Part shown: positions 1 through 64,000 of the stretch, piece by piece
Layout of the letters: the number at the start of each line of letters is the position of its first letter
Numbering within the stretch: the stretch's first letter is position 1
Source: Pannonibacter sp. SL95
GTDB lineage: Bacteria > Pseudomonadota > Alphaproteobacteria > Rhizobiales > Stappiaceae
Direction: 5' to 3'
NCBI RefSeq assembly: GCF_026672425.1
Contig: NZ_JAPPRC010000003.1
Coordinates: forward strand, 1,885,541-1,949,540
DNA: 64,000 nucleotides
The notes under the pieces: generated by a model
What the model was told of the DNA's origin: nothing
The model's input: the letters and a program-made list of their open reading frames with translations, nothing else
Databases searched by the model: none
Translations under genes and position numbers: made by a program

Positions 1-222
<222 letters not shown>

Positions 223-234
223 TCAAGGTGAGGC

Positions 235-2755
235 GTGGGCCCGGAGGCCAGCGCGAGACTGCTGCGGTGTTTAGCACAGGCTCGCGGGCGGGCAAACCGG
301 GCCGCTGCGAGGGCTGCCATGCAGCGCGGGGACGGGAGCGAACCGGAGACGGAGGCGGGCGAAGACGCAGCGCATAACGGTCGCGTCACCCGCGCGTCAT
401 CTTTTTTGAGATCGGGACAAGCGCAATCCTTGCCTGCGCAAGGTGGCGGACAGGGCGCCGCGTTGCGCCGGCTCCGCGCGCTGTGGCAGAGGAAGCCGGG
501 CCCGCCGGGCACCGCACAGGCTGGGGCCGCCCCAGCGAAAACAGGTGGACGCATTGCCGAGGATCACCGGCTGCTGCATGTCGCCTTTGCCTTTGCCGCC
601 GGTATAGCGGTCTATTTCCTGCTGCCGGCGGAACCCGTTCTGGCGGTCGTGCTGCTGCTTGCAGGCGGGGGGCTAGCGCTGGCAGTGCTGGCGCACTGGC
701 GCGGGCGGCTGACGGCGGCGCTGTTGCTGACCGCCGCAGTACTGTGCGGTCTGGCGGCGGGTGCGCTGCGCACGGCCAGCGTTGCCGCGCCGGTGCTCGC
801 CGAGGCGCGCTCGGTGACGGTGACCGGCCGCGTGCTGGACCGGGTGGCGACGGGCACGGGCAGCCAGCTGGTTGTGGGGCTTGTGGATGCCGAAGGACTT
901 GGCCGTCAGGCAATGCTCGGCGCGGGTGCGCCTGTCGTTGCGGGGGGAAAGCGGCGCCGGTCTGATGCCGGGGGACGGGGTGCGGCTGCGCGCGCGGCTG
1001 ATCCCGCCGTCCGGGCCGCTGCGACCGGGCGGCTATGACTTTGCCTTTGCGGCTTATTACCGGGGCATCGGGGCGACGGGGTTCGTGTTCGGGGCGCCGG
1101 AACGGGTGGATCTCGGACCGCCGGGGCCGTGGCTGACGTTTCTGGCGGCGGTGGAGCGGCTGCGGCTGGAGGTGGCGCGCGAGGCCGATGTGGCGCTGGG
1201 GGCTGGCGATGAAAGCGCCATAGCGGCAGCGCTTCTGGTGGGGCTGCGCGGGGAGATTTCCGAACAGGCAGATGCGGACCTGCGCGAGGCCGGGCTGTCG
1301 CATGTGCTGTCGATTTCCGGCCTGCACATGGTGCTGTTTGCCGGCGGCATGTACTGGCTGGTGCTGGCCGTGCTTGCCGCCTTCCCGGTTCTGGCCCTGC
1401 GCCTGCCGCTGTCACGCATTGCTGCGGCGGCGGCATTGTTGGCGGCGACATGCTACCTGCTTCTGTCGGGGGCAAGCGTGCCGACGCAACGGTCCTATCT
1501 GATGATCGCGATGGTGTTCATCGGGCTGATGACCGGGCGGCGCGGCCTCAGCCTGCGCAGTGTGGCCCTGGCAGCGCTCGGGCTCCTCGCGCTGAGGCCG
1601 GAGGAAATCTTCGCGCCCGGGTTCCAGATGTCCTTTGCTGCCGTCATCTGCCTGATCGCCGCCTATGATGATTATGGCCGCTGGTCGCGGCAACGGCTGA
1701 GCCGCCGCCGCAAGCGCCCGGACCATGGGCTTGTCATGTCTGCCTGCCGGGCGGCCGGAGCCTGGGTGCTGGGCGTCTCGGCGACCTCGCTGGTGGCGGG
1801 CCTGGCGACCGGGGTGATCGCGGCCTATCACTTCGACCGGCTGTCGCCCTACGGATTGCTCGGCAACCTTCTGGCGATGCCGGCTGTGTCCATGATCGTC
1901 ATGCCGGCAGGCGTCGCCGCGTTTTTGCTGCAGCCGCTGGGGCTTGCGGCCCCGGCGCTGATCGTCATGGGCGAAGGCATCTGGCTGATGCTTGAGGCGG
2001 CCCGGTTCACGGCCGGGCTCAGCGACAGCGACGGCGTCATAGGTCAGGTGCCTGCGCTCGCCGGGGCACTGATGAGCGCGGCGGTGTTCTGGCTGTTCCT
2101 CGCCGAGGGCTGGCGGCGCGGGCTGGCGGTGGTGCCGGCGCTGGCCGGGCTGATGGTCTGGGGCCTGTACCGGCCGCCGGATCTCTATGTGGGGGACAAG
2201 GGCACGCAGGTGGCTGCAAGGGACGCCGACGGCGTGCTGCGCATTTCCGGCGGGCGGATCGGCTTTGCAGCCGAGCTCTGGCTGACCGCCGAGGGAATCC
2301 CGGAGCGGCAGTTTGCCAGCCATAAGGACAGCGCTGCCCAGACGCGCTGTGATGGCGAGGGCTGTGTGATTGCGGCCTATCCGCCACCTCCGGCTCCGGG
2401 CGAAGGCCCCGCGGCGGAACCCACCATCCGCCCCCTGAAGATCGCCCTGACCCGCAAGGGGACCGGGCTCGACAGCGATTGCCTGCGCGCCGATATCGTC
2501 GTGACCGGACTGGCGGCACCGCCCGGCTGCAAGGCGGCAAGGGTGTATGACGCCAGCGCGCGAGGGTTCGGTGGTGTTGCGCTGTGGCTGGACCACCAGG
2601 CTGGCCGCACGGTCATCACGCGCGCCTTGCCAACCCGTCCACCGGGTCAGCGCCCATGGCAGCTGGCACCGGCGGCCGCAGAGACTGCCGCAGAGGCTGC
2701 CGGAGAGACAGCCGAGGACGCCCCAGCAGAGCCGCTGGCCGAAAGCAGCCGCTGA
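235..2755 (+). pseudogene. comEC: ComEC/Rec2-family competence membrane protein, apparent frameshift
   Basis: Family role: inner-membrane channel for DNA uptake. The protein is split over two frames. The frame open from 235 (GTG) carries the N-terminal membrane helices (around 580-780) and the start of the OB-like domain (VTVTGRVLDRVATGTGSQ). After about position 918 the homologous sequence continues in the next frame (ARVRLSLRGESGAGL), which runs to 2755 with the ComEC core motif AGLSHVLSISGLHM and many helices. Dropping one G of the GG at 919-920 would join the halves as QAMLARVRLSLRG. The true start is uncertain; GTG 235, ATG 319 or TTG 430 are possible. The C-terminus holds only a degenerate metallo-beta-lactamase-like part. 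This could be a real mutation or a sequencing error. Confidence 0.75.
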
Positions 2756-2788
2756 CCATCAGCCATGCCCCGGAGGGCGAAGAAAGAA

Positions 2789-2836
2789 GACGCTGAGAGG
2801 GAAGCGGGGCGGGGGTTGCGCTTCCCTCTCAGCGTC
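2789..2836. terminator. Perfect 17-bp hairpin between convergent genes
   Basis: GACGCTGAGAGGGAAGC at 2789-2805 pairs exactly with GCTTCCCTCTCAGCGTC at 2820-2836 across a 14-base loop. On the minus strand the stem is followed by a T-rich run (TTCTTTCTTC), so it could stop transcripts coming from lexA. On the plus strand it lies 34 bases after the comEC stop but lacks a U-tract. Termination is inferred from position and structure. Confidence 0.5.
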
Positions 2837-3073
2837 CGGTGCCCGGCAGAAATCCAGCTGTGGCGCGCTGGAGGGGACGGAGGCAACGTCTGCCGGAACA
2901 CAAGTCGGTTGGCTGGCCAAAGTCAGCCGGAAAACAATCAGCTGGTTGCCAGCACGCCGGGCAAGCATCAGCCGTTCTGAACGGCCGGAACCGTTCAGGG
3001 TCAGGTAACGGGTAGAGCCGGAAGACGCACCGGCGCAGAACACCTGCGCCAGACTGCCGACAAACCCTTTATC

Positions 3074-3202
3074 GTCATCCCGGACGCAGCGAAGCGGAGA
3101 TCCGGGACCGGAGAGCCAAGGTTTCTCCGGGGGGGAACGCATTGAAGAATAAAGGCCCCGAATCTCCGGTCCCGGCTCGGCGCTACGCTTGGCCGGGATG
3201 AC
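3074..3202. repeat. Large imperfect inverted repeat, intergenic palindromic element
   Basis: The outer arms begin GTCATCCCGG (3074-3083) and end CCGGGATGAC (3193-3202). Further in, arm sequences around CGGGACCGGAG (3102-3112) and CTCCGGTCCCG (3164-3174) also pair. Such GTCATCCCGG-type dyads recur between genes in many alphaproteobacterial chromosomes (known of the group in general). Here it sits in the comEC/lexA spacer, flanked by a short direct repeat, which fits insertion of a small non-coding repeat element. Confidence 0.6.
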
Positions 3203-3290
3203 TTCGGGAGGGTAGAGGTTTGTCATCAAGTTCACGCAGGCACAGAACACCTGCGCCTTGCCGCAAACCCCTCTCGGTCAGTACTGGTTG

Positions 3291-4007
3291 TCAGTACTGG
3301 CGGAACAGTGCCACCAGCTTGCCCTGGACCCGCACACGGCCGGGGCCGAAGATACGGGTCTCGTAGGCCGGGTTGGCCGCTTCCAGCGCGATGGAGGCGC
3401 CCTTCTTGCGCAGGCGCTTCAAGGTGGCTTCCTCGTCATCGACCAGGGCGACGACAATGTCACCGCTCTCGGCCGCATCGGTCCGCCGGATCAGCACCGT
3501 GTCGCCGTCGAGAATGCCGGCCTCGATCATCGAGTCGCCGCGCACTTCCAGCGCGAAATGCTCGCCGCGGCCCAGCATGTCCTGGGGTACGGAAATCGTG
3601 TGGCTGTGGGTCTGGATCGCCTCGATCGGCACACCGGCCGCGATCCGGCCCATGACCGGAATGCTGGTGATGCCGCTGGCCGGCTCCGGCTCGGAACGGG
3701 CGGGCGCGGGAGGCTGGGTCTTGCCGAGCGACCCCTCGATCACGGACGGGGCAAAGCCCTTGCCGCGCGGGGCGGCGAGGCCCGGAGACATGGAGTCCGG
3801 CAGGCGAACCACTTCCATGGCACGGGCGCGGTTGGGCAGGCGGCGGATGAAGCCACGCTCCTCAAGCGCGGTGATCAGCCGGTGAATGCCCGACTTCGAC
3901 CTGAGGTCGAGCGCGTCCTTCATCTCGTCGAAGGAGGGCGGAACGCCGCTTTCCTTCAGGCGCTCATGGATGAACATGAGCAGTTCGTGTTGCTTGCGGG
4001 TCAGCAT
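3291..4007 (-). CDS. lexA: LexA repressor, SOS regulator
   Basis: Represses DNA-damage genes and self-cleaves when RecA is activated. The protein is 238 residues from [17 protein letters not shown]; an upstream in-frame extension does not look like LexA, so ATG 4005-4007 is chosen. The winged helix lies at about residues 1-65. The cleavage site A124-G125 (GRIAAGVP), catalytic S159 (RGDSMIEAG) and K197 (DEEATLKRL) are all present, so the protein should be a working auto-protease. A longer linker before the cleavage site is usual for alphaproteobacterial LexA. An SOS box 51 bases upstream of the start indicates autoregulation. It is divergent from paaX and convergent with comEC. Confidence 0.97.
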
Positions 4008-4057
4008 GGCGAATCCCCGTGGCGGGAGGCGGTACAAATCATGAACGCAGATTACTC

Positions 4058-4072
4058 GTTCTCACTGTGTTC
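4058..4072. promoter_or_regulatory. SOS box (LexA operator), GTTC-N7-GTTC
   Basis: GTTC at 4058-4061 and GTTC at 4069-4072 are separated by seven bases (TCACTGT). This is exactly the alphaproteobacterial LexA direct-repeat operator. It lies upstream of lexA in the lexA/paaX divergent spacer, so it most likely serves lexA autoregulation; an effect on paaX is possible but not shown. Confidence 0.85.
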
Positions 4073-4176
4073 CACAAGTCTTAAGGCGAAGTTAGCGGGA
4101 TGTTCCGCGTGATGGGGTCATGGACGGGGAGGCCAACTGCGGCTAGGAAAGGGCAAATGACCGGATCTCCGTTGCC

Positions 4177-5127
4177 ATGCCCGAGCCGATGCAGATGAAC
4201 ACAACGCCCCAAATCCCGTCTGGCGCCCCGGGCTCGGCGGTGGCCGCGGTCGACCGTCTGGTCGAGGAGTTTGCCGGCCGGCGGCCTTTGCGCGCCGGGG
4301 CCTTCATCGTCACGCTGTATGGCGATGTGGTGGTGCCGCGCGGTGGATCGTTGTGGGTCGGCAACGTGATCGAGGCCTGCGCCCGTGTCGGGATCAGTGA
4401 AACGCTGGTGCGCACGGCCGCCTCGCGGCTTGTCGCCACCGGACGGCTTGAGGGCACCCGGGTCGGGCGGCTTGGCTATTATGGCCTTACCGATGCGGCG
4501 CGGGCCGAGTTCAGTGCCGCTGCCGCGCGGCTTTATACGCTGTCGGCAGGGGCAGGTGAGCTCGGGTTTACGCTGGCCCTGCGCGGTGGGGAAGGCGATG
4601 CCGCCGCTGTCGACGCCGGGCTGGAAGCGGCAGGTTTCGTTCGGCTGGGCGACGGGCTGGCGCTGGCCATCGGGGAGCGACCAGTGCCCGCCGGATGGGC
4701 CCGGCTTGCGGTTTCGCCAGGTGATCTGACGGATGGCGCGGCGCTGCGCGCGGCCGTGCGCAGGGTCTGGAACCTTGGCGAGCTGGAAGCGGGATATGAA
4801 GCGTTCATGGCCCGGTTCTCGCCACTGGCTCAGCTGCTCGCCCAAGGGGAGCGACTGACAGACGGGCTGAGTGCCCTGTCGGCAAGGCTGTTGCTGGTGC
4901 ATGGCTTCCGTGCCCTGGCCTTGCGTGATCCGGGGCTTGCACGGCCTGCGTTGCCGGACGACTGGGCCGGCGAGCGGGCGAGGGCCCTGTTTGCCCGAAC
5001 CTATCTGGCGCTGAGTGCCGCCGCTGATGCGCATGTCGCCAGCTTTGCCGGCCTTGGCGGCGCGCTGACGGCAACACCGCCTGAGGTGCTGGAGCGGCAG
5101 GCGCGGCTTGCGGACGTCTCATCCTGA
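4177..5127 (+). CDS. paaX: PaaX-type transcriptional repressor of phenylacetate catabolism
   Basis: PaaX represses paa operons and is released by phenylacetyl-CoA. The protein is 316 residues, close to the family's usual length. The N-terminal winged helix (about residues 20-95) includes VGISETLVRTAASRLVATGRL and the following wing GTRVGRLGYYGLT; the middle and C-terminal regions keep the PaaX pattern (GWARLAVSPGD, VWNLGELEAGYEAF, LLLVHGFRALALRDPGL). It stands at the head of the plus-strand paa genes, 459 bases before paaJ, and is divergent from lexA. In-frame ATG codons at 4189 and 4195 are alternative starts. A second, TetR-type regulator lies in the same catabolic region. Confidence 0.92.
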   Translation: MPEPMQMNTTPQIPSGAPGSAVAAVDRLVEEFAGRRPLRAGAFIVTLYGDVVVPRGGSLWVGNVIEACARVGISETLVRTAASRLVATGRLEGTRVGRLGYYGLTDAARAEFSAAAARLYTLSAGAGELGFTLALRGGEGDAAAVDAGLEAAGFVRLGDGLALAIGERPVPAGWARLAVSPGDLTDGAALRAAVRRVWNLGELEAGYEAFMARFSPLAQLLAQGERLTDGLSALSARLLLVHGFRALALRDPGLARPALPDDWAGERARALFARTYLALSAAADAHVASFAGLGGALTATPPEVLERQARLADVSS

Positions 5128-5586
5128 CGTGAAGACCGGTTGATTCAGGTCTGCCGTGCCGTGCCGCGACGCGCGTCGGCATGGGTTGCCGTCGGCGTAT
5201 TTTTCTTGAGAGCGAGACTTGGGAAAAGGGAGGCAGGCAATCCCGCCGAGGGTTGCGGGGAGCGGGATCGCCTGTCCGGGAGGTTTCTGACCTTGGAAAC
5301 CACAAGCTTAAGATGGGTGGACTGAACGGCCGGTTCAAGTCTGCGGGCCTCGTTCATTTGGAGGGGGGCCTTTGGTGGAGGCCGGTACGGATTTTTCGTT
5401 CAAGGAGCACAGTCATACCGCAACGTGTCACAAGAATTCCGAAAATAGCTGTTGCGGTGTGATGCGAGAATGCATATGGTGACCGTGCGGTCGATGAATT
5501 GGGGGTGAGGCTCAGCTCTCGAACGCCTGCCGGTCTGAACAGGCCCGCATGACAGTTTCTGGGGACGCTTCTGAGGGAGGAAGTGG
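5128..5586 (+). promoter_or_regulatory. Promoter region of paaJ-paaABCDE, with two small dyads
   Basis: This 459-base spacer has no supported gene. It contains TGAACGGCCGGTTCA (5323-5337, arms TGAAC/GTTCA) and an 8-bp inverted repeat ACCGCAAC (5417-5424) / GTTGCGGT (5451-5458) with 26 bases between. Either could be an operator for PaaX or the TetR protein, but neither matches a PaaX site I can assert. A good ribosome site (GAGGGAGGA) precedes paaJ. Confidence 0.35.
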
Positions 5587-6792
5587 ATGTCCGACGCCTT
5601 TATCTGCGACGCAGTCCGCACGCCGATTGGCCGCTATGGCGGGGCGCTGTCGTCCGTCCGCGCCGACGATCTGGCCGCCGCGCCGCTGGCCGCCCTTGTG
5701 TCGCGCCACCCGGGTCTCGACTGGAGTGCGGTCGAGGACATCATTTACGGCTGTGCCAACCAGGCCGGCGAAGACAATCGCAACGTTGCCCGCATGGCCG
5801 GGCTCCTGGCCGGGCTGCCGGTGTCGGTGCCTGGCACCACGGTCAACCGTCTCTGCGGCTCAGGCATGGATGCGGTCGGCATGGCCGCGCGTGGCATCCG
5901 GGCTGGCGACTATGATTTCGTGCTGGCTGGCGGCGTCGAGAGCATGTCGCGGGCGCCTTTCGTGATGCCAAAGGCTGACACGGCCTTTTCCCGCAGTTCC
6001 GCAATTTACGACACCACCATCGGCTGGCGCTTCGTCAATCCGAAGATGAAGGCGGCTTACGGCATCGACTCCATGCCGGAAACGGCGGACAATGTTGCGG
6101 CGGATTTCAACATCGCCCGCGTGGATCAGGACGCTTTTGCGGCCCGCAGCCAGGCCCGCTGGGCCAGTGCGCAGGATCAGGGGCTCTTTGCGCAGGAGAT
6201 TGCGCCGGTCGAGGTGAAACGGGGCAAGGGCGAGACCGTCATGGTTGCCGTTGATGAGCATCCGCGCCCGGGCACGACGGCCGAGCAGCTTGCCAAGCTC
6301 AAGGGCGTCAATGGTCCGGAGCTGACCGTGACGGCGGGCAATGCCTCCGGCGTCAATGATGGCGCCGCCGCGCTGATGCTGGCGAGCGAAGCAGCGGTGG
6401 CCCGTCACGGTCTGACGCCGATGGCGCGGGTTGTCGCGATGGCTGCGGCCGGTGTCGAGCCGCGTGTCATGGGCATCGGTCCGGTGCCGGCGGTGCGCCG
6501 GGTTCTGGCCAAGGCGGGTCTGACGCTGGACCAGATGGACGTGATCGAGCTGAATGAGGCCTTCGCGGCGCAGGCGCTGGCGGTGCTGCGCCAGCTTGGA
6601 CTTGCCGACGATGCGCCCGATGTCAATCCGAATGGCGGGGCCATTGCGCTTGGCCATCCGCTCGGCATGAGCGGCGCGCGGCTGGTGACGACGGCCGCCT
6701 ATCAGTTGCAGCGCGTGCAGGGACGCTATGCGCTCTGCACCATGTGTATCGGTGTCGGGCAGGGCATCGCCCTGATCCTCGAACGGGTGTGA
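5587..6792 (+). CDS. paaJ: 3-oxoadipyl-CoA thiolase
   Basis: Thiolase of 401 residues. In the phenylacetate route PaaJ splits 3-oxoadipyl-CoA to acetyl-CoA and succinyl-CoA, and also acts on the dehydrosuberyl intermediate. The nucleophile C90 ([10 protein letters not shown]), H357 ([11 protein letters not shown]) and the second cysteine C387 ([10 protein letters not shown]) are all present. The N-terminus [16 protein letters not shown] is typical of the PaaJ/PcaF group. It is the first gene after the long leader and lies 55 bases before paaA, so it is probably co-transcribed. A PcaF role in the beta-ketoadipate pathway is the main alternative; the paa context favours paaJ. Confidence 0.93.
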
Positions 6793-6847
6793 GCAAAGGG
6801 GGCCAGTCCGGCCCCGCAAGGTCAATTCAGGCTTCTGGAGGACGCAC

Positions 6848-7840
6848 ATGTACGCACAGATGGTGAAGACCGACGCCAACAGCGTGAAGACACTGGATGA
6901 GATGGACGCCAATGAGCGCGCCTTCCAGCAGCGGATCGACGCGGGCATCAAGATCGAGCCGAAGGAATGGATGCCGGAAGGCTACCGCAAGACGCTGATC
7001 CGGCAGATCTCGCAGCATGCCCATTCGGAAATCGTCGGCCAGCTGCCGGAAGCCAACTGGATCAGCCGCGCGCCGACGTTGGAGCGCAAGGCGATCCTGC
7101 TGGCCAAGGTGCAGGACGAGGCCGGTCATGGCCTCTATCTCTACTGCGCTGCCGAGACGCTTGGCGTGTCGCGTGACGAGCTGCTGGAGCAGCTGCATTC
7201 GGGCAAGGCCAAGTATTCCTCGATCTTCAACTATCCGACGCTGAACTGGGCCGATGTCGGCATGATCGGCTGGCTGGTGGATGGCGCGGCGATCATGAAT
7301 CAGGTGCCGCTGCAGCGCTGCTCCTTCGGTCCCTACAGCCGGGCGATGATCCGCATCTGCAAGGAAGAGAGCTTCCATCAGCGCCAGGGCTATGACGCGC
7401 TGGTGAAGATGTGCCGGCAGGGTACGCCGGAACAGTTGGAAATGGCGCAGGATTCGATCAATCGCTGGTGGTGGCCGGCGCTGATGATGTTCGGCCCGTC
7501 CGACGCGGACTCGGTGCATTCCGCCCAGTCCATGGCCTGGAAGATCAAGATCAATTCCAATGATGAGCTGCGCCAGAAGTTCGTCGACCAGACCGTGCCG
7601 CAGGCCGAATACCTTGGCCTGAAGATCCCCGATCCGGACCTGAAGTGGAACGAGGAAAAGGGCGGCTACGACTTCGGCGAGATCGACTGGACCGAATTTT
7701 ACGAAGTGATCAAGGGCAACGGTCCTTGCAACAAGGAACGGCTCGCCGCCCGGGTCAAGGCCTGGGACGACGGTGCCTGGTACCGGGAAGGCCTGCTGGC
7801 CCATGCCCGCAAGAAGAATGCCGCAAAAGCCGCAGCCTGA
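6848..7840 (+). CDS. paaA: 1,2-phenylacetyl-CoA epoxidase subunit A, catalytic
   Basis: Catalytic alpha chain of the PaaABCE multicomponent monooxygenase that forms ring-1,2-epoxyphenylacetyl-CoA. The 330-residue protein keeps the diiron ferritin-like motifs: [27 protein letters not shown] (ExxH) and [13 protein letters not shown] (second ExxH). The substrate-pocket region with [14 protein letters not shown] is also typical. A clear ribosome site (CTGGAGGACG) precedes ATG 6848. It is followed at 29 bases by paaB, and then by C, D and E in the standard order. Confidence 0.97.
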
Positions 7841-7869
7841 ACCGACGCGCATACGAGGGAGAAACGTCC

Positions 7870-8151
7870 ATGAACGAATGGCCGCTCTGGGAAGTCTTCA
7901 TCCGCGGACAGCATGGCCTGTCGCACCGTCACGTCGGCAGCCTGCATGCGCCGGACGCCGAAAAGGCGATCATGGCCGCGCGGGACGTCTACACCCGCCG
8001 CAACGAGGGCGTCAGCATCTGGGTGGTGGAAACCCGCCACATCGCCGCCAGCGCGCCGGGCGACAAGGGCCCGCTGTTCGATCCCTCGAACAGCAAGGCC
8101 TATCGCCACCCGACCTTCTTTGACATTCCCGAAGAAGTCGGAGCGATGTGA
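7870..8151 (+). CDS. paaB: 1,2-phenylacetyl-CoA epoxidase subunit B
   Basis: Small structural subunit (93 residues) needed for assembly of the epoxidase. It starts MNEWPLWEVFIRGQHGLSHR and keeps the family's DAEKAIMAARDVYTRRNEGVSIWVV segment and the C-terminal YRHPTFFDIPEEV. ATG 7870 has a GAGGGAGAAACG ribosome site. The same frame is open further upstream inside paaA, but that part is not PaaB-like. The stop overlaps the start of paaC by one base (TGATG). Confidence 0.96.
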   Translation: MNEWPLWEVFIRGQHGLSHRHVGSLHAPDAEKAIMAARDVYTRRNEGVSIWVVETRHIAASAPGDKGPLFDPSNSKAYRHPTFFDIPEEVGAM

Positions 8152-8906
8152 TGAGCGACCTGCCGCTTTTCGATCTGTGCCTCAGGATGGGCGACACCTG
8201 CCTTGTCCTGGCGCAGCGCACCTCGGAATGGATCGGCCATGCGCCGGTGCTGGAAGAGGACATCGGCCTTGCCAACATCGCGCTGGATCTGGTTGGCCAG
8301 ACCCAGCTCTGGCTGGGCCTTGCCGCCGAGGTTGAGGGCAAGGGCCGTTCGGCTGACGAACTGGCCTACCGCCGTGATCAGGGTGCCTATCGCAACCTGC
8401 TGATTGCTGAACGCCCGAACGGCGACTTCGGCCACACCCTGATGCGGCAGTATTTGTTCGACGCCTGGCACTATCCGATGCTGCAGGGGCTGACCGCCTC
8501 CAGCGACAGCCGCGTGGCCGAGATTGCCGAAAAGGCGCTGAAGGAAGTGTCCTATCACATCGCCCGCAGCGCCGATCTGGTGATCTCGCTCGGCGACGGC
8601 ACGCCGGAAAGCCATGCCCGCATGCAGGCCGCACTGAACGACCTGTGGCCTTACACGGGCGAGATGCTGATCGTGGACGAGGTTGATGCCGCGCTTTGCG
8701 AGGCAGGGCTTGCCCCTGACCTTGAACCCGTCTCGGCCGCCTGGCACGCTCATGTGGAGGCAACCTTGACGCAGGCAACCCTTGCCAAGCCGGCCTCCGG
8801 CTACATGCACAAGGGCGGCAAGCGCGGGCTGCACAGCGAACACCTGGGCTACATCCTGGCCGAAATGCAGTTCCTGCAGCGGGCCTATCCGACCGCGACC
8901 TGGTGA
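8151..8906 (+). CDS. paaC: 1,2-phenylacetyl-CoA epoxidase subunit C, structural
   Basis: Ferritin-like chain of 251 residues that pairs with PaaA but does not hold the active diiron centre in the characterised enzymes. It begins MSDLPLFDLCLRMGDTCLVLAQRTSEW. The first metal motif is degenerate (EDIGLANIALDLVGQTQLW), as expected of PaaC. KEVSYHIARSADLVISLGDGT and the C-terminal KGGKRGLHSEHLGYILAEMQF are hallmarks. ATG 8151 overlaps the paaB stop by one base; GTG 8148 is a possible alternative start. It is followed at 7 bases by paaD. Confidence 0.96.
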   Translation: MSDLPLFDLCLRMGDTCLVLAQRTSEWIGHAPVLEEDIGLANIALDLVGQTQLWLGLAAEVEGKGRSADELAYRRDQGAYRNLLIAERPNGDFGHTLMRQYLFDAWHYPMLQGLTASSDSRVAEIAEKALKEVSYHIARSADLVISLGDGTPESHARMQAALNDLWPYTGEMLIVDEVDAALCEAGLAPDLEPVSAAWHAHVEATLTQATLAKPASGYMHKGGKRGLHSEHLGYILAEMQFLQRAYPTATW

Positions 8907-8913
8907 GGCAGCG

Positions 8914-9414
8914 ATGACAACAGCGCCGTTTCATCCTGCTGTCGAGGAGATCTGGAGCTGGCTGTCTGACGTGCCGGATCCGGAAATCCCGGTCATCTCG
9001 CTGGTCGATCTCGGCATCATCCGCGATGTCAGCTGGCAGGACGGGACGCTGGTGGTCAAGGTGACGCCGACCTATTCGGGCTGCCCGGCGACCAGCGTCA
9101 TCAACTTCGAGATCGAGAGGGCGCTGCGCGATCACGGCATCGCCGATCTCCGCCTCGAGCGCCAGCTGTCCCCGGCCTGGACCACGGACTGGATCAGCGC
9201 CGAGGGGCGGGCCAAGCTGACGGATTACGGCATTGCCCCGCCGGTGGCAGGCTCGTCCTGTGGCGGCGGCGTGCTGTCGAACCCGGTCGTTGGCTGCCCG
9301 CGCTGCGGTTCGTCCAACACGGAAATGGTCAGCCGCTTCGGCTCCACGCCCTGCAAGGCCGGATACCGCTGCCGCGACTGCCTGGAACCCTTCGATTACT
9401 TCAAGTGCATCTGA
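8914..9414 (+). CDS. paaD: PaaD, DUF59/MIP18-type Fe-S maturation factor of the epoxidase
   Basis: 166-residue protein with an N-terminal MIP18/DUF59 fold (VPDPEIPVISLVDLGIIRDV, then PTYSGCPATSVI) and a C-terminal cysteine-rich tail (CPRC, then STPCKAGYRCRDCLEPFDYFKC). PaaD is required in vivo for phenylacetyl-CoA epoxidase activity and is thought to help cluster assembly, by relation to other DUF59 proteins. ATG 8914 was chosen because the upstream in-frame sequence lies inside paaC. It sits between paaC and paaE in the usual order. Confidence 0.95.
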   Translation: MTTAPFHPAVEEIWSWLSDVPDPEIPVISLVDLGIIRDVSWQDGTLVVKVTPTYSGCPATSVINFEIERALRDHGIADLRLERQLSPAWTTDWISAEGRAKLTDYGIAPPVAGSSCGGGVLSNPVVGCPRCGSSNTEMVSRFGSTPCKAGYRCRDCLEPFDYFKCI

Positions 9415-9473
9415 CCGGCTCAGCCGGGCCCCGTGCAACAGGCCTGACGAGCGGACTTTAGGAGGAGCGCGAC

Positions 9474-10553
9474 ATGGCGCAGTTCTATCCCCTGAGCGTG
9501 ACCGAGGTGCGGCGCGAAACGCGCGACGCCGTGGTGCTGACGCTGGTGCCGCGTGAGGAGGATCGCGCGGCCTTCGATTTCCTTGCCGGGCAATATCTCA
9601 CCTTCCGCCGCGACTTTGACGGGGAGGAGCTGCGCCGCTCCTATTCCATCTGCGCCGCGCGCGGTGAGGGGGCCTTGAAGGTTGGCATCAAGCGGGTCGA
9701 TGGCGGGGCCTTCTCCTCCTGGGTCAATGACGAGCTGACGGCCGGAACTGTGCTTGAGGCCATGCCGCCGATGGGCACGTTCCATGCGCCGATCGAGCCC
9801 GCGCGGCCGAAATCCTATCTCGGCTTTGCCGGCGGTTCGGGCATCACGCCGGTGCTGGGGATCCTGAAGACGGTGCTGGCGGAGGAGCCGAAGTCGGACT
9901 TCACGCTCGTTTACGGCAACCGGTCGATCAACGCGATCATGTTCCGCGAGGAGCTTGAGGATCTCAAGAACACCTATCTTGGCCGGCTCAACATCATCCA
10001 TATCCTGGAGAGCGAGTCGCAGGACATCGACCTGTTTTCCGGCCGGCTGGATGCGCAGAAGTGCAAGACGCTGTTCGGCACCTGGGTCAACGTGGCCAAG
10101 GCGGACATGGCCTTCATCTGCGGTCCCGAACCGATGATGCTGGCTGTCTCGGCCGCGCTTAAGGAGAACGGGCTGCCTGAGGACCGGATCAAGTTCGAGC
10201 TGTTTGCCTCCGGCCAGCCGGGACGGGCGAAGCAGCGCGCGGAAGCAGCTGATGCTGCTCGCGCCGCCGGTGACATCTGCCACGCCACCATTACCGTCGA
10301 CGGCGCAACGCGGGTGATCGAAATGCCGCGCAAGGGCCAGAGCCTGCTCGATGCTGCACTCGGGGCAAGCCTTGATGCGCCTTACGCCTGCAAGGCGGGG
10401 GTCTGCTCCACCTGCCGTGCCCTTGTCACCGAGGGTGAGGTGGAGATGGAGGCGAACTATGCGCTGGAAGACTACGAGGTGCGGCGCGGCTACGTGCTGA
10501 CCTGCCAGTGCTACCCCGTCAGCGACCATGTGGTCGTGGATTACGACCAGTGA
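9474..10553 (+). CDS. paaE: 1,2-phenylacetyl-CoA epoxidase reductase subunit E
   Basis: NAD(P)H-dependent oxidoreductase that feeds electrons to PaaA. The order is FAD-binding domain (LRRSYSICAA), NAD-binding domain (GFAGGSGITPVLGILK, then FICGPEPMM) and a C-terminal plant-type [2Fe-2S] domain with ligands C306, C311, C314 and C344 (ACKAGVCSTC and LTCQC). The length of 359 residues fits the family. AGGAGCGCGAC lies just before ATG 9474. It is followed at 34 bases by an extra PaaA/PaaC-family gene. Confidence 0.96.
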   Translation: MAQFYPLSVTEVRRETRDAVVLTLVPREEDRAAFDFLAGQYLTFRRDFDGEELRRSYSICAARGEGALKVGIKRVDGGAFSSWVNDELTAGTVLEAMPPMGTFHAPIEPARPKSYLGFAGGSGITPVLGILKTVLAEEPKSDFTLVYGNRSINAIMFREELEDLKNTYLGRLNIIHILESESQDIDLFSGRLDAQKCKTLFGTWVNVAKADMAFICGPEPMMLAVSAALKENGLPEDRIKFELFASGQPGRAKQRAEAADAARAAGDICHATITVDGATRVIEMPRKGQSLLDAALGASLDAPYACKAGVCSTCRALVTEGEVEMEANYALEDYEVRRGYVLTCQCYPVSDHVVVDYDQ

Positions 10554-10587
10554 GCGATCCGGCCTTGGACCTCGGGAGGAGGGCAGC

Positions 10588-11355
10588 ATGAGCGAAGACA
10601 TGGAACTGGCCGATTATCTGGCCAAGGGTGGCAAGCTGACGTCGCCGGCCAATGTGCCTGCGCGCTACCGGGCCGAGCTGATGCGGTTGATGGCGAGCTT
10701 CGTCGACAGCGAGCTGGCGGGGGCTGCGGGCTTTGCCGACCGGATCAACGAGGCGCCGGGCCTGTCCCAGCGGGCGGCGGCTGCGCGCATTGTCGCGGAA
10801 AAATTCGAGAATGCGGCCAAGGTTCTGGCAGTCATGGGCGACTTTGGTGCCGACACCCGGCGTTATGCCGCGCAGCACCCCTGGGCCGCGCGCATGCCCC
10901 GCGATGCCGATATCGGACAGACCCGCCAGGGCGGCGACATGCGCCTGTCGGTGTTCCACTCCCCGATCACCGACTGGACCGACAGCGTCGTCATGAACGT
11001 GCTGATGGGCAAGGCGAGCCTGCTGCAGATCGAGGAGCTGGCGCGCGCGTCCTACCAGCCGCTGGCCGAGGTGATGCGGGAGATCCTGGCCATCGAGACC
11101 CGTCACGCGACCTCAGGCATTGCGGCGCTGAAGGCGCTGGCGGGAGAGCCCGGAGCAATGGCCGCGATCCAGACGGCCTATGCCTATTGGCACCCGCGCG
11201 TCGCCGCCAGCTTTGGTGCGGCGCGGTCCAGCCGGTTTGAGGCGCTGGCCCGTCTTGGCCTGCGCCATACCCCCAACGAGGCGCTCGCGGCCCGCTGGCA
11301 GCAGGACGTGGCCGATCTGTTCACGGACCTCGGTCAGGCGCGGGCCGCCGATTGA
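10588..11355 (+). CDS. Extra ferritin-like protein of the PaaA/PaaC family
   Basis: 255-residue protein that aligns by eye with PaaA along its length but is not PaaA or PaaC, both of which are already present. It keeps a first-helix glutamate (SFVDSELAGAAGF) and the last ExxH (LAIETRHATSG). The first ExxH of PaaA (DEAGH) is replaced by AEKFEN, so one iron-ligand histidine is missing. It is therefore probably a non-catalytic or altered diiron chain. A strong ribosome site (GGGAGGAGGG) precedes ATG 10588. It lies between paaE and paaZ with short spacing, which points to a role in the epoxidase step or its assembly; the actual function is not known to me. Confidence 0.8.
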   Translation: MSEDMELADYLAKGGKLTSPANVPARYRAELMRLMASFVDSELAGAAGFADRINEAPGLSQRAAAARIVAEKFENAAKVLAVMGDFGADTRRYAAQHPWAARMPRDADIGQTRQGGDMRLSVFHSPITDWTDSVVMNVLMGKASLLQIEELARASYQPLAEVMREILAIETRHATSGIAALKALAGEPGAMAAIQTAYAYWHPRVAASFGAARSSRFEALARLGLRHTPNEALAARWQQDVADLFTDLGQARAAD

Positions 11356-11381
11356 CCATCGAATTGCAAGAGAGAGACGAC

Positions 11382-13448
11382 ATGACCCTTATGAGCGATG
11401 CGCCGCGCCGCCTCCAAAGCTATGCTTGCGGCGCCTGGGTGTCCGGGACCGGCAAGGGCCAGGTGCTGGCCGATGCCTCGACCGGGGCACCGGTGGCCGT
11501 CATTGATGCCGCCGGTCTCGATACCGCTGCAATGCTGGCCTACGGCCGGGAAACCGGTGGCAAGGCCCTGCGCGCAATGACCTATCACCAGCGCGCCGGT
11601 CTTCTGAAAGAACTCGCCAAGCACCTCATGGAGGTGAAGGAAGAGTTCTACGCCCTGTCGAGCGCCACCGGCGCCACCCGGACCGATGGCTGGGTCGACA
11701 TCGAAGGCGGCATCGGCACGCTGTTTGCCTATTCCTCGATCGGCCGCCGCCAGCTGCCCAACACGCGTCTGCTGATCGATGGCGAACCAGAGGTCCTGTC
11801 CAAGGACGGCAGCTTTGCTGGCCAGCACATTCTCAGCCCGCTCGAGGGCGTGGCGGTGCACATCAACGCCTACAACTTCCCGTGCTGGGGCATGCTGGAA
11901 AAGCTCGCACCGACCTGGCTTGCGGGCATGCCGGCCATCGTCAAGCCGGCGAGCCAGACCGCTTACCTCACCGAGTTGATGGTCCGGCGCATCATCGACA
12001 GCGGCTTGCTGCCCGAAGGCGCGTTGCAGCTGGTCTCCGGTTCGGTCGGCTCGATGCTGGACCATGTCACGGCGCAGGATGTCGTGACCTTCACCGGCTC
12101 GGCGTCAACCGGCCGGATGCTGCGGTCGCATCCCGAGATCATCGCCAATTCGGTGCGCTTCACCATGGAGGCCGACAGTCTGAACGCGTCGGTGCTTGGC
12201 CCGGATGCGGTGCCGGGCACGGAGGAGTTCGACCTGTTCGTGCGCGAGGTCGTGCGCGAGATGACCGTGAAGTCGGGCCAGAAATGCACGGCCATCCGCC
12301 GCGTCATCGTGCCGGAAGCCTTGTCGGAAGCGGTGATCAAGGCGATTGGCGAGAAGCTCGCCAAGACCACGATCGGCGATCCGCGCGCCGAGGGCGTGCG
12401 CATGGGGCCGCTGGCCAGCCTGTCGCAGCGCGAGGAAGTGCGGGGCCGGGTCAAGGATCTCTGCCGCGAGGCCGAGCTGGCCTATGGCACACCGGACGCG
12501 GTTGATCCGATTGCCGGTGACCCGGACAAGGGCGCGTTCCAGTCGCCGGTGCTGCTGTACTGCGGGCGTCCCCTGGACGCAGCCATCCTGCATTCCGTCG
12601 AGGCCTTTGGTCCGGTGGCCACTGTGATGCCCTATCGCAGCACCGATGAGGCCATCGAACTGGCTGCGCGCGGTGAGGGCAGTCTGGTCTCGTCCGTCTT
12701 CACCAATGATGGCGACTTCGCCCGTGAGGCGGTGCTGGGCCTGGCGCCCTGGCATGGCCGCGTGCTGATCGGCAACCGGACCACGGCCAAGTCCTCGACG
12801 GGTCATGGCTCGCCGTTGCCGCAGATGATCCACGGCGGCCCCGGCCGCGCCGGTGGCGGGGAGGAAATGGGCGGCCTGCGCGGCGTGCATCATTACCTGC
12901 AGCGCACGGCGGTGCAGGGGTCTCCGGACATGCTGACCGCAGTGGCGGGCAAGTGGGTGCGCGGATCCGCCACGCGGACGGGCAACGTGCATCCGTTCCG
13001 CAAGTCCCTGGCTGAACTGGAGATCGGCGACACGCTTGTGACCGGCACCCGCACCGTGACGCTGGAGGACATCGAGCATTTCGCCGAGTTCACCGGTGAT
13101 ACGTTCTACGCCCACATGGACGAGGCGGCGGCCAAGGCCAATCCGTTCTTCGAAGGACGCGTCGCGCATGGCTACTACATCGTCTCGGCGGCGGCGGGCC
13201 TGTTCGTGCAGCCCGATCCGGGTCCGGTGCTGGCCAACTACGGCGTCGACGCACTGCGCTTCCTGACCCCGGTCTATCCGGGCGACACGCTGCAGGTCTC
13301 GCTCACCTGCAAGGAAATCAACCCGCGTGAGGGCGCTGACTATGGTGAGGTGCGGTGGGATACCACGGTGACCAACCAGCGCAGCGAAGTGGTGGCCCAG
13401 TATGACGTGCTGACCATGGTGGCGAAGGTCTGGCCGATGGCCGCCTGA
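11382..13448 (+). CDS. paaZ: Bifunctional oxepin-CoA hydrolase / semialdehyde dehydrogenase
   Basis: PaaZ opens the oxepin-CoA ring (C-terminal MaoC-like hydratase) and oxidises the resulting semialdehyde with NADP (N-terminal aldehyde dehydrogenase). The 688-residue protein shows both parts. The ALDH domain has catalytic C302 (KSGQKCTAIRR) and EAFGPVATVMPY. The hotdog domain has D573 and H578 in GDTFYAHMDEAAAK and FFEGRVAHGYYIVSAAAGLF. Spacing of the last two matches the E. coli D561/H566 pair. ATG 11382 has an AGAGAGAC site upstream; TTG 11352, overlapping the previous stop, is an alternative. Confidence 0.95.
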   Translation: MTLMSDAPRRLQSYACGAWVSGTGKGQVLADASTGAPVAVIDAAGLDTAAMLAYGRETGGKALRAMTYHQRAGLLKELAKHLMEVKEEFYALSSATGATRTDGWVDIEGGIGTLFAYSSIGRRQLPNTRLLIDGEPEVLSKDGSFAGQHILSPLEGVAVHINAYNFPCWGMLEKLAPTWLAGMPAIVKPASQTAYLTELMVRRIIDSGLLPEGALQLVSGSVGSMLDHVTAQDVVTFTGSASTGRMLRSHPEIIANSVRFTMEADSLNASVLGPDAVPGTEEFDLFVREVVREMTVKSGQKCTAIRRVIVPEALSEAVIKAIGEKLAKTTIGDPRAEGVRMGPLASLSQREEVRGRVKDLCREAELAYGTPDAVDPIAGDPDKGAFQSPVLLYCGRPLDAAILHSVEAFGPVATVMPYRSTDEAIELAARGEGSLVSSVFTNDGDFAREAVLGLAPWHGRVLIGNRTTAKSSTGHGSPLPQMIHGGPGRAGGGEEMGGLRGVHHYLQRTAVQGSPDMLTAVAGKWVRGSATRTGNVHPFRKSLAELEIGDTLVTGTRTVTLEDIEHFAEFTGDTFYAHMDEAAAKANPFFEGRVAHGYYIVSAAAGLFVQPDPGPVLANYGVDALRFLTPVYPGDTLQVSLTCKEINPREGADYGEVRWDTTVTNQRSEVVAQYDVLTMVAKVWPMAA

Positions 13449-13493
13449 TAGGCAGGTCGAGCGTCTACGGGCGCTCGATACATCCTCCGCGCT

Positions 13494-13566
13494 GTCCCGG
13501 CCTTGAGCCGGGACCTGGTGGGATGTCGCGATGCCAGCCTGACTGGTCCCGGCTCAAGGCCGGGAC
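13494..13566. repeat. Perfect 22-bp inverted repeat between paaZ and the TetR gene
   Basis: The arm at 13494-13515 (GTCCCGGCCTTGAGCCGGG plus ACC) is the exact reverse complement of 13545-13566, with 29 bases between. Each arm is itself nearly palindromic, so cruciform or hairpin forms are possible. It lies between two convergent genes and may terminate both. The sequence style suggests a dispersed intergenic repeat, different from the GTCATCCCGG element near lexA. Confidence 0.65.
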
Positions 13567-13625
13567 GGCGTGGGAGATGGGCTGGACGGCGTTGGGGGAC
13601 GTTGGCTGGTTGGGCGGATGGACGC

Positions 13626-14222
13626 TTATTTGACCGCCTTGACGCCTTCCAGGATCAGCGTTGTGGCGAGATCGGCATAGTCTTCGCGGGAAACCGGGCC
13701 GCCGGGGCGGAACCACATGTAGACCCAGTTCAGCATGCCAAGCAGGGACATGGTCACCGGCTTCAGGAGCGGGCGGCCGGTGTTGAGATCCGGATTGACT
13801 GCCAGCAGGGCGTCCGAATACCGCCGCACGATCCGCCGTTCCAGCTCCTTGATCCGGTCAGCCTTGTCGGGCGGCAGCAAGGGCAGGCCCGAAAGCTGGA
13901 CCTTGTGGGTGTCGTTGGCATCCCGGTAGGCTTCCAGCGTCTTGTGCACCAGCGCGCGCAGGCGCGCCTCCGGCGCCAGCGTGGTGTCATCCGCTTCGGC
14001 CAGGGTTTCGTCGAGATCCTCCAGATGCGAATGGATCACGTCGAACAGGATGTCTTCCTTGCTGGAATAATAGTGATACAGCAGCGCCTTCGACACGCCG
14101 CAGGCGCTGGCGATGGCCGACATCGACGCCCGGTCGACGCCCATCTCCGCAAACAGGCTGGCTGAGCGGTCCAGGATCGCCTTGCGTTTGTCGTCATAGT
14201 CTGCGGCGCGGGTGCGTGCCAT
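13626..14222 (-). CDS. TetR-family regulator of the phenylacetate genes (PaaR-like)
   Basis: 198 residues. The helix-turn-helix is at about residues 28-60 (ASMSAIASACGVSKALLYHYYSSKEDILFDVI), followed by a ligand domain that ends in the GMLNWVYMWFRPGGPVSREDYADL segment typical of TetR repressors of CoA-linked catabolism. ATG 14220-14222 (MARTRAADYDDKRKAIL) was chosen over an upstream in-frame codon because the extension has no family character. It lies downstream of paaG-paaI-paaK on the same strand, with 93 bases after the ATG-side neighbour paaK. The likely effector is phenylacetyl-CoA and the likely operator is at 17111-17124; both are inferences. Confidence 0.85.
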   Translation of the reverse strand: MARTRAADYDDKRKAILDRSASLFAEMGVDRASMSAIASACGVSKALLYHYYSSKEDILFDVIHSHLEDLDETLAEADDTTLAPEARLRALVHKTLEAYRDANDTHKVQLSGLPLLPPDKADRIKELERRIVRRYSDALLAVNPDLNTGRPLLKPVTMSLLGMLNWVYMWFRPGGPVSREDYADLATTLILEGVKAVK

Positions 14223-14315
14223 ATCCGGTTGTCCTTCACGGTGCAACGAGGCCCCGCATAGCCGCATTGCCGGGGAAGGTCAAATGCGTCCATGCGGGGA
14301 CAAAGTGCGGGAGCT

Positions 14316-15626
14316 TCAGCCTTTCGGCCGGTTGTCGATGACGCGGCGGGCCTTGCCGGCCGAGCGCTCGACGCTGCCGGGATCGCCGACATCGATCCTT
14401 GTGCTGACGCCGATCACGCTCTTGATGTGATGCGCCAGTTCCTTGGCAGCGTGAGCGCGGGCCTCGCTGCTGGTGTGGTCCAGCGCGGCTTCGACTTTCA
14501 CAGTCATGGCGTCCATGCGGCCGGAGCGCGTCAGCTCGATCTGGAAATGCGGGGCGAGGCCCTTGCATTTCAGGATCTGTTCCTCGACCTGGGTCGGGAA
14601 CACGTTGACGCCGCGCAGGATGATCATGTCGTCGGAGCGGCCAGTGATCTTTTCCATCCGCCGCATGGAGCGCGCGGTGCCCGGCAGCAGGCGGGTCAGG
14701 TCGCGGGTGCGATAGCGGATGATCGGCAGGGCTTCCTTGGTGAGCGATGTGAACACCAGCTCGCCCTCGCTGCCGTCGGGCAGGACCTCGCCGGTCACCG
14801 GGTCGATGATCTCGGGATAGAAGTGATCCTCCCAGATGTGCAGCCCGTCCTTGGTCTCGACGCATTCATTGGCAACGCCCGGTCCCATCACCTCGGACAG
14901 GCCGTAGATGTCGACCGCGTGCATGTCGAAGGCCTGCTCGATTTCCTGACGCATGGCGTTGGTCCAGGGTTCGGCGCCGAAGATGCCGACGGCGAGCGAG
15001 GTCTCGCGCGGGTCGATGCCGGCGCGGCGGAACTCGTCAAGGATCGAGAGCATGTAGGACGGCGTCACCATGATGATGCGCGGCTTGAAATCCTCGATCA
15101 GCGTGATCTGGCGCTCGGTCATGCCGCCGGAAATCGGCACGACGGTGCAGCCGAGCTTTTCCGCACCGTAATGGGCGCCGAGACCGCCGGTGAAGAGGCC
15201 GTAGCCATAGGCCACATGCACGATGTCGCCGGGTCGGCCGCCAGAGGCGCGGATCGAGCGGGCAACGACGCCGGCCCAGGTGTCGATGTCCTTCTTGGTG
15301 TAGCCCACGACGGTCGGCTTGCCGGTGGTGCCGGAGGAGGCGTGGATGCGGACGATGTCCTTCTGCGGCACGGCGAACATGCCGAAGGGATAGGTGTCGC
15401 GCAGGTCCGTCTTCACCGTGAAGGGGAACTTCGACAGGTCGGCGAGGGTCTTCAGGTCGTCCGGATGCACGCCATGGGCGTCAAACTTCGCCCGGTAGAA
15501 CGGGGAATTGGCATAGGCATGGGCGAGCGTCGTCTTCAGACGCGTCAGCTGCAGCGCGGAGATTTCATCGCGGGACGCGGTTTCGATCGGCTCGAGATCC
15601 CCGGGGCGCGGGCTCAGGTCTTCCAT
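14316..15626 (-). CDS. paaK: Phenylacetate-CoA ligase
   Basis: Activates phenylacetate to phenylacetyl-CoA with ATP and CoA, the entry step of the route. The 436-residue protein is the usual length for PaaK. The adenylate-forming core is visible: P-loop HASSGTTGKPTVVGYT, AYGYGLFTGGLGAHYGAE, YGLSEVMGPGVANEC, YRTRDLTRLLPG, and the C-terminal GRSDDMIILRGVNVFPTQVE with the final KARRVID. It is on the minus strand after paaI and before the TetR gene, in a paaG-paaI-paaK order that probably starts at the divergent promoter near 17 kb. Confidence 0.96.
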   Translation of the reverse strand: MEDLSPRPGDLEPIETASRDEISALQLTRLKTTLAHAYANSPFYRAKFDAHGVHPDDLKTLADLSKFPFTVKTDLRDTYPFGMFAVPQKDIVRIHASSGTTGKPTVVGYTKKDIDTWAGVVARSIRASGGRPGDIVHVAYGYGLFTGGLGAHYGAEKLGCTVVPISGGMTERQITLIEDFKPRIIMVTPSYMLSILDEFRRAGIDPRETSLAVGIFGAEPWTNAMRQEIEQAFDMHAVDIYGLSEVMGPGVANECVETKDGLHIWEDHFYPEIIDPVTGEVLPDGSEGELVFTSLTKEALPIIRYRTRDLTRLLPGTARSMRRMEKITGRSDDMIILRGVNVFPTQVEEQILKCKGLAPHFQIELTRSGRMDAMTVKVEAALDHTSSEARAHAAKELAHHIKSVIGVSTRIDVGDPGSVERSAGKARRVIDNRPKG

Positions 15627-15680
15627 GGTGTTTCCTCCCGAAAACAGTGTTCTTGTTGGGCTGGCGGTCTGGGCTGGGTC

Positions 15681-16148
15681 TCAGCCGGCCAGGCCCGTAT
15701 CGGTCTCCCCGGCGAGCGGCACGTGGGTGCCCTTCACCGTCCGCGAATGGCCGCGGAATTCGGCCAGGATCGCGCCGGTCTGGTTCGTGACCTGCACGTC
15801 GTAGATGCCGGAGCGGCCGGCGCGCGAGATCTCCCGGGCGGTGGCCGTCAGAACGTCGCCGGCAAAGGCCGGGGCGATGTAGGTGATCGAGCAGTGCTGG
15901 GCGACAGCGCGCTGGTTGTGGCTGTTGCAGGCAAAGGCAAAGGCCGAATCGGCCAGCGCGAAGATGAAGCCGCCGTGGCCGGTCTTGTGGCCGTTGGTCA
16001 TGGCGTCGGTCAGCGTCATGCTGAGCGTGGCCTCGCCGGGGGCGATGTGGGTAAGGACCATGCCGAGGCCGGCGCTGGCGTTGTCGCCGTTCCACATGGC
16101 GGCGGCACTGGCTTCAGCCAGCTGCTGGGGCGTCAGGGAGGCCGTCAT
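15681..16148 (-). CDS. paaI: PaaI hotdog thioesterase
   Basis: Hydrolyses dead-end CoA thioesters formed in the pathway and so frees CoA. The 155-residue protein has the PaaI signature around GHKTGHGGFIFALADSAFAFACNSH, with the HGG..F..AD catalytic stretch, and VAQHCSITYIAPAFAGDVLTA. ATG 16146-16148 starts MTASLTPQQLAEASAAAMW; an upstream extension lies inside paaG and is not conserved in style. It follows paaG with one base between stop and start, so the two are probably coupled. Confidence 0.94.
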   Translation of the reverse strand: MTASLTPQQLAEASAAAMWNGDNASAGLGMVLTHIAPGEATLSMTLTDAMTNGHKTGHGGFIFALADSAFAFACNSHNQRAVAQHCSITYIAPAFAGDVLTATAREISRAGRSGIYDVQVTNQTGAILAEFRGHSRTVKGTHVPLAGETDTGLAG

Positions 16149-16149
16149 C

Positions 16150-16959
16150 TCAGCGCCTCCCGCTGTAGACGGGCGGACGCTTGGCGAGGAAGGCGGCAAC
16201 GCCTTCCGCGTAGTCGGGGGTACGCCCTGCCTGCCGCTGCAGGTCGCGTTCCAGATCGAGCTGCGCGTCGAGGCTGTTGGTGGCCGCTGCCTGGATGGCC
16301 TGTTTGGTCAGGCCAAGGCCGACCGTCGGGCCGCTAGCCAGCGTCTCGGCCAGTGCCATCGCTTCGCCCATCAGCTGATCATCATCGCAGACCTGCCAGA
16401 TCAGGCCCCAGGCCAGCGCCGTCTCGGCCGGCAGCGGCTGGCCGGTGAGCGCCAGGCCCTTGGCCCGGGCTTCGCCGAGGAGATGGGGCAGGGACCAGGT
16501 GCCGCCCGAATCGGGCACGAGGCCGATCTTGGCGAAGGCCTGAATGAACTTGGCCGAGCGGGCCGCCAGCACGATATCGCAGGCCAGCGCGATGTTGGCT
16601 CCAGCGCCTGCGGCCACGCCGTTGACGGCGCAGACGACCGGCTTTTCAAGGCTGCGGATGAGCCGGATCAGCGGGTTGTAGAAGCGTTCGATGGTCTCGC
16701 CGAGATCCGGTGCTCCGGTCATCTTGGCCGGATCGCGGTCACCCAGATCCTGGCCGGCGCAGAAGCCGCGGCCGGCACCGGTGAGCAGCACGGCCCGCAC
16801 ATCCGCATCGTCGCGCGCGGTCTCGAAGCCGGCGCGCAGGGCGAGGTGCTGGGCCTCGTTGAAGGAATTGAGCCGGTCGGGCCGGTTCAGCGTCAGCACC
16901 AGGACGCCGCCGCGGCGGTCCACCAGCACAGGCGTTTCGCCTGCAACATCACCTGTCAT
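16150..16959 (-). CDS. paaG: 1,2-epoxyphenylacetyl-CoA isomerase
   Basis: Crotonase-fold isomerase that converts the epoxide to oxepin-CoA. The 269-residue protein has the oxyanion-hole segments (GAGRGFCAGQDLGDRDPAKM and NGVAAGAGANIALACDIVLAA) and the catalytic aspartate in GLVPDSGGTWSLPHLLGEARA. It is the first gene of the minus-strand group, facing the ABC transporter operon across a 374-base spacer. PaaF (hydratase) is the main alternative within the family; the PDSGGTW signature and linkage to paaI and paaK favour PaaG. Confidence 0.92.
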   Translation of the reverse strand: MTGDVAGETPVLVDRRGGVLVLTLNRPDRLNSFNEAQHLALRAGFETARDDADVRAVLLTGAGRGFCAGQDLGDRDPAKMTGAPDLGETIERFYNPLIRLIRSLEKPVVCAVNGVAAGAGANIALACDIVLAARSAKFIQAFAKIGLVPDSGGTWSLPHLLGEARAKGLALTGQPLPAETALAWGLIWQVCDDDQLMGEAMALAETLASGPTVGLGLTKQAIQAAATNSLDAQLDLERDLQRQAGRTPDYAEGVAAFLAKRPPVYSGRR

Positions 16960-17333
16960 GTCGATCCTCCCTCGGACTGCCGGTCAGGATGGGTCCCCCG
17001 GCAGGCTGACGTGCCTGTGACCTTCCGGCAAGCAGGAACAGGCCGTCTGAGCGCCAAGTGCCGCAACATCTGGAATGCGACCTTGGTCGTTGAAGAAAGA
17101 TGTTGCATAAACCAACCGGTCGGTCAATATAACTGAAGCGCCCGATGGCGCAGCAAGAACGGGGAGAGAGACGACAGCCTGCGGGCCCGGAGTGAGGACC
17201 GGATCCGCCCCGGTGGCTTCATGCCACGGGACGTGCTGGCCAGGGCGGCGTGCCGGTCTGATGACCGGACGAGCCGGGCAGGGGAGCAGCCCTTTCGGAT
17301 CTGCCTAGACGACATTGCGATGGGAGGAAAATC
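16960..17333. promoter_or_regulatory. Divergent promoter region between paaG and the ABC operon
   Basis: 374 bases without a supported gene. It separates paaG-paaI-paaK (minus) from the binding-protein operon (plus) and must hold both promoters. The clearest element is the palindrome at 17111-17124, described separately. A ribosome site (GATGGGAGGAAAA) precedes the plus-strand gene at 17334. Confidence 0.6.
17111..17124. promoter_or_regulatory. Candidate TetR operator, ACCAACCGGTCGGT
   Basis: A 14-bp near-perfect palindrome (one mismatched pair) of the ACCRACCGGTYGGT type, which is common for TetR repressors of acyl-CoA catabolism. It lies in the divergent spacer between paaG and the HAAT transporter operon. 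The TetR gene at 13626-14222 is the obvious partner. Binding is inferred from sequence form and position. Confidence 0.6.
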
Positions 17334-18482
17334 ATGACGTTTCTGACGAGCCTGAAGCAGGCGACGGCTGCGCTGGCGCTTATAGGTCTGGCGAGTTCGC
17401 CGGCCCTTGCCGACATCAAGATCGGCGCATCCCTGTCCCAGACCGGCCCGGCGTCTTTCCTGGGCGATCCGGAAGCCAAGACCCTGAAAATGCTGGTCGA
17501 CGAGATCAACGCCAAGGGCGGCATCAAGGGCGAGAAGATCGAGCTCGTCATGTATGATGACGCGGGCGACGCCAACAACGCCCGCACCTTTGCGACCCGT
17601 CTCATTGAAGACGATGAAGTCGTGGCCGTCATCGGCGGCACCACGACCGGCACGACCATGTCGATGATCCCGGTGATGGAAGAGGCGGAAGTTCCGTTCA
17701 TCTCGCTGGCCGGCGCCGTGGTGATCATCGATCCGGTAAAGAAGTGGGTTTTCAAGACCCCGCACACCGACAAGATGGCCTGCGCCAAGATCTTCGGCGA
17801 CCTGAAGGCGCGCGGCCTGACCAAGATCGGCCTCATTTCCGGCACCGGCGGTTTCGAGATGTCGATGCGTGAACAGTGCCTGAAGCTGGCACCGGAGTTC
17901 GGCATGGAGATCGTGGCGGACGAAAGCTACGGCCCGAAGGACGCCGACATGACGCCGCAGCTGACCAAGATCGCTGGCGTCGCCGGGCTGCAGGCTGTCG
18001 TCAACCCGGGCTTCGGCCAGGGCCCGGCCATCGTCACCCGCAACTTCCGCCAGCTGAACATCCAGGTGCCGCTGTACCAGTCGCATGGCGTTGCTTCGAA
18101 GAGCTTCATTGAACTGGCAGGGGCTGCCGCTGAAGGCGTCCGTCTCCCGGCCGCAGCGCTGCTGGTGGCCGACAAGCTGCCGGACAATGACCCGCAGAAG
18201 CCGGTCGTCGTCGGCTACCGCGATGCCTATCAGAAGGCCACCGGTGCGCAGGTCTCCACCTTTGGCGGCCATGCCTATGACGCCTTCATGATCCTGACTG
18301 AGGCCATCGAGCGGGCAGGTTCGGCAGAGCCGGCGGCGATCCGCGACGAGATCGAGAAGACCAAGGGCTATGTTGGCACCGGCGGCATCGTCAACATGAC
18401 CGCTGACGACCACATGGGCCTCGACCTGTCCGCGTTCCGCATGCTGGAAATCAAGGACGGCGACTGGACCATCGTCGAGTAA
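17334..18482 (+). CDS. Periplasmic binding protein of a branched-chain-type (HAAT) ABC importer
   Basis: 382 residues with an N-terminal signal peptide (positively charged start, hydrophobic core, ASSPALA/D cleavage near residue 26) and a Leu/Ile/Val-binding-protein fold (IKIGASLSQTGPASFLG, EINAKGGIKG, VVAVIGGTTTGTTMSMIPVMEE). It is the first gene of a five-gene ABC operon that shares a divergent promoter with paaG. Inference: the cargo may be phenylacetate or a related aromatic acid rather than branched-chain amino acids. A strong hairpin follows the stop. Confidence 0.9.
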   Translation: MTFLTSLKQATAALALIGLASSPALADIKIGASLSQTGPASFLGDPEAKTLKMLVDEINAKGGIKGEKIELVMYDDAGDANNARTFATRLIEDDEVVAVIGGTTTGTTMSMIPVMEEAEVPFISLAGAVVIIDPVKKWVFKTPHTDKMACAKIFGDLKARGLTKIGLISGTGGFEMSMREQCLKLAPEFGMEIVADESYGPKDADMTPQLTKIAGVAGLQAVVNPGFGQGPAIVTRNFRQLNIQVPLYQSHGVASKSFIELAGAAAEGVRLPAAALLVADKLPDNDPQKPVVVGYRDAYQKATGAQVSTFGGHAYDAFMILTEAIERAGSAEPAAIRDEIEKTKGYVGTGGIVNMTADDHMGLDLSAFRMLEIKDGDWTIVE

Positions 18483-18492
18483 TCAGGACCGC

Positions 18493-18520
18493 GGGGATCT
18501 GGCAAGGCCGCCGGATCCCC
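18493..18520 (+). terminator. Hairpin after the binding-protein gene
   Basis: GGGGATCTGGC (18493-18503) pairs with GCCGGATCCCC (18510-18520) over a 6-base loop, with one G-U pair. It starts 10 bases after the binding-protein stop and precedes the permease genes. There is no U-tract, so partial attenuation or 3'-end protection of the upstream message is more likely than full termination. Confidence 0.55.
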
Positions 18521-18597
18521 GGGCTCGCTTCCATCTTTCGATCCGCGTTCACCGAACCATGCGGCAGGCCCTTGTGCCTGCCCGACGGGACCGATCC

Positions 18598-19470
18598 ATG
18601 TCCGATCTTCTGCAGTTCGTCTTTTCCGGCCTGACGGTCGGCGCAGTCTATGCGCTGGTCGCGCTCGGCTTCACCATCATCTACAACGCCTCTGACGTGG
18701 TGAACTTCTCGCAAGGCGAGTTCGTCATGCTGGGCGGCATGTCGACCGTGTTCCTGTCGGCTGCCGGCGTGCCGCTGCCGGCCGCTGCCATCCTGGCCGT
18801 GGTGATCACCGCGCTGGTTGGCGTGGCGCTGAACAAGTTCGCCATCGAGCCGGCGCGCAACGCCTCCGTTGTGACGATCATCATCATCACCATCGGCGCA
18901 TCGATCTTCCTGCGCGGTGTGGCCCAGATCGTCTTCGACAAGCAGCTGCACCGCTTCGAGAGCTTCTCCGGCGACGTGCCCATCGAGATCCTGGGGGCGA
19001 CGATCCTGCCGCAGAGCGTCTGGGTGATCTTCGGCGCCGCGGTGATCTTCACCGGTCTCTATCTCTTCTTCACCCGCACCCTGACGGGCAAGGCGGTGCT
19101 GGCGACTGCCAACAACCGGCTGGCAGCGCGGCTCGTCGGCATCAACACCAATTTCATCATGACGCTGAGCTTCGCCCTGTCTGCGGCCATCGGCGCTGTG
19201 GCGGGCGTGCTCGTCACGCCGATTACGCTGACGAGCTACGACATCGGCATTGCGCTGGCCCTCAAGGGTTTTGCCGCAGCCATGCTCGGCGGCATGGGCA
19301 ATCCGTTCGGGGCCCTCGTCGGTGGTCTTGTCGTCGGCCTGATCGAGGCGCTGACCGCCGGCTACATCTCCTCCACCTACAAGGATGCGGCGGCCTTCAT
19401 CGTCATCCTTGCGGTGCTGTTTGTCATGCCCAGTGGCCTGTTCGGCCGGGCCGCGGTCAACCGGGTCTGA
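18598..19470 (+). CDS. HAAT ABC importer permease, LivH type
   Basis: 290-residue integral membrane protein. It starts MSDLLQFVFSGLTVGAVYALVALGFTIIYNASDVVNFSQGEFVMLGG, the standard LivH N-terminus. Later it shows the LivH domain pattern GKAVLATANNRLAARLVGINT and AAMLGGMGNPFGALVGGLVVGLIEALTAGY. About eight transmembrane segments are visible. ATG 18598 is preferred to an upstream in-frame ATG at 18559 because of the family start. It is followed 3 bases later by the LivM-type gene. Confidence 0.92.
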   Translation: MSDLLQFVFSGLTVGAVYALVALGFTIIYNASDVVNFSQGEFVMLGGMSTVFLSAAGVPLPAAAILAVVITALVGVALNKFAIEPARNASVVTIIIITIGASIFLRGVAQIVFDKQLHRFESFSGDVPIEILGATILPQSVWVIFGAAVIFTGLYLFFTRTLTGKAVLATANNRLAARLVGINTNFIMTLSFALSAAIGAVAGVLVTPITLTSYDIGIALALKGFAAAMLGGMGNPFGALVGGLVVGLIEALTAGYISSTYKDAAAFIVILAVLFVMPSGLFGRAAVNRV

Positions 19471-19473
19471 GCC

Positions 19474-20433
19474 ATGAAGAACCTGTCTCCCAAGTCGATC
19501 ACGCTGCTGGCGCTGGTGGCGCTGGTGCTGGTTGCACCGCTGTTCTTTCCCTCCTCGTTCTACTACCGGGTCGGGACGCTGATGTTCATCAATGGCCTGG
19601 CCGTCACCGGCCTCGTCATCCTGATCGGCTATGCCGGCCAGATCAGCCTGGGACACGCCGGCTTCTGCGGCATCGGCGCCTATGCCTGTGCCCTTGCGCC
19701 GGTGCATCTGGGCCTGCCGCCGGTCGTCGCCATGCTGCTCGGGGCCATCATCTCCGGCGCACTGGCCTATCTGGTCGGCCGTCCGATCCTGCGGCTGAAA
19801 GGGCATTATCTGGCAGTCGCCACCCTCGGCTTCGGCATTCTCATCTTCATGGTGCTGTCGAATGAATCCTGGCTGACCGGCGGGCCGGATGGCATGCAGG
19901 TCGAGGATCTCGGCTTGCGGGACCTCCTGAAGTCGCTTGGCCTGTCCGTTCCGGCAGCGCAGGTCTGGTACTGGTTCTCCGGGCTCGTGCTGCTGCTGGG
20001 GGCACTGCTGGCGCTGAACCTGCACACCAGCTCGACGGGCCGCGCGCTCCGGGCGCTGCATGACAGCGAGATCGCCGCGCGGACGGTCGGGGTGGACGTT
20101 GCCCATTTCAAGCTGATGGCCTTCGTCATTTCCGCTGTCTATGCCTCGATCTCTGGATCGTTGCTGGCGATGATGAACAAGTTCGTCTCGCCCGACATCG
20201 CCGGCTTCCTGCATTCGGTGCAGATGGTCACGATGACGGTGCTGGGCGGTGCGGGGTCGGTGTTCGGGGCGATCACGGGCGCGTCCATCCTTACGGCCCT
20301 GCCGCAGGGCCTGACCGTGTTCCATGACTACGAGCACATCGTGCTCGGCCTCATCATGATGCTGGTGATGATCTTCCTGCGGGAAGGTCTGGTGCCGAGC
20401 CTGATCAAGCGCTTCAGCCGGAGGCAAGGATGA
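19474..20433 (+). CDS. HAAT ABC importer permease, LivM type
   Basis: 319 residues, many hydrophobic segments. The LivM core is clear: GYAGQISLGHAGFCGIGAYA, GRPILRLKGHYLAVATLGFGIL, GRALRALHDSEIAARTVGVDVAHFKLMAFVISAVYASISGSL. It pairs with the LivH-type protein as the second membrane subunit. The stop overlaps the next gene's start by four bases (ATGA). Confidence 0.93.
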   Translation: MKNLSPKSITLLALVALVLVAPLFFPSSFYYRVGTLMFINGLAVTGLVILIGYAGQISLGHAGFCGIGAYACALAPVHLGLPPVVAMLLGAIISGALAYLVGRPILRLKGHYLAVATLGFGILIFMVLSNESWLTGGPDGMQVEDLGLRDLLKSLGLSVPAAQVWYWFSGLVLLLGALLALNLHTSSTGRALRALHDSEIAARTVGVDVAHFKLMAFVISAVYASISGSLLAMMNKFVSPDIAGFLHSVQMVTMTVLGGAGSVFGAITGASILTALPQGLTVFHDYEHIVLGLIMMLVMIFLREGLVPSLIKRFSRRQG

Positions 20434-21218
20434 AACTTCTTGAGATCGAAGGCCTCGGCATCGACTTTGGCGGCGTGAAGGCCGTGGATGCGGTGAGCTT
20501 CGCAGTGGCGGAAGGCGAGATCGTCTCCGTGATTGGCCCCAATGGCGCGGGCAAGACGACGCTGTTCAACATGATCTCCGGCGTCTACCTGCCCGCTCGT
20601 GGCAGTGTACGGCTGGCAGGGGAAACCGTTACCGGCCTGCCGCCGCAGGCGCTGGCCGCGCGCGGCCTGTCCCGCACCTTCCAGAACCTGCAGGTGTTCC
20701 AGCAGATGAGCGTGCTGGACAACGTGATGGCCGGGTTCCACCTGTCGGAAGGCCGCCATCTCGTTGCCGACATGCTGGCTCTGCCATCTTCCCTGCGGCG
20801 CAACCGGGAGACGGAAGCCGCTGCGCGCAAGTTGCTGGCGCGGGTCGGGCTGGAGCGCGGCGCGGAGCTGATCGCATCGCAGCTGTCCTATGGTGCGCTG
20901 AAGCGGCTGGAAATTGCCCGGGCGCTCGCCTGCAAGCCGCGCCTCCTGCTGCTGGACGAGCCGGCCGCCGGGTGCAACGCGGTCGAGACCGAGGAAATCG
21001 ATCATCTCATCGCGGCTGTGGCGAAGGAGGGCGTCGCCATCCTGCTGGTCGAGCATGACATGAAGCTGGTGATGAAGATTTCCGACCACATCGTCGTGCT
21101 CGATCACGGCGTGAAGATCACGGAAGGCAAGCCTGAGGTGGTGGCCCGTGATCCCAAGGTGATCGAGGCCTATCTTGGGGCCCATGGCGGCAAGGAGGCG
21201 GCCAATGCTCTCGGTTGA
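20430..21218 (+). CDS. HAAT ABC importer ATP-binding protein, LivG type
   Basis: 262-residue ATPase. Walker A is GPNGAGKTT, the signature is LSYGALKRLEIARALAC (a LivG-style variant of LSGGQ), and Walker B is LLLLDEPAAGCN. The extended region after the Q-loop (LSRTFQNLQVFQQMSVLDNV) is typical of LivG. It overlaps the LivM-type stop by four bases and the LivF-type start by fourteen, showing tight translational coupling. Confidence 0.94.
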   Translation: MKLLEIEGLGIDFGGVKAVDAVSFAVAEGEIVSVIGPNGAGKTTLFNMISGVYLPARGSVRLAGETVTGLPPQALAARGLSRTFQNLQVFQQMSVLDNVMAGFHLSEGRHLVADMLALPSSLRRNRETEAAARKLLARVGLERGAELIASQLSYGALKRLEIARALACKPRLLLLDEPAAGCNAVETEEIDHLIAAVAKEGVAILLVEHDMKLVMKISDHIVVLDHGVKITEGKPEVVARDPKVIEAYLGAHGGKEAANALG

Positions 21219-21906
21219 AGGACTGCGCAGCAAATACGGGCGCATCGAGGTGCTGCACGGGGTCGATCTGGAGGTGAAATCCGGCGAGATCGTCTCGGTG
21301 ATCGGGGCCAATGGCGCGGGCAAGACGACGCTGTTGCGCTGCCTTTCGGGCGTGCAGCCCGCATCGGGCGGCTCTCTCATGTTCCGGGGCGACGACATCT
21401 CGAAACTGCCGGCGCACCGACGCGTCGGGCTGGGGCTCGCCCAGTCGCCGGAGGGCCGGCAGATCTTCACCAACCTGTCGGTGGAGGAAAACCTGCGGCT
21501 TGGCGCCTATCTGTTCGCCGATGCGCGCGTTGACAAGGACATGGCCGATGCCTTTGCCATGTTCCCGGTGCTGAAGGAAAAGCGCAATCTCTCGGCCGGC
21601 GGCCTGTCCGGCGGCCAGCAGCAGATGCTGGCGATTGCCCGGGCGCTGATGGCACGTCCCACCTGCGTGTTGCTGGATGAGCCCAGCATGGGGCTGGCCC
21701 CGATCCTGGTCGACCAGATCCTGGAGGTGGTGAAGTCGCTGAAGAGCCTGGATGTGACGGTGCTCCTGGTGGAGCAGAACGCTTTTGCCGCGCTCTCCAT
21801 CGCCGACCGGGGCTATGTGATGGAGACCGGCCGCATCACCATGTCGGGACCGGCCGCCGAATTGATTGCAGATCCCCGCATCCGTGAGGCGTATCTGGGG
21901 ATCTAG
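21205..21906 (+). CDS. HAAT ABC importer ATP-binding protein, LivF type
   Basis: 233-residue ATPase that begins MLSVEGLRSKYGRIEVLHGVDLEVKSGEIVSVIGANGAGKTTLL. The signature LSGGQQQMLAIARALMARP and Walker B VLLLDEPSMGLAP are intact. ATG 21205 has an AAGGAGG ribosome site nine bases upstream, which decides it over in-frame starts inside the previous gene. It is the last gene of the operon and is followed by a strong bidirectional terminator. Confidence 0.95.
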   Translation: MLSVEGLRSKYGRIEVLHGVDLEVKSGEIVSVIGANGAGKTTLLRCLSGVQPASGGSLMFRGDDISKLPAHRRVGLGLAQSPEGRQIFTNLSVEENLRLGAYLFADARVDKDMADAFAMFPVLKEKRNLSAGGLSGGQQQMLAIARALMARPTCVLLDEPSMGLAPILVDQILEVVKSLKSLDVTVLLVEQNAFAALSIADRGYVMETGRITMSGPAAELIADPRIREAYLGI

Positions 21907-21931
21907 GGGATCAGGCGTTTGCACGGGACAT

Positions 21932-21970
21932 AAAAAAGGCGCGGCAGGGATCTGCCGCGCTTTTTCTTTT
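21932..21970. terminator. Bidirectional rho-independent terminator
   Basis: GCGCGGCAG (21939-21947) pairs with CTGCCGCGC (21952-21960) over a four-base loop. It is preceded by AAAAAA and followed by TTTTTCTTTT. The A- and T-runs make it work in both directions, between the end of the ABC operon (plus) and the end of the alcohol dehydrogenase gene (minus). Confidence 0.9.
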
Positions 21971-21979
21971 GCAATGAAA

Positions 21980-23017
21980 TCAGTTGATGCGGAGAACCAC
22001 CCGGCCGTCGATTGCGCCAGCGCGCATGCGGTCAAAGATGGCGTTGATGTTCTCGAGCCGGTCTTCGGAAAAATGCGCCTTGACCTTGCCCTCGGCCGCA
22101 AAGGCGAGGCTTTCGGTCAGGTCATTGCGCGTGCCGACGATGGAGCCGCGAATGGTCTTGGCGTTGAGCACCGTGTCGAAGATCGGCAGCGGGAAGTCTC
22201 CGGGCGGCAGGCCGACGAGGCTCATGGTGCCGCGCCGGGCCAACATGCCGAAGCCCTGTGCAAAGGACTTGGTCGAGACGGCTGTGACCAGCACGCCCTC
22301 GGCCCCGCCCAGTTTCTGCATCTCGGCAATCGGGTCCGTGGTCAGGGCGTTGATGGTGTGGTCGGCACCCAGATTGCGGGCAAGGGTCAGCTTGTCCTCG
22401 TGGATGTCGACGGCGACCACATGCAGGCCCATGGCCTTGGCATATTGCACGGCCATGTGGCCAAGCCCGCCGATGCCAATGATGGCGACGGTCTCGCCCG
22501 GGCGCGTGTCGGTTTCTTTCAGGCCCTTGTAGACGGTCACGCCGGCGCAGAGCACGGGCGCAGCGGGCGCGAAATCGAGCCCGGCCGGCAGATGCCCGAC
22601 ATAGCCGGGGTCAGCCAGCACATACTCGGCAAAGCCGCCGTTGACGCTGTAGCCGGTGTTCTGCTGCTCGTTGCAGAGGGTTTCCCAGCCGCCGACGCAG
22701 TGCTTGCAATGGCCGCAGGCGGAGTGCAGCCAAGGCATGCCGACCCGGTCGCCTTCCTTGATGCCCTTCACGCCGGCCCCGACCTCGCAGACGATGCCGA
22801 CGCCTTCATGGCCGGGAATGAAGGGAGGATTGGGTTTCACCGGCCAGTCGCCGTCGGCGGCGTGAAGGTCGGTGTGGCAGACGCCGCTGGCCATCACCTT
22901 GACGACGATCTTGCCGGGCACAGCGACGGGACGGGCGACCTCGCAGACATCAAGCGGGGCGCCGAAGGCCCGCACGACGGCGGCCTTCATGGTCACCGGA
23001 TTGGGTGTCGCTGACAT
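21980..23017 (-). CDS. Zinc-dependent alcohol dehydrogenase, AdhP-like
   Basis: 345-residue medium-chain dehydrogenase. The catalytic zinc site is visible (GVCHTDLH and GHEGVGIV), the structural zinc cluster is [18 protein letters not shown], and the NAD-binding motif is [20 protein letters not shown]. The AdhP group oxidises primary alcohols or reduces aldehydes; the substrate here is unknown. ATG 23015-23017 ([19 protein letters not shown]) has a GGAAGAAAG site upstream. It is convergent with the ABC operon and has no clear link to the paa genes. Confidence 0.92.
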
Positions 23018-23221
23018 TTGTCTTTCTTCCTTGGATCGAGGAAAGAGCGTGTCCTTTGGACCTGCTGTTGTGCGCAAGGCCGGACAACCAGAACGCTAGC
23101 TTGAGCGTCCGGCTCTAGCCTTGCGCCAGATCAAGTCCCTGTCCGATCTTCACGCCACAGCGATGCCGATGCGGCCTGGCAGCGTTGGCGACAGGCTGGA
23201 TGGCCGGCCCATCGCAACCGC

Positions 23222-24409
23222 TCATTCCGCGGCAACGGTCTGTGGGGTATCATTGACCCACCGCCGCGCATGCTGCTGACGCATCTGGTTGAAGATGTTG
23301 ATCCGCTGAATGTCGCTGGTGCCCCCGGCAATGCGCATGCCGACAGCATCGCGCAGATGACGGCTCAGGTCATTGTTCATGTAGCCCAGATGGCCATGCA
23401 GCTGCACAAGGTGCTCGGCTGCTTCAAGCAGTTTCTCGCCAGCCAGGAACTTGCCGACCGAACAGACGATGGAGGCATCCTCGCTGCCGGCAGAGAGCTT
23501 CTCAAGGCCCGCATAGGTCAGCAGGCGGCAGACGACCGAGGCGATCTTCATGTCGGAAATCCGCCCTTGCACATACTGGTAGTCTGCCAGTGGCCGGTTG
23601 AAGGCCATGCGTGCTTCAACTCGCGCCATGGCCTTGGCAATCATGTTCTCGATCAGACCGGCTGCCATGATGCCATAGAGTGCCCGTTCGAAGGCGATGA
23701 TGCGATAGAGGGCACTCAGGCCATCACCGGGCTTGCCGACGATGTTGATCGGATCAAGCCTTGCCCCGTCGAAGCGGATGTTGGCGGTGGGGCTCGTCCT
23801 GATCCCGAGATTGTCCTCGGTCTTGCCGATCGTGATGCCCTCCTGATCCAGATCAACGAAGAAAAGCGTGATATCCCGCTTGGCGCCAAGGGAGGGGATG
23901 CGGCCGGCAATCATGCCGAGGGCCGCAATCGGCGCGTTGGTGATATGAACTTTTTCGCCATCAAGCCGCCAACCGGATCCATCCGGCGTCGCGGCTACCC
24001 GCATGCGGGCGAGGTCCGAGCCGCCGGTCGCCTCCGTCATGGCGGTGACCCCGACATCGCCGCGCATGATCGGTTCGAGCCAGCGGGCCTGCTGGGCCGG
24101 AGTGCCGTCCTCAAGGATGATGCGAAGGGACCCGATGTGCCCAAGCATCGTGACCAGAAACCCGAGGTCTTCGGCCGTGGTCGCAACGCCCTCCATGGCC
24201 GCGGCACAGTCGGCCCAGGTGCCACCCAGTCCGCCAAGTGCCACGGGAACGGGGATGCGCCAGAGCCCGGCGTCGGCGAGACGCTGCCAGGTGCCACGAT
24301 CAAAACTGCCGGCGGCGTCGTGCTGACTGGCGCTAGCTGCTGCATGGCGACCGAGCTCTGCGAACCGGTCGAACATCATCTGCTGCTGCGTGCTGAACTC
24401 GAACCGCAT
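23222..24409 (-). CDS. Acyl-CoA dehydrogenase family protein
   Basis: 395-residue flavoprotein of the acyl-CoA dehydrogenase fold. FAD/substrate motifs are MTEATGGSDLARMRVAA, KVHITNAPIA (in place of the usual K-x-x-ITN-A) and VQLHGHLGYMNNDLSRHLRDAVGMRIAGGTSDIQR. The usual catalytic glutamate before GT is a glycine (AGGTSDI), whereas FERALYG provides a glutamate at the isovaleryl-CoA-dehydrogenase position. It starts MRFEFSTQQQMMFDRFAELG. It lies 128 bases downstream of the LysR gene on the same strand and may belong with the neighbouring biosynthetic operon. Substrate unknown. Confidence 0.85.
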   Translation of the reverse strand: MRFEFSTQQQMMFDRFAELGRHAAASASQHDAAGSFDRGTWQRLADAGLWRIPVPVALGGLGGTWADCAAAMEGVATTAEDLGFLVTMLGHIGSLRIILEDGTPAQQARWLEPIMRGDVGVTAMTEATGGSDLARMRVAATPDGSGWRLDGEKVHITNAPIAALGMIAGRIPSLGAKRDITLFFVDLDQEGITIGKTEDNLGIRTSPTANIRFDGARLDPINIVGKPGDGLSALYRIIAFERALYGIMAAGLIENMIAKAMARVEARMAFNRPLADYQYVQGRISDMKIASVVCRLLTYAGLEKLSAGSEDASIVCSVGKFLAGEKLLEAAEHLVQLHGHLGYMNNDLSRHLRDAVGMRIAGGTSDIQRINIFNQMRQQHARRWVNDTPQTVAAE

Positions 24410-24537
24410 GGCCTGTCCCTTCCTTTGCGGAGTTGCGGCGGGGGCCGGTTGGAAAGCTCCCGATCCGATGGCCATGACGGTGTCGCAATCTCATCAGAGA
24501 TAGAAATGAGTTCTCCTTCGCCTCTGCATAAGCCGCG

Positions 24538-25461
24538 TCAATGCCGGTTGGGCGCGGCTTGTTCCGGCCGGGGCATCGGCACATGGGCGACCTCGCCCGT
24601 TGTCAGTTCGACCTCGAACGCGCGCAACAGGTGTGACGACAGCCGCAGCACCGTTGGCGTTGCCTGTGAGCTGACCTGTACAAGCAATTCCGAATTCCGC
24701 AGCTCCGGCAGGCCGTCGTCAGGCCCGAGGGGGATCATCGTGTCCGGAATTGCGCGGGTCGGCAGGACGCCAATGGCCTGTTCGGCGAGGATTGCCGTCT
24801 TCAGCGTCGAGAAATTTGCCGAACAGTAGGCGATATGCCATCGCTTGCCGACCGCATCGAGCGCATCAAGCGCGTTGCGCCGCACGCCGCACCCTTCGGG
24901 AAACAGGGCCAAGGGAAGCGGATTGTCGTCAGCCAGCCGTGCCTGCGGTGCGCAGACCCAACTGAGCCGCTCCTCGAGCAGGCTGAGCCCGGCAATGCCA
25001 GCGTCCCGGGTCATGAAGGCAAGATCGAGGTGGCCGGTGTCAACAAGTGACCCGAGCCTTGTCGAGAGGTCGGTGATGATCTGCATCTCGATCTTTTCGT
25101 TTCGACGGGCCAGTTCGGCGATTACCTTCGGAAGAAGCACATCCGCGTAATCATCCGGCATGCCGATCCGCATGACCGTCGGCTGGGAACCTGACTGGAT
25201 CTCCTGAACCAGGGCGTCGTTCAGCCTGAGGATCTCGGCAGCGTATGACCGGACCAGCTCGCCGGTCTTGGTGAGGCGGATGTCCTTGCCACTGCCCCGG
25301 TCGAAAATCCGCTCCCCGACGATCTGCTCGAGGCGTTTGATCTGAAGACTGATCGCGGATTGTGTCCGGTGCAGTTTCTCACCGGCCGATGTGAAGTTCC
25401 TCAGGTCCGCAACGACGAGCAGCGTGCGCAGCAGGTCTACGTCGACATTTACCAGGCCCAT
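24538..25461 (-). CDS. LysR-family transcriptional regulator
   Basis: 307 residues. The N-terminal winged helix reads VDLLRTLLVVADLRNFTSAGEKLHRTQSAISLQIKRLE and is followed by the two-part ligand-binding domain (MRIGMPDDYADVLLPKVIAELARR onward). It is divergent from the KAS III gene, with 177 bases between the two starts, the classic layout of a LysR activator and its target operon. Expected function: effector-dependent control of the 25.6-31.9 kb genes and perhaps of the downstream acyl-CoA dehydrogenase. The effector cannot be told from sequence. Confidence 0.93.
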   Translation of the reverse strand: MGLVNVDVDLLRTLLVVADLRNFTSAGEKLHRTQSAISLQIKRLEQIVGERIFDRGSGKDIRLTKTGELVRSYAAEILRLNDALVQEIQSGSQPTVMRIGMPDDYADVLLPKVIAELARRNEKIEMQIITDLSTRLGSLVDTGHLDLAFMTRDAGIAGLSLLEERLSWVCAPQARLADDNPLPLALFPEGCGVRRNALDALDAVGKRWHIAYCSANFSTLKTAILAEQAIGVLPTRAIPDTMIPLGPDDGLPELRNSELLVQVSSQATPTVLRLSSHLLRAFEVELTTGEVAHVPMPRPEQAAPNRH

Positions 25462-25540
25462 TTTCGATCCCCGATGACGGCCGCTTATCGCAGCGATGAA
25501 TCGAACTCATTTCCGTTCCCCCGAACAGCGGCGCAACAAT

Positions 25541-25561
25541 GGTGCAACCTAAAGGGTGCAA
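25541..25561. promoter_or_regulatory. Direct repeat GGTGCAA in the LysR / KAS III spacer
   Basis: GGTGCAA occurs at 25541-25547 and again at 25555-25561, with a related GCGCAAC at 25531. Spacing is 14 bases start to start. It lies in the divergent promoter, 78 bases before the KAS III start, where a LysR site would be expected. The link to LysR binding is an inference. Confidence 0.35.
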
Positions 25562-25638
25562 TTGATCGGATGTTACAATTCAGGATGGATTGATGCAAGC
25601 CGTTGCCGCAGCGGAACAGCGTTACAGGGAGATGCGAG

Positions 25639-26589
25639 ATGAAACCGAGCTTTCGAGTGTTGTCGACCGGGATCTGCCTTCCCGATCTGATCGTTTCCAA
25701 CGAAGACATCCAGCAAAGGTACAATCCGGCCATTGATCCGGACTGGGTGGCGGACACCCTTGGGATCCGGCACCGCCATATCGCCCGTGACGGGATCCAG
25801 ACCTCCGACCTGGCTGCCGCAGCTGTTGCATCGTCGCTTGATGAGGCGGGTGTCGATGCGGGAAGTGTCGATCTTCTCATCCTTGCCACGGCAAGTCCGG
25901 ATCGCCGGGCACCGGCGACGGCCTGCTTTGCCCAGCAGAAGTCGGGTCTTGCCAATGCCGTGGCATTTGATGTGTCGGCTGTCTGTTCCGGTTTCCTGTT
26001 TGGGCTCACGGCTGCGGCCGCGATGCTGGCCGCAGGGCCGTTCAAGCGCGCGATGGTGGTCGGAGCTGACGTGTTTTCGCGCGCCACCGACTGGCAGCGC
26101 AGGGACTGTGTGTTCTTCGGAGACGGCGCGGGAGCCGTGCTGATCGAGGCGGCACCGGCCGGGCGGAATGCGGGGTTCGATGCCGAGTTGTTCACGGATG
26201 GACGGGATCGGGAGGCGTTCACGATCAAGGGCCAGACCGACCGGTTCGAAATGGACGGCCCCGGCGTCTACAGGGCCGCCTCCGAAGCCGTGCCGGCCTG
26301 CATCGGGCGTGTGCTCAGCCGGAATGGTCTTGAGCCGAGCGATGTCGACGTGGTCGTTCCGCACCAGCCCTCGCGCAGCCTGCTGGCGGATATCGCGAAA
26401 CGGTCCGGGATCCCCTTCGACCGCTTCCAGCTGACCATGGACCGCTATGCCAACACCGTTGGTGCGACCATCCCGATCGCCCTGCACGAGGCGATCCGCC
26501 AGAACCGGCTGTCACGCGGGGACCGGGTGCTTTTTGCCGCCGCCGGGGCCGGATTTACCGCCGGTGCTGCCATCCACCATTGGAACTGA
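25639..26589 (+). CDS. Beta-ketoacyl-ACP synthase III-like enzyme
   Basis: 316-residue thiolase-fold enzyme with an intact KAS III triad: C116 (DVSAVCSGFLFGL), H242 (VVPHQPSRSLL) and N272 (DRYANTVGATIP). Condensation or acyl transfer using an acyl-CoA starter is expected. It is probably not the housekeeping FabH: it lies first in an operon with an aminotransferase, a FlK-like thioesterase, exporters and an ATP-grasp ligase, and no plsX or acyl carrier protein is nearby. Alternatives are a BioZ-like synthase for pimeloyl formation, or a ChlB3/CerJ-type acyltransferase. ATG 25639 (MKPSFRVLSTGICLPD) follows a CAGGGAGATG site. Confidence 0.88.
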   Translation: MKPSFRVLSTGICLPDLIVSNEDIQQRYNPAIDPDWVADTLGIRHRHIARDGIQTSDLAAAAVASSLDEAGVDAGSVDLLILATASPDRRAPATACFAQQKSGLANAVAFDVSAVCSGFLFGLTAAAAMLAAGPFKRAMVVGADVFSRATDWQRRDCVFFGDGAGAVLIEAAPAGRNAGFDAELFTDGRDREAFTIKGQTDRFEMDGPGVYRAASEAVPACIGRVLSRNGLEPSDVDVVVPHQPSRSLLADIAKRSGIPFDRFQLTMDRYANTVGATIPIALHEAIRQNRLSRGDRVLFAAAGAGFTAGAAIHHWN

Positions 26590-26600
26590 GGGAGGAAGTC

Positions 26601-27962
26601 ATGACGCTATTGATGCCCATGGTCGGAGCAACCTATCCGGTTGCCCAGACTGCCAGCGGTCCCTTCATCCGGGATGCGCATGGCCGTGAATGGATTGACG
26701 GATCATCCGGTGCAATTGCCTGTTCGATCGGACACGGTCACCCGCATGTCATCGATGCGGTCCGGCGGCAAATGGAAACGGCGAGCTTCCTGTACCGCAC
26801 CCAGTTCGCCAATGCGCCCGCCTTGCAGTTGGCGGACCGGCTTTGCGCAAAGCTTGGCTATGCGGCGGCGTTCTTCGTCAACAGCGGTTCGGAAGCTGTC
26901 GAGACAGCCATTCGCCTGGCGCAGCAGTTTTGGCGGGAGACGGGCCAGCCGTCCAAGACGCGCATTCTGAGCCGCAAGATCTCCTACCACGGGTCCACGA
27001 CGGGCGCACTGGCGCTGTCCGGCCATTGGCCGCGCCGCCGGGCCGGGGGCGCCTTGCCTGGTGAACCGACCCTGCCAACGCCGTATCCGCTGCGGGCCGG
27101 TCCCGGTCAGGACGCAGAAGGGCATGGCCTTGCCTGCGCGCAGGCCGTCGAGGACGAGATTCTCCGCCTTGGAGCAAGCAATGTCGCAGCTGTTATCCTT
27201 GAACCCATCGTGGGCGCATCGGGCGGCGCAATCGTTCCCCCGGCTGGCTATCTGTCGGCCATGCGTGCCATCTGTGACCGGCACGATGTCCTTCTGATTG
27301 GAGATGAGGTCCTGACCGGCCTCGGACGGACAGGGCGCTGGCTTGGCATGGACCATGGCAGCGTGAAAGCGGACATCGTGTGCCTTGGAAAGGGCCTCAA
27401 TGCCGGGTACCTGGCCATTTCAGGCATTCTTGCCAATGCGCGCATTGCAGGTGTTCTGACCTCGAAGCGGGCAAGCTTCGCGCTTGGACAGACCCACTCG
27501 AACCATCCGGTTGCCGCGGCCGCAGCCAATGCCGTCCTTGACGTGCTGGAGGACGAGGGGCTGGTCCCGAGGGCGGCAACGATGGGGGCCTATCTCGGCG
27601 AGCGGTTGCGCGACATGGCCGAGGACTTGCCCTACGTCGCAGAGGTGCGGGGCCAAGGTATGCTGTGGGGGCTGGAACTGGTGCGTGATGACATCAGTTT
27701 TGATCCCTGGCCGGCCGAGACCCGGCTGGCGGATGCTGTTGTGCGCAGCGCCTTCGCCGAGGATCTCATCGTCTATCCGGTGTCCGGCCTCATAGCGGGC
27801 TCGCGGGGGGATGCCATCCTCGTTGCTCCTCCGTTCAACACCCCGAAGGCGGTTCTCGACACGTTGGTCGACCGACTTGCGCGCGCACTTGCGAACGCGA
27901 TGTCCGGCCTGCAGCAGACCCATTCCGCAGAGGAGGTTTACCATGTCGTTCGTGCCGCTTAA
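26601..27962 (+). CDS. Class III PLP-dependent aminotransferase
   Basis: 453-residue aminotransferase of the omega/BioA/GabT fold. Cofactor-binding parts visible are NSGSEAVETAIRLA, SYHGSTTGALALSG, EPIVGASGGAIVPP, DEVLTGLGRTGRW and the Schiff-base lysine in CLGKGLNAGYLAISG, with THSNHPVAAAAANAVLDVL after it. It would move an amino group onto a keto or aldehyde carbon. It lies 11 bases after the KAS III gene with a GAGGGAGGAAG site. Inference: it may aminate the product of that enzyme. BioA-type activity cannot be ruled out, but no other biotin genes are present here. Confidence 0.9.
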   Translation: MTLLMPMVGATYPVAQTASGPFIRDAHGREWIDGSSGAIACSIGHGHPHVIDAVRRQMETASFLYRTQFANAPALQLADRLCAKLGYAAAFFVNSGSEAVETAIRLAQQFWRETGQPSKTRILSRKISYHGSTTGALALSGHWPRRRAGGALPGEPTLPTPYPLRAGPGQDAEGHGLACAQAVEDEILRLGASNVAAVILEPIVGASGGAIVPPAGYLSAMRAICDRHDVLLIGDEVLTGLGRTGRWLGMDHGSVKADIVCLGKGLNAGYLAISGILANARIAGVLTSKRASFALGQTHSNHPVAAAAANAVLDVLEDEGLVPRAATMGAYLGERLRDMAEDLPYVAEVRGQGMLWGLELVRDDISFDPWPAETRLADAVVRSAFAEDLIVYPVSGLIAGSRGDAILVAPPFNTPKAVLDTLVDRLARALANAMSGLQQTHSAEEVYHVVRAA

Positions 27963-28356
27963 GTCGCGCAACAAAGGCGTTCTCGTCCATCAGGTGCAAG
28001 ACAGCGATCTGGCAACGAACTGGCGCAACGATGTCCCGGTCCTGGCAACCCCCGTGCTGTTGTGGCTCGGGGAACTGGCCGCGATGCGTGCGATCGAGGG
28101 CACGTTGCAGGCCGGCCAGATGACGCTTGGCTACGGCCATGACATGCGCCACCTCGCCCCGACGCCAAAGGGCTGGAACGTGACGCTCGAAGCGGAGCTG
28201 ATCCGCATCGAGGACAAGATCCTCACGTTCTCAATCGAGGCGAGGGACGGCGAGGGGGTCATTGCATCGGGAACACACACCCGGGCCATCGTTGACAAGG
28301 GGCGTTTTCTGGCCCGCTTCGAAGCCAAGCGAGACCGCCATGACCCCTTTGCCTAG
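27943..28356 (+). CDS. FlK-like hotdog thioesterase
   Basis: 137-residue hotdog protein of the fluoroacetyl-CoA thioesterase (FlK) family. T36 (VLATPVLLWL), E44 (LGELAAMRAI) and H70 (MRHLAPTP) have exactly the spacing of the FlK triad T42-E50-H76, and the segment THTRAIVDKGRF fits the family C-terminus. Most family members are not fluoroacetate enzymes, so the substrate is open; an acyl-CoA from the KAS III step or a toxic acyl-CoA are options. It overlaps the aminotransferase by 20 bases with an AGAGGAGG site inside that gene. Confidence 0.85.
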   Translation: MSFVPLKSRNKGVLVHQVQDSDLATNWRNDVPVLATPVLLWLGELAAMRAIEGTLQAGQMTLGYGHDMRHLAPTPKGWNVTLEAELIRIEDKILTFSIEARDGEGVIASGTHTRAIVDKGRFLARFEAKRDRHDPFA

Positions 28357-29299
28357 ACCCTGGACCGTGACTGCCAGCGTTTCCGGCGGCCCCACCTTTA
28401 GCGTGCCGCAAGCCTATGTGGTGCTTGCCGCAGGCGGGATCTGCCTGGGTCTGGCGCCTGTTGTGGTCAAAGCCTTGCCGCTTCCGGCCGATGTCTCGGC
28501 GTTCTACCGGGTGGCAATGGCTGCTCCGATCTTCACCGCCCTGATGCTGGTGACGGAGGCGGGTGGGGGTGGTGCCTCTCAGGTGCACGGCCAGCCGCGG
28601 CAAGCGGCTGGCCGGCCGGCCCTCTGGCTTTACGCGCTGGCGGCAGGCCTTTTTGCGGCGGATCTGTTGGCGATGCATGCCGCAATCCGTCTGACCAACG
28701 CGTCCGTTGCGACCCTTTTCACGAACTGCGCGCCGTTCTTCATCGGTGTGTTCGGATTGCTTGGACTGTCTGACCGCCCTGGAGCCAATTTCTGGTGGTC
28801 GCTGCCGGTTGCCCTGTCGGGAACTGTGCTTCTGGTCGGGCTATCGGTGGTCTCGGGAGGGGGCAGTGTTGCCGGTGATGCGATCGCCTTGCTCGCAGGC
28901 CTTCTTTACGGCGCGTATCTGGTAACCGTCCGCCGCCTCAAGCAGGCAGGCGCATCGACCTTGCAGATCATGGTGGCCGTTACGGCCGGAAGCACGGTCT
29001 GCCTCGCGCCGACACTGCTGTGGCAGGAGCAGATCGTGCCACCCGATGCCCGCAGCATCGGCTTGCTTGTGGTGCTGGTGCTGGTCGGGCAGGTGCTGGG
29101 GCAGGGGCTGGTGACGGTTGCGCTGAAGACGCTGCCTGTGACCTCAAGCTCGATTGTCCTTCTGATCCAGCCGATTGTGGCCGCGCCGCTTGCCTATCTG
29201 CTGCTCGGGGAAGCGCTCTCGCCGGCGCAGATCCTCGGCATCGCCCTTGTCCTTGCGTCCATCTGGATTGCCACGCGCCCGCCCCGCCGGAGCGTCTGA
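28340..29299 (+). CDS. EamA-family (DMT) transporter
   Basis: 319-residue membrane protein with about ten hydrophobic segments and the duplicated EamA pattern. The first half begins near LAAGGICLGLAPVVVKALPLPADVSAFYRVAMAAP; the second half contains GDAIALLAGLLYGAYLVTVRRLKQ and ends with LPVTSSSIVLLIQPIVAAPLAYLLLGEALSPAQ. EamA proteins often export amino acids or metabolites. ATG 28340 overlaps the thioesterase stop by 17 bases, so it is translated as part of the same operon; it may export the cluster's product (inference). Confidence 0.9.
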   Translation: MTPLPRPWTVTASVSGGPTFSVPQAYVVLAAGGICLGLAPVVVKALPLPADVSAFYRVAMAAPIFTALMLVTEAGGGGASQVHGQPRQAAGRPALWLYALAAGLFAADLLAMHAAIRLTNASVATLFTNCAPFFIGVFGLLGLSDRPGANFWWSLPVALSGTVLLVGLSVVSGGGSVAGDAIALLAGLLYGAYLVTVRRLKQAGASTLQIMVAVTAGSTVCLAPTLLWQEQIVPPDARSIGLLVVLVLVGQVLGQGLVTVALKTLPVTSSSIVLLIQPIVAAPLAYLLLGEALSPAQILGIALVLASIWIATRPPRRSV

Positions 29300-29355
29300 G
29301 CGACGCCTGCCTGTGACCTCATGTCCTTATCAACCTGCACCGAAGGAGCTTTCCC

Positions 29356-30681
29356 ATGCCGAAGCTGATTATTGCCAATGTTGACAGCGAGCATCAGGTC
29401 GCTGACGTGTCCGGGTACTCCCGGCATGAGCAATCGGAGATCATTCTGTGCAACCAGCGGATGATGTGGTTGGCAGATCCTGGCGACGTGCTGGTTCTGC
29501 CATCCGAGCCGACGGAACAGCTCAAGGCCTACTGGGCTGAACTGAACGGCTGCCGCGCGGAAGATCTCACGGTGTTGACGCCGAAAACGGGCGCTCCCCT
29601 TGCTTTCCTGCGGCAGGATATCCTGTTCGCGCCGGATTTCATCGCATCCTGCCGGAAGGTTGTTGCCGCACTGCCAGAAGGTCGCAAGCCAAGCAGTGTC
29701 CTCGCCTATTTTCCCGACAACTATGTCGCCGAGTTCGCTCAGGCCATCGGGGTCGACCTCGAGGACGCTTTCTTCCGGGAGGGCGGCGCGACCCTGCTGA
29801 ACGAGAAGACGACGTTCCGGAAGCTCGCAGCCGGACTTGGTGTATCGCTGCCGGAGGGACGGGTCTGCGAAAACGAGACCGATCTCAAACGGGCAATGCG
29901 GCACTTTGTGTCCCAGGGGGCCGACTTCATCGTCAAGCTCAACCGTCACTCCGGCGGTTTTGGGAACCTGATCGTTCATGGACCTCGCAGCGGTGGAAAG
30001 ACGCTGGGCTCATCGACCGTGCTGCGCTATGGCAACGCACAGGATGCAGAGGCGATCCTTGAGACTGTCGCAAGCCGCATCCATGAGCCCGCTGTTGTCG
30101 AAAGATATGTCGACACAGACCATGTGCTCTACAGCGAATATCTGATCGACGCGCAAGGGCGGTGTTTTCTGCTCAATGATGGCACCATGAACATGGAGCC
30201 GCTCTGGGTTGGATTTGAGATCCCCGGAGACTACGCAACCCATCACCGCATCCGGTTTCTTGATGAAAGTGCCCGCCTTGTGCGGCTTGCCGCCCAGATG
30301 GGACATCGCGGGCGCATGAACGTCGACGGCCTCGTGGCAGAGGGGCAGATATTCGTCAATGAATTCAACGGTCGCTGCGGGGGATGCAGCCATGTCTTCG
30401 AGATCGCCAAGCGACTGTTCGGGACGCAGGTTTTGCATTCGAAGCACATCAAGACCTACAATCGGGGCAAGATCGAGGAGGGCTGTGATCTGTTCGCGGT
30501 CCTGTCGGACGCAGGACTTCTGCTTCGGCCGGGGATGGCAACGGGCGCGATCCCGCTGACCATCGAGCCGGCGCTGGACCAGGCATTCGAGTACATGGTG
30601 ATTGCCGACTGTCTGGTGGAGGCGCGGCGCATCAGCGACGCGGTCCTGTCCCTGACCGCCCCCAGGAGGCTCGCCGCCTGA
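29356..30681 (+). CDS. ATP-grasp ligase, resembling PGM1-type peptide ligases
   Basis: 441 residues. The N-terminal third looks like a pre-ATP-grasp domain (VLVLPSEPTEQLKAYW, DNYVAEFAQAIGVDLEDAFF). The ATP-grasp core follows: LNEKTTFRKLAAGLGVSLPEG, DFIVKLNRHSGGFGN (lysine plus glycine-rich loop), AVVERYVDTDHVLYSEYLID, and the metal site GLVAEGQIFVNEFNGRCGGCSHV. Such enzymes join a carboxylate to an amine via acyl phosphate. In pheganomycin biosynthesis PGM1 links peptides; the likeness here is by pattern only. It lies 56 bases after the EamA gene and 48 before the MFS gene. Confidence 0.78.
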   Translation: MPKLIIANVDSEHQVADVSGYSRHEQSEIILCNQRMMWLADPGDVLVLPSEPTEQLKAYWAELNGCRAEDLTVLTPKTGAPLAFLRQDILFAPDFIASCRKVVAALPEGRKPSSVLAYFPDNYVAEFAQAIGVDLEDAFFREGGATLLNEKTTFRKLAAGLGVSLPEGRVCENETDLKRAMRHFVSQGADFIVKLNRHSGGFGNLIVHGPRSGGKTLGSSTVLRYGNAQDAEAILETVASRIHEPAVVERYVDTDHVLYSEYLIDAQGRCFLLNDGTMNMEPLWVGFEIPGDYATHHRIRFLDESARLVRLAAQMGHRGRMNVDGLVAEGQIFVNEFNGRCGGCSHVFEIAKRLFGTQVLHSKHIKTYNRGKIEEGCDLFAVLSDAGLLLRPGMATGAIPLTIEPALDQAFEYMVIADCLVEARRISDAVLSLTAPRRLAA

Positions 30682-30729
30682 CGGGAGACCGTTTGCGCCT
30701 GCCTGAAGGACACGTGGAGGCACAGTGGA

Positions 30730-31935
30730 ATGGGAAAAGAACCATCTGATCTGTCAGCTCTGACGCCAGCGCTCTGGCGGCTGATCGGACTGCAGGGGCT
30801 TATGAACGCCTCGCATTTCATGGCCATGCCTCTGCTTGCCCTGCATTGCGCAACGACACTTGGCATGTCACCGACGGATGTCGGCGCGGTGCTCGCGCTG
30901 TACTTCCTTGCAGCACGCGTCACGCCGGTGGTGGTCGCGCCACTGGCGGACCGGTTCGGCCTGTGGCCGGCTGTGGTTGGCGGACTGGTGCTTCGCGGTC
31001 TGGGCTTTCTGGGCCTTGCCTTTGCGCCAAGCGCAACCGGGGCAATGGTTTTCTCGGTCGCACTCGGGCTCGGGACCTCAGTCTACGAGGCCGGCGCCTA
31101 CGGCATCATCGGCGCGCAGCCGGCCGAGCGGCGCGACCGGCTGATTGTCGTGAATGCACAGGCGCTCAACCTGGGGTGTGTCGCCGGTCCGCTCGCCGGG
31201 GCCGGGCTTGCGGTCCTTGATTTATCGCTGCCGCTGGTTCTGAGTGGTCTGCTGTTCATCGCTCTTGCTGGCGCGGCCGCGCTGGAGCGGGCTCAGGAAC
31301 TTCGCAGTTATGCGCGGCAGGATGTGGCCGGGAGCTACCGGACGGTTTTTGGTGATCGTGCCTTCCTCGTCCTGTGCCTGGCGCTTATGCCCTGGTGGGC
31401 ACTGTTTGCGCAGCTGTTCGCGGCCTTTCCGCTTGAGGCGACCCTGCGCGGCGGTTCTGCGGGCTGGGCCGGTTCCGTGCTGGTGGTCAATGGCGCGCTT
31501 GGATTTCTGATCCTGTTTGCAGTCCCGCCCCTGATGCGCTTTACGGGGGTGCTCGGACTGCTGGTGTTGTCGCTGGCCGTTGGCGGAGCTGCCATGGCAC
31601 TGGTTGGGGTGATCCCGGGTCTGATTGCGTTGCTGGTTCTGGTCGGCTTGTTCACCTGCGCGGAAATTGCCGTTCTGGCCGGATCGGAAATCCTGGTCGG
31701 CCGTCATGCGGACGGGCGTGCGGTTGCGACCTATTTCGCGCTGTTCAACATGTCCTGGGGGTTTGGCGGGGCGTTGGGAGGGGCGATGGGGCCGCTGGTT
31801 GCCTCCGGAGCCAACTCCGGTACCGGATGGATGCTGCTTGGCGTTGGATGCGGGGCGGCAAGTTTGCTCGGGTTGGCCATCTATGGTCATCTCACCCGGC
31901 GAGCTCCTCCCGCCGCCGAGGCGCCGGCAGGTTAA
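30730..31935 (+). CDS. Major facilitator superfamily transporter
   Basis: 401 residues with about twelve hydrophobic helices and the MFS inter-helix motif LADRFGLWPAVVGGLVLRGLG between helices 2 and 3. A ribosome site (GTGGAGGCACA) precedes ATG 30730. It is the last gene of the operon that starts with the KAS III-like gene, so the operon encodes two different exporters or an exporter and an importer. Substrate unknown. The next gene, an adenine deaminase, seems to have its own promoter. Confidence 0.88.
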   Translation: MGKEPSDLSALTPALWRLIGLQGLMNASHFMAMPLLALHCATTLGMSPTDVGAVLALYFLAARVTPVVVAPLADRFGLWPAVVGGLVLRGLGFLGLAFAPSATGAMVFSVALGLGTSVYEAGAYGIIGAQPAERRDRLIVVNAQALNLGCVAGPLAGAGLAVLDLSLPLVLSGLLFIALAGAAALERAQELRSYARQDVAGSYRTVFGDRAFLVLCLALMPWWALFAQLFAAFPLEATLRGGSAGWAGSVLVVNGALGFLILFAVPPLMRFTGVLGLLVLSLAVGGAAMALVGVIPGLIALLVLVGLFTCAEIAVLAGSEILVGRHADGRAVATYFALFNMSWGFGGALGGAMGPLVASGANSGTGWMLLGVGCGAASLLGLAIYGHLTRRAPPAAEAPAG

Positions 31936-31939
31936 GAGC

Positions 31940-31968
31940 TTGACAGTCCGGGGCTGGTCGGAAACCTT
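31940..31968 (+). promoter_or_regulatory. Possible promoter for the adenine deaminase gene
   Basis: A perfect -35 hexamer TTGACA (31940-31945) lies just after the MFS stop. With a 17-base spacer the -10 would be AACCTT (31963-31968), a weak match. The site is 46 bases before the chosen GTG start of the deaminase gene. Confidence 0.35.
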
Positions 31969-32014
31969 ACCCGATCATTTTTGCCCTTCGTGCCCGAGAC
32001 TGGAGCCTGTTGCC

Positions 32015-33829
32015 GTGACCCATGCCGCCGCCGAGAACCGGACGAAATCCTGGGCCGAAGTTGCCCCGCGCCTTGTCGCGGTTGCGGCGGGCCGGGCGGC
32101 GGCAGATCTGGTGATCCGCGGGGGGCGGCTCGTCAATGTGCAGAGCCGCGAGATCCTCGACGGCTGGCAGGTGGCGATTGCCGAGGGGCGCTTTGCCTAT
32201 GTCGGGCCGGACGCCTCGCATTGCATCGGTGAAGGGACAAAGATCGTCGAGGCGGAGGGGCGCTACCTGATCCCCGGCCTGTGTGACGGCCACATGCACA
32301 TCGAGAGCGGCATGCTGACACCGGCAGAATTCGCCGCCGCCGTCGCCCCGCATGGCACGACGACGATCTTCCACGACCCGCACGAGATTGCCAACGTGCT
32401 GGGGCTGGCGGGCGTGCGCATGATGCATGACGAGGCCCTGCTGCAGCCGATCAACATCTACACCCAGATGCCCTCCTGCGCGCCCTCGGCTCCGGGGCTC
32501 GAGACGACCGGCTTTGCCGTGTCGGCTGCGGATGTGGCCGAGGCAATGGCCTGGCCCGGCATCATCGGCCTCGGCGAGATGATGAATTATCCCGGCGTCA
32601 TCCACGGCGATCCCCAGATGCTGGCCGAGATGGCCGCGACCATGGCAGCAGGCAAGACGGTTGGCGGCCACTACGCCAGCCCGGACCGGGGCATCCCGTT
32701 CCATGCCTATGTCGCCGGCGGCCCGGCCGATGACCATGAGGGCACGGCGGAGAGCGATGCGGTGGCTCGCGTGCGCCAGGGCATGCGCTCGATGATGCGG
32801 CTGGGCTCGGCCTGGTATGACGTGGAAAGCCAGATCACGGCGGTGACGCGGAAGGGTCTCGATCCGCGCAATTTCATCCTGTGCACCGACGACTGCCATT
32901 CCGGCACGCTGGTGAACGAGGGCCACATGAACCGGGTGGTCCGCCATGCGATTGCCTGCGGCTGCGACCCGGTGATCGCGCTGCAGATGGCGACGATCAA
33001 CACGGCGACGCATTTCGGGCTGGAGCGGGAGCTGGGCTCCATCGCGCCGGGCCGCCGCGCCGACGTGATCCTGACCTCGAGCCTCACCGAGCTGCCGATC
33101 GAGGCGGTCTACGCGCGGGGTCAGCTGGTGGCCGAACACGGCGAAATGCTCGTTGCCTGCCCGCATTACGACTGGCCGCAGTCCGCACGCGAAACGGTGC
33201 GCCTCGGCAAGGTGCTGGCCGCGTCCGACTTTGCCATCGCCGCGCCCAAGGGCGCCAATGCGGTCAAGGCCAAGGTGATCGGCGTGGTCGAGAACCAGGC
33301 GCCGACCAAGGCGCTGACGGCGGAGCTGCCCGTGATCGGCGGGCTGGTGGAGGGTGAGAACGGTGTCTGCCAGATCGCGCTGGTCGAGCGGCATCAGGCG
33401 ACCGGCAAGGTGGTGAACGGCTTCGTCTCCGGCTTCGGCTACCAGGGCGACATGGCCATTGCCTCGACCGTTGCCCATGACAGCCACCACATGATCGTCG
33501 TCGGCACCAGCCGCGAGATGATGGCCAAGGCGGCCAATCGTCTTGGTGAGGTCGGCGGCGGCATCACGGTGTGGAAGGACGGCAAGGAGCTGGCGCTGGT
33601 GGAGCTGCCGATTGCGGGACTGATGTCGGACCGTCCTGCCATGGAGGTGGCGGCTAAGGCGGCGGCGATGGTGGAGGCGATGGCGGTCTGCGGCTGCAAG
33701 CTCAACAACGCCTACATGCAGCATTCGCTGCTGGCGCTGGTGGTGATCCCGGAGCTCAGGATTTCCGATCTGGGACTGGTCGATGTGACCCGCTTTGAAC
33801 TGACGGAGCTGTTCGAGCCGACGGCCTGA
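32015..33829 (+). CDS. ade: Adenine deaminase
   Basis: Converts adenine to hypoxanthine and ammonia in purine salvage. The 604-residue protein has the amidohydrolase metal-site motifs CDGHMHIESGMLTPAEF and FHDPHEIANVLG, then GLGEMMNYPGVIHGD, GGHYA, and TDDCHSGTLVNEGHMN, followed by the Ade-type C-terminal domain (ASTVAHDSHHMIVVG). GTG 32015 gives MTHAAAENRTKSWAEVAPRL; no ATG gives a better start, and the same frame is open back into the MFS gene without family likeness there. Length and motifs match Ade. Confidence 0.93.
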   Translation: MTHAAAENRTKSWAEVAPRLVAVAAGRAAADLVIRGGRLVNVQSREILDGWQVAIAEGRFAYVGPDASHCIGEGTKIVEAEGRYLIPGLCDGHMHIESGMLTPAEFAAAVAPHGTTTIFHDPHEIANVLGLAGVRMMHDEALLQPINIYTQMPSCAPSAPGLETTGFAVSAADVAEAMAWPGIIGLGEMMNYPGVIHGDPQMLAEMAATMAAGKTVGGHYASPDRGIPFHAYVAGGPADDHEGTAESDAVARVRQGMRSMMRLGSAWYDVESQITAVTRKGLDPRNFILCTDDCHSGTLVNEGHMNRVVRHAIACGCDPVIALQMATINTATHFGLERELGSIAPGRRADVILTSSLTELPIEAVYARGQLVAEHGEMLVACPHYDWPQSARETVRLGKVLAASDFAIAAPKGANAVKAKVIGVVENQAPTKALTAELPVIGGLVEGENGVCQIALVERHQATGKVVNGFVSGFGYQGDMAIASTVAHDSHHMIVVGTSREMMAKAANRLGEVGGGITVWKDGKELALVELPIAGLMSDRPAMEVAAKAAAMVEAMAVCGCKLNNAYMQHSLLALVVIPELRISDLGLVDVTRFELTELFEPTA

Positions 33830-33854
33830 GCGGTTAGCAAGGGGAAAGCGGAGG

Positions 33855-34676
33855 TCAGAACAGGCTCTGGAGGCGCCGGATCACGAATTTCAGGTTCGAG
33901 AAGGCGATGGCCGTGACGAACTGGAACCAGCTGATCCGGCCGTCCCGGTAGAGCCCGCGAAAGACCGAGAGCTTGCCCTTCTCCATCTTCACCACGGCGG
34001 CGCTGAGGCCGGGGGTGGCCTCATGACCGCCGACGATGCCGGAGAGCGGCACATCGAGAAGCATGAACGTCTGCTCGTCCGAGAGGATCTGGCACCAGAG
34101 CTTGAAGTCCTCGCAGTAGCGCATGTCCTCGGGAAAGCGGTAGTCGGGCGTGTTGCGCAGGATCACCGAGGAGGTGATGATGCGGCTGCGATAGAGAAGG
34201 CTGCCGAGCGTCATCGGGACTGGCTGCAGCGCGGCCAGACGCGCGTTGGTTTGCAAATCCTGCACCGGGGCGAGGTCGACCTTGCGGGCGTGCGAGGAGC
34301 CGAAACAGCCAGTGCCCAGCATCACCTGCATCTGAGCTTCGAGCTTGCGCGGATGCCAGACATCATCCGAATCAAGGAAGGCGACATAGTCGCCGGCGGC
34401 CATGGACCAGCCGGCATTACGGGCCGGACTGGGGCCGCCGTTCTGTGCCATCCGGTGCAGGACAATGCGCGGGGCATCTGGCCTCTCAGCAGCCAGCCGG
34501 GCGGCATAGCGGGTGATCACCGCGACCGTGTCATCCTTGCTGCAATCATCGATGCAAAGCACCTCGAATGCAGCAAGCGTCTGATTGACAATGGAATCCA
34601 GGGCAGCCGTGATTGTTGCAGCGCAATTGTAGCAGGGGATGATGACGCTGACCCTGCCGTGCCCGTTGGTGCTCAA
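33855..34676 (-). CDS. Family 2 glycosyltransferase
   Basis: 273 residues with the GT-A fold: RVSVIIPCYNCAATITAALDSIVNQTL, CIDDCSKDDTVAVI, NGGPSPARNAGW and the metal-binding AFLDSDDVWHPRKLEAQ. The start is taken as TTG 34674-34676, which overlaps the flippase stop (TTGA); no ATG or GTG near the GT2 motif fits better, and the frame further upstream is antisense-like sequence inside the flippase gene. Inference: it adds a sugar to a lipid-linked glycan that the upstream flippase exports. Confidence 0.88.
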   Translation of the reverse strand: MSTNGHGRVSVIIPCYNCAATITAALDSIVNQTLAAFEVLCIDDCSKDDTVAVITRYAARLAAERPDAPRIVLHRMAQNGGPSPARNAGWSMAAGDYVAFLDSDDVWHPRKLEAQMQVMLGTGCFGSSHARKVDLAPVQDLQTNARLAALQPVPMTLGSLLYRSRIITSSVILRNTPDYRFPEDMRYCEDFKLWCQILSDEQTFMLLDVPLSGIVGGHEATPGLSAAVVKMEKGKLSVFRGLYRDGRISWFQFVTAIAFSNLKFVIRRLQSLF

Positions 34677-36010
34677 GCCGCCCGTTCCCCGTGTCTGATC
34701 GCATACCGCATGCCGGCCAGGAAGAGGAGGCACATGACCGCCTCTGCACACACCATGGCCATGGCGGCTGCGCTCGCCCCATCGCTTGTCGCAGCGTTCG
34801 GGATCAATACCATACAGAGCGCGATATCGACAAACAGGGTGATCAGCACAATCCAGAGGCGCAACTTGATGAAGCGGCCGACGAAGAGCACCGAGCCGAA
34901 ACACAGGCTGAGCGAGCGCAGCGGGATCGACCACATCAGGATCAGTAGCGCGCCGGCGAGCGGGGCGGAGCCGGCGCCAAAGAAAAATCGCGCGATGAGA
35001 TCGGCGCTGAGCCAGAGCACGGCGATTCCCAGCGCAGATGTGACCAGAACCAGACCAGCCGAGAGCCGCAGCACCTGTTTCAGCCGCGGCAGATCCTGAT
35101 GGTACCAGCGGTGGATGCGCGGCACGAGGATCTTCTCGAAGGCCATGTTGGGCAGCAGCAGGAAGGCATTCATGACCATGAAGGCGATGGCGTAATAGGC
35201 TGCATCGGCGTCGGACCCGAGATATTTGACCAGCACGACGTTGAGCTGGGTGTAGACGAGATAGGCAAAGCCGCCGAGACCGAAGGGCATCGAGGCGCGG
35301 ACCACATCGGCGAGACGTGCCTTGAGCGGTGCGAACGACGCGGTCGACGGGCGCTCGCCGTGCCCCTTCAGCGCGAGTTGACCTGAGAGCCGGCGGCGCA
35401 TGAGTGCAAAGCCGACAACAAGGATCGCTGCGGCGGCGAGGAAGAAGGCCGCAAGCGCACTGTGAAGGTCGGCGGCAAACACCGGCAGCAGCAGCAAAAG
35501 GGCGAGCAGTCCGATGCGGATCGCATGGGGCAGCACCTGCCACAGCGCAAAAGCCGAATAGTTTTCCTCCAGCTGGAACAGGACGCCCACCAGTTCCATC
35601 ACGATCTGGCTGAGGACGAAGATCAGCAGCACAAGGATGACCAGCGTCGTGGTGCTGTCATGGGGGCCGTACAGCGCCCAGACGGCGAGGGCGGCGAGCA
35701 CCAGCCCGGCTGACAGGCGGACATAAGTCAGCGATGCGCCCAGCCAGCGCTCGGCCCCCCAGCCTTCCTTGCCGAAGACGGACAGCCAGAAGCTGCCGAT
35801 GCCGAAACAGGCGAGCGGCGCCATGATCGTGACCAGGCTGAGGCCGGCGGAAAACCGGCCAAAGTCATCCGGGCCGAGGCTTCGCGCCAGAAGCGTCTGG
35901 GTGAGGAAGGCAAGCAGGGCCGCCCCGCCGGAGGCCGCGCCCAGTTTAAGGAAGGGAGCCAGCTTGCCAAGGAGGAGATTGATGCTGCGGCTGTTCTGGG
36001 GAGTAGACAC
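34673..36010 (-). CDS. Oligosaccharide flippase, Wzx/MATE-like
   Basis: 445-residue membrane protein of the polysaccharide biosynthesis/MOP superfamily with about twelve to fourteen helices. The N-terminus LGAASGGAALLAFLTQTLLARSLGPDDFGRFSAGLSLVTI is the family's hallmark. The middle FGLGGFAYLVYTQLNVVLVKYLG and the C-terminal SIPLRSLSLCFGSVLFVGRF agree. It is coupled to a GT2 gene. No other polysaccharide genes are adjacent, so which glycan it moves is unknown. Confidence 0.88.
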   Translation of the reverse strand: MSTPQNSRSINLLLGKLAPFLKLGAASGGAALLAFLTQTLLARSLGPDDFGRFSAGLSLVTIMAPLACFGIGSFWLSVFGKEGWGAERWLGASLTYVRLSAGLVLAALAVWALYGPHDSTTTLVILVLLIFVLSQIVMELVGVLFQLEENYSAFALWQVLPHAIRIGLLALLLLLPVFAADLHSALAAFFLAAAAILVVGFALMRRRLSGQLALKGHGERPSTASFAPLKARLADVVRASMPFGLGGFAYLVYTQLNVVLVKYLGSDADAAYYAIAFMVMNAFLLLPNMAFEKILVPRIHRWYHQDLPRLKQVLRLSAGLVLVTSALGIAVLWLSADLIARFFFGAGSAPLAGALLILMWSIPLRSLSLCFGSVLFVGRFIKLRLWIVLITLFVDIALCMVLIPNAATSDGASAAAMAMVCAEAVMCLLFLAGMRYAIRHGERAA

Positions 36011-36128
36011 GGGACTGCAGCCTTCGCCAGCCTGACCTTGTTTTCCGCAGCTCCAGCTGCTTCAGGAGATCAAGGCTATCGAAAAATGCTTAAATCTTCC
36101 CGACACAGCTGGCTGGCAGGCCGGCGGA

Positions 36129-36950
36129 TTATTTGATTCCGGCGCGCATGAAGCTCTGGACGAACTGGCGCTGGAACAGGAGAAAGGCGATCAGAAGCGG
36201 GCCGGAGGTCATCAGGGTCGCGGCATTGATCGTTGCCCATTCGACGCCGGAATCGATGGCAGAGAAGACGCTGAGGCCAACGGTTACCGGACGGGTCTCG
36301 ACCGAATTGGTGATGATCAGCGGCCAGAGGAAGTTGTTCCAGTGGTGGGACACGGAGACGAGGCCGAAAGCCAGGTAGGTCGGCTTGGCGAGGGGCACGT
36401 ACACCCGCCACAGCAGGCCGAGCACGCCGACGCCCTCGATCCTTGCGGCATCATCCAGCTCGCGCGGGATGGTCATGAAGGTCTGGCGCAGCAGGAAAAT
36501 GCCAAAACCGGACGCGATGTAGGGCAGGGCGATGGCGGTGATCGTGTCGACGAGGCCCAGGTGCCCCATTGTCTTGTAATTCTCGACGATGAGGATGTCC
36601 GGCATCACCAGAAGCTGCAGCAACACCAGGCTGAACAGGATCGAGCGCCCGGGAAAGGCGAAACGGGCGAAGGCATAGGCGGCGAGCGTGCACAGGATCA
36701 ACTGGCCAGTCAGGATCAGGGTGACAAGCACGAAGGTGTTGAGGAAGTACCGGGCAAACGGGGCTGCACTCCAGGCCTTGGCAAAGTTCTCCAGGGTCAG
36801 GGGGGCAAACAGGTCGAACCGGGCCTCGTAGGCCGAGGGATGGAACGCCGTCCAGATGGCATAGAGAAGTGGCAGCGCCCACACCACCGCCAGCGTCCAG
36901 GCGCCGACTGTGTTGAGGAACCGGTCCAGATCGAAGCCCGCTCTTGTCAT
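36129..36950 (-). CDS. Carbohydrate ABC importer permease, UgpE/MalG type (system 1)
   Basis: 273 residues, about six helices. The EAA loop reads DDAARIEGVGVLGLLWRVYVPLAKP, and the N-terminal segment PLLYAIWTAFHPSAYEARFDLFAPLTLENF is characteristic of the MalG/UgpE group. ATG 36948-36950 overlaps the stop of the partner permease by four bases. It is the last gene of the DeoR-headed operon. The sugar or polyol carried is not evident. Confidence 0.92.
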   Translation of the reverse strand: MTRAGFDLDRFLNTVGAWTLAVVWALPLLYAIWTAFHPSAYEARFDLFAPLTLENFAKAWSAAPFARYFLNTFVLVTLILTGQLILCTLAAYAFARFAFPGRSILFSLVLLQLLVMPDILIVENYKTMGHLGLVDTITAIALPYIASGFGIFLLRQTFMTIPRELDDAARIEGVGVLGLLWRVYVPLAKPTYLAFGLVSVSHHWNNFLWPLIITNSVETRPVTVGLSVFSAIDSGVEWATINAATLMTSGPLLIAFLLFQRQFVQSFMRAGIK

Positions 36951-37837
36951 TTGTAGTGGATCCGGCGGTCGAGGAAGAAAAACTGGCCGATGGCGAGGAG
37001 TGCCATCATGAAGAGAAGTGCAACGGTCAGCGTCGCCCCGTACCCGGTCTCCCAGTATTCGAAAGCGGTCTCGTAGATGTAGAACAGCAGCACGGTCGAG
37101 GCGTAATCCGGTCCGCCATCTGTGAGGAGGAAGATGTGGTCGATCAGGCGGAAGGAATTGATCACCGCATTGATCGACACGAACAGCGTGGTTGGCATCA
37201 GCAGCGGGAAGGTGATGCGCCAGAAGATCGTCCAGCGTGAGGCCCCTTCGATCAGAGCCGCCTCGCGCAGCGACACCGGAATTGACTGCAGCGCGGCCAG
37301 ATAGAAGATCATGAAGAAGCCTGCTTCCTTCCAGACCGTGACGACAATGACCGCATTGAGCGCCGAGGCCGGGCTGCCAAGCAGATTGCTTTGCGGCCAG
37401 CCGAACAGGGCGCCAGTGATCTGATCGAACAGACCGAAGCCGGGCGTGTAGAAAAACAGCCAGATGTTGGCGACGGCAATCAGAGGCAGCACTGTCGGGG
37501 TGAAATACGCCATGCGGACGAAGGAGCGGCCGGATAGCCTGTCGTTCACCCAGAGCGCCATCACCAGGGCGATGGCGACCGATGTCGGGATGGTTCCAAG
37601 AGCAAACCACAGATTGTTGCCGAGTACCTTCCAGAACACCGGATCGGCGAGCATCTTCTCGTAATTTTCAACGCCAATGAAACGGGATGGGCGCCGGCCG
37701 CGCGGGGTCGAGAAAAAGCTGTGCCAGATCGTGGCGATGGCCGGGATGTGGGTGAAGGCGAACAGGAACACCATGGCCGGCAGCACGAGCAGCCAGCCGT
37801 GGATCCATTCGCGGGTCTGAAGCAAGCGCGCTGTCAC
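36947..37837 (-). CDS. Carbohydrate ABC importer permease, UgpA/MalF type (system 1)
   Basis: 296 residues. The cytoplasmic start is followed by helix GWLLVLPAMVFLFAFTHIPAIATIWHSFF, and the EAA loop is REAALIEGASRWTIFWRITFPLLMP. It ends FLDRRIHYK, the usual UgpA-type end (known pattern). It lies downstream of the binding-protein gene across an 82-base spacer that holds a strong hairpin, and is coupled to the second permease. Confidence 0.93.
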   Translation of the reverse strand: MTARLLQTREWIHGWLLVLPAMVFLFAFTHIPAIATIWHSFFSTPRGRRPSRFIGVENYEKMLADPVFWKVLGNNLWFALGTIPTSVAIALVMALWVNDRLSGRSFVRMAYFTPTVLPLIAVANIWLFFYTPGFGLFDQITGALFGWPQSNLLGSPASALNAVIVVTVWKEAGFFMIFYLAALQSIPVSLREAALIEGASRWTIFWRITFPLLMPTTLFVSINAVINSFRLIDHIFLLTDGGPDYASTVLLFYIYETAFEYWETGYGATLTVALLFMMALLAIGQFFFLDRRIHYK

Positions 37838-37886
37838 CCTGTCATCCTGTCCTGATCGGTCGATCGAGATTGGTGTTGCGTGAAGT

Positions 37887-37912
37887 GGCGGCGGGGCTGT
37901 GGCCCCGCCGCC
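37887..37912 (-). terminator. 11-bp GC hairpin after the system 1 binding-protein gene
   Basis: GGCGGCGGGGC (37887-37897) pairs perfectly with GCCCCGCCGCC (37902-37912) over a 4-base loop. On the coding (minus) strand it comes 7 bases after the binding-protein stop and before the permease genes. No U-tract is visible, so read-through is expected; it may raise the binding protein relative to the permeases. Confidence 0.6.
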
Positions 37913-37919
37913 TGTGTGA

Positions 37920-39203
37920 TCAGCGGTAGTCTGCGAGGACGGCGTCGGCCTGGGCCTGTGCTTCCTTCAGAGCGGTCGCGACATCCTTCTGGCCAGTGAT
38001 GGCAGCGGCCAGGGCGTCGTTGAGGAAGCCGGTGACGCGCTGGTTCTGGTAGGTCGCCAGTTCAGCCACCGCGTGGGCGAGCTGGTCGCGGGCAACCGTC
38101 ACAGCCGGGAAGTCGGCGGCATAGGCCTGCATGGCGGCGGTTTCCCAGGCATCGGCACGCGGGGCGACGTAGCCGGTAGCAATCGTCCACTTTGCAGCCT
38201 GCTCCGGAGCCGAAATCCACTTCACGAAATCAACCGCGGCGGCCAGCTGCTCGTCGGAAGAGCCCTTGAAGAGGTAGAAGTTGCCGCCGCCGGTCGGTGC
38301 GCCGCGACGCTTGTTGGCCGGCAGCATGGCGACGCCGAACTCGAACGGGGCGTTCTTGCGGACGTTGGTCAGGTTGCCGGTGGTGGTCCACATGATGGCA
38401 GCCTGGCGTTCGAAGAAGGCCTTCGGCGTTGCGCCCCATTCAACGATACCCGGCTCCATCACGCCATGCTTGGTCGACAGGTCGACGAGATACTGGGCCG
38501 CTTCGATGACCTTCGGGTCGTCGAAGTTGGTCTTGTTGCCATCGCTGTTGGCGAGGATGACGTCGTTCGGGGTGGTCAGGCCCTGGAACAGCCAGTAGGG
38601 GAAACCGGAGGTCGGAATGCGCACACCCCACTGGGTGACGTTGCCGTTGGCGTCCTTCTTGGTCAGCTTCTGGCCGAAGGAGACCAGCTCTTCCCAGGTC
38701 GCCGGAGCAACTTCCGGATCCAGGCCGGCTTCCTTGAAGGCTTCCTTGTTCCAGTACATCACAGGCGTGGAGCGCTGGAAGGGGATGCCGTAGGTCTTGC
38801 CGCCGGTCTGGCTGTTTTCCATGAAGGCGGGATAGAAGCCGTTCAGCCATGCCTTGTCGGCGTCGGTCTTGATGTAGTCGTCGAAGGGAACGATCAGTTC
38901 CTCGTCGATCAGGGTGAACATGTCGGCAGACAGGGCCACCGACAGCTGCGGGGCATTGCCACCACGCGAGGCGGTGATCACCTTGGTGATGGTGTCCTGG
39001 TACGAGCCGGCATAGACGGCATCGATCTTCACGCCCGGATTGGCGGCGACATACTCATTGGTGAGGCCCTGGATCACCTCGGCGGCGCCACCACCCACAG
39101 CGACCGGAAAGTAGAACTGCAGTTCGACGGCCTGTGCCGAAGCCCAGGTGCTCATCGTGAGTGCCGCAGCGGCGACGGCTTTCAGAAGCGAAGTCTTGAA
39201 CAT
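37920..39203 (-). CDS. Extracellular solute-binding protein, UgpB/MalE type (system 1)
   Basis: 427 residues with a signal peptide (FKTSLLKAVAAAALTMSTWASAQA, cleavage about residue 24). Family 1 binding-protein features include VELQFYFPVAVGGGAAEVIQGLTNEY, GKTYGIPFQRSTPVMYWNKEAFKEAGLDP and the ATWEELVSFGQKLTKKD segment, close to glycerol-3-phosphate or oligosaccharide binding proteins. ATG 39201-39203 has an AGGGAAGG site; an upstream in-frame extension is rejected because it would mask the signal peptide. The gene follows the ATPase gene, 69 bases after its stop. Confidence 0.93.
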   Translation of the reverse strand: MFKTSLLKAVAAAALTMSTWASAQAVELQFYFPVAVGGGAAEVIQGLTNEYVAANPGVKIDAVYAGSYQDTITKVITASRGGNAPQLSVALSADMFTLIDEELIVPFDDYIKTDADKAWLNGFYPAFMENSQTGGKTYGIPFQRSTPVMYWNKEAFKEAGLDPEVAPATWEELVSFGQKLTKKDANGNVTQWGVRIPTSGFPYWLFQGLTTPNDVILANSDGNKTNFDDPKVIEAAQYLVDLSTKHGVMEPGIVEWGATPKAFFERQAAIMWTTTGNLTNVRKNAPFEFGVAMLPANKRRGAPTGGGNFYLFKGSSDEQLAAAVDFVKWISAPEQAAKWTIATGYVAPRADAWETAAMQAYAADFPAVTVARDQLAHAVAELATYQNQRVTGFLNDALAAAITGQKDVATALKEAQAQADAVLADYR

Positions 39204-39272
39204 GGCTGCCTTCCCTTGATTGAACCTGCCTGGCTGGCGCCGGGTCAGGAAGCCTCCCTGAGGAGACATGCG

Positions 39273-40397
39273 TCAGAGCCGCAGAAGCGGCCCGATTTCG
39301 TGAAGCCTGTGGTCCTGGCGAAGTCCGGTCGCTGCATCGAAGAGATGCAGTTCATGCTGCGGCAGATGCAGAGCCAGCAGTTCGCCGCGCTCGATATCGG
39401 CGCCGCCAGCGAGCCGGAGCTGCAGGGTCTGCGTCCCGACCGTGCAGTCGACCAGGGTGTCTGCCCCCAGAAACTCGATTGCCGAAACGGTACCGCTCAG
39501 GGTTGCTGGCCGGTCGGCGCTGGCGCGTTCGACAGCTTCCGGCCGGATGCCGAGCAGCAGTCCCGTCGCCATGCCGCCGGTCATGGCATCCAGGTCGAGA
39601 ATGTTCATTGGCGGTGTGCCGATGAAGCGGGCGGCGAAGGGGCTGGCCGGCCGGGCATAAATCTCGCGCGGGCTGGCAACCTGTTCGATCCGGCCGCTGT
39701 TCATCAGCACAACCTGGTCGGCCATGGTGATGGCCTCGACCTGGTCATGGGTGACATAGACCATGGTGAAGCCGAGTTGCTGCTGCAGGGCGCGGATCTC
39801 GACGCGCATCTCGTGCCGGAGCTTGGCATCGAGGTTCGACAGCGGTTCGTCCATCAGGCAGATCGGTCGCTCGGCGATGATTGCGCGGCCAAGGGCCACC
39901 CGCTGCTGCTGTCCGCCGGAGAGTTCCGACGGCTTGCGGTGGATGAGGCCCGACAAGCCAAGGAGCGCGGCGACGCGCTTCAGCCGCGCGTCGCGCTCGG
40001 CGCGGGAAACGCGGCGTACCTTCAGCCCGAACGTGATGTTCTCCGCCACGCTCAGATGCGGGAACAGGGCGTAGGATTGAAACACCATGGAAATGTCGCG
40101 CTGAGCGGCCGGCAGTCGTGTGACGTCGCGGACGCCGAACAGCAACTGTCCCGACGCAATCGGCTCCAGCCCGGCGATCATGCGCAAGGTGGTGGACTTG
40201 CCGCAGCCCGATGGGCCGAGCAGGACGGTGAAGGACCCGGCAGGAACGTCGAGGTCGATATTGTCGACGGCCGTTGTAGCGCCCCAGGTCTTGGTGACAC
40301 CGGCAAGACGGATCGACTGGCCGCCGGATGCGGCTGCGCGCGCCGCCGGAGCCGGGGAACTGGTTCCGGGTGCCGCAAGGGGCATCACATCTGGCAT
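39273..40397 (-). CDS. Carbohydrate ABC importer ATPase, UgpC/MsmK type (system 1)
   Basis: 374-residue ATPase with Walker A GPSGCGKSTT, signature LSGGQQQRVALGRA, Walker B ICLMDEPLSNLD and the C-terminal OB-type regulatory domain (ILLDLDAM region; GIRPEAVERA). The N-terminus carries an unusual 30-residue Ala/Pro/Ser stretch before the ABC domain starts at about SIRLAGVTKTWG. ATG 40395-40397 has a GGAGGC site and overlaps the DeoR stop by 13 bases. TTG 40418 is an alternative start. Confidence 0.93.
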   Translation of the reverse strand: MPDVMPLAAPGTSSPAPAARAAASGGQSIRLAGVTKTWGATTAVDNIDLDVPAGSFTVLLGPSGCGKSTTLRMIAGLEPIASGQLLFGVRDVTRLPAAQRDISMVFQSYALFPHLSVAENITFGLKVRRVSRAERDARLKRVAALLGLSGLIHRKPSELSGGQQQRVALGRAIIAERPICLMDEPLSNLDAKLRHEMRVEIRALQQQLGFTMVYVTHDQVEAITMADQVVLMNSGRIEQVASPREIYARPASPFAARFIGTPPMNILDLDAMTGGMATGLLLGIRPEAVERASADRPATLSGTVSAIEFLGADTLVDCTVGTQTLQLRLAGGADIERGELLALHLPQHELHLFDAATGLRQDHRLHEIGPLLRL

Positions 40398-41179
40398 GCT
40401 GCCTCCGAAGTCGGGCAAAGCGTTACGGTCCTGCTCCCGTCGAGCAGGGCAAGCAGCGTGTCGGGTAGAGGGCGGTCGGAGACAATCGTGTGCGCCTGAC
40501 GCAAATGCCCGCCCCGGACATGGGCGCTGCGGCCGATCTTGCTGTGATCAAGCACAAGGATGGGATGGCGGCAGTTCGCCATGATCGCCTGGCGGACGCC
40601 GGCTTCGTCTTCGCTGAAATCGAGGACAGTTCCATCATGCTCGATGCCCGCAACCCCGAGGATGCCGAAGTCGACCTTGTAGCTGGCGAAGAACTCTTCC
40701 GCCGCCGGGCCAAGCACGTCACGATCGCCCTGACGCAACCGTCCGCCAGCGACGGATACTTCGCAGCCAGCCATGTCGGTCGCGGCATAGGCGACGTTGA
40801 GGTTGTTGGTGAAGACACGCAGGCCGACATGGCCGCCCAGCGCATGCATGACGATCTCGGCGGTGGTTCCGATCGAGAACGCCAGTGAAGCGCCATCCGG
40901 GACAAGACCGGCCACGATGTTGGCAATTGCGCGTTTGGCCGGCAGGTTGAGAATGCGGCGGGCGCTGTAATGCGCATTGCCATTCACAACCGGCGGCTCG
41001 ACGCCGCCATGGGTCCGGCGCAACAGGCCGAGCTTGCACAGGTGATTGATATCGCGGCGAACGGTCTGGGCTGTGACGGCGAACTGGCTCGCAAGACGTT
41101 CGACCGGCACGAAACCGTTCGCCCTGACGAGGTCCACGATTTCCGCCTGTCGGCCTGTCATCTGTTGTTGCCCAAACAT
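40385..41179 (-). CDS. DeoR/GlpR-family repressor
   Basis: 264 residues. The DeoR helix-turn-helix is at about residues 10-60 (RQAEIVDLVRANGFVPVERLASQFAVTAQTVRRDINHLCKLGLLRRTHGG). The sugar-phosphate-binding DeoRC domain follows (FSIGTTAEIVMHAL, VFTNNLNVAY, GGRLRQGDRDVLGPAAEEF, LVLDHSKIGRSA). The GlpR-like sequence suggests control by a phosphorylated sugar or glycerol phosphate. It heads the system 1 ABC operon, and twin palindromes 115-146 bases upstream are its likely operators. ATG 41177-41179 begins MFGQQQMTGRQAEI. Confidence 0.92.
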   Translation of the reverse strand: MFGQQQMTGRQAEIVDLVRANGFVPVERLASQFAVTAQTVRRDINHLCKLGLLRRTHGGVEPPVVNGNAHYSARRILNLPAKRAIANIVAGLVPDGASLAFSIGTTAEIVMHALGGHVGLRVFTNNLNVAYAATDMAGCEVSVAGGRLRQGDRDVLGPAAEEFFASYKVDFGILGVAGIEHDGTVLDFSEDEAGVRQAIMANCRHPILVLDHSKIGRSAHVRGGHLRQAHTIVSDRPLPDTLLALLDGSRTVTLCPTSEAACQM

Positions 41180-41293
41180 CCGCCCGCCATCACCCGGATC
41201 TGATCGGTCCAGCCTTGTGCCTTGCGACTGCCCGGCGAGTGACACAGGGCTGCAGCAACGGGTGGTCAGGACCGCTTTGGACGGTGTAGGATT

Positions 41294-41325
41294 TTCATAT
41301 GAATTCTATTTGACCTTCATATGAA
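41294..41325. promoter_or_regulatory. Twin palindromes TTCATATGAA, probable DeoR-type operators
   Basis: TTCATATGAA, a perfect 10-bp palindrome, occurs at 41294-41303 and again at 41316-41325, 22 bases apart (about two helical turns, same face). It lies in the upstream region of the DeoR gene. Two phased copies are strong evidence for a bound regulator; the DeoR protein itself is the inferred one. Confidence 0.7.
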
Positions 41326-41351
41326 CTTTGGGTGACGCCGGAACGGCGATC

Positions 41352-41378
41352 GCCGGCACGTGATTTCATTGTGCCGGC
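41352..41378 (-). terminator. 8-bp hairpin downstream of the PIG-L gene
   Basis: GCCGGCAC (41352-41359) pairs with GTGCCGGC (41371-41378) over 11 bases. It lies 40 bases after the stop of the PIG-L gene, the last gene of the LacI-headed operon. It lacks a U-run, so termination is only suggested by position. Confidence 0.4.
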
Positions 41379-41417
41379 AGCTGATGCAACGGAGCAGCAG
41401 CGTACAGAACGACGCTT

Positions 41418-42131
41418 TCAGACGGGGCCGCGGGACCGGACGGGCTTGAGGCCGGGAGCGGGCGGCAGCAGGTTGCGGATGTCGGCGAAAGGATAGGCAG
41501 GCTCGAAGCGCAGGGCTTCTGCATGGCCTTCCGGCTGGCCACACTGAGCCGAGCGGAAGCGGGACTGGAGGGCAGTGGAGACAACGAAGCGGTCTGGATC
41601 CTGCGTCACGTGACAACGGATCGCGGTGCTTTTTGCGTCCGCGAAGCGTGAGGTATCGACATAGTGCGTCGGCACGAATCCGGTGCCCATCATGGTGTCG
41701 CAGAAGGCCACAGGCATTGAAAAGCTTGCGGCTGCGCGGATAGCCGACGCCAGCGCGCGGTGGTCAGCGTGGTAGTCATTCTCCGCATGGGTGACCACAA
41801 GGTCCGGCGCAAGATCGATCAGGATCGAGCGCAGATGCGCCACCAGAACAGTGTTGCTGGACAGGCCGCCATCGCCATGTCCGGCAAGGGTCAGCGACGC
41901 ACCAAGGACATCTGCACCGGCACGCGCCTCGTCGGCCCGACGGCGCGCCAGGTCTGCCGGGGGCAGTTGTCCGCCCTTGGCTCCGTCGGTCGCGATGATG
42001 ATGTGCACGCGTGCCCCCATCTGGCGCCATGCGAGGATGGTGCCACCGAGATAGATCTCCGCGTCATCGGGATGGGCCATGACCACGGCCACATGGAACG
42101 GCGCGCTGGTGGTTGCGGGCTCGGACGTCAT
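41418..42131 (-). CDS. PIG-L/LmbE-family deacetylase
   Basis: 237 residues. The zinc-site motif AHPDDAEIYLGGTI at about residues 19-32 and the second motif THAENDYHADHRALASAIRAA identify the PIG-L (N-acetylglucosaminyl-type deacetylase) family. Members deacetylate N-acetyl sugars linked to inositol, malate, phenols or antibiotics. Here it overlaps the GH63-like gene by four bases (ATGA) and ends the LacI-headed operon, so the imported sugar compound may carry an N-acyl group; that is inference. Confidence 0.9.
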   Translation of the reverse strand: MTSEPATTSAPFHVAVVMAHPDDAEIYLGGTILAWRQMGARVHIIIATDGAKGGQLPPADLARRRADEARAGADVLGASLTLAGHGDGGLSSNTVLVAHLRSILIDLAPDLVVTHAENDYHADHRALASAIRAAASFSMPVAFCDTMMGTGFVPTHYVDTSRFADAKSTAIRCHVTQDPDRFVVSTALQSRFRSAQCGQPEGHAEALRFEPAYPFADIRNLLPPAPGLKPVRSRGPV

Positions 42132-43408
42132 GGCTGTGGCTCGGCCGACTTGAGGAATTCAAGGACCATGGCGGCAGTCCAGGTGAAACGGCCACCACCG
42201 CAGGGTTCGCCAGTGTGTGGATCGTAGTATTCGGCAAAGCCGCCGGTGGTGATGAGGTCGATGGAGGCACTGCGGATCGCGTTGGCGGTCTCCCATTCGC
42301 CGGCGCGCGTCAGGCCATCGGCGATCATGTAGTTGACGATCAGCCAGGTCGGGCCGCGCCAATAGCGCTTGGCTGAAAACCGGGGATCGGCCGGATCATG
42401 GCTTGGAACAAGATACCGCGTGCTGGCGGCGAGCGCCTCGATCCGGGTCGCGATGGCCTTGGCCCGGGCTGGTGATATCGGGGCAAAGGCTGGCAACAGC
42501 CCGCCGACGGACGGGCTGTCGATCAGCGCCCCGGTGCGGCGGTCGCGGCACACGTACTGGCCATGTCCGGTGCTCCACAGGGCTTCGAGTGCGGCAAGAC
42601 CGCGGGAGGCACGCTCCCGGTTCACGCGGGCGATCTCGGGCTCATCGAGCCAGTCGGCGAGCCAGGCAAGGTCGGCACAGGAGCGGATCAGGATGGCATT
42701 GAATCCGGGGTCGACCACCTGGAACGGCGAGGCGTCGTGCAGCTTCGTGTTGTCCCAGCCGAGCGACCGGAAGCGCTCGACGAGCCAGAGGTATCGGTCG
42801 TACTGCGCATTGGTCGGGCGATGTTCCGGGTCCGCATGCTGGGTATCGCGGCGTGTGTAGGGGGCGATGCCGTCCCGGGGCACCCGCTCGAAGGCGTCGT
42901 CCCAGTCGATCGAGTTGTCACGGCCTGATTCCCAGGGATGGATGATCGCCACCAGGCCTTCGCCCGCCGGATCGCGCATTTCGTAGAACCAGGCATGCCA
43001 GCGATCAACGGCGCCGAGCAGGGCGCGCGCGCGCCGTTTGGCAGCCTCGCCGTCGGTTGCGGTCTCCAACAGGCGGCGCAGGGCAAATCCGGCGACGGGC
43101 GGCTGGGTGATGCCGGAGGTCGGGGTTGGCCGCCCGGTGGCCCAGACATCAGGGCCGGGGAAATAGCCGTCGTCGTACACGTGGAAGACGATGTGCGGCA
43201 CCATTCCGTCCGGCCACTGATGGGCAAACAGCGTCTCGATTTCGGTCCAGGCCCGATCTTCGTCGAGCTGGGCGAGCCCGAGGGCGGTGAGGCAGCTGTC
43301 CCAGTTCCACTGGAACGGATAGAGCCCCTTTGTCGGGACCGTGTAGGTGCCGCGGTCGTTCTCGCGCAGGATTTCGGCAGCGGCGGAGCGGATGTCATTC
43401 GGGGTCAT
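42128..43408 (-). CDS. GH63-like glycoside hydrolase, MGH1/glucosylglycerate hydrolase type
   Basis: 426 residues with an (alpha/alpha)6-barrel pattern. The N-terminal YPFQWNWDSCLTALGLAQLDEDRAWTEIETLF carries the aspartate of the general-acid motif (WNWD), and the C-terminal part has YWRGPTWLIVNYMIADGL and GFAEYYDPHTGEPCGGGRFTWTAAM with a likely base glutamate. This resembles mannosylglycerate/glucosylglycerate hydrolases of GH63. No signal peptide is seen, so it should act on imported substrate in the cytoplasm. ATG 43406-43408 (MTPNDIRSAAAEIL) lies 7 bases after the ATPase stop. Confidence 0.82.
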   Translation of the reverse strand: MTPNDIRSAAAEILRENDRGTYTVPTKGLYPFQWNWDSCLTALGLAQLDEDRAWTEIETLFAHQWPDGMVPHIVFHVYDDGYFPGPDVWATGRPTPTSGITQPPVAGFALRRLLETATDGEAAKRRARALLGAVDRWHAWFYEMRDPAGEGLVAIIHPWESGRDNSIDWDDAFERVPRDGIAPYTRRDTQHADPEHRPTNAQYDRYLWLVERFRSLGWDNTKLHDASPFQVVDPGFNAILIRSCADLAWLADWLDEPEIARVNRERASRGLAALEALWSTGHGQYVCRDRRTGALIDSPSVGGLLPAFAPISPARAKAIATRIEALAASTRYLVPSHDPADPRFSAKRYWRGPTWLIVNYMIADGLTRAGEWETANAIRSASIDLITTGGFAEYYDPHTGEPCGGGRFTWTAAMVLEFLKSAEPQP

Positions 43409-43415
43409 GGGAGCC

Positions 43416-44462
43416 TCAGGCGGACAGGGCGCGTTGGGTGGTGCGATCGAACCAGCGGGCGCGACCGGGGAGCGGGGCAAGCGACAGACGGTCGCCGGGG
43501 GCAGCCCGGGTCTCGTTGTCGAGGATGGCACGGAAGGCGTGACCGGCAACGTCGCAGGTGACCAGGACATGGGGACCAAGCGGCTCGACGACGCGCACCT
43601 CGGCGGGCAGCCCCACGTCCGCCAGGCTCAGATCTTCCGGCCGTATGGCGAAGTCTGCCTCGTCCGCGTCGGTCGAAGGCCCGGACAGGGCAAGCCCGGC
43701 GACCTGCCAGTCGCCCGGTCCCACCCGCCGGGCGGGCAGGAAATTCATCGGCGGGTTGCCGATGAACGAGCCGACGAAGCGGGCGGCCGGGTCACGATAC
43801 ACCTCAATCGGGGATGCGGACTGGATGATGCGGCCCTGGTGCATCACGGAGATACGGTCGGCGAGGCTCATCGCCTCGACCTGGTCATGGGTGACATAGA
43901 TGGTCGTGGTCTTGGAGGCGGCCAGAACACCCTTCAGCTCTGCACGCATCTCCAGCCGCAAGAGCGCATCAAGGTTGGACAACGGCTCGTCCATCAGGAT
44001 GACGTCCGGTTCCATGGCCAGCGCCCGGGCCACTGCAACACGCTGGCGCTGGCCGCCGGACAGCTGTCCCGAGTAGTGTTTCAACAGTTGCTCGATATGC
44101 ATCAGTTCGGCCGTGCGCGTGACGCGGCGGTCCACTTCGGCCTGGGGCAGCTTCTTCATTCGCAGGCCGAAGGCGATGTTCTCGTAGACCGTCAGATGCG
44201 GAAACACGGCGTAGTTCTGGAACACCATGGCGATGCCGCGCTCGCGCGGTGGCAGGTGATCGACGCGGCGGCCGCCAATCCAGATCTCGCCTTCGCTCGG
44301 TGTTTCGAGGCCGGCGATCATGCGCAGCAAGGTGGTCTTGCCACAGCCCGAGGCGCCGAGCAGCACCATGAACTCGCGGTCTGCGATGGCCAGATCGACC
44401 GAGTGCAGCGCGGTGAAGCTGCCAAAGGACTTGGCGACAGATTTGATCTCGATGACGGCCAT
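43416..44462 (-). CDS. Carbohydrate ABC importer ATPase, UgpC/MsmK type (system 2)
   Basis: 348-residue ATPase. Walker A is GASGCGKTTL, signature LSGGQRQRVAVARALAMEP, Walker B VILMDEPLSNLD, and a C-terminal TOBE/OB domain contains FAIRPEDLSLADVGLPAEV. It energises the two permeases upstream in the same operon and lies 106 bases after the second permease. It differs from the system 1 ATPase throughout, so the two systems are separate importers and not a recent duplication. Confidence 0.94.
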   Translation of the reverse strand: MAVIEIKSVAKSFGSFTALHSVDLAIADREFMVLLGASGCGKTTLLRMIAGLETPSEGEIWIGGRRVDHLPPRERGIAMVFQNYAVFPHLTVYENIAFGLRMKKLPQAEVDRRVTRTAELMHIEQLLKHYSGQLSGGQRQRVAVARALAMEPDVILMDEPLSNLDALLRLEMRAELKGVLAASKTTTIYVTHDQVEAMSLADRISVMHQGRIIQSASPIEVYRDPAARFVGSFIGNPPMNFLPARRVGPGDWQVAGLALSGPSTDADEADFAIRPEDLSLADVGLPAEVRVVEPLGPHVLVTCDVAGHAFRAILDNETRAAPGDRLSLAPLPGRARWFDRTTQRALSA

Positions 44463-44568
44463 CGATTTGTACCCTTTTCTGGGACCGGCGTTGCAGCCGG
44501 TAACATCTCACTCATTGGTTTCACGCGACCCGGGCCCCAAATGGCGTTCCGCTTTTGCCGGAATGGCT

Positions 44569-45390
44569 TCAGCGGTTGGCAATGCCCCACATGGCGAAGA
44601 GGTAGCGACGAACGGCGAAGATGAAGATGAGCGCCGGCAGCACCAGGACGAAGCCGCCTGCGAACTTCAGGGGCATCGGCGACACGTCGAGGGATTGCAG
44701 CAGGAAGGCGGTCAACGTCCGGTTCTGGATCGTCAGCACGGACGCGGCAAAGACCTCGTTCCAGGAGATGACGAAGGCAAAGATTGCTGACGCCGTGATC
44801 CCCGGCAGGACCAGCGGCAGGATCACCTTGCGAAACGCCTGCAGCCGGGTGCAGCCCAGCGTCCAGGCTGCCTCTTCCAGTTCGAGCGGGATGCCGGAGA
44901 ACAGGGAATAGGTGATCAGGATCGCGAAGGGGAGTGCCAGCGACGTGTGCACGAGGGCGAGGCCAAGGATGCTGTCATCGAGGCCTGTGCGGATAAACAG
45001 CACCGCCAGCGGCAGCGCCAGCAGCGGCAGCGGGAACGCGCGCGTCATCAGCACCAGGAGGCGATAGGAGCTCTTGCCCGGGAACTCGAAGCGCGACAGG
45101 GCATAGCCCGCCGGCGCGCCAAGGCCGATCGACAGTACCATGGTGAGGGCGGCGACCAGAACCGAGTTCAGCAGGGCCCGGGTCACGCCGGCAAAGCCCA
45201 GGAAGAAGCCGAGGCTGCCGGTGTCGAACGAGGGGAAGAAGCTTTTGGGGAACCCGTTGACCTCGGCGGGCGAGGACAGCGAGTTGACCACGAGCAGGTA
45301 GATCGGCACCAGAACCCAGGCGCCCAGAAGGATCACCAGAGCCATGGTCAGTTGCCGGGCGCGGCGGCGATGGGCCGGTTCGCTTGTCAT
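44569..45390 (-). CDS. Carbohydrate ABC importer permease, MalG type (system 2)
   Basis: 273 residues with about six helices. The EAA loop is LEEAAWTLGCTRLQAFRKVILPLVLPG, and RLLVLMTRAFPLPLLALPLAVLFIRTGLDDSILGLALVH is typical of the MalG group. Its start overlaps the stop of the MalF-type partner by four bases. It ends with AVRRYLFAMWGIANR, the usual short cytoplasmic tail. Confidence 0.92.
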   Translation of the reverse strand: MTSEPAHRRRARQLTMALVILLGAWVLVPIYLLVVNSLSSPAEVNGFPKSFFPSFDTGSLGFFLGFAGVTRALLNSVLVAALTMVLSIGLGAPAGYALSRFEFPGKSSYRLLVLMTRAFPLPLLALPLAVLFIRTGLDDSILGLALVHTSLALPFAILITYSLFSGIPLELEEAAWTLGCTRLQAFRKVILPLVLPGITASAIFAFVISWNEVFAASVLTIQNRTLTAFLLQSLDVSPMPLKFAGGFVLVLPALIFIFAVRRYLFAMWGIANR

Positions 45391-46232
45391 GTACGGGCCT
45401 CCTTGGGGACATGCAGGACGCGCAGGATGATCAGCGTGAAGGCAATCGAGATGCCGAGGATCACCATGGCGTAAGCAGCGGCCACATGCCTGTCCTGCAG
45501 ATCAAACTGCCAGACATAGGTCTCACCCATCAGCACCGGCAGGTTGGTGCCACCGAGCGCCGAGACCACGGCAAAGACTTCCAGTGCGAGGATCGTGCGC
45601 AGGATCAGCGCGGTCTGCAGGCTGGGCCGCAGCAGAGGCAGGGTGACGCGGGTGAAGCGCTGCCACGGCGAGGCGCCAAAGACTTCGGCCGCTTCCTTGT
45701 ACTCCTTCGGGATGAGGCCCATTCCGGCGACGAGGATCACCAGCATGATCGCCGTGGCGCGCCAGACCTCGGCGAGGACAACGGCGAGGAAGATCGTGGC
45801 CTTGTCCTGGTAGCCGAGCCAGATGCGCGGTCCATCCACAGCCCCGACGGCCTGCAGCATCGAGTTGAGGAACCCGGTCTGCTCGAAGATCGCGAGCCAG
45901 ATGATGCCGGCTGCGAGGTCCGAAATGCCAAGCGGGATGGTGAAGACATAGAGCGCCATGTCACGGCCGCGCGTCATGCGGGTGACGAGCACGGCCATGG
46001 CCAGCGCCAGTCCGAGCTGGATCGGCACGACAACAGCGGCCAGCAGCAGCGTGTTGGTCAGGGCGGTGCCGAATTTCCAGTGGCTGGCCATGGTCTGGAA
46101 ATGGGCAAGCGTCGGGGTCCCGTCCCGGTTGAAGGCCTCCCAGGCAACCAGCAGGAACGGATAGAGGAAGAATACCCCCAGGAACAGCACGGAGGGCAGC
46201 AACAGGAGATAGGGCAGGCGTGTCGAGCCCAT
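45387..46232 (-). CDS. Carbohydrate ABC importer permease, MalF type (system 2)
   Basis: 281 residues. Membrane segments start with YLLLLPSVLFLGVFFLYPFLLVAWEAF; the EAA loop is YKEAAEVFGASPWQRFTRVTLPLLRP. It follows the binding-protein gene after a 107-base spacer that contains a hairpin, and is coupled by a four-base overlap to the MalG-type gene. Confidence 0.92.
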   Translation of the reverse strand: MGSTRLPYLLLLPSVLFLGVFFLYPFLLVAWEAFNRDGTPTLAHFQTMASHWKFGTALTNTLLLAAVVVPIQLGLALAMAVLVTRMTRGRDMALYVFTIPLGISDLAAGIIWLAIFEQTGFLNSMLQAVGAVDGPRIWLGYQDKATIFLAVVLAEVWRATAIMLVILVAGMGLIPKEYKEAAEVFGASPWQRFTRVTLPLLRPSLQTALILRTILALEVFAVVSALGGTNLPVLMGETYVWQFDLQDRHVAAAYAMVILGISIAFTLIILRVLHVPKEART

Positions 46233-46260
46233 GGTCAGGGTCCTTCACCGCAGGGGATTG

Positions 46261-46294
46261 TCAGCCGGACCGCATGGGTTTGCGGCCCGGCTGA
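46261..46294 (-). terminator. Hairpin after the system 2 binding-protein gene
   Basis: TCAGCCGG (46261-46268) pairs with CCGGCTGA (46287-46294), and inside it CCGCA (46270-46274) pairs with TGCGG (46281-46285), with a single A/C mismatch and a 6-base loop. On the minus strand it lies 45 bases after the binding-protein stop and before the permease genes. Likely attenuator or message stabiliser. Confidence 0.5.
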
Positions 46295-46339
46295 AGACAG
46301 GGATGAAAGCCGGAGGACGCAGCCGACGTCGTCGATGTC

Positions 46340-47605
46340 TCAGTCGACCGGGCAGGCGCCTTCGGACGGCTTGTCCGGTGCCCAGCAGGGCGCCCCGGTT
46401 TCCTTCATGATCGCCCGAAGCGCCTCGGCCTGGCTGTCCAGCACGGTCCGGACGTCCTGGTTGGCGAGGACAATCCGCTCGAACGTGTCCACGTAGACCT
46501 GGTTGAACTTGCCACCGGCTTCGCCAAGCCCCATCGGCAGCAGGGCTGGTTTTGCGTCCGCCGCACCCGTCATGGCTGCGATGGCGGCACCGGAGGCCTT
46601 GACCGAGGCCGGCATGTCATCGGGAAGGGTCACGTCCACGACGGGGAAAAAGTTGGTGGCCCGGAGCGTTGCGATCTGTGTTTCCGGCTTCAGCATGTAG
46701 GCAACAAGGGCCTTGGCCTTTTCCATGTCCGGCGCTGTCGAGGGGATGGCAATGCCGGCAACCACGGGCATGAAGCCGCGGCCAGCGGGACCGGCGGGCG
46801 CCGGGAAGGCGACGAAGTCATCCGGCTTCTGATTAAATGCGTCGGCGAGCCGGGCCGTGTGGTCAAAGGCGATCCAGACTTCCTCGGTCAGGAGCTGTTC
46901 CTGCAGGAAGCCGTAGCCGGTCGATGCAGGGTTGGTGTAGCTCCACAGTTCCTTGAACTTGGTCCAGGCCTGTTCGGCTTCGGCCGAGCGGAACTTGGTC
47001 ACGGTCGAGGCGGCGAAGGAGGGCAGGAGATAGCCCTGGAAAAAGCGGTGCTTCAGGCCCTTCGGCCCGGCGGGAAAGCCGAACTTCGGGCCTCCGGTCG
47101 CCTCGGCAACGGCCTTGCTCCAGGCGATCAGCTGATCGTAGGTCAGGGCATTCAGGTCAGCCCCCGCCGGCAGATAGGGCAGGGCCTTCTTGTTGGCGGC
47201 CATGATGTAGGTCGCCTGCATCCACGGCAGGTATTTCTGTTCGCCTGAACCGAGCTTGCCCAGCGTCATGAAGTTCGGGTTGACCGCCGTTCCTCCCAGA
47301 TCGACGGCCCCAAGGTCAGCAAGGTTCGCGCTGATCGAGGTGAAGTCACCGTGCAGACCGCCAAGAACCGCAATGGTGCCGGAGCCGGCCTGGGTCTCGG
47401 CCTGGATGCGGGTCAGCCACGGTCCGCCGTCGCTGGCCTGATAGTCAACCGTCTCGCCGAAGCCGCCGAGCACGTTGTCGCGCATCTTCTGGGTTTCCTC
47501 GACCGGCTTGGCCTGGGTCGACCAGAACAGGAGATCTGCCTTTGCGGGGCTTGTTGCCAGCGTCAGTGCGGCTGTCAGCAAGAGATAGGTCTTCCACGTC
47601 CTCAT
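46340..47605 (-). CDS. Extracellular solute-binding protein (system 2)
   Basis: 421 residues with a signal peptide (RTWKTYLLLTAALTLATSPAKA, cleavage about residue 23). The mature part, ADLLFWSTQAKPVEETQKMRDNVLGGF and later YIMAANKKALPYLPAGADLNALTYDQLIAWSKAV, follows the family 1 extracellular binding-protein plan. Two cysteines near the C-terminus (PCWAPDKPSEGACPVD) could form a disulphide. ATG 47603-47605 has a GGGAGGAAAA site. It lies 40 bases after lacI-type regulator's stop and is co-transcribed with it by position. Confidence 0.9.
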   Translation of the reverse strand: MRTWKTYLLLTAALTLATSPAKADLLFWSTQAKPVEETQKMRDNVLGGFGETVDYQASDGGPWLTRIQAETQAGSGTIAVLGGLHGDFTSISANLADLGAVDLGGTAVNPNFMTLGKLGSGEQKYLPWMQATYIMAANKKALPYLPAGADLNALTYDQLIAWSKAVAEATGGPKFGFPAGPKGLKHRFFQGYLLPSFAASTVTKFRSAEAEQAWTKFKELWSYTNPASTGYGFLQEQLLTEEVWIAFDHTARLADAFNQKPDDFVAFPAPAGPAGRGFMPVVAGIAIPSTAPDMEKAKALVAYMLKPETQIATLRATNFFPVVDVTLPDDMPASVKASGAAIAAMTGAADAKPALLPMGLGEAGGKFNQVYVDTFERIVLANQDVRTVLDSQAEALRAIMKETGAPCWAPDKPSEGACPVD

Positions 47606-47645
47606 GTTTTTCCTCCCGGTTCCATGAATTCGCAATGCCGTGTTC

Positions 47646-48680
47646 TTATTTTTGCGGCGCAGGGCCGTGACTGCCTCGCAGCACCAGGCTGGCGTTGCGC
47701 AGCAAGGTGGGCGGGGCTTTGGGGCGGACCTCGATGAGATCCAGAAGCGTGGCGGCCGCGATGCGGCCGATGTCCCGGTTGCCCGGTTCGAAGGTGGTTA
47801 GGCCCGGGACCGCGTAGGCGGCGGCCGGCACGTTGTCGAAGCCGATCAGCGACAGGTCGTCCGGGATCGACAGCCCGAGATGCGAGGCGGCCTGCACCAC
47901 CGCCAGCGCCAGTTCATCGAACAGGCCGATCACCGCCGTCGGGCGGTCCGGTCCCGTCAGAAGCCCAGCAATGCCGCGGCGGTGCCCCTCCGCATCGAAG
48001 CGTGGCGCAGCGATGCTGGTCAGGCGCACGGATGGGTCCCCGGTTGCGGCCATTGCACGGGCAAGGCCCGCCTCGCGGTTGCGGGCGAAGGTCATCTGGT
48101 CAGTGATGGTGACCAGGCCAAAGTGGCGATGGCCGAGATCGTAGAGAAGCTGGAAGGCTTCGCCGAACGCGTCCTCACCTGCCACATCGATCCAGGCATG
48201 GGGTTGCAAGGGGGCGAGTGTCCGTCCGAGCGCGACGAAAGGCAGGTTGCGTTCCTGCAGGAAGCGGATGCGGGCGTCGTCCTCGGCGATGCGGGTGAGG
48301 ATGATGCCATCGACCCGTCCGGACTGGACCAGGCGCTGCAGGACTTCCAGCTCGTCCTGGCCCTCGGGGGCTGTGGCAATCATCAGGTCCGTGCCCTTGG
48401 CGACAAGCGCCTCGGAGAGCCCGGTCACGGTCGCGCCCAGATAGGCGTCGACGAAGTCCGGGCCGCGCACCTTCAGGACAAGACCGACAAAGCCGCTGCG
48501 GCCCGACACCAGCATGCGACCGGCAACATTCGGAACGTAGCCCATCTCGCGCGCCTTCTGCTGCACGCGCTCGCGGGTCTTCTCGGAAATGTCCTCATAG
48601 CCAGCCAGAGACCGGGACACGGTCGCAATCGACAGGTCCAGCGCGGATGCGATCTCCTTCAAGGTGCTGCGCCGACGCAC
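47646..48680 (-). CDS. LacI-family transcriptional regulator
   Basis: 344 residues. The LacI helix-turn-helix and hinge helix are clear (TLKEIASALDLSIATVSRSLAGYEDISEKTRERVQQKAREMGYVPNVAGRMLVSG). The periplasmic-binding-like effector domain follows, with VGLVLKVRGPDFVDAYLG and PDDLSLIGFDNVPAAAYAVPGLTTFE. It heads the system 2 operon (binding protein, two permeases, ATPase, GH63-like hydrolase, PIG-L deacetylase). Palindromic sites overlapping its promoter indicate autoregulation. The effector is probably the imported sugar compound (inference). Confidence 0.94.
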   Translation of the reverse strand: MRRRSTLKEIASALDLSIATVSRSLAGYEDISEKTRERVQQKAREMGYVPNVAGRMLVSGRSGFVGLVLKVRGPDFVDAYLGATVTGLSEALVAKGTDLMIATAPEGQDELEVLQRLVQSGRVDGIILTRIAEDDARIRFLQERNLPFVALGRTLAPLQPHAWIDVAGEDAFGEAFQLLYDLGHRHFGLVTITDQMTFARNREAGLARAMAATGDPSVRLTSIAAPRFDAEGHRRGIAGLLTGPDRPTAVIGLFDELALAVVQAASHLGLSIPDDLSLIGFDNVPAAAYAVPGLTTFEPGNRDIGRIAAATLLDLIEVRPKAPPTLLRNASLVLRGSHGPAPQK

Positions 48681-48733
48681 GTCCGATCCTCCCCAGGCCT
48701 GTGGACGTGTCGTCCTTGACCGGTTTTTCGAAA

Positions 48734-48753
48734 TGCAAACGTTTCAGGTTTGC
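48734..48753. promoter_or_regulatory. LacI-type operator half-sites around AAACGTTT
   Basis: TGCAAAC (48734-48740) and GTTTGCA (48747-48753) form a perfect inverted repeat, and the left part also contains the 8-bp palindrome AAACGTTT (48737-48744). This is the CG-centred style of many LacI-family operators. It lies between the promoter and the LacI start, so a bound repressor would block elongation or initiation. Confidence 0.6.
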
Positions 48754-48765
48754 AAAGCAAGTTTC

Positions 48766-48800
48766 TAAAACGTTTTAAATTTTGATTTACCACTTGTCAA
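48766..48800 (-). promoter_or_regulatory. Promoter of the LacI-headed operon with overlapping operator
   Basis: On the minus strand a perfect -35 TTGACA (48795-48800) is followed by a 17-base spacer and a -10 TAAAAC (48772-48777). The 12-bp perfect palindrome TAAAACGTTTTA (48766-48777) covers the -10 box. The CG-centred palindrome is of LacI type, so repression by promoter occlusion is very likely. Confidence 0.75.
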
Positions 48801-49060
48801 GTCAGTGGGGCGCGTCCGGGCGGAGCCGGGAGGACGGGTCGCGCTGGCTGTCTGGTCTGCGGATCATTGATGGAAAAAGGCCTGAACGCGGGCACGAGCC
48901 CTCAGGTCCGCATGGTCTCTTGCGGCAGTGGCAACCGTTGCCGGGTGTTGCGGTCTTCAGGGGCGCAGCAACCAGGGCAACACAGCTTGCATCCCGTGTT
49001 TGCCTGCTCCCATAACGTGTGGCATGGTCGCGGTGGTGTGGTGGACATCCGGGTGGGGAC
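48801..49060. other. Spacer between the LacI promoter and hsdR
   Basis: About 260 bases separate the sugar operon promoter from the hsdR start; with the LacI leader the gene-free stretch is 380 bases. I see no gene, no clear repeat and no copy of the tRNA-Gln 3' end. It probably contains the hsdR promoter and the left border of the restriction island. Confidence 0.4.
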
Positions 49061-52000
49061 GTGTCGGCAAATTTCGGTCATCTGCAGCAGCTCAGCCCGG
49101 AGTTGCATCGCCTGGGTACCTTGGCGGAGCGGTTTTTCTCCGAGGACGCCAATACCTCGCTGATCAAGAGCCGGCAGTTCGGCGAGTACATGGTCAAGGA
49201 GATCGCCGCGCTGTCTGGCGTCCATGACGCGGCGGCGCGGGAGACGACCCATGACCTGCTGCGGCGGCTGAGCACGCAACAGCTCCTGCCGCGCGAAGTC
49301 ACCGACATCTTCCACGCCGTCCGCAAGAGCGGCAACGAGGCGACGCACAGCCTTGCCGGGACGCCGGCGGAGGCGCTGGCGGCGCTGAAGTTCTGCCGCG
49401 CACTGGGCGTCTGGTACCGCCGCACCTATGGCCGGGATCCAAACTTCAAGCCGGGACCCTTCGTTCCGCCGCGATCCTCCGCCGATATCGATCAGGCGAC
49501 GCAGGAGGAATTGGCAGCCTTGCGCGCAAAGGTGCGCGAGGCGGAGCTGGAACTGGCAGCCGCCCATGCCTCGACGGAAGACCTCGCAAAGGCCCGCGCC
49601 GCTGCCGAAGAGCTCGCTCGCCAGGCGTCAGCCAACAGTGCTGTCTGGGAGCAGGCCGCCGTCCAGATGGAGGCTAATCAGGCCGCACTCGCTCGCAAGC
49701 TTGCCGAACTGCAGAAGGCAGCGGAGGCCCAGCCTGAGCAGTTGCAGATCGAGTTCAAGCAGGCGGGTCTGAAAGCGGCGAGCAGCCTGGAGCTCGATGA
49801 GCGCCAGACCCGCCGGCTGATCGACGTGCAGCTTGTCGATGCCGGATGGGAAGCCGACAGCGACCGCCTGACCTATCAGAGGGGAGCCCGACCGGAGGAA
49901 GGCCGCAACCTGGCCATCGCCGAATGGCCCGCAGAAGGTGGCCGGGCGGATTATGCCCTCTTCGTCGGCCTCACCTGCGTTGGTGTCATCGAGGCCAAGC
50001 GCGAAAGCGTCGATGTGCCTTCCGCCCTCCAGCAGGCCGAGCGCTATGCCCGCACCATTGAGCTCAGCCCGGAAGAGGCGCATCCTGACGGCCCCTGGAA
50101 GCACGGTCTGGATGAGCCCTTCCGCGTGCCTTTCGTCTTTGGCACCAATGGACGGCCCTATGTGCGCCAGTGGCTGACGAAATCCGGCATCTGGTACCGT
50201 GATATCAGGCGCGAGACCAACCACGCCGTCCCGATGACGAGCTGGTTCTCGCCCAAGGACCTGATTGATAAACTCACCACCGATGCCGACACCGCCGCCC
50301 AGGGGCTGGCCGAAGAGAGTTTCGGCAAGGGACGAATGCGCCCTTATCAGGAAGAGGCGATTGCGGCGATCGAGAATGCCGTGGTTGCTGGGCAGCGCGA
50401 CATTCTGGTTTCCATGGCGACTGGCACCGGCAAGACACGGACGGCAATCGCGCTGATGTATCGCTTGCTCAAACACAAGCGCTTCCGTCGCATCCTCTTC
50501 CTCGTTGACCGCAAGGCGCTCGGCCGGCAGACAAGCGACGCGCTCGAAACCACCGAGATCGAGGGCATGCTGAACTTCGCCCAGATCTACAAGGTTGCCG
50601 GGCTGGAGCAGAAACTGCCGGAGGACGAGGACCAGGTGCAGGTTGCGACCGTCCAGTCGCTGATCGCCCGCATCCTCAATGAGCCGGATCCGGCCAAGCG
50701 CCCGACACCCGGCACCTTCGATTGCATCATCGTGGATGAGGCCCATCGCGGCTATACGCTGGATGCGGAGCTGCGCGAAAGCGATATCGGCTTCCGCAAC
50801 ATCGATGACTACCAGTCGGCCTATCGCCAGATCCTTGATTACTTCGACGCCGTGAAGGTGGCGCTGACGGCGACCCCCGCGCTCCACACCCGTGAGATCT
50901 TCGGCCACCCGGTCTTCCATTACGGCTATCGCCAGGCCGTGGTCGAAGGTTACCTCAATGATCACCTGCCGCCGAAGCGCATCACCACAGCTCTGTCGGA
51001 AGCCGGCATCCATTTTGAGGGTGGCGAGGAGGTCGAGATCATCGACCGCAAGACAGGCCAGATCGATCTCTTCGAATTGCCGGATGAAGTCTCGCTTGAT
51101 TACGACCTCGCCGACTTCAACCGACGCGTCTATTCGGAACCCTTCAACCGGGTCGTCTGCCGGGCGATTGCCACCGAGATCCCGCCGTCGAAACCCGGAA
51201 AGACGCTGATCTTCGCCGCGCGCGATGCCCATGCCGATGACATCGTGCGCCTGCTGATCGAGGCATTGCAGGACGAATACGGCGCTGACGCTGTGCCGCA
51301 TGGCATGGTGACGAAGATCACTGGCACGGTCGACAAGGCCGACGACCTGATACTGAAGTTCAAGAACGACCCCTATCCGAAATATGTCGTCACCGTCGAC
51401 CTGCTCACCACAGGCGTCGACGTGCCGTCGATCTGCAATCTCGTCTTCGTCCGCCGGGTCAAGAGCCGCATCCTCTATGACCAGATGATCGGTCGCGCCA
51501 CGCGGCTTTGCCCGGATATCGGCAAGGAGCATTTCCGCATCTTCGATGCCGTCGATCTCTATGCCGAGCTGCAGGAGATGAGCGACATGCGCCCGGTCGT
51601 GGTCAAGCCGGATATCGCCCTCAGCCAGCTCGTCACGGATCTGCAAAATGCGGAAACGGACGAAGACAAGAGCTGGGTCGCAGCGCAGGTCATCGTGCGC
51701 ATGCGAAGTCTCGTGAAGCGCATGGATGCCGAGAACCGGGAAAGTTTCGAACGCCACACGGGCGAGAGCCCCGACATGGCTCTGCAGCGTCTCTCCACCC
51801 GGCCCGGTGCCGAGTTGCAAGAGTGGCTGGCCGCCCATCCCCGCGCCGTCGAGCTGCTCGAGCGCCGCCCGCTCTTCACGGGCAAGAACGATGGCGTGGT
51901 CATCTCCACCCATGAGGATGAGCTGCTGCGCATCGAGGAGATTTTTGGCAAGAACACGACGCCGGAGGATTACATCACCGGCTTCGAACGCTTCGTCCGC

Positions 52001-52468
52001 GAGAACATGAACCAGGTCCCGGCGCTGATTGCCGTCACCCAGCGCCCGCGTGATCTGACCCGCAAGGAACTGTCTGAACTGGCAGGCCTGCTCGACGAGA
52101 AGAACTATTCCGAAGCCATGCTGCGCGCCGCTTACGGCCGCGCCCGCAACTCTGATATCGCCGCCCATATTATCGGCTTCGTCCGTCAGGCAGCTTTGGG
52201 CGATCCGCTCATCCCCTATGCCACCCGCGTTGACAACGCGCTCGTCAAGATTGAGGCCTCGCGGCCCTGGACGCAAAAGCAGAAGGAATGGCTGCGCCGC
52301 ATCGGCCGCGCCCTGAAGGACAAGCCTGTGGCGGATCCGACCCTGCTCGACCAAGGCGCCTTTGCCGACAAGGGCGGCTTCAAGCGCATCGCGCAGGAGT
52401 TCGACGGCGAGCTGGACGAGGTGCTGCATGCCTTCAACGAGGCCATCTGGACGTCACCCGCCGCCTGA
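49061..52468 (+). CDS. hsdR: Type I restriction enzyme, R (translocase/nuclease) subunit
   Basis: 1135 residues. A DUF4145-like N-terminus (TSLIKSRQFGEYMVKEIAA, HAVRKSGNEATHS) and a coiled-coil (about 145-240) precede the nuclease domain with D297 (GRADYALF) and E311-x-K313 (GVIEAKRES). The helicase part has Walker A at about 452-459 (MATGTGKT), DEAH at 559-562 (VDEAHRGY), LTATPAL and QMIGRATRL; a C-terminal EcoEI-type domain follows. All catalytic motifs are intact. The GTG 49061 start (MSANFGHLQQLSPELH) follows a GGTGGGGA site; the frame is open 42 bases further upstream. First gene of hsdR-hsdM-hsdS. Confidence 0.95.
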   Translation: MSANFGHLQQLSPELHRLGTLAERFFSEDANTSLIKSRQFGEYMVKEIAALSGVHDAAARETTHDLLRRLSTQQLLPREVTDIFHAVRKSGNEATHSLAGTPAEALAALKFCRALGVWYRRTYGRDPNFKPGPFVPPRSSADIDQATQEELAALRAKVREAELELAAAHASTEDLAKARAAAEELARQASANSAVWEQAAVQMEANQAALARKLAELQKAAEAQPEQLQIEFKQAGLKAASSLELDERQTRRLIDVQLVDAGWEADSDRLTYQRGARPEEGRNLAIAEWPAEGGRADYALFVGLTCVGVIEAKRESVDVPSALQQAERYARTIELSPEEAHPDGPWKHGLDEPFRVPFVFGTNGRPYVRQWLTKSGIWYRDIRRETNHAVPMTSWFSPKDLIDKLTTDADTAAQGLAEESFGKGRMRPYQEEAIAAIENAVVAGQRDILVSMATGTGKTRTAIALMYRLLKHKRFRRILFLVDRKALGRQTSDALETTEIEGMLNFAQIYKVAGLEQKLPEDEDQVQVATVQSLIARILNEPDPAKRPTPGTFDCIIVDEAHRGYTLDAELRESDIGFRNIDDYQSAYRQILDYFDAVKVALTATPALHTREIFGHPVFHYGYRQAVVEGYLNDHLPPKRITTALSEAGIHFEGGEEVEIIDRKTGQIDLFELPDEVSLDYDLADFNRRVYSEPFNRVVCRAIATEIPPSKPGKTLIFAARDAHADDIVRLLIEALQDEYGADAVPHGMVTKITGTVDKADDLILKFKNDPYPKYVVTVDLLTTGVDVPSICNLVFVRRVKSRILYDQMIGRATRLCPDIGKEHFRIFDAVDLYAELQEMSDMRPVVVKPDIALSQLVTDLQNAETDEDKSWVAAQVIVRMRSLVKRMDAENRESFERHTGESPDMALQRLSTRPGAELQEWLAAHPRAVELLERRPLFTGKNDGVVISTHEDELLRIEEIFGKNTTPEDYITGFERFVRENMNQVPALIAVTQRPRDLTRKELSELAGLLDEKNYSEAMLRAAYGRARNSDIAAHIIGFVRQAALGDPLIPYATRVDNALVKIEASRPWTQKQKEWLRRIGRALKDKPVADPTLLDQGAFADKGGFKRIAQEFDGELDEVLHAFNEAIWTSPAA

Positions 52469-52562
52469 GCCCCGGGGGACAGGCGGGGGCAGGGGCCGTT
52501 GACCTCATCCCCCGGACCGGTACAAGCGCAGACATGATCCCGCATTGCCAGAGAATCACGCC

Positions 52563-54098
52563 ATGAACGCCAATGCCATTGTCCAGAAACTCTGGCGCCT
52601 CTGCACGGTCCTGCGCAAGGACGGCATCACCTATCAGCAATATGTCACCGAGCTGACCTATCTGCTGTTTCTGAAGATGATGGCCGAGCGCAACCGCGAG
52701 ACGGGCAGCCTGCCCAAGGGCATGCGCTGGGCAGATCTGGTCGCGGCAAACGGACTGGCGAAGCTCGAACATTACCGCAAGGTTCTCGTCACCCTCGGCG
52801 CCGCCAGCTCACGCCTGGGCGAAGACGATGGTCTTCTCTCGCCCCCCGGCGAAGGCGCCAGCCCGGAAGAGCGCAGGCGTTATGCCGATGCCCGACCCCT
52901 GCCGGAGATGGTGCAAAAGATCTTCGACAACGCCTCCACCTTCCTGCGCGAGCCGCAGAACCTGACGACGCTGGTCACTGCCATCGACGAGCTCGACTGG
53001 TTTTCCGAAGAACGCGACCAGTTCGGCGATCTCTATGAAGGCCTGCTGCAGAAGAACGCGGAAGAAACCAAGCGCGGCGCCGGTCAGTATTTTACCCCCC
53101 GCGTGCTGATCGAGCTTCTGGTCCGCCTGATGCAGCCAAAGCCCGGCGAAGTCATCCAGGATCCGGCCGCCGGCACCGGTGGCTTTCTGATTGCTGCCGA
53201 TCGCTACATGAAGGCGCGCACCGACGACTATCTGGCGCTTGGCGAAAAGGAACAGGAGTTCCAGAAGCGCCGCGCCATCCACGGCATGGAAAACGTGCCG
53301 GGCACGCTGCGCCTGCTGCTGATGAACCTTTATCTGCACGATATCGACGGCGACCATGTCGATCTCGGCGATACGCTCTCCGACAAGGGCAAGGGTCTGG
53401 GCCGCGCCAATCTCATCCTCACCAATCCGCCCTTTGGCCCGGCCGGCGGCGCGCCAACCCGCGATGACCTCTCGGTCACCGCAAACGTCTCCTCCTACCA
53501 GCTTCCCTTTGTCGAACACTGCATCCGTGCACTTCAGCCCGGTGGCCGCGCGGCGATTGTTGTGCCGGATAATGTCCTGTTCGAAGACGGGCGCGGGCGC
53601 GAACTGCGCCGGATGATGATGGACTGGTGCGACCTGCACACCATCCTGCGCCTGCCGACCGGCATCTTCTACGCGCAGGGCGTCAAGACCAATGTCATCT
53701 TCCTGACGAGGGCCAAGACCGAGAGCGGCAATACCAAATCCGTCTGGATCTATGACCTGCGCGCCCAGATGCCGAAATTCGGCAAGACCACGCCGCTGAC
53801 GGAAGCCCATTTCGAAGGCTTCGAACTGGCCTTTGGCAAGGACCCATACGGGAAGGAGCGCGGGCCGGACGAAGGCGAAGCCGGCCGCTGGCGGGAGTTT
53901 AAACGCGAGGCCATCGCCGCCCGTGGCGACAATCTCGATATCGCCTGGCTGCGCGAGGCAGAGGAAGAGGCGGAAGAAGGCCTCATCGAACCCGACGACA
54001 TCGCCGCCGCCATTTTGGGCCATCTGCAGGCCGCGACGCTGGAGATCGAGGCGCTGATGGCGGAACTGGGCGACGAGCTACCGGAGACGGCGGAATGA
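52563..54098 (+). CDS. hsdM: Type I DNA methyltransferase, M subunit
   Basis: 511-residue N6-adenine methyltransferase. An HsdM N-terminal helical domain (MNANAIVQKLWRLCTVLRKDGITYQQYVTELTYLLFLKMM) is followed by KRGAGQYFTPRVLIELLVRLMQP, AdoMet motif I D200-PAAGTGGF and the catalytic N288-PPF (LTNPPFGPAGG). ATG 52563 was chosen over an in-frame start six codons earlier because it matches the family start. It lies 94 bases after hsdR and overlaps hsdS by four bases (ATGA). Confidence 0.96.
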   Translation: MNANAIVQKLWRLCTVLRKDGITYQQYVTELTYLLFLKMMAERNRETGSLPKGMRWADLVAANGLAKLEHYRKVLVTLGAASSRLGEDDGLLSPPGEGASPEERRRYADARPLPEMVQKIFDNASTFLREPQNLTTLVTAIDELDWFSEERDQFGDLYEGLLQKNAEETKRGAGQYFTPRVLIELLVRLMQPKPGEVIQDPAAGTGGFLIAADRYMKARTDDYLALGEKEQEFQKRRAIHGMENVPGTLRLLLMNLYLHDIDGDHVDLGDTLSDKGKGLGRANLILTNPPFGPAGGAPTRDDLSVTANVSSYQLPFVEHCIRALQPGGRAAIVVPDNVLFEDGRGRELRRMMMDWCDLHTILRLPTGIFYAQGVKTNVIFLTRAKTESGNTKSVWIYDLRAQMPKFGKTTPLTEAHFEGFELAFGKDPYGKERGPDEGEAGRWREFKREAIAARGDNLDIAWLREAEEEAEEGLIEPDDIAAAILGHLQAATLEIEALMAELGDELPETAE

Positions 54099-55414
54099 GT
54101 GCGCTGCCGAGGGGGTGGGTTGGAGCGACGCTGGACGACTTCTGTGACTTCGAGAACGGAGATCGCGGGAAGAATTACTCCGGGCGAAGCACCTTTGTGG
54201 CAAGTGGCGTCCCGTTCATAAGCGCCGGGCATCTTAACAATGGCCACATCGATTGGGAGGAAATGAACTACATTCCCCAGACAAACTACGACCGCTTGGG
54301 GTCGGGGAAAGTCAAAAGCGGAGATTTTCTGTTTTGTCTTCGGGGTTCTCTCGGAAAACATGCGTTCGTTCCGAAAATCGATGCTGCTGCTATTGCCTCA
54401 TCACTGGTGATCGTCAGGCCTAGCCAGCTTACCGACTGCAAGTTCGTCGACTACTATTTTCGAAGCCCGCTCGTTAAGTCCTCAATCGAAGTCTATTCAA
54501 ACGGCGTAGCACAACCCAATCTCTCCTCCGCCAATCTTGGAAGATTTGGTTTTCCCCTCCCACCCTTGGCCGAGCAAAAGCGCATCGTGGCGAAGCTGGA
54601 TGCGCTGAACGCGAATTCCGCCCGCGCCCGCACCGAATTCGCCCGCATCGAAACCCTCGTCTCCCGCTACAAACAGGCCGTGCTCAGCAAGGCGTTTGCA
54701 AATTCCAAAGGTAGGACGATAGTACTCGCCGAACTGATCTCGCCAGAAGCACCGATCAGATATGGTGTCCTTCAACCGGGCACGATTAGAGATGCAGGCG
54801 TTCCTCTCGTAAGAGTCTGTGATCTGATTGATAGCCGGGTGAGTTGGGCTCAACTGCGCAAGATTGAGCCTTCAATCGATAAGCAATTTGCAAATGCCCG
54901 GATTCAGAACGGAGATATTCTGCTTTCAGTAGTTGGAACAATTGGTCGCATCGCGCTTGTTGAAGGAATGACCGAGCCAACTAATATTGCCCGTGCAGTC
55001 GCACGAATCCGGCCAAATCAGAACATCGTGAGGCCAGAGTGGCTTGCGTTGCGTTTGCAGGCAAGTGACTGCCAAGAAAGCTTTTCAGGCGATGCACGTG
55101 AGGTTGCGAGGAAAACGCTGAATGTGTCGATGGTGCGCACAATTAAGCTAGCGCTCCCCACCCTCGAAGAACAACACGAAATCGTCCGCCGCATCGAATC
55201 CGCCTTCGCCAAGATCGACCGATTGGCGAAAGAGGCAAAGCGCGCGCTGGAGCTGGTGGGCCGGCTGGACGAGGCGATCCTGGCCAAAGCCTTCCGCGGC
55301 GAACTGGTCCCCCAGGACGAAAGCGACGAACCCGCCGAACACCTCCTCGCCCGCATCCGTGCCGAGCGCGACAAGGCACCGAAGGCACGGCGGGGGCGGC
55401 AGGCTAGATCGTGA
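54095..55414 (+). CDS. hsdS: Type I restriction-modification specificity subunit
   Basis: 439 residues with two target-recognition domains and two conserved helical spacers. Domain 1 is about residues 1-165, then the spacer PLPPLAEQKRIVAKLDALNANSARARTEFARIETLVSRYKQAVLSKAF; domain 2 is about 200-350, then LPTLEEQHEIVRRIESAFAKIDRLAKEAKRALELVGRLDEAILAKAFRGEL. The two domains are visibly less GC-rich than the spacers and neighbours, as expected of exchanged recognition modules. The DNA site recognised cannot be read from sequence. The stop overlaps the next gene by four bases. Confidence 0.95.
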   Translation: MSALPRGWVGATLDDFCDFENGDRGKNYSGRSTFVASGVPFISAGHLNNGHIDWEEMNYIPQTNYDRLGSGKVKSGDFLFCLRGSLGKHAFVPKIDAAAIASSLVIVRPSQLTDCKFVDYYFRSPLVKSSIEVYSNGVAQPNLSSANLGRFGFPLPPLAEQKRIVAKLDALNANSARARTEFARIETLVSRYKQAVLSKAFANSKGRTIVLAELISPEAPIRYGVLQPGTIRDAGVPLVRVCDLIDSRVSWAQLRKIEPSIDKQFANARIQNGDILLSVVGTIGRIALVEGMTEPTNIARAVARIRPNQNIVRPEWLALRLQASDCQESFSGDAREVARKTLNVSMVRTIKLALPTLEEQHEIVRRIESAFAKIDRLAKEAKRALELVGRLDEAILAKAFRGELVPQDESDEPAEHLLARIRAERDKAPKARRGRQARS

Positions 55415-56046
55415 TAGCTAGAACCTCTGACGCGCTTCGGCTCTGCACACTGGAGGACGCGAGGGCGGCAATTGCCGCGGCGTGGCCTTGGATCGTGTCG
55501 GAATGCCGAAGTGTTCTGGCTGGCGAGCTACATTACCAAGCCGTGATTTATCACTGTTTTCGTCTGGCTGGTGTTCCCGCCGGACAACTCGGCATGAACG
55601 TCAAGCAGTGGGTCGACAATCCTGTTTCCCGGTTGTTCCAGGCCCTCGATCAACGCAAGGCGGAGGGCTTTCGAGGGGGCTTTGAGCCGATCCCCGATGT
55701 CGTGCTGTTCACTGACGCCATCCGGGGAGACTTGCGTCGCCGCAACTGCAGCCAGACATTGCGGCACATGCTCGCCGCCATCGAAGTGAAGGCCAGCGAA
55801 CGGGCCCGATCCCGCCTTGGCCCCGGCGAAGTCAGGTCCGATATCGACAAGCTTGCTGCGCATAGAGCCGAGGTGAAAGCGAGATCCGGTGAAATGATTC
55901 CAGTCATGATGGTGATTGATACGGCTCCTTTGGTAGAGGAACGAATGACGCCTCACGCTATTGCAGCTTGCCGGGCAAGAGCCGTCGAGCTCGATGTCGA
56001 CTGGTACTATGTCGCGGCAAACGTTGAGCATCACCCGGACATTTGA
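55411..56046 (+). CDS. Small PD-(D/E)XK-like protein coupled to hsdS
   Basis: 211 residues; not a standard type I subunit and not a family I can name. It has a possible nuclease core: helix with ELHYQAVIYHCFR (about 39-51), P95-D96 (PIPDVVLF) and E125-x-K127 (LAAIEVKASE), followed by SDIDKLAAHR and a hydrophobic strand MIPVMMVIDTAP. This order (E-helix, PD, ExK) is that of PD-(D/E)XK enzymes. GTG 55411 overlaps the hsdS stop (GTGA), so it is translated with the restriction system. Inference: an accessory defence nuclease or regulator. Confidence 0.7.
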   Translation: MIARTSDALRLCTLEDARAAIAAAWPWIVSECRSVLAGELHYQAVIYHCFRLAGVPAGQLGMNVKQWVDNPVSRLFQALDQRKAEGFRGGFEPIPDVVLFTDAIRGDLRRRNCSQTLRHMLAAIEVKASERARSRLGPGEVRSDIDKLAAHRAEVKARSGEMIPVMMVIDTAPLVEERMTPHAIAACRARAVELDVDWYYVAANVEHHPDI

Positions 56047-56066
56047 CCGTTTCTTGGGAGCTGAGA

Positions 56067-56231
56067 ATGACCAGCCCCGATTACGAGTCCCCCATGCGTC
56101 CGGTGCTGCGGCTGGCGGCGGTTGGAGAAACCCGTGTGGCGGATGTGGCCGAGCACATTGCGGATGATCTCTGCCTGAGCCAGGCGGAGCGGGAGGAGCT
56201 TTTGCCGAGCGGGCGGCTGCAGTTTCAATGA
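56067..56231 (+). pseudogene. Truncated Mrr N-terminal (winged-helix) domain
   Basis: 54 residues: MTSPDYESPMRPVLRLAAVG, then VADVAEHIADDLCLSQAEREELLPSG. This resembles the N-terminal DNA-binding domain of Mrr-type restriction enzymes (..LTEEERxELLPSG..), but the sequence stops at RLQFQ, before the rest of the domain and the whole nuclease part. It lies 20 bases after the preceding gene and is preceded by a GGGAGCTGAG site. Most likely the 5' remnant of an mrr gene at the edge of the island; a working stand-alone small protein is the alternative. Confidence 0.6.
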
Positions 56232-56360
56232 TTTGATGCGGGGACGGCTTGGATCGCCGGGATGCCCGCCGCACACGCGCTAGGGCAACAGAACATTTGA
56301 GTGTGGGGACGTCCCCAAGGGGGAGTACCGTACGTCTGCCTGTGTTTGCTTGGAAGTTTT

Positions 56361-56434
56361 TGGCTGGGGAACCTGGATTCGAACCAGGACTAACGGAGTC
56401 AGAGTCCGTGGGTCTACCGTTAACCTATTCCCCA
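56361..56434 (-). tRNA. tRNA-Gln (anticodon CUG)
   Basis: On the minus strand the acceptor stem is TGGGGAA (56428-56434) with TTCCCCA (56365-56371), followed by G and an encoded CCA (56361-56363). The T-arm GGTTCGAATCC and an anticodon stem ACGGA/TCCGT with loop CTCTGAC are present, giving anticodon CUG. All arms fold as a standard 74-base tRNA. Its 3' end points toward the restriction island, the usual orientation for tRNA-targeted integration. Confidence 0.95.
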
Positions 56435-56719
56435 GTAGACGCTGCGGCTGCTGTCCGCGCCGCGATGTGAGGGGCTTATAGCTGCAGGTTCGGGCGGGAT
56501 CAACAGGCTCTTGCAAAAAGTTTTGTCGCCTGTGGATGACTGCGTGATGACAGTGTTCGAAGGCGGCGTGAATGCAAGGGGATCCGGCGCCTTGGCGGCG
56601 GCGGGTAGGCCGACAGGTGTCCTTTGCGTGCGCGGGGGCAACCTGATACACTTTGTCCAACATCACGATCAGGCGCGCCCGGCGGTTTGCCGCAGAGGCA
56701 GCGCGAAAAGGACATCGAA
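56435..56719. other. Spacer between tRNA-Gln and the Ppx/GppA gene
   Basis: About 285 bases that should hold the promoters for the tRNA (minus) and for the Ppx/GppA gene (plus). I see no gene or repeat here. On the other side of the tRNA, 56232-56360 is also empty apart from the short CCCCAAGGGGG dyad-like stretch near 56312. Confidence 0.4.
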
Positions 56720-58762
56720 GTGGACGACTCGGGTCAGAACGCCCCCGGCACAGCACGGGGGCAGGCTGGCGCGGCGTCGCCTCCCGCAGCTGCCATCGGG
56801 CGGCCGCGCACCAAGAAACGCCGCCGGCAGGGCAAGGGCCCGGCAGGCGGTGGACGGGGAGGCGAATCCGGTGCGCAAGCACCAAGACCGCAGGCGGAAA
56901 CGTCTTCGGCGCCGCGTCCGGCGCACAAGAAGGGCAAACGGCGCAATCGCCCCAACCGGGCTGAGCGCCGGGCCGACATGCAGGGCGAGCCCCTGGCCGG
57001 GAACAGCGGTTCGGGCCCGTCCGCAGCTGACGGGACCGGCGCAGGCAGCTCCGGTTCCGGTCTCGCCAATGCGGGCAAGTCAAATGGCTCTGGTTTCGGC
57101 GCAAGCGGACGCGCGCTGCAAGGGCCCAATCAGCACGCCCCCAGAAAGGGCAAGGGACGTCGCCAGGGTAAGGGCCGTGGCGGCGCGTTTTCGTTTGGAG
57201 GCAGCGCGAGCCAAGGTGCCAGTACGAGTGCCGGTGCGAGTGGTAGTGCGAGCGCCGGTGCGAGTGCCAGCGCGGGAGCTGGAGCAGGCGGGGCTGCCGG
57301 GAGCGGTGACCGGGCTTTGATGCAGGGGGCCTCTGATGCGGCAAATCTGGCGGCCGCATCTGGTGTGGGGCTTGCCGCGCGGGAGGGAAGCGGGGATACG
57401 CGGACCGCGGCCGGTCATGGTGACGGGACAGGCGGTGCTTCTGCGAGCCGCGGCCGCCGCAGACGGGCGCGCGGGCGACCGAGCGGACATTTTCGCAATG
57501 ATGCACCCGATGGTGCCGTTGGCAAGGCGGCAGAGGGCGCGGGTCTGCATACTGGTCATGCCCATGGCTCAGTCGTACGTGGACCGGGCGATGGCGGTTC
57601 GGCAACCGAGCCAGCCGCGCGGGGGCACGCAGACCGCCGGACCGCGTCAGCGGTTGCAGGTGACGCAAATGGACGCGGCGGCGAGCGTCAGCCCCAGCGC
57701 GAGGCGCGTGCTCCGGGTGCGCCGGCGCGGGCGCCGGACAATCAGCTCTATGCGGCGCTGGACCTCGGCACCAACAATTGCCGCCTGCTGATCGCCCGGC
57801 CGGAAGAGCGCGGCTTCAAGGTGGTCGATGCGTTTTCCCGCATCGTCCGGCTCGGCGAAGGCGTGGGGGCGAGCGGGCTGCTGTCCGATGCGGCCATGGA
57901 CCGGGCGATCGACGCGCTCGACAATTGCCAGCGCAAGCTGGTCGAGCGCGGCGTGTCGCGGTTTCGTCTCATTGCCACCGAGGCCTGCCGGGCGGCGGGC
58001 AACGGGCCGGACTTCATCGACCGGGTGCAGCGGGAAACCGGGCTGGCGCTGGAAATCGTCAACCGCGAGACCGAAGCCCGGCTGGCGGTTGCTGGCTGCG
58101 CGACGCTGGTCGACCGGGATGCCGAAGGCGTGTTGCTGTTCGACATCGGCGGCGGCTCCTCCGAAATCGTCTGGCTGGACCTGCGCAACCGGGGCAATGC
58201 GCGTGGCTACGCCCTGACGCGGTTCATCCGCGCCTGGACATCGCTGCCGGTGGGCGTCGTCAATCTGGCGGAACGCCACGGCGGCATGCATGTGACGCAC
58301 GAGATCTTCGAGGACATGGTCGATGACGTGTCCGAACATCTGGCCGGTTTTGCGGTCGGCACGGCGCTGAGCGAGGCGATCGAGGCCGGTCAGGTGCATA
58401 TGCTGGGCACATCCGGCACGGTGACGACGCTGGCGGGCGTGCATTTCGGCTTGCGGCGCTATGACCGGCGCCGGGTCGACGGTGCGTGGCTGGCTGATGA
58501 GGACGTGTCGGCGATGATCGAGAAGCTGCGCGGCATGTCCTACGAAGAGCGGATCGGCAACCCCTGCATCGGGGCGGACCGGGCCGATCTGGTGTTGGCG
58601 GGCTGCGCCATTCTCGAGGCGATCCGCCGCCGCTGGACCTGTTCGCGCCTGCGGGTGGCGGACCGGGGCCTGCGGGAAGGTATTCTGACAGAACTGATGG
58701 CTGCGGACGGCGTCTGGTCGCGCGGCAGCCGGTCCCCGCGGGGACAGAAAGGAACGACATGA
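56720..58762 (+). CDS. Ppx/GppA-family phosphatase with long basic low-complexity N-terminus
   Basis: 680 residues. The C-terminal ~345 residues form the ASKHA-fold Ppx/GppA domain: [65 protein letters not shown] and [18 protein letters not shown]. Family members hydrolyse polyphosphate or pppGpp. The first ~335 residues are disordered, rich in G/A/S and broken by basic blocks ([51 protein letters not shown]), with a Gly-Ala-Ser tract at about 57210-57300. GTG 56720 follows an AAAAGGAC site; ATG-type starts upstream are less likely. It overlaps rlmE by four bases. Confidence 0.85.
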
Positions 58763-59496
58763 GCGAGGGCAAACGCGGATCGGGTGAACGCGGCCTGCAT
58801 GTGCGCGTCAAGACGGCGGCCAAGCGCACGGTCTCGTCGACGCGCTGGCTGGAGCGCCACCTCAATGACCCCTATGTCCGCCGGTCGAAGATGGACGGCT
58901 ACCGCTCGCGCGCGGCCTACAAGCTGATCGAGATCGACGACAAGCTGAGCCTGCTGAAGCCGGGCGCGCGCGTCGTTGACCTTGGCGCGGCACCGGGTGG
59001 CTGGTGCCAGATCGCGGTCGACCGGGTCGGGTCGTCACCGGATGAACCGATCGTGGTCGGCATCGACTATCTCGACATGGACCATATCCCCGGCGTGACC
59101 TTCCTGAAGAAGGACTTCCTCGACGAGGACGCGCCGGATGCCCTGCTGGCCGCGCTTGGCGGCCAGAAGCCGGATGTGGTGCTGTCGGACATGGCGGCGC
59201 CCACCACGGGGCACCGGCAGACCGATCATCTGCGCACGACTCACCTGTTCGAGGTGGCGATCCAGTTCGCACTGGAGAACCTTGCCCCTGGCGGCGCTTT
59301 CCTGGCCAAGGTGTTTCGCGGCGGCACGGAGAACCAGTTGCTGTCGCTTCTCAAGCAGGATTTCACGTCGGTGGCGCATATCAAGCCGCCGGCCAGCCGC
59401 AAGGAAAGCCCGGAACTCTATGTTGTCGCGAAGGGATTTCGCGGCCGGCGGGCACCGGGCAGCGTCTTTGGCCAGTCGCACGACAGCGACGACTGA
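58759..59496 (+). CDS. rlmE: 23S rRNA 2'-O-methyltransferase RlmE (FtsJ)
   Basis: Methylates U2552 of 23S rRNA in the late 50S subunit. The 245-residue protein has the RrmJ catalytic tetrad in context: K in [13 protein letters not shown] in [10 protein letters not shown] in FLAKVFRGG and E in [14 protein letters not shown]. AdoMet motif [15 protein letters not shown] is present. N-terminal 30 residues are basic ([20 protein letters not shown]), usual in alphaproteobacteria. Coupled to the Ppx/GppA gene by an ATGA overlap. Confidence 0.96.
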
Positions 59497-59504
59497 GGCG
59501 GTGA

Positions 59505-61184
<1,680 letters not shown>

Positions 61185-61249
61185 CGGGTAGAGCCACAGG
61201 TGACCGGGTCGGGCGCCGTGGTGCCCGCCTGAAACACTGGAGCAATGAC

Positions 61250-62542
61250 ATGAAAGATGGTGGACGGATCGCCGCGGCCATCGAAGTGCTGGGCGAGGTG
61301 GAAAGCCGCCGCCGTCCGGTGCAGGACGCGCTGAAGGACTGGGGCAACGCCCACCGTTTTGCCGGGTCCGGAGATCGTACGATCATCGGCAACCTGGTGT
61401 TCGATGCCCTGCGGCACAAGCAGAGCCTCGGCTGGCAGATGCAGGACAGCAGTGCCCGTGCGCTGGCGCTGGCGACCTACGCGCTCAACTGGCAGCAGGG
61501 TCTGGCGCGGCTGGAAGAGGTGATGGCTGACGACCGGCATGCGCCGGAGGCGTTGAGCGAAGCCGAAAAGGCCGCGCTGACCACGCCGCGGGCGGACGCG
61601 GCGCCCGATGCCATTGCCGCCGACGTCCCGGAATGGCTTTGGCCGGCCTTTGCCGCAGCGCTTGGCGGCAACGCCGTCGCCGAAGGCAAGGCACTGGCAC
61701 GCCGGGCCCCCATCGACATGCGCGCCAACACGCTCAAGGCGTCGCGTGACAAGGTCCTCAAGCGCCTCGCCCATATCGAGCTGAAGGAAACGGCGCTGTC
61801 GCCCTTCGGCCTCAGGGTCGAGCCGAAGCCGGGTGCGGCGCGTCTGCCGCATGTGCAGGCCGAGGAAGGCTATCGCAAGGGCTGGTTCGAACTGCAGGAC
61901 GAGGCAAGCCAGATCGCAGCCCTGGTGGCCGGGGCAAAGCCGGGCGAACAGGTGCTCGATTACTGTGCTGGCGGCGGCGGCAAGACGCTGGCTCTGGCCG
62001 CGCTGATGGAAAACCGTGGCCAGATCTACGCCTATGACAACGACCGGCTGCGGCTGGCGCCCATCCACGAGCGCCTGGCGCGTGCGGGCGCGCGCAACGT
62101 GCAGGTGCGTGATCCGCAGACCGGATCGCTGGAGGATCTGGATGGGCAGATGGATCTGGTCTTTGTCGATGCGCCTTGCACCGGCACCGGTGTGTGGCGG
62201 CGGCGGCCGGATTCCAAGTGGCGGCTCAGCGAAAAGGCACTGGCTGACCGGATCGAGGAACAGGCGCGGGTGCTGGATGCAGCGGCGCGCTTCGTGAAGC
62301 CCGGCGGACGCCTTGTCTATGCCACGTGCTCCATCCTTGACGCCGAGAACCGCGACCAGATCGAAGCGTTTCTGGCTCGTGACACGCGCTTTGCCCGCAA
62401 GTCGGCGGCAGACGCCTTCGCGGCCGCCCTGCCGGGCAAGCCGAAGCCGGTGCATGTCAGCCCTGAAGGCCATCTGATGCTGACCCCGGCCTCGACGGAC
62501 ACCGACGGCTTCTTCCTGTCCGTCGTCACCCGCGTAAGCTGA
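61250..62542 (+). CDS. RsmB/NOP-family RNA m5C methyltransferase
   Basis: 430 residues. An N-terminal RsmB/NusB-like helical part is followed by the Rossmann methyltransferase: VLDYCAGGGGKTLALAALM (AdoMet motif), VDAPCTGTGVWRRRPDSKWR (motif IV cysteine) and YATCSILDAENRDQIEAFL (motif VI catalytic cysteine). Two cysteines are the hallmark of this m5C family. The alphaproteobacterial form next to guaB is usually named RsmB-like; the exact rRNA target cannot be fixed here. Followed by a strong terminator. Confidence 0.9.
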   Translation: MKDGGRIAAAIEVLGEVESRRRPVQDALKDWGNAHRFAGSGDRTIIGNLVFDALRHKQSLGWQMQDSSARALALATYALNWQQGLARLEEVMADDRHAPEALSEAEKAALTTPRADAAPDAIAADVPEWLWPAFAAALGGNAVAEGKALARRAPIDMRANTLKASRDKVLKRLAHIELKETALSPFGLRVEPKPGAARLPHVQAEEGYRKGWFELQDEASQIAALVAGAKPGEQVLDYCAGGGGKTLALAALMENRGQIYAYDNDRLRLAPIHERLARAGARNVQVRDPQTGSLEDLDGQMDLVFVDAPCTGTGVWRRRPDSKWRLSEKALADRIEEQARVLDAAARFVKPGGRLVYATCSILDAENRDQIEAFLARDTRFARKSAADAFAAALPGKPKPVHVSPEGHLMLTPASTDTDGFFLSVVTRVS

Positions 62543-62574
62543 CGCGCCTGACGGACGAACAATCCGCAAACTGA

Positions 62575-62606
62575 AACACCGTGCTGTCGCAAGACCGCAC
62601 GGTGTT
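62575..62606. terminator. Rho-independent terminator after the RsmB-family gene
   Basis: AACACCGTGC (62575-62584) pairs perfectly with GCACGGTGTT (62597-62606) over a 12-base loop, followed by TTGTTTT. It lies between convergent genes (RsmB-family plus, TPR protein minus), 33 bases after the first and 20 after the second. Confidence 0.9.
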
Positions 62607-62625
62607 TTGTTTTCGCAAACGATGA

Positions 62626-63867
62626 TCAGCCGATCTGGCTCTCGGGCTCAGCGCCGGAGACGCGTTGCTGATCAGCACTGTCATTGGGCGTCTGCGGATC
62701 CTCTGCAGTGGCGTAATCACTGTCTTCAGCCGATCCGGCGAGCGCAGCGTCCGCTGCGGTCTGGATCGCGGCAGGCTGGGCTGAGGGCGATTGAAGCGGC
62801 GCATGTGGCGACCAGACGAGGTCGGGCATCGGCACGGTGCGATGTTTCTCGATCACGTCGCGCACCCAGTCAGGAACCGGGCGGCCGTTGGCCATGGCAG
62901 TGAGGACCTCGCGTGCGGCCAGCCGTTCGCCGAGGGCGGCGAGGGCCGCGCCAATGGCATTGCCGGCCTCGCGGTCGTCAGCCCGTTCGGTCCATGCATC
63001 ATCGGCGTGGCGGAGCGCCGCCTTCAGGTCGCCAGACTTGCGCGCCAGCAGCGACAGGCGGACCTTGATGTCCGTGTCGCCGGGGCTAAGTCCAAGCGCG
63101 GCGTCATAGGCCTCGCGCGCGGGGGAAAGCTCACCCAGCGCGGCCAGGGCATCACCAAGACAGACGAAGGCGGCGACCGATTGCGCATCCTCAGTAAGGG
63201 CCCGTTCGGCCAGATCGCGCGCTTCATCCAGACGATTGCGCTTCAGCAGGAGGCGGGACAGGCCGATGAGGGCAGGGGCGTAAGCGGGATCAATCCGCAG
63301 CGCCGCCCGATAGGCAGCAATCGCCGTACCTGGACGCGGATCCGAAGAGGCGGCATCGCCCAGCAGGGTCTGGGCCGGGGCGCTGTCCGGCATCAGCGAA
63401 CACAGCCGCCCGGCAAAGCCTTGCGCTTCTTCGAGGTTGCCCTGCTGGATCAGGATCGAGGCAAGACCGTAAAGGGCGTTGTGGTTCTCCGGCGTGTCGG
63501 TGAGCACGGCACGGAACGAGCTTTCCGCATTGGCCAGATCGCCCAGCAGGAACTGGCAGTTGCCGAGATTGGCCCTGGCCCGGCCGTGGTCGGGGTGCGT
63601 GAACAGGATTTTCCGGAACTGGGCGGCCGCCTCTTCAAGTTGGCCCGCGCGCATTGCCGCGGTCGCCTGCGCGAAGGCGTCTTCCACCTCCTCCTGCGAC
63701 CGGCGCGCGTTCTCGAGGCTTGGCACCGGCGGCATCAGAGAGGGTGCGCCGGCATCACCGGCCGGCGTGTCGCCCGAGCCTGCCGGGCGTGACAGATCCA
63801 TTCGGGCGGCCGCTGCGGCTGCGGCGACCGTTGCCGGTGTAGACATGGTATCGTCGGCCGTCGTCAT
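62626..63867 (-). CDS. Tetratricopeptide-repeat protein
   Basis: 413 residues with no signal peptide. After a low-complexity Ala-rich start (about 1-60), several TPR units follow from about residue 65 to 290: FAQATAAMRAGQLEEAAAQFRKILFTHPDHGRARANLG, ANAESSFRAVLTDTPENHNALYGLASILIQQGNLEEA, AIAAYRAALRIDPAYAPALIGLSRLLLKRNRLDEA and SPAREAYDAALGLSPGDTDI. The C-terminal ~80 residues are polar and disordered. Likely a protein-interaction scaffold; partner and role not evident. The 133 bases upstream to the window edge show nothing supported. Confidence 0.8.
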   Translation of the reverse strand: MTTADDTMSTPATVAAAAAAARMDLSRPAGSGDTPAGDAGAPSLMPPVPSLENARRSQEEVEDAFAQATAAMRAGQLEEAAAQFRKILFTHPDHGRARANLGNCQFLLGDLANAESSFRAVLTDTPENHNALYGLASILIQQGNLEEAQGFAGRLCSLMPDSAPAQTLLGDAASSDPRPGTAIAAYRAALRIDPAYAPALIGLSRLLLKRNRLDEARDLAERALTEDAQSVAAFVCLGDALAALGELSPAREAYDAALGLSPGDTDIKVRLSLLARKSGDLKAALRHADDAWTERADDREAGNAIGAALAALGERLAAREVLTAMANGRPVPDWVRDVIEKHRTVPMPDLVWSPHAPLQSPSAQPAAIQTAADAALAGSAEDSDYATAEDPQTPNDSADQQRVSGAEPESQIG

Positions 63868-64000
63868 GGCGGAGGACCGTTTCCCCTCTGCGTGGGCCTC
63901 TTGCCGCCCTGTCGGCCAACATCCGCGGATGCTGGCGGCGGTGATGCGGCTGCGAGCCCCGGTTGGCGGATGCTTTCAACTGAAATGCAATCCGAATCAT

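Follow-up and report, generated by a model that had tools for sequence, protein, structure and literature searches.

The window analysed here, a stretch of 64,000 nucleotides from Pannonibacter sp. SL95, contains a type I restriction-modification operon with a further gene, here called X, placed directly behind hsdS. In all likelihood X is a defence gene in its own right, which has entered a site at which type I operons gain extra genes. On balance, we consider it probable that X encodes an autonomous, metal-dependent PD-(D/E)XK endonuclease that forms a one-gene defence (or DNA-exclusion) element, captured between hsdS and mrr and coupled to hsdS. This reading is supported by the predicted fold, the conserved motif, carriage of X apart from hsd genes, its presence in integron cassettes, the variability of the slot it occupies and a history apart from that of hsdR and hsdM. 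As an accessory DNase, X would probably act against phages or plasmids.

The operon comprises hsdR (49019–52468), which matches the type I endonuclease model PRK11448 of NCBIfam and has an HSDR_N domain, hsdM (52560–54098, N6_Mtase) and hsdS (54095–55414, two Methylase_S stretches), all open frames on the forward strand. Gene X (55411–56046, forward strand) encodes a PD-(D/E)XK nuclease-like protein of 211 aa, and its GTG start lies within the stop of hsdS, giving an overlap of 4 nt (GTGA). The PRK11448 match extends across residues 16–1146 of the 1149 in HsdR, with HSDR_N above the Pfam cut-off, and X is therefore not a substitute for a lost HsdR nuclease. A remnant of mrr follows (56067–56231, forward strand), running for 54 codons before a stop, and its 47–50 N-terminal residues are 52–74% identical to the mrr of three related loci.

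PD-(D/E)XK proteins are defined by D...(E/D)-x-K on neighboring core strands with an acidic helix residue before them, and in X the residues E39, D96, E125 and K127 lie at fitting predicted elements. The acidic E39 begins the stretch ELHYQA at a helix start (codons 39–44, 55525–55542), P-D (codons 95–96, 55693–55698) directly precedes core strand 97–100, and E-V-K (codons 125–127, 55783–55791) lies inside core strand 120–128, all on the forward strand. These four residues and P95 are invariant in 30/30 aligned rows (the window and 29 homologues), of which E39 was part of the patterns used to find homologues, while PD and ExK were both absent from those patterns. Further invariant positions include S129, E130, D144 and K147. 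The alignment excludes two loci in which the frame is broken or cut (L030 and L032), and the genes of L002 and L003, being those of L005 and L010, were not counted again. The invariance of the motif residues is more than chance would give. In all six family pairs compared, dN/dS (Nei-Gojobori) was 0.05–0.18, indicating that the family is under purifying selection. One homologue, from Bacteroidales (L025:91-1020), has a C-terminal extension of ∼100 residues.

The AlphaFold2 model of X, built on the 30-row alignment, has a mean pLDDT of 95.5 and a pTM of 0.91, and shows one confidently modelled domain over all 211 residues, with D96 before strand 97–100, E125 and K127 in strand 120–128 and helix 39–52 starting at E39. 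Structural realignment (VIA-align) ranked NucC best (Z 8.5, 156 aligned, 4.4 Å), followed by Cdn1 (Z 8.2), BstEII, BsoBI, PspGI and CdiA-CT (Z 7.9), Can2 (Z 7.7), Card1 (Z 7.5) and SduA (Z 7.0), with values near 8 being a level that the fold-comparison tool itself rates as common. We take all nine to be nucleases of the PD-(D/E)XK-type (restriction-endonuclease-like) fold, and such nucleases make up most of the rows, although a few unrelated proteins appear lower down, such as a Rab GTPase (Z 5.5). Foldseek alone gave a weak result, with a best E of 5e-3 (Cdn1) and no match at E ≤ 0.001 in the PDB and viral models. The assignment to the PD-(D/E)XK fold is thus supported by the motif together with the kind of fold matches obtained. 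NucC and SduA (Shedu) belong to the fold neighbors covering most of the modelled X chain; sequence searches of the PDB gave no match to their chains at E ≤ 10 with the window protein or at E ≤ 5 with the 30-member profile. The SduA alignment starts only at SduA residue 198, and X lacks an SduA-like front part. As a CBASS effector, NucC has a cyclase gene in the same operon, whereas within the operon of X, the part covered here, the neighbors are hsdR, hsdM, hsdS and the mrr remnant, with no cyclase.

Against Pfam, the sole match of X was VRR_NUC (PF08774), below threshold at 16.1 bits against a gathering value of 23.8 (E 0.012). Weak matches to VRR_NUC were found in 15 of the 30 family members at E ≤ 0.1 (best 6e-4) and to Uma2 (PF05685) in 10 of 30 at the same level, though the window copy has no Uma2 match. 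Both are counted here as PD-(D/E)XK nuclease families, and VRR-NUC proteins are structure-specific nucleases. In one family member, the match to DUF2019 (7.7e-5) surpassed those to all nuclease families, and a single member matched DUF498. There was nothing for X in PADLOC or NCBIfam at E ≤ 1, no PHROG match at E ≤ 0.01 for any of the 30 members and no match of the window protein to PDB sequences at E ≤ 10, while the 30-member profile found four unrelated PDB chains at E ≤ 5 and nothing else. Neither X nor the hsdS-mrr slot described below was found described in the literature searched, which had most subscription journals outside its reach. On the strength of its model, X is therefore best described as a PD-(D/E)XK protein whose family has no name yet and whose conservation points to nuclease activity. 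The first-pass annotation of this DNA had proposed just such a protein of unnamed family, in a 211-residue frame overlapping hsdS by four bases and with a core of P95-D96 and E125-x-K127 behind an E-containing helix. The frame, the overlap and the motif are all found in place, X stays below the model thresholds of Pfam, NCBIfam, PADLOC and PHROG, and the structure prediction, which could have contradicted the proposed fold, instead agrees with it. Its suggestion of an accessory nuclease is the best supported reading of the putative function of X.

X is rare. Homologues were obtained from a draw across the phylum (2 of 397 further genomes, giving L002 and L003; 3/398 with its own genome included), from species-representative genomes (30 loci) and from one viral contig, the only X locus in the viral collection. 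Searches by tblastn gave no match in the plasmid collection at E ≤ 1e-3 and none in 50,697 phage records at E ≤ 0.01. Outside the window, hsdRMS stands in front of X at 1 of 31 loci, that of Xaviernesmea (L004), where X overlaps hsdS as ATGA; this count comes from blastp of the window HsdR, HsdM and HsdS (E ≤ 1e-4) against ORFs in flanks of up to 8 kb, some on short contigs, a test that unrelated hsd families would escape. No neighbor family is common to more than three loci, and one of the 31 lies inside a prophage. In a phage genome (L034), X is flanked at some distance by a ParB-like gene on one side and the terminase genes on the other, further ORFs lying in between, and L020 has the same neighborhood. 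In two Sphingomonas genomes, a ParB-type DNA methyltransferase gene (L014:8696-10234; L026:8789-10276) lies 107 and 191 nt downstream of X, respectively, and that of L026 best matches a phage DNA methyltransferase family and has ParB-like matches. Given these copies in or near phage-type genes, the ancestral job of X may have been in phage DNA metabolism. At L018, an MmeI-like enzyme is encoded 3.3 kb from X on the opposite strand. Only 4 of 10 hand-picked long neighbor proteins from six loci matched PADLOC (E ≤ 1e-10), the four coming from three loci, and others are housekeeping proteins such as RNA polymerase; X is thus not generally found in a defence island.

Integron cassettes typically carry an attC site 3′ of the gene and a recombination end 5′ of it, with an integrase nearby. 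Three homologous loci, from two Cyanobium genomes and one betaproteobacterial MAG (L008, L015 and L033), resemble such cassettes; the comparison concerns these homologues and not the window copy. All three features are present at L015, where an integrase ORF ends 178 nt upstream, a GTTAGGT end lies 5′ of X and a folding attC-like site lies 3′ (hairpin z −3.8). L008 has the attC-like site (z −3.1) and the GTTAGGT end, the integrase matches of that genome all being on other contigs. At L033 there is an integrase, with one ORF of 143 aa between it and X, a weak 3′ site (hairpin z only −1.3) and an imperfect 5′ end. The integrases beside X at L015 and L033 score 466 and 452 bits against a family cut-off of 265, which was exceeded in 0/14 control genomes, with placement beside X read from contig coordinates. 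The cassettes of L008 and L015 contain X alone.

Close HsdM relatives were sought among 397 genomes of the order (E ≤ 1e-200), 87 of the family and 50 of three further families (E ≤ 1e-180), in overlapping draws that yielded 13 genomes besides its own, and all 13 loci were compared; at class level, 385 genomes held none but its own at E ≤ 1e-180. X was found in none of the 13, the stretch covered after hsdS being only 1.0 kb at L044 and 1.6 kb at L057, which are also the two loci where no mrr was found. In 9 of 13, mrr lies downstream of hsdS in the same direction (frame-broken at L056), while its 3′ end alone is left at L043 and L065. At L043, the last 50 codons of mrr (L043:8463-8631) begin within 20 nt of hsdS, as though a deletion had taken out the slot together with the bulk of mrr. 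In the nine, hsdS and mrr are 0.6–3.1 kb apart, and the slot differs in gene content, holding an AAA_21 ATPase with a second protein lacking a Pfam match (L045), an HNH protein (L052) or a T5orf172 protein (L054, and also L065), both above the Pfam cut-off, a DUF6615 protein (L056), a recombinase-bearing insert as judged by eye (L064), or proteins without an accepted Pfam match (L041, L042, L053 and L055). We assume T5orf172 to be a GIY-YIG-type domain. By blastp, the slot proteins of L041, L053 and L055 connect to those of L054 or L065, directly or via one another. Four of the 13 loci (L042, L054, L056 and L065) have slot genes that, like X, begin within the stop codon of hsdS. The slot is empty on an Acetobacter plasmid, with 4 nt from hsdS to mrr, and at an Allochromatium plasmid locus (L058), for which no mrr is listed, hsdS is followed by a 288-aa protein without a Pfam match.

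A wider sample, taken with HsdR at E ≤ 1e-250 in 398 phylum genomes, gave nine genomes besides its own, all of which were compared. Downstream mrr was found in three, separated from hsdS by 41 nt (L085, a nearly empty slot), one gene (L084) or two genes (L087), whereas the stretches compared from the remaining six showed no mrr. Judged by eye, what occupies the slot at L084 and L087 is not nuclease-like. Other genes overlap hsdS at L066, L067 and L089, one of those at L066 carrying a GmrSD_N domain. Genes coupled to hsdS are common in the type I lineage of the window, and the expectation that a type I operon normally ends with hsdS fits this lineage poorly, with mrr and slot genes found beyond it. 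That the slot always holds a nuclease was also considered and rejected, as nuclease domains are supported only in part of the slots and the content of L045, L056, L084 and L087 differs.

Between the window and L004, hsdR and hsdM are 88–90% identical, with dS values of 0.60 and 0.47, but X is only 62% identical, with a dS of 1.90 that is near saturation (Nei-Gojobori throughout). Genes inherited together in one operon are expected to show similar synonymous divergence, and as that of X is three to four times that of hsdR and hsdM, one line or both must have replaced X or gained it independently of the operon. In the tree, the two X copies are nearest neighbors with weak support (84/75), a pairing that, as far as the sequences go, fits either two captures or one capture and a later exchange. 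Simple arrival of X with the operon is not favoured, given this weak join and the excess in dS. Nor does X show the constant linkage expected of a type I subunit, and with hsdRMS at 1/31 loci and X in 0/13 close hsdRMS relatives, it is cargo and not a subunit. X thus has the marks of an embedded gene, being coupled to the hsd operon, absent from sister operons and found elsewhere without hsd genes. The linkage to type I systems proposed in the first-pass annotation therefore stands in part: X holds the same position in the same operon lineage in the window and L004, so its placement is not wholly random, but the association is weak and inconstant.

These observations suggest the following working model. 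Once captured in the variable cargo slot between hsdS and mrr, X would be translated by stop-restart coupling from hsdS at GTGA, and would be co-expressed with the restriction-modification enzymes yet independent of all of them, cutting invading DNA missed by the type I enzyme. Its target would most likely be some structure of DNA, or some foreign feature, that the DNA of a resting host does not present. Because the cassettes and most other copies have no recognised adjacent methyltransferase, X probably does not need self-protection by sequence methylation, and a nuclease keyed to structure or to a foreign modification would be the simplest way to spare the host.

Other explanations of X share part of this evidence. 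That it regulates or restrains the type I enzyme, as an immunity or anti-restriction factor, had been raised in the first-pass annotation and is suggested by the translational overlap with hsdS and by nothing else; the 13 close hsdRMS relatives in which X was not seen, the copies elsewhere without hsd genes and the fully conserved motif residues all oppose it, which makes this idea very improbable. X could also be a restriction enzyme of type II, with a methyltransferase of the host or of a neighboring gene protecting its site, and the methyltransferase genes downstream of X at L014 and L026 and the MmeI-like enzyme at L018 would suit such a role. The L026 neighbor, however, best fits a phage methyltransferase family, and since X is alone in the cassettes of L008 and L015, it is unlikely to work in a type II mode with a methyltransferase of its own; we give this explanation little credence overall.

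A more serious contender, though still an unlikely one, is that X is a nuclease of phages or mobile elements, such as a resolvase or packaging helper, which hitch-hikes and lies only incidentally behind hsdS. Its place between ParB-like and terminase genes at L034 and L020 agrees with this, as does VRR_NUC being the commonest weak family match, but X has a single locus in the viral collection and no match in the phage records, none of the 30 members matched a PHROG, and such a role sits poorly with carriage in integrons. Slightly less doubtful is a narrower form of the preferred reading of X as an autonomous defence nuclease, in which it would be modification-dependent (type IV-like), cutting modified phage DNA and complementing HsdRMS in the manner of TgvAB, which serves as a precedent inside a Vibrio cholerae type I operon (PMC11411939). 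The position of X between hsdRMS and mrr and the scarcity of recognised partner methyltransferases at its loci favour this form, while its 211 residues make up one modelled domain and Pfam gives no separate base-reader domain.

Type I loci are already known to harbour embedded defence genes, which have reportedly been the subject of a study by Payne et al.; X adds one more, as a candidate. In Vibrio cholerae, TgvAB lies in the type I operon of VPI-2, where it defends against phages whose DNA is modified and does so independently of HsdR activity (PMC11411939). TgvAB resembles X as foreign defence genes in a type I operon that also occur alone elsewhere, and illustrates by analogy that such cargo can form an independent second layer, but it is GmrSD-related, consists of two proteins and lies inside the operon, whereas X is one PD-(D/E)XK-like protein after hsdS. 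DarTG2 between hsdS and hsdR of an E. coli type I island (PMC12255303) and PrrC in EcoprrI (PMC12707154) are likewise cargo genes within an hsd locus, though as a toxin-antitoxin pair and an anticodon nuclease they are other proteins in other positions. A further report, as far as it was accessible, concerns different genes (PMC8432527).

If the preferred reading is true, new defence genes can be sought between hsdS and mrr by position alone, X is a candidate of one gene for which an active-site mutant provides a clean control, and exchangeable cargo can pass for a fixed fourth type I member, which matters for guilt-by-association calls. More tentatively, X may found a one-gene nuclease defence family spreading by integron cassette, prophage and operon capture in Pseudomonadota, Cyanobacteriota, Bacteroidota and others, with the hsdS-mrr gap a general docking site for such hsdS-coupled genes; this docking site is the part most deserving of a survey.

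The block from hsdR to the mrr remnant (window 48985–56360) ends beside a tRNA-Gln(CTG) gene (56361–56434, reverse strand), which has its 3′ end toward the operon and is separated from the mrr remnant by 129 nt. Four genomes of the same genus retain the region from tRNA-Gln to ppx, but the 4–11 kb compared to the left of tRNA-Gln have almost nothing in common with the window, as at an integration hotspot. A left attachment site would be expected to repeat the 3′ end of tRNA-Gln in direct orientation, but the last 12 nt of that gene have no second exact copy in the window. In one same-genus genome, a 147-nt remnant of the hsdR start (L081:1636-1782), 93% identical, lies ∼9 kb left of its tRNA-Gln and is perhaps the scar of an earlier copy.

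Further variation was seen among the related operons. A second cargo site is present between hsdR and hsdM in a distant relative, with three ORFs (L084:3696-5725, reverse-complement coordinates), and L085 has one ORF in that position. A stretch of ∼110 residues is common to L054, as a separate small ORF, L065, as the N-terminus of its T5orf172 protein, and L066, as the C-terminus of an ORF.
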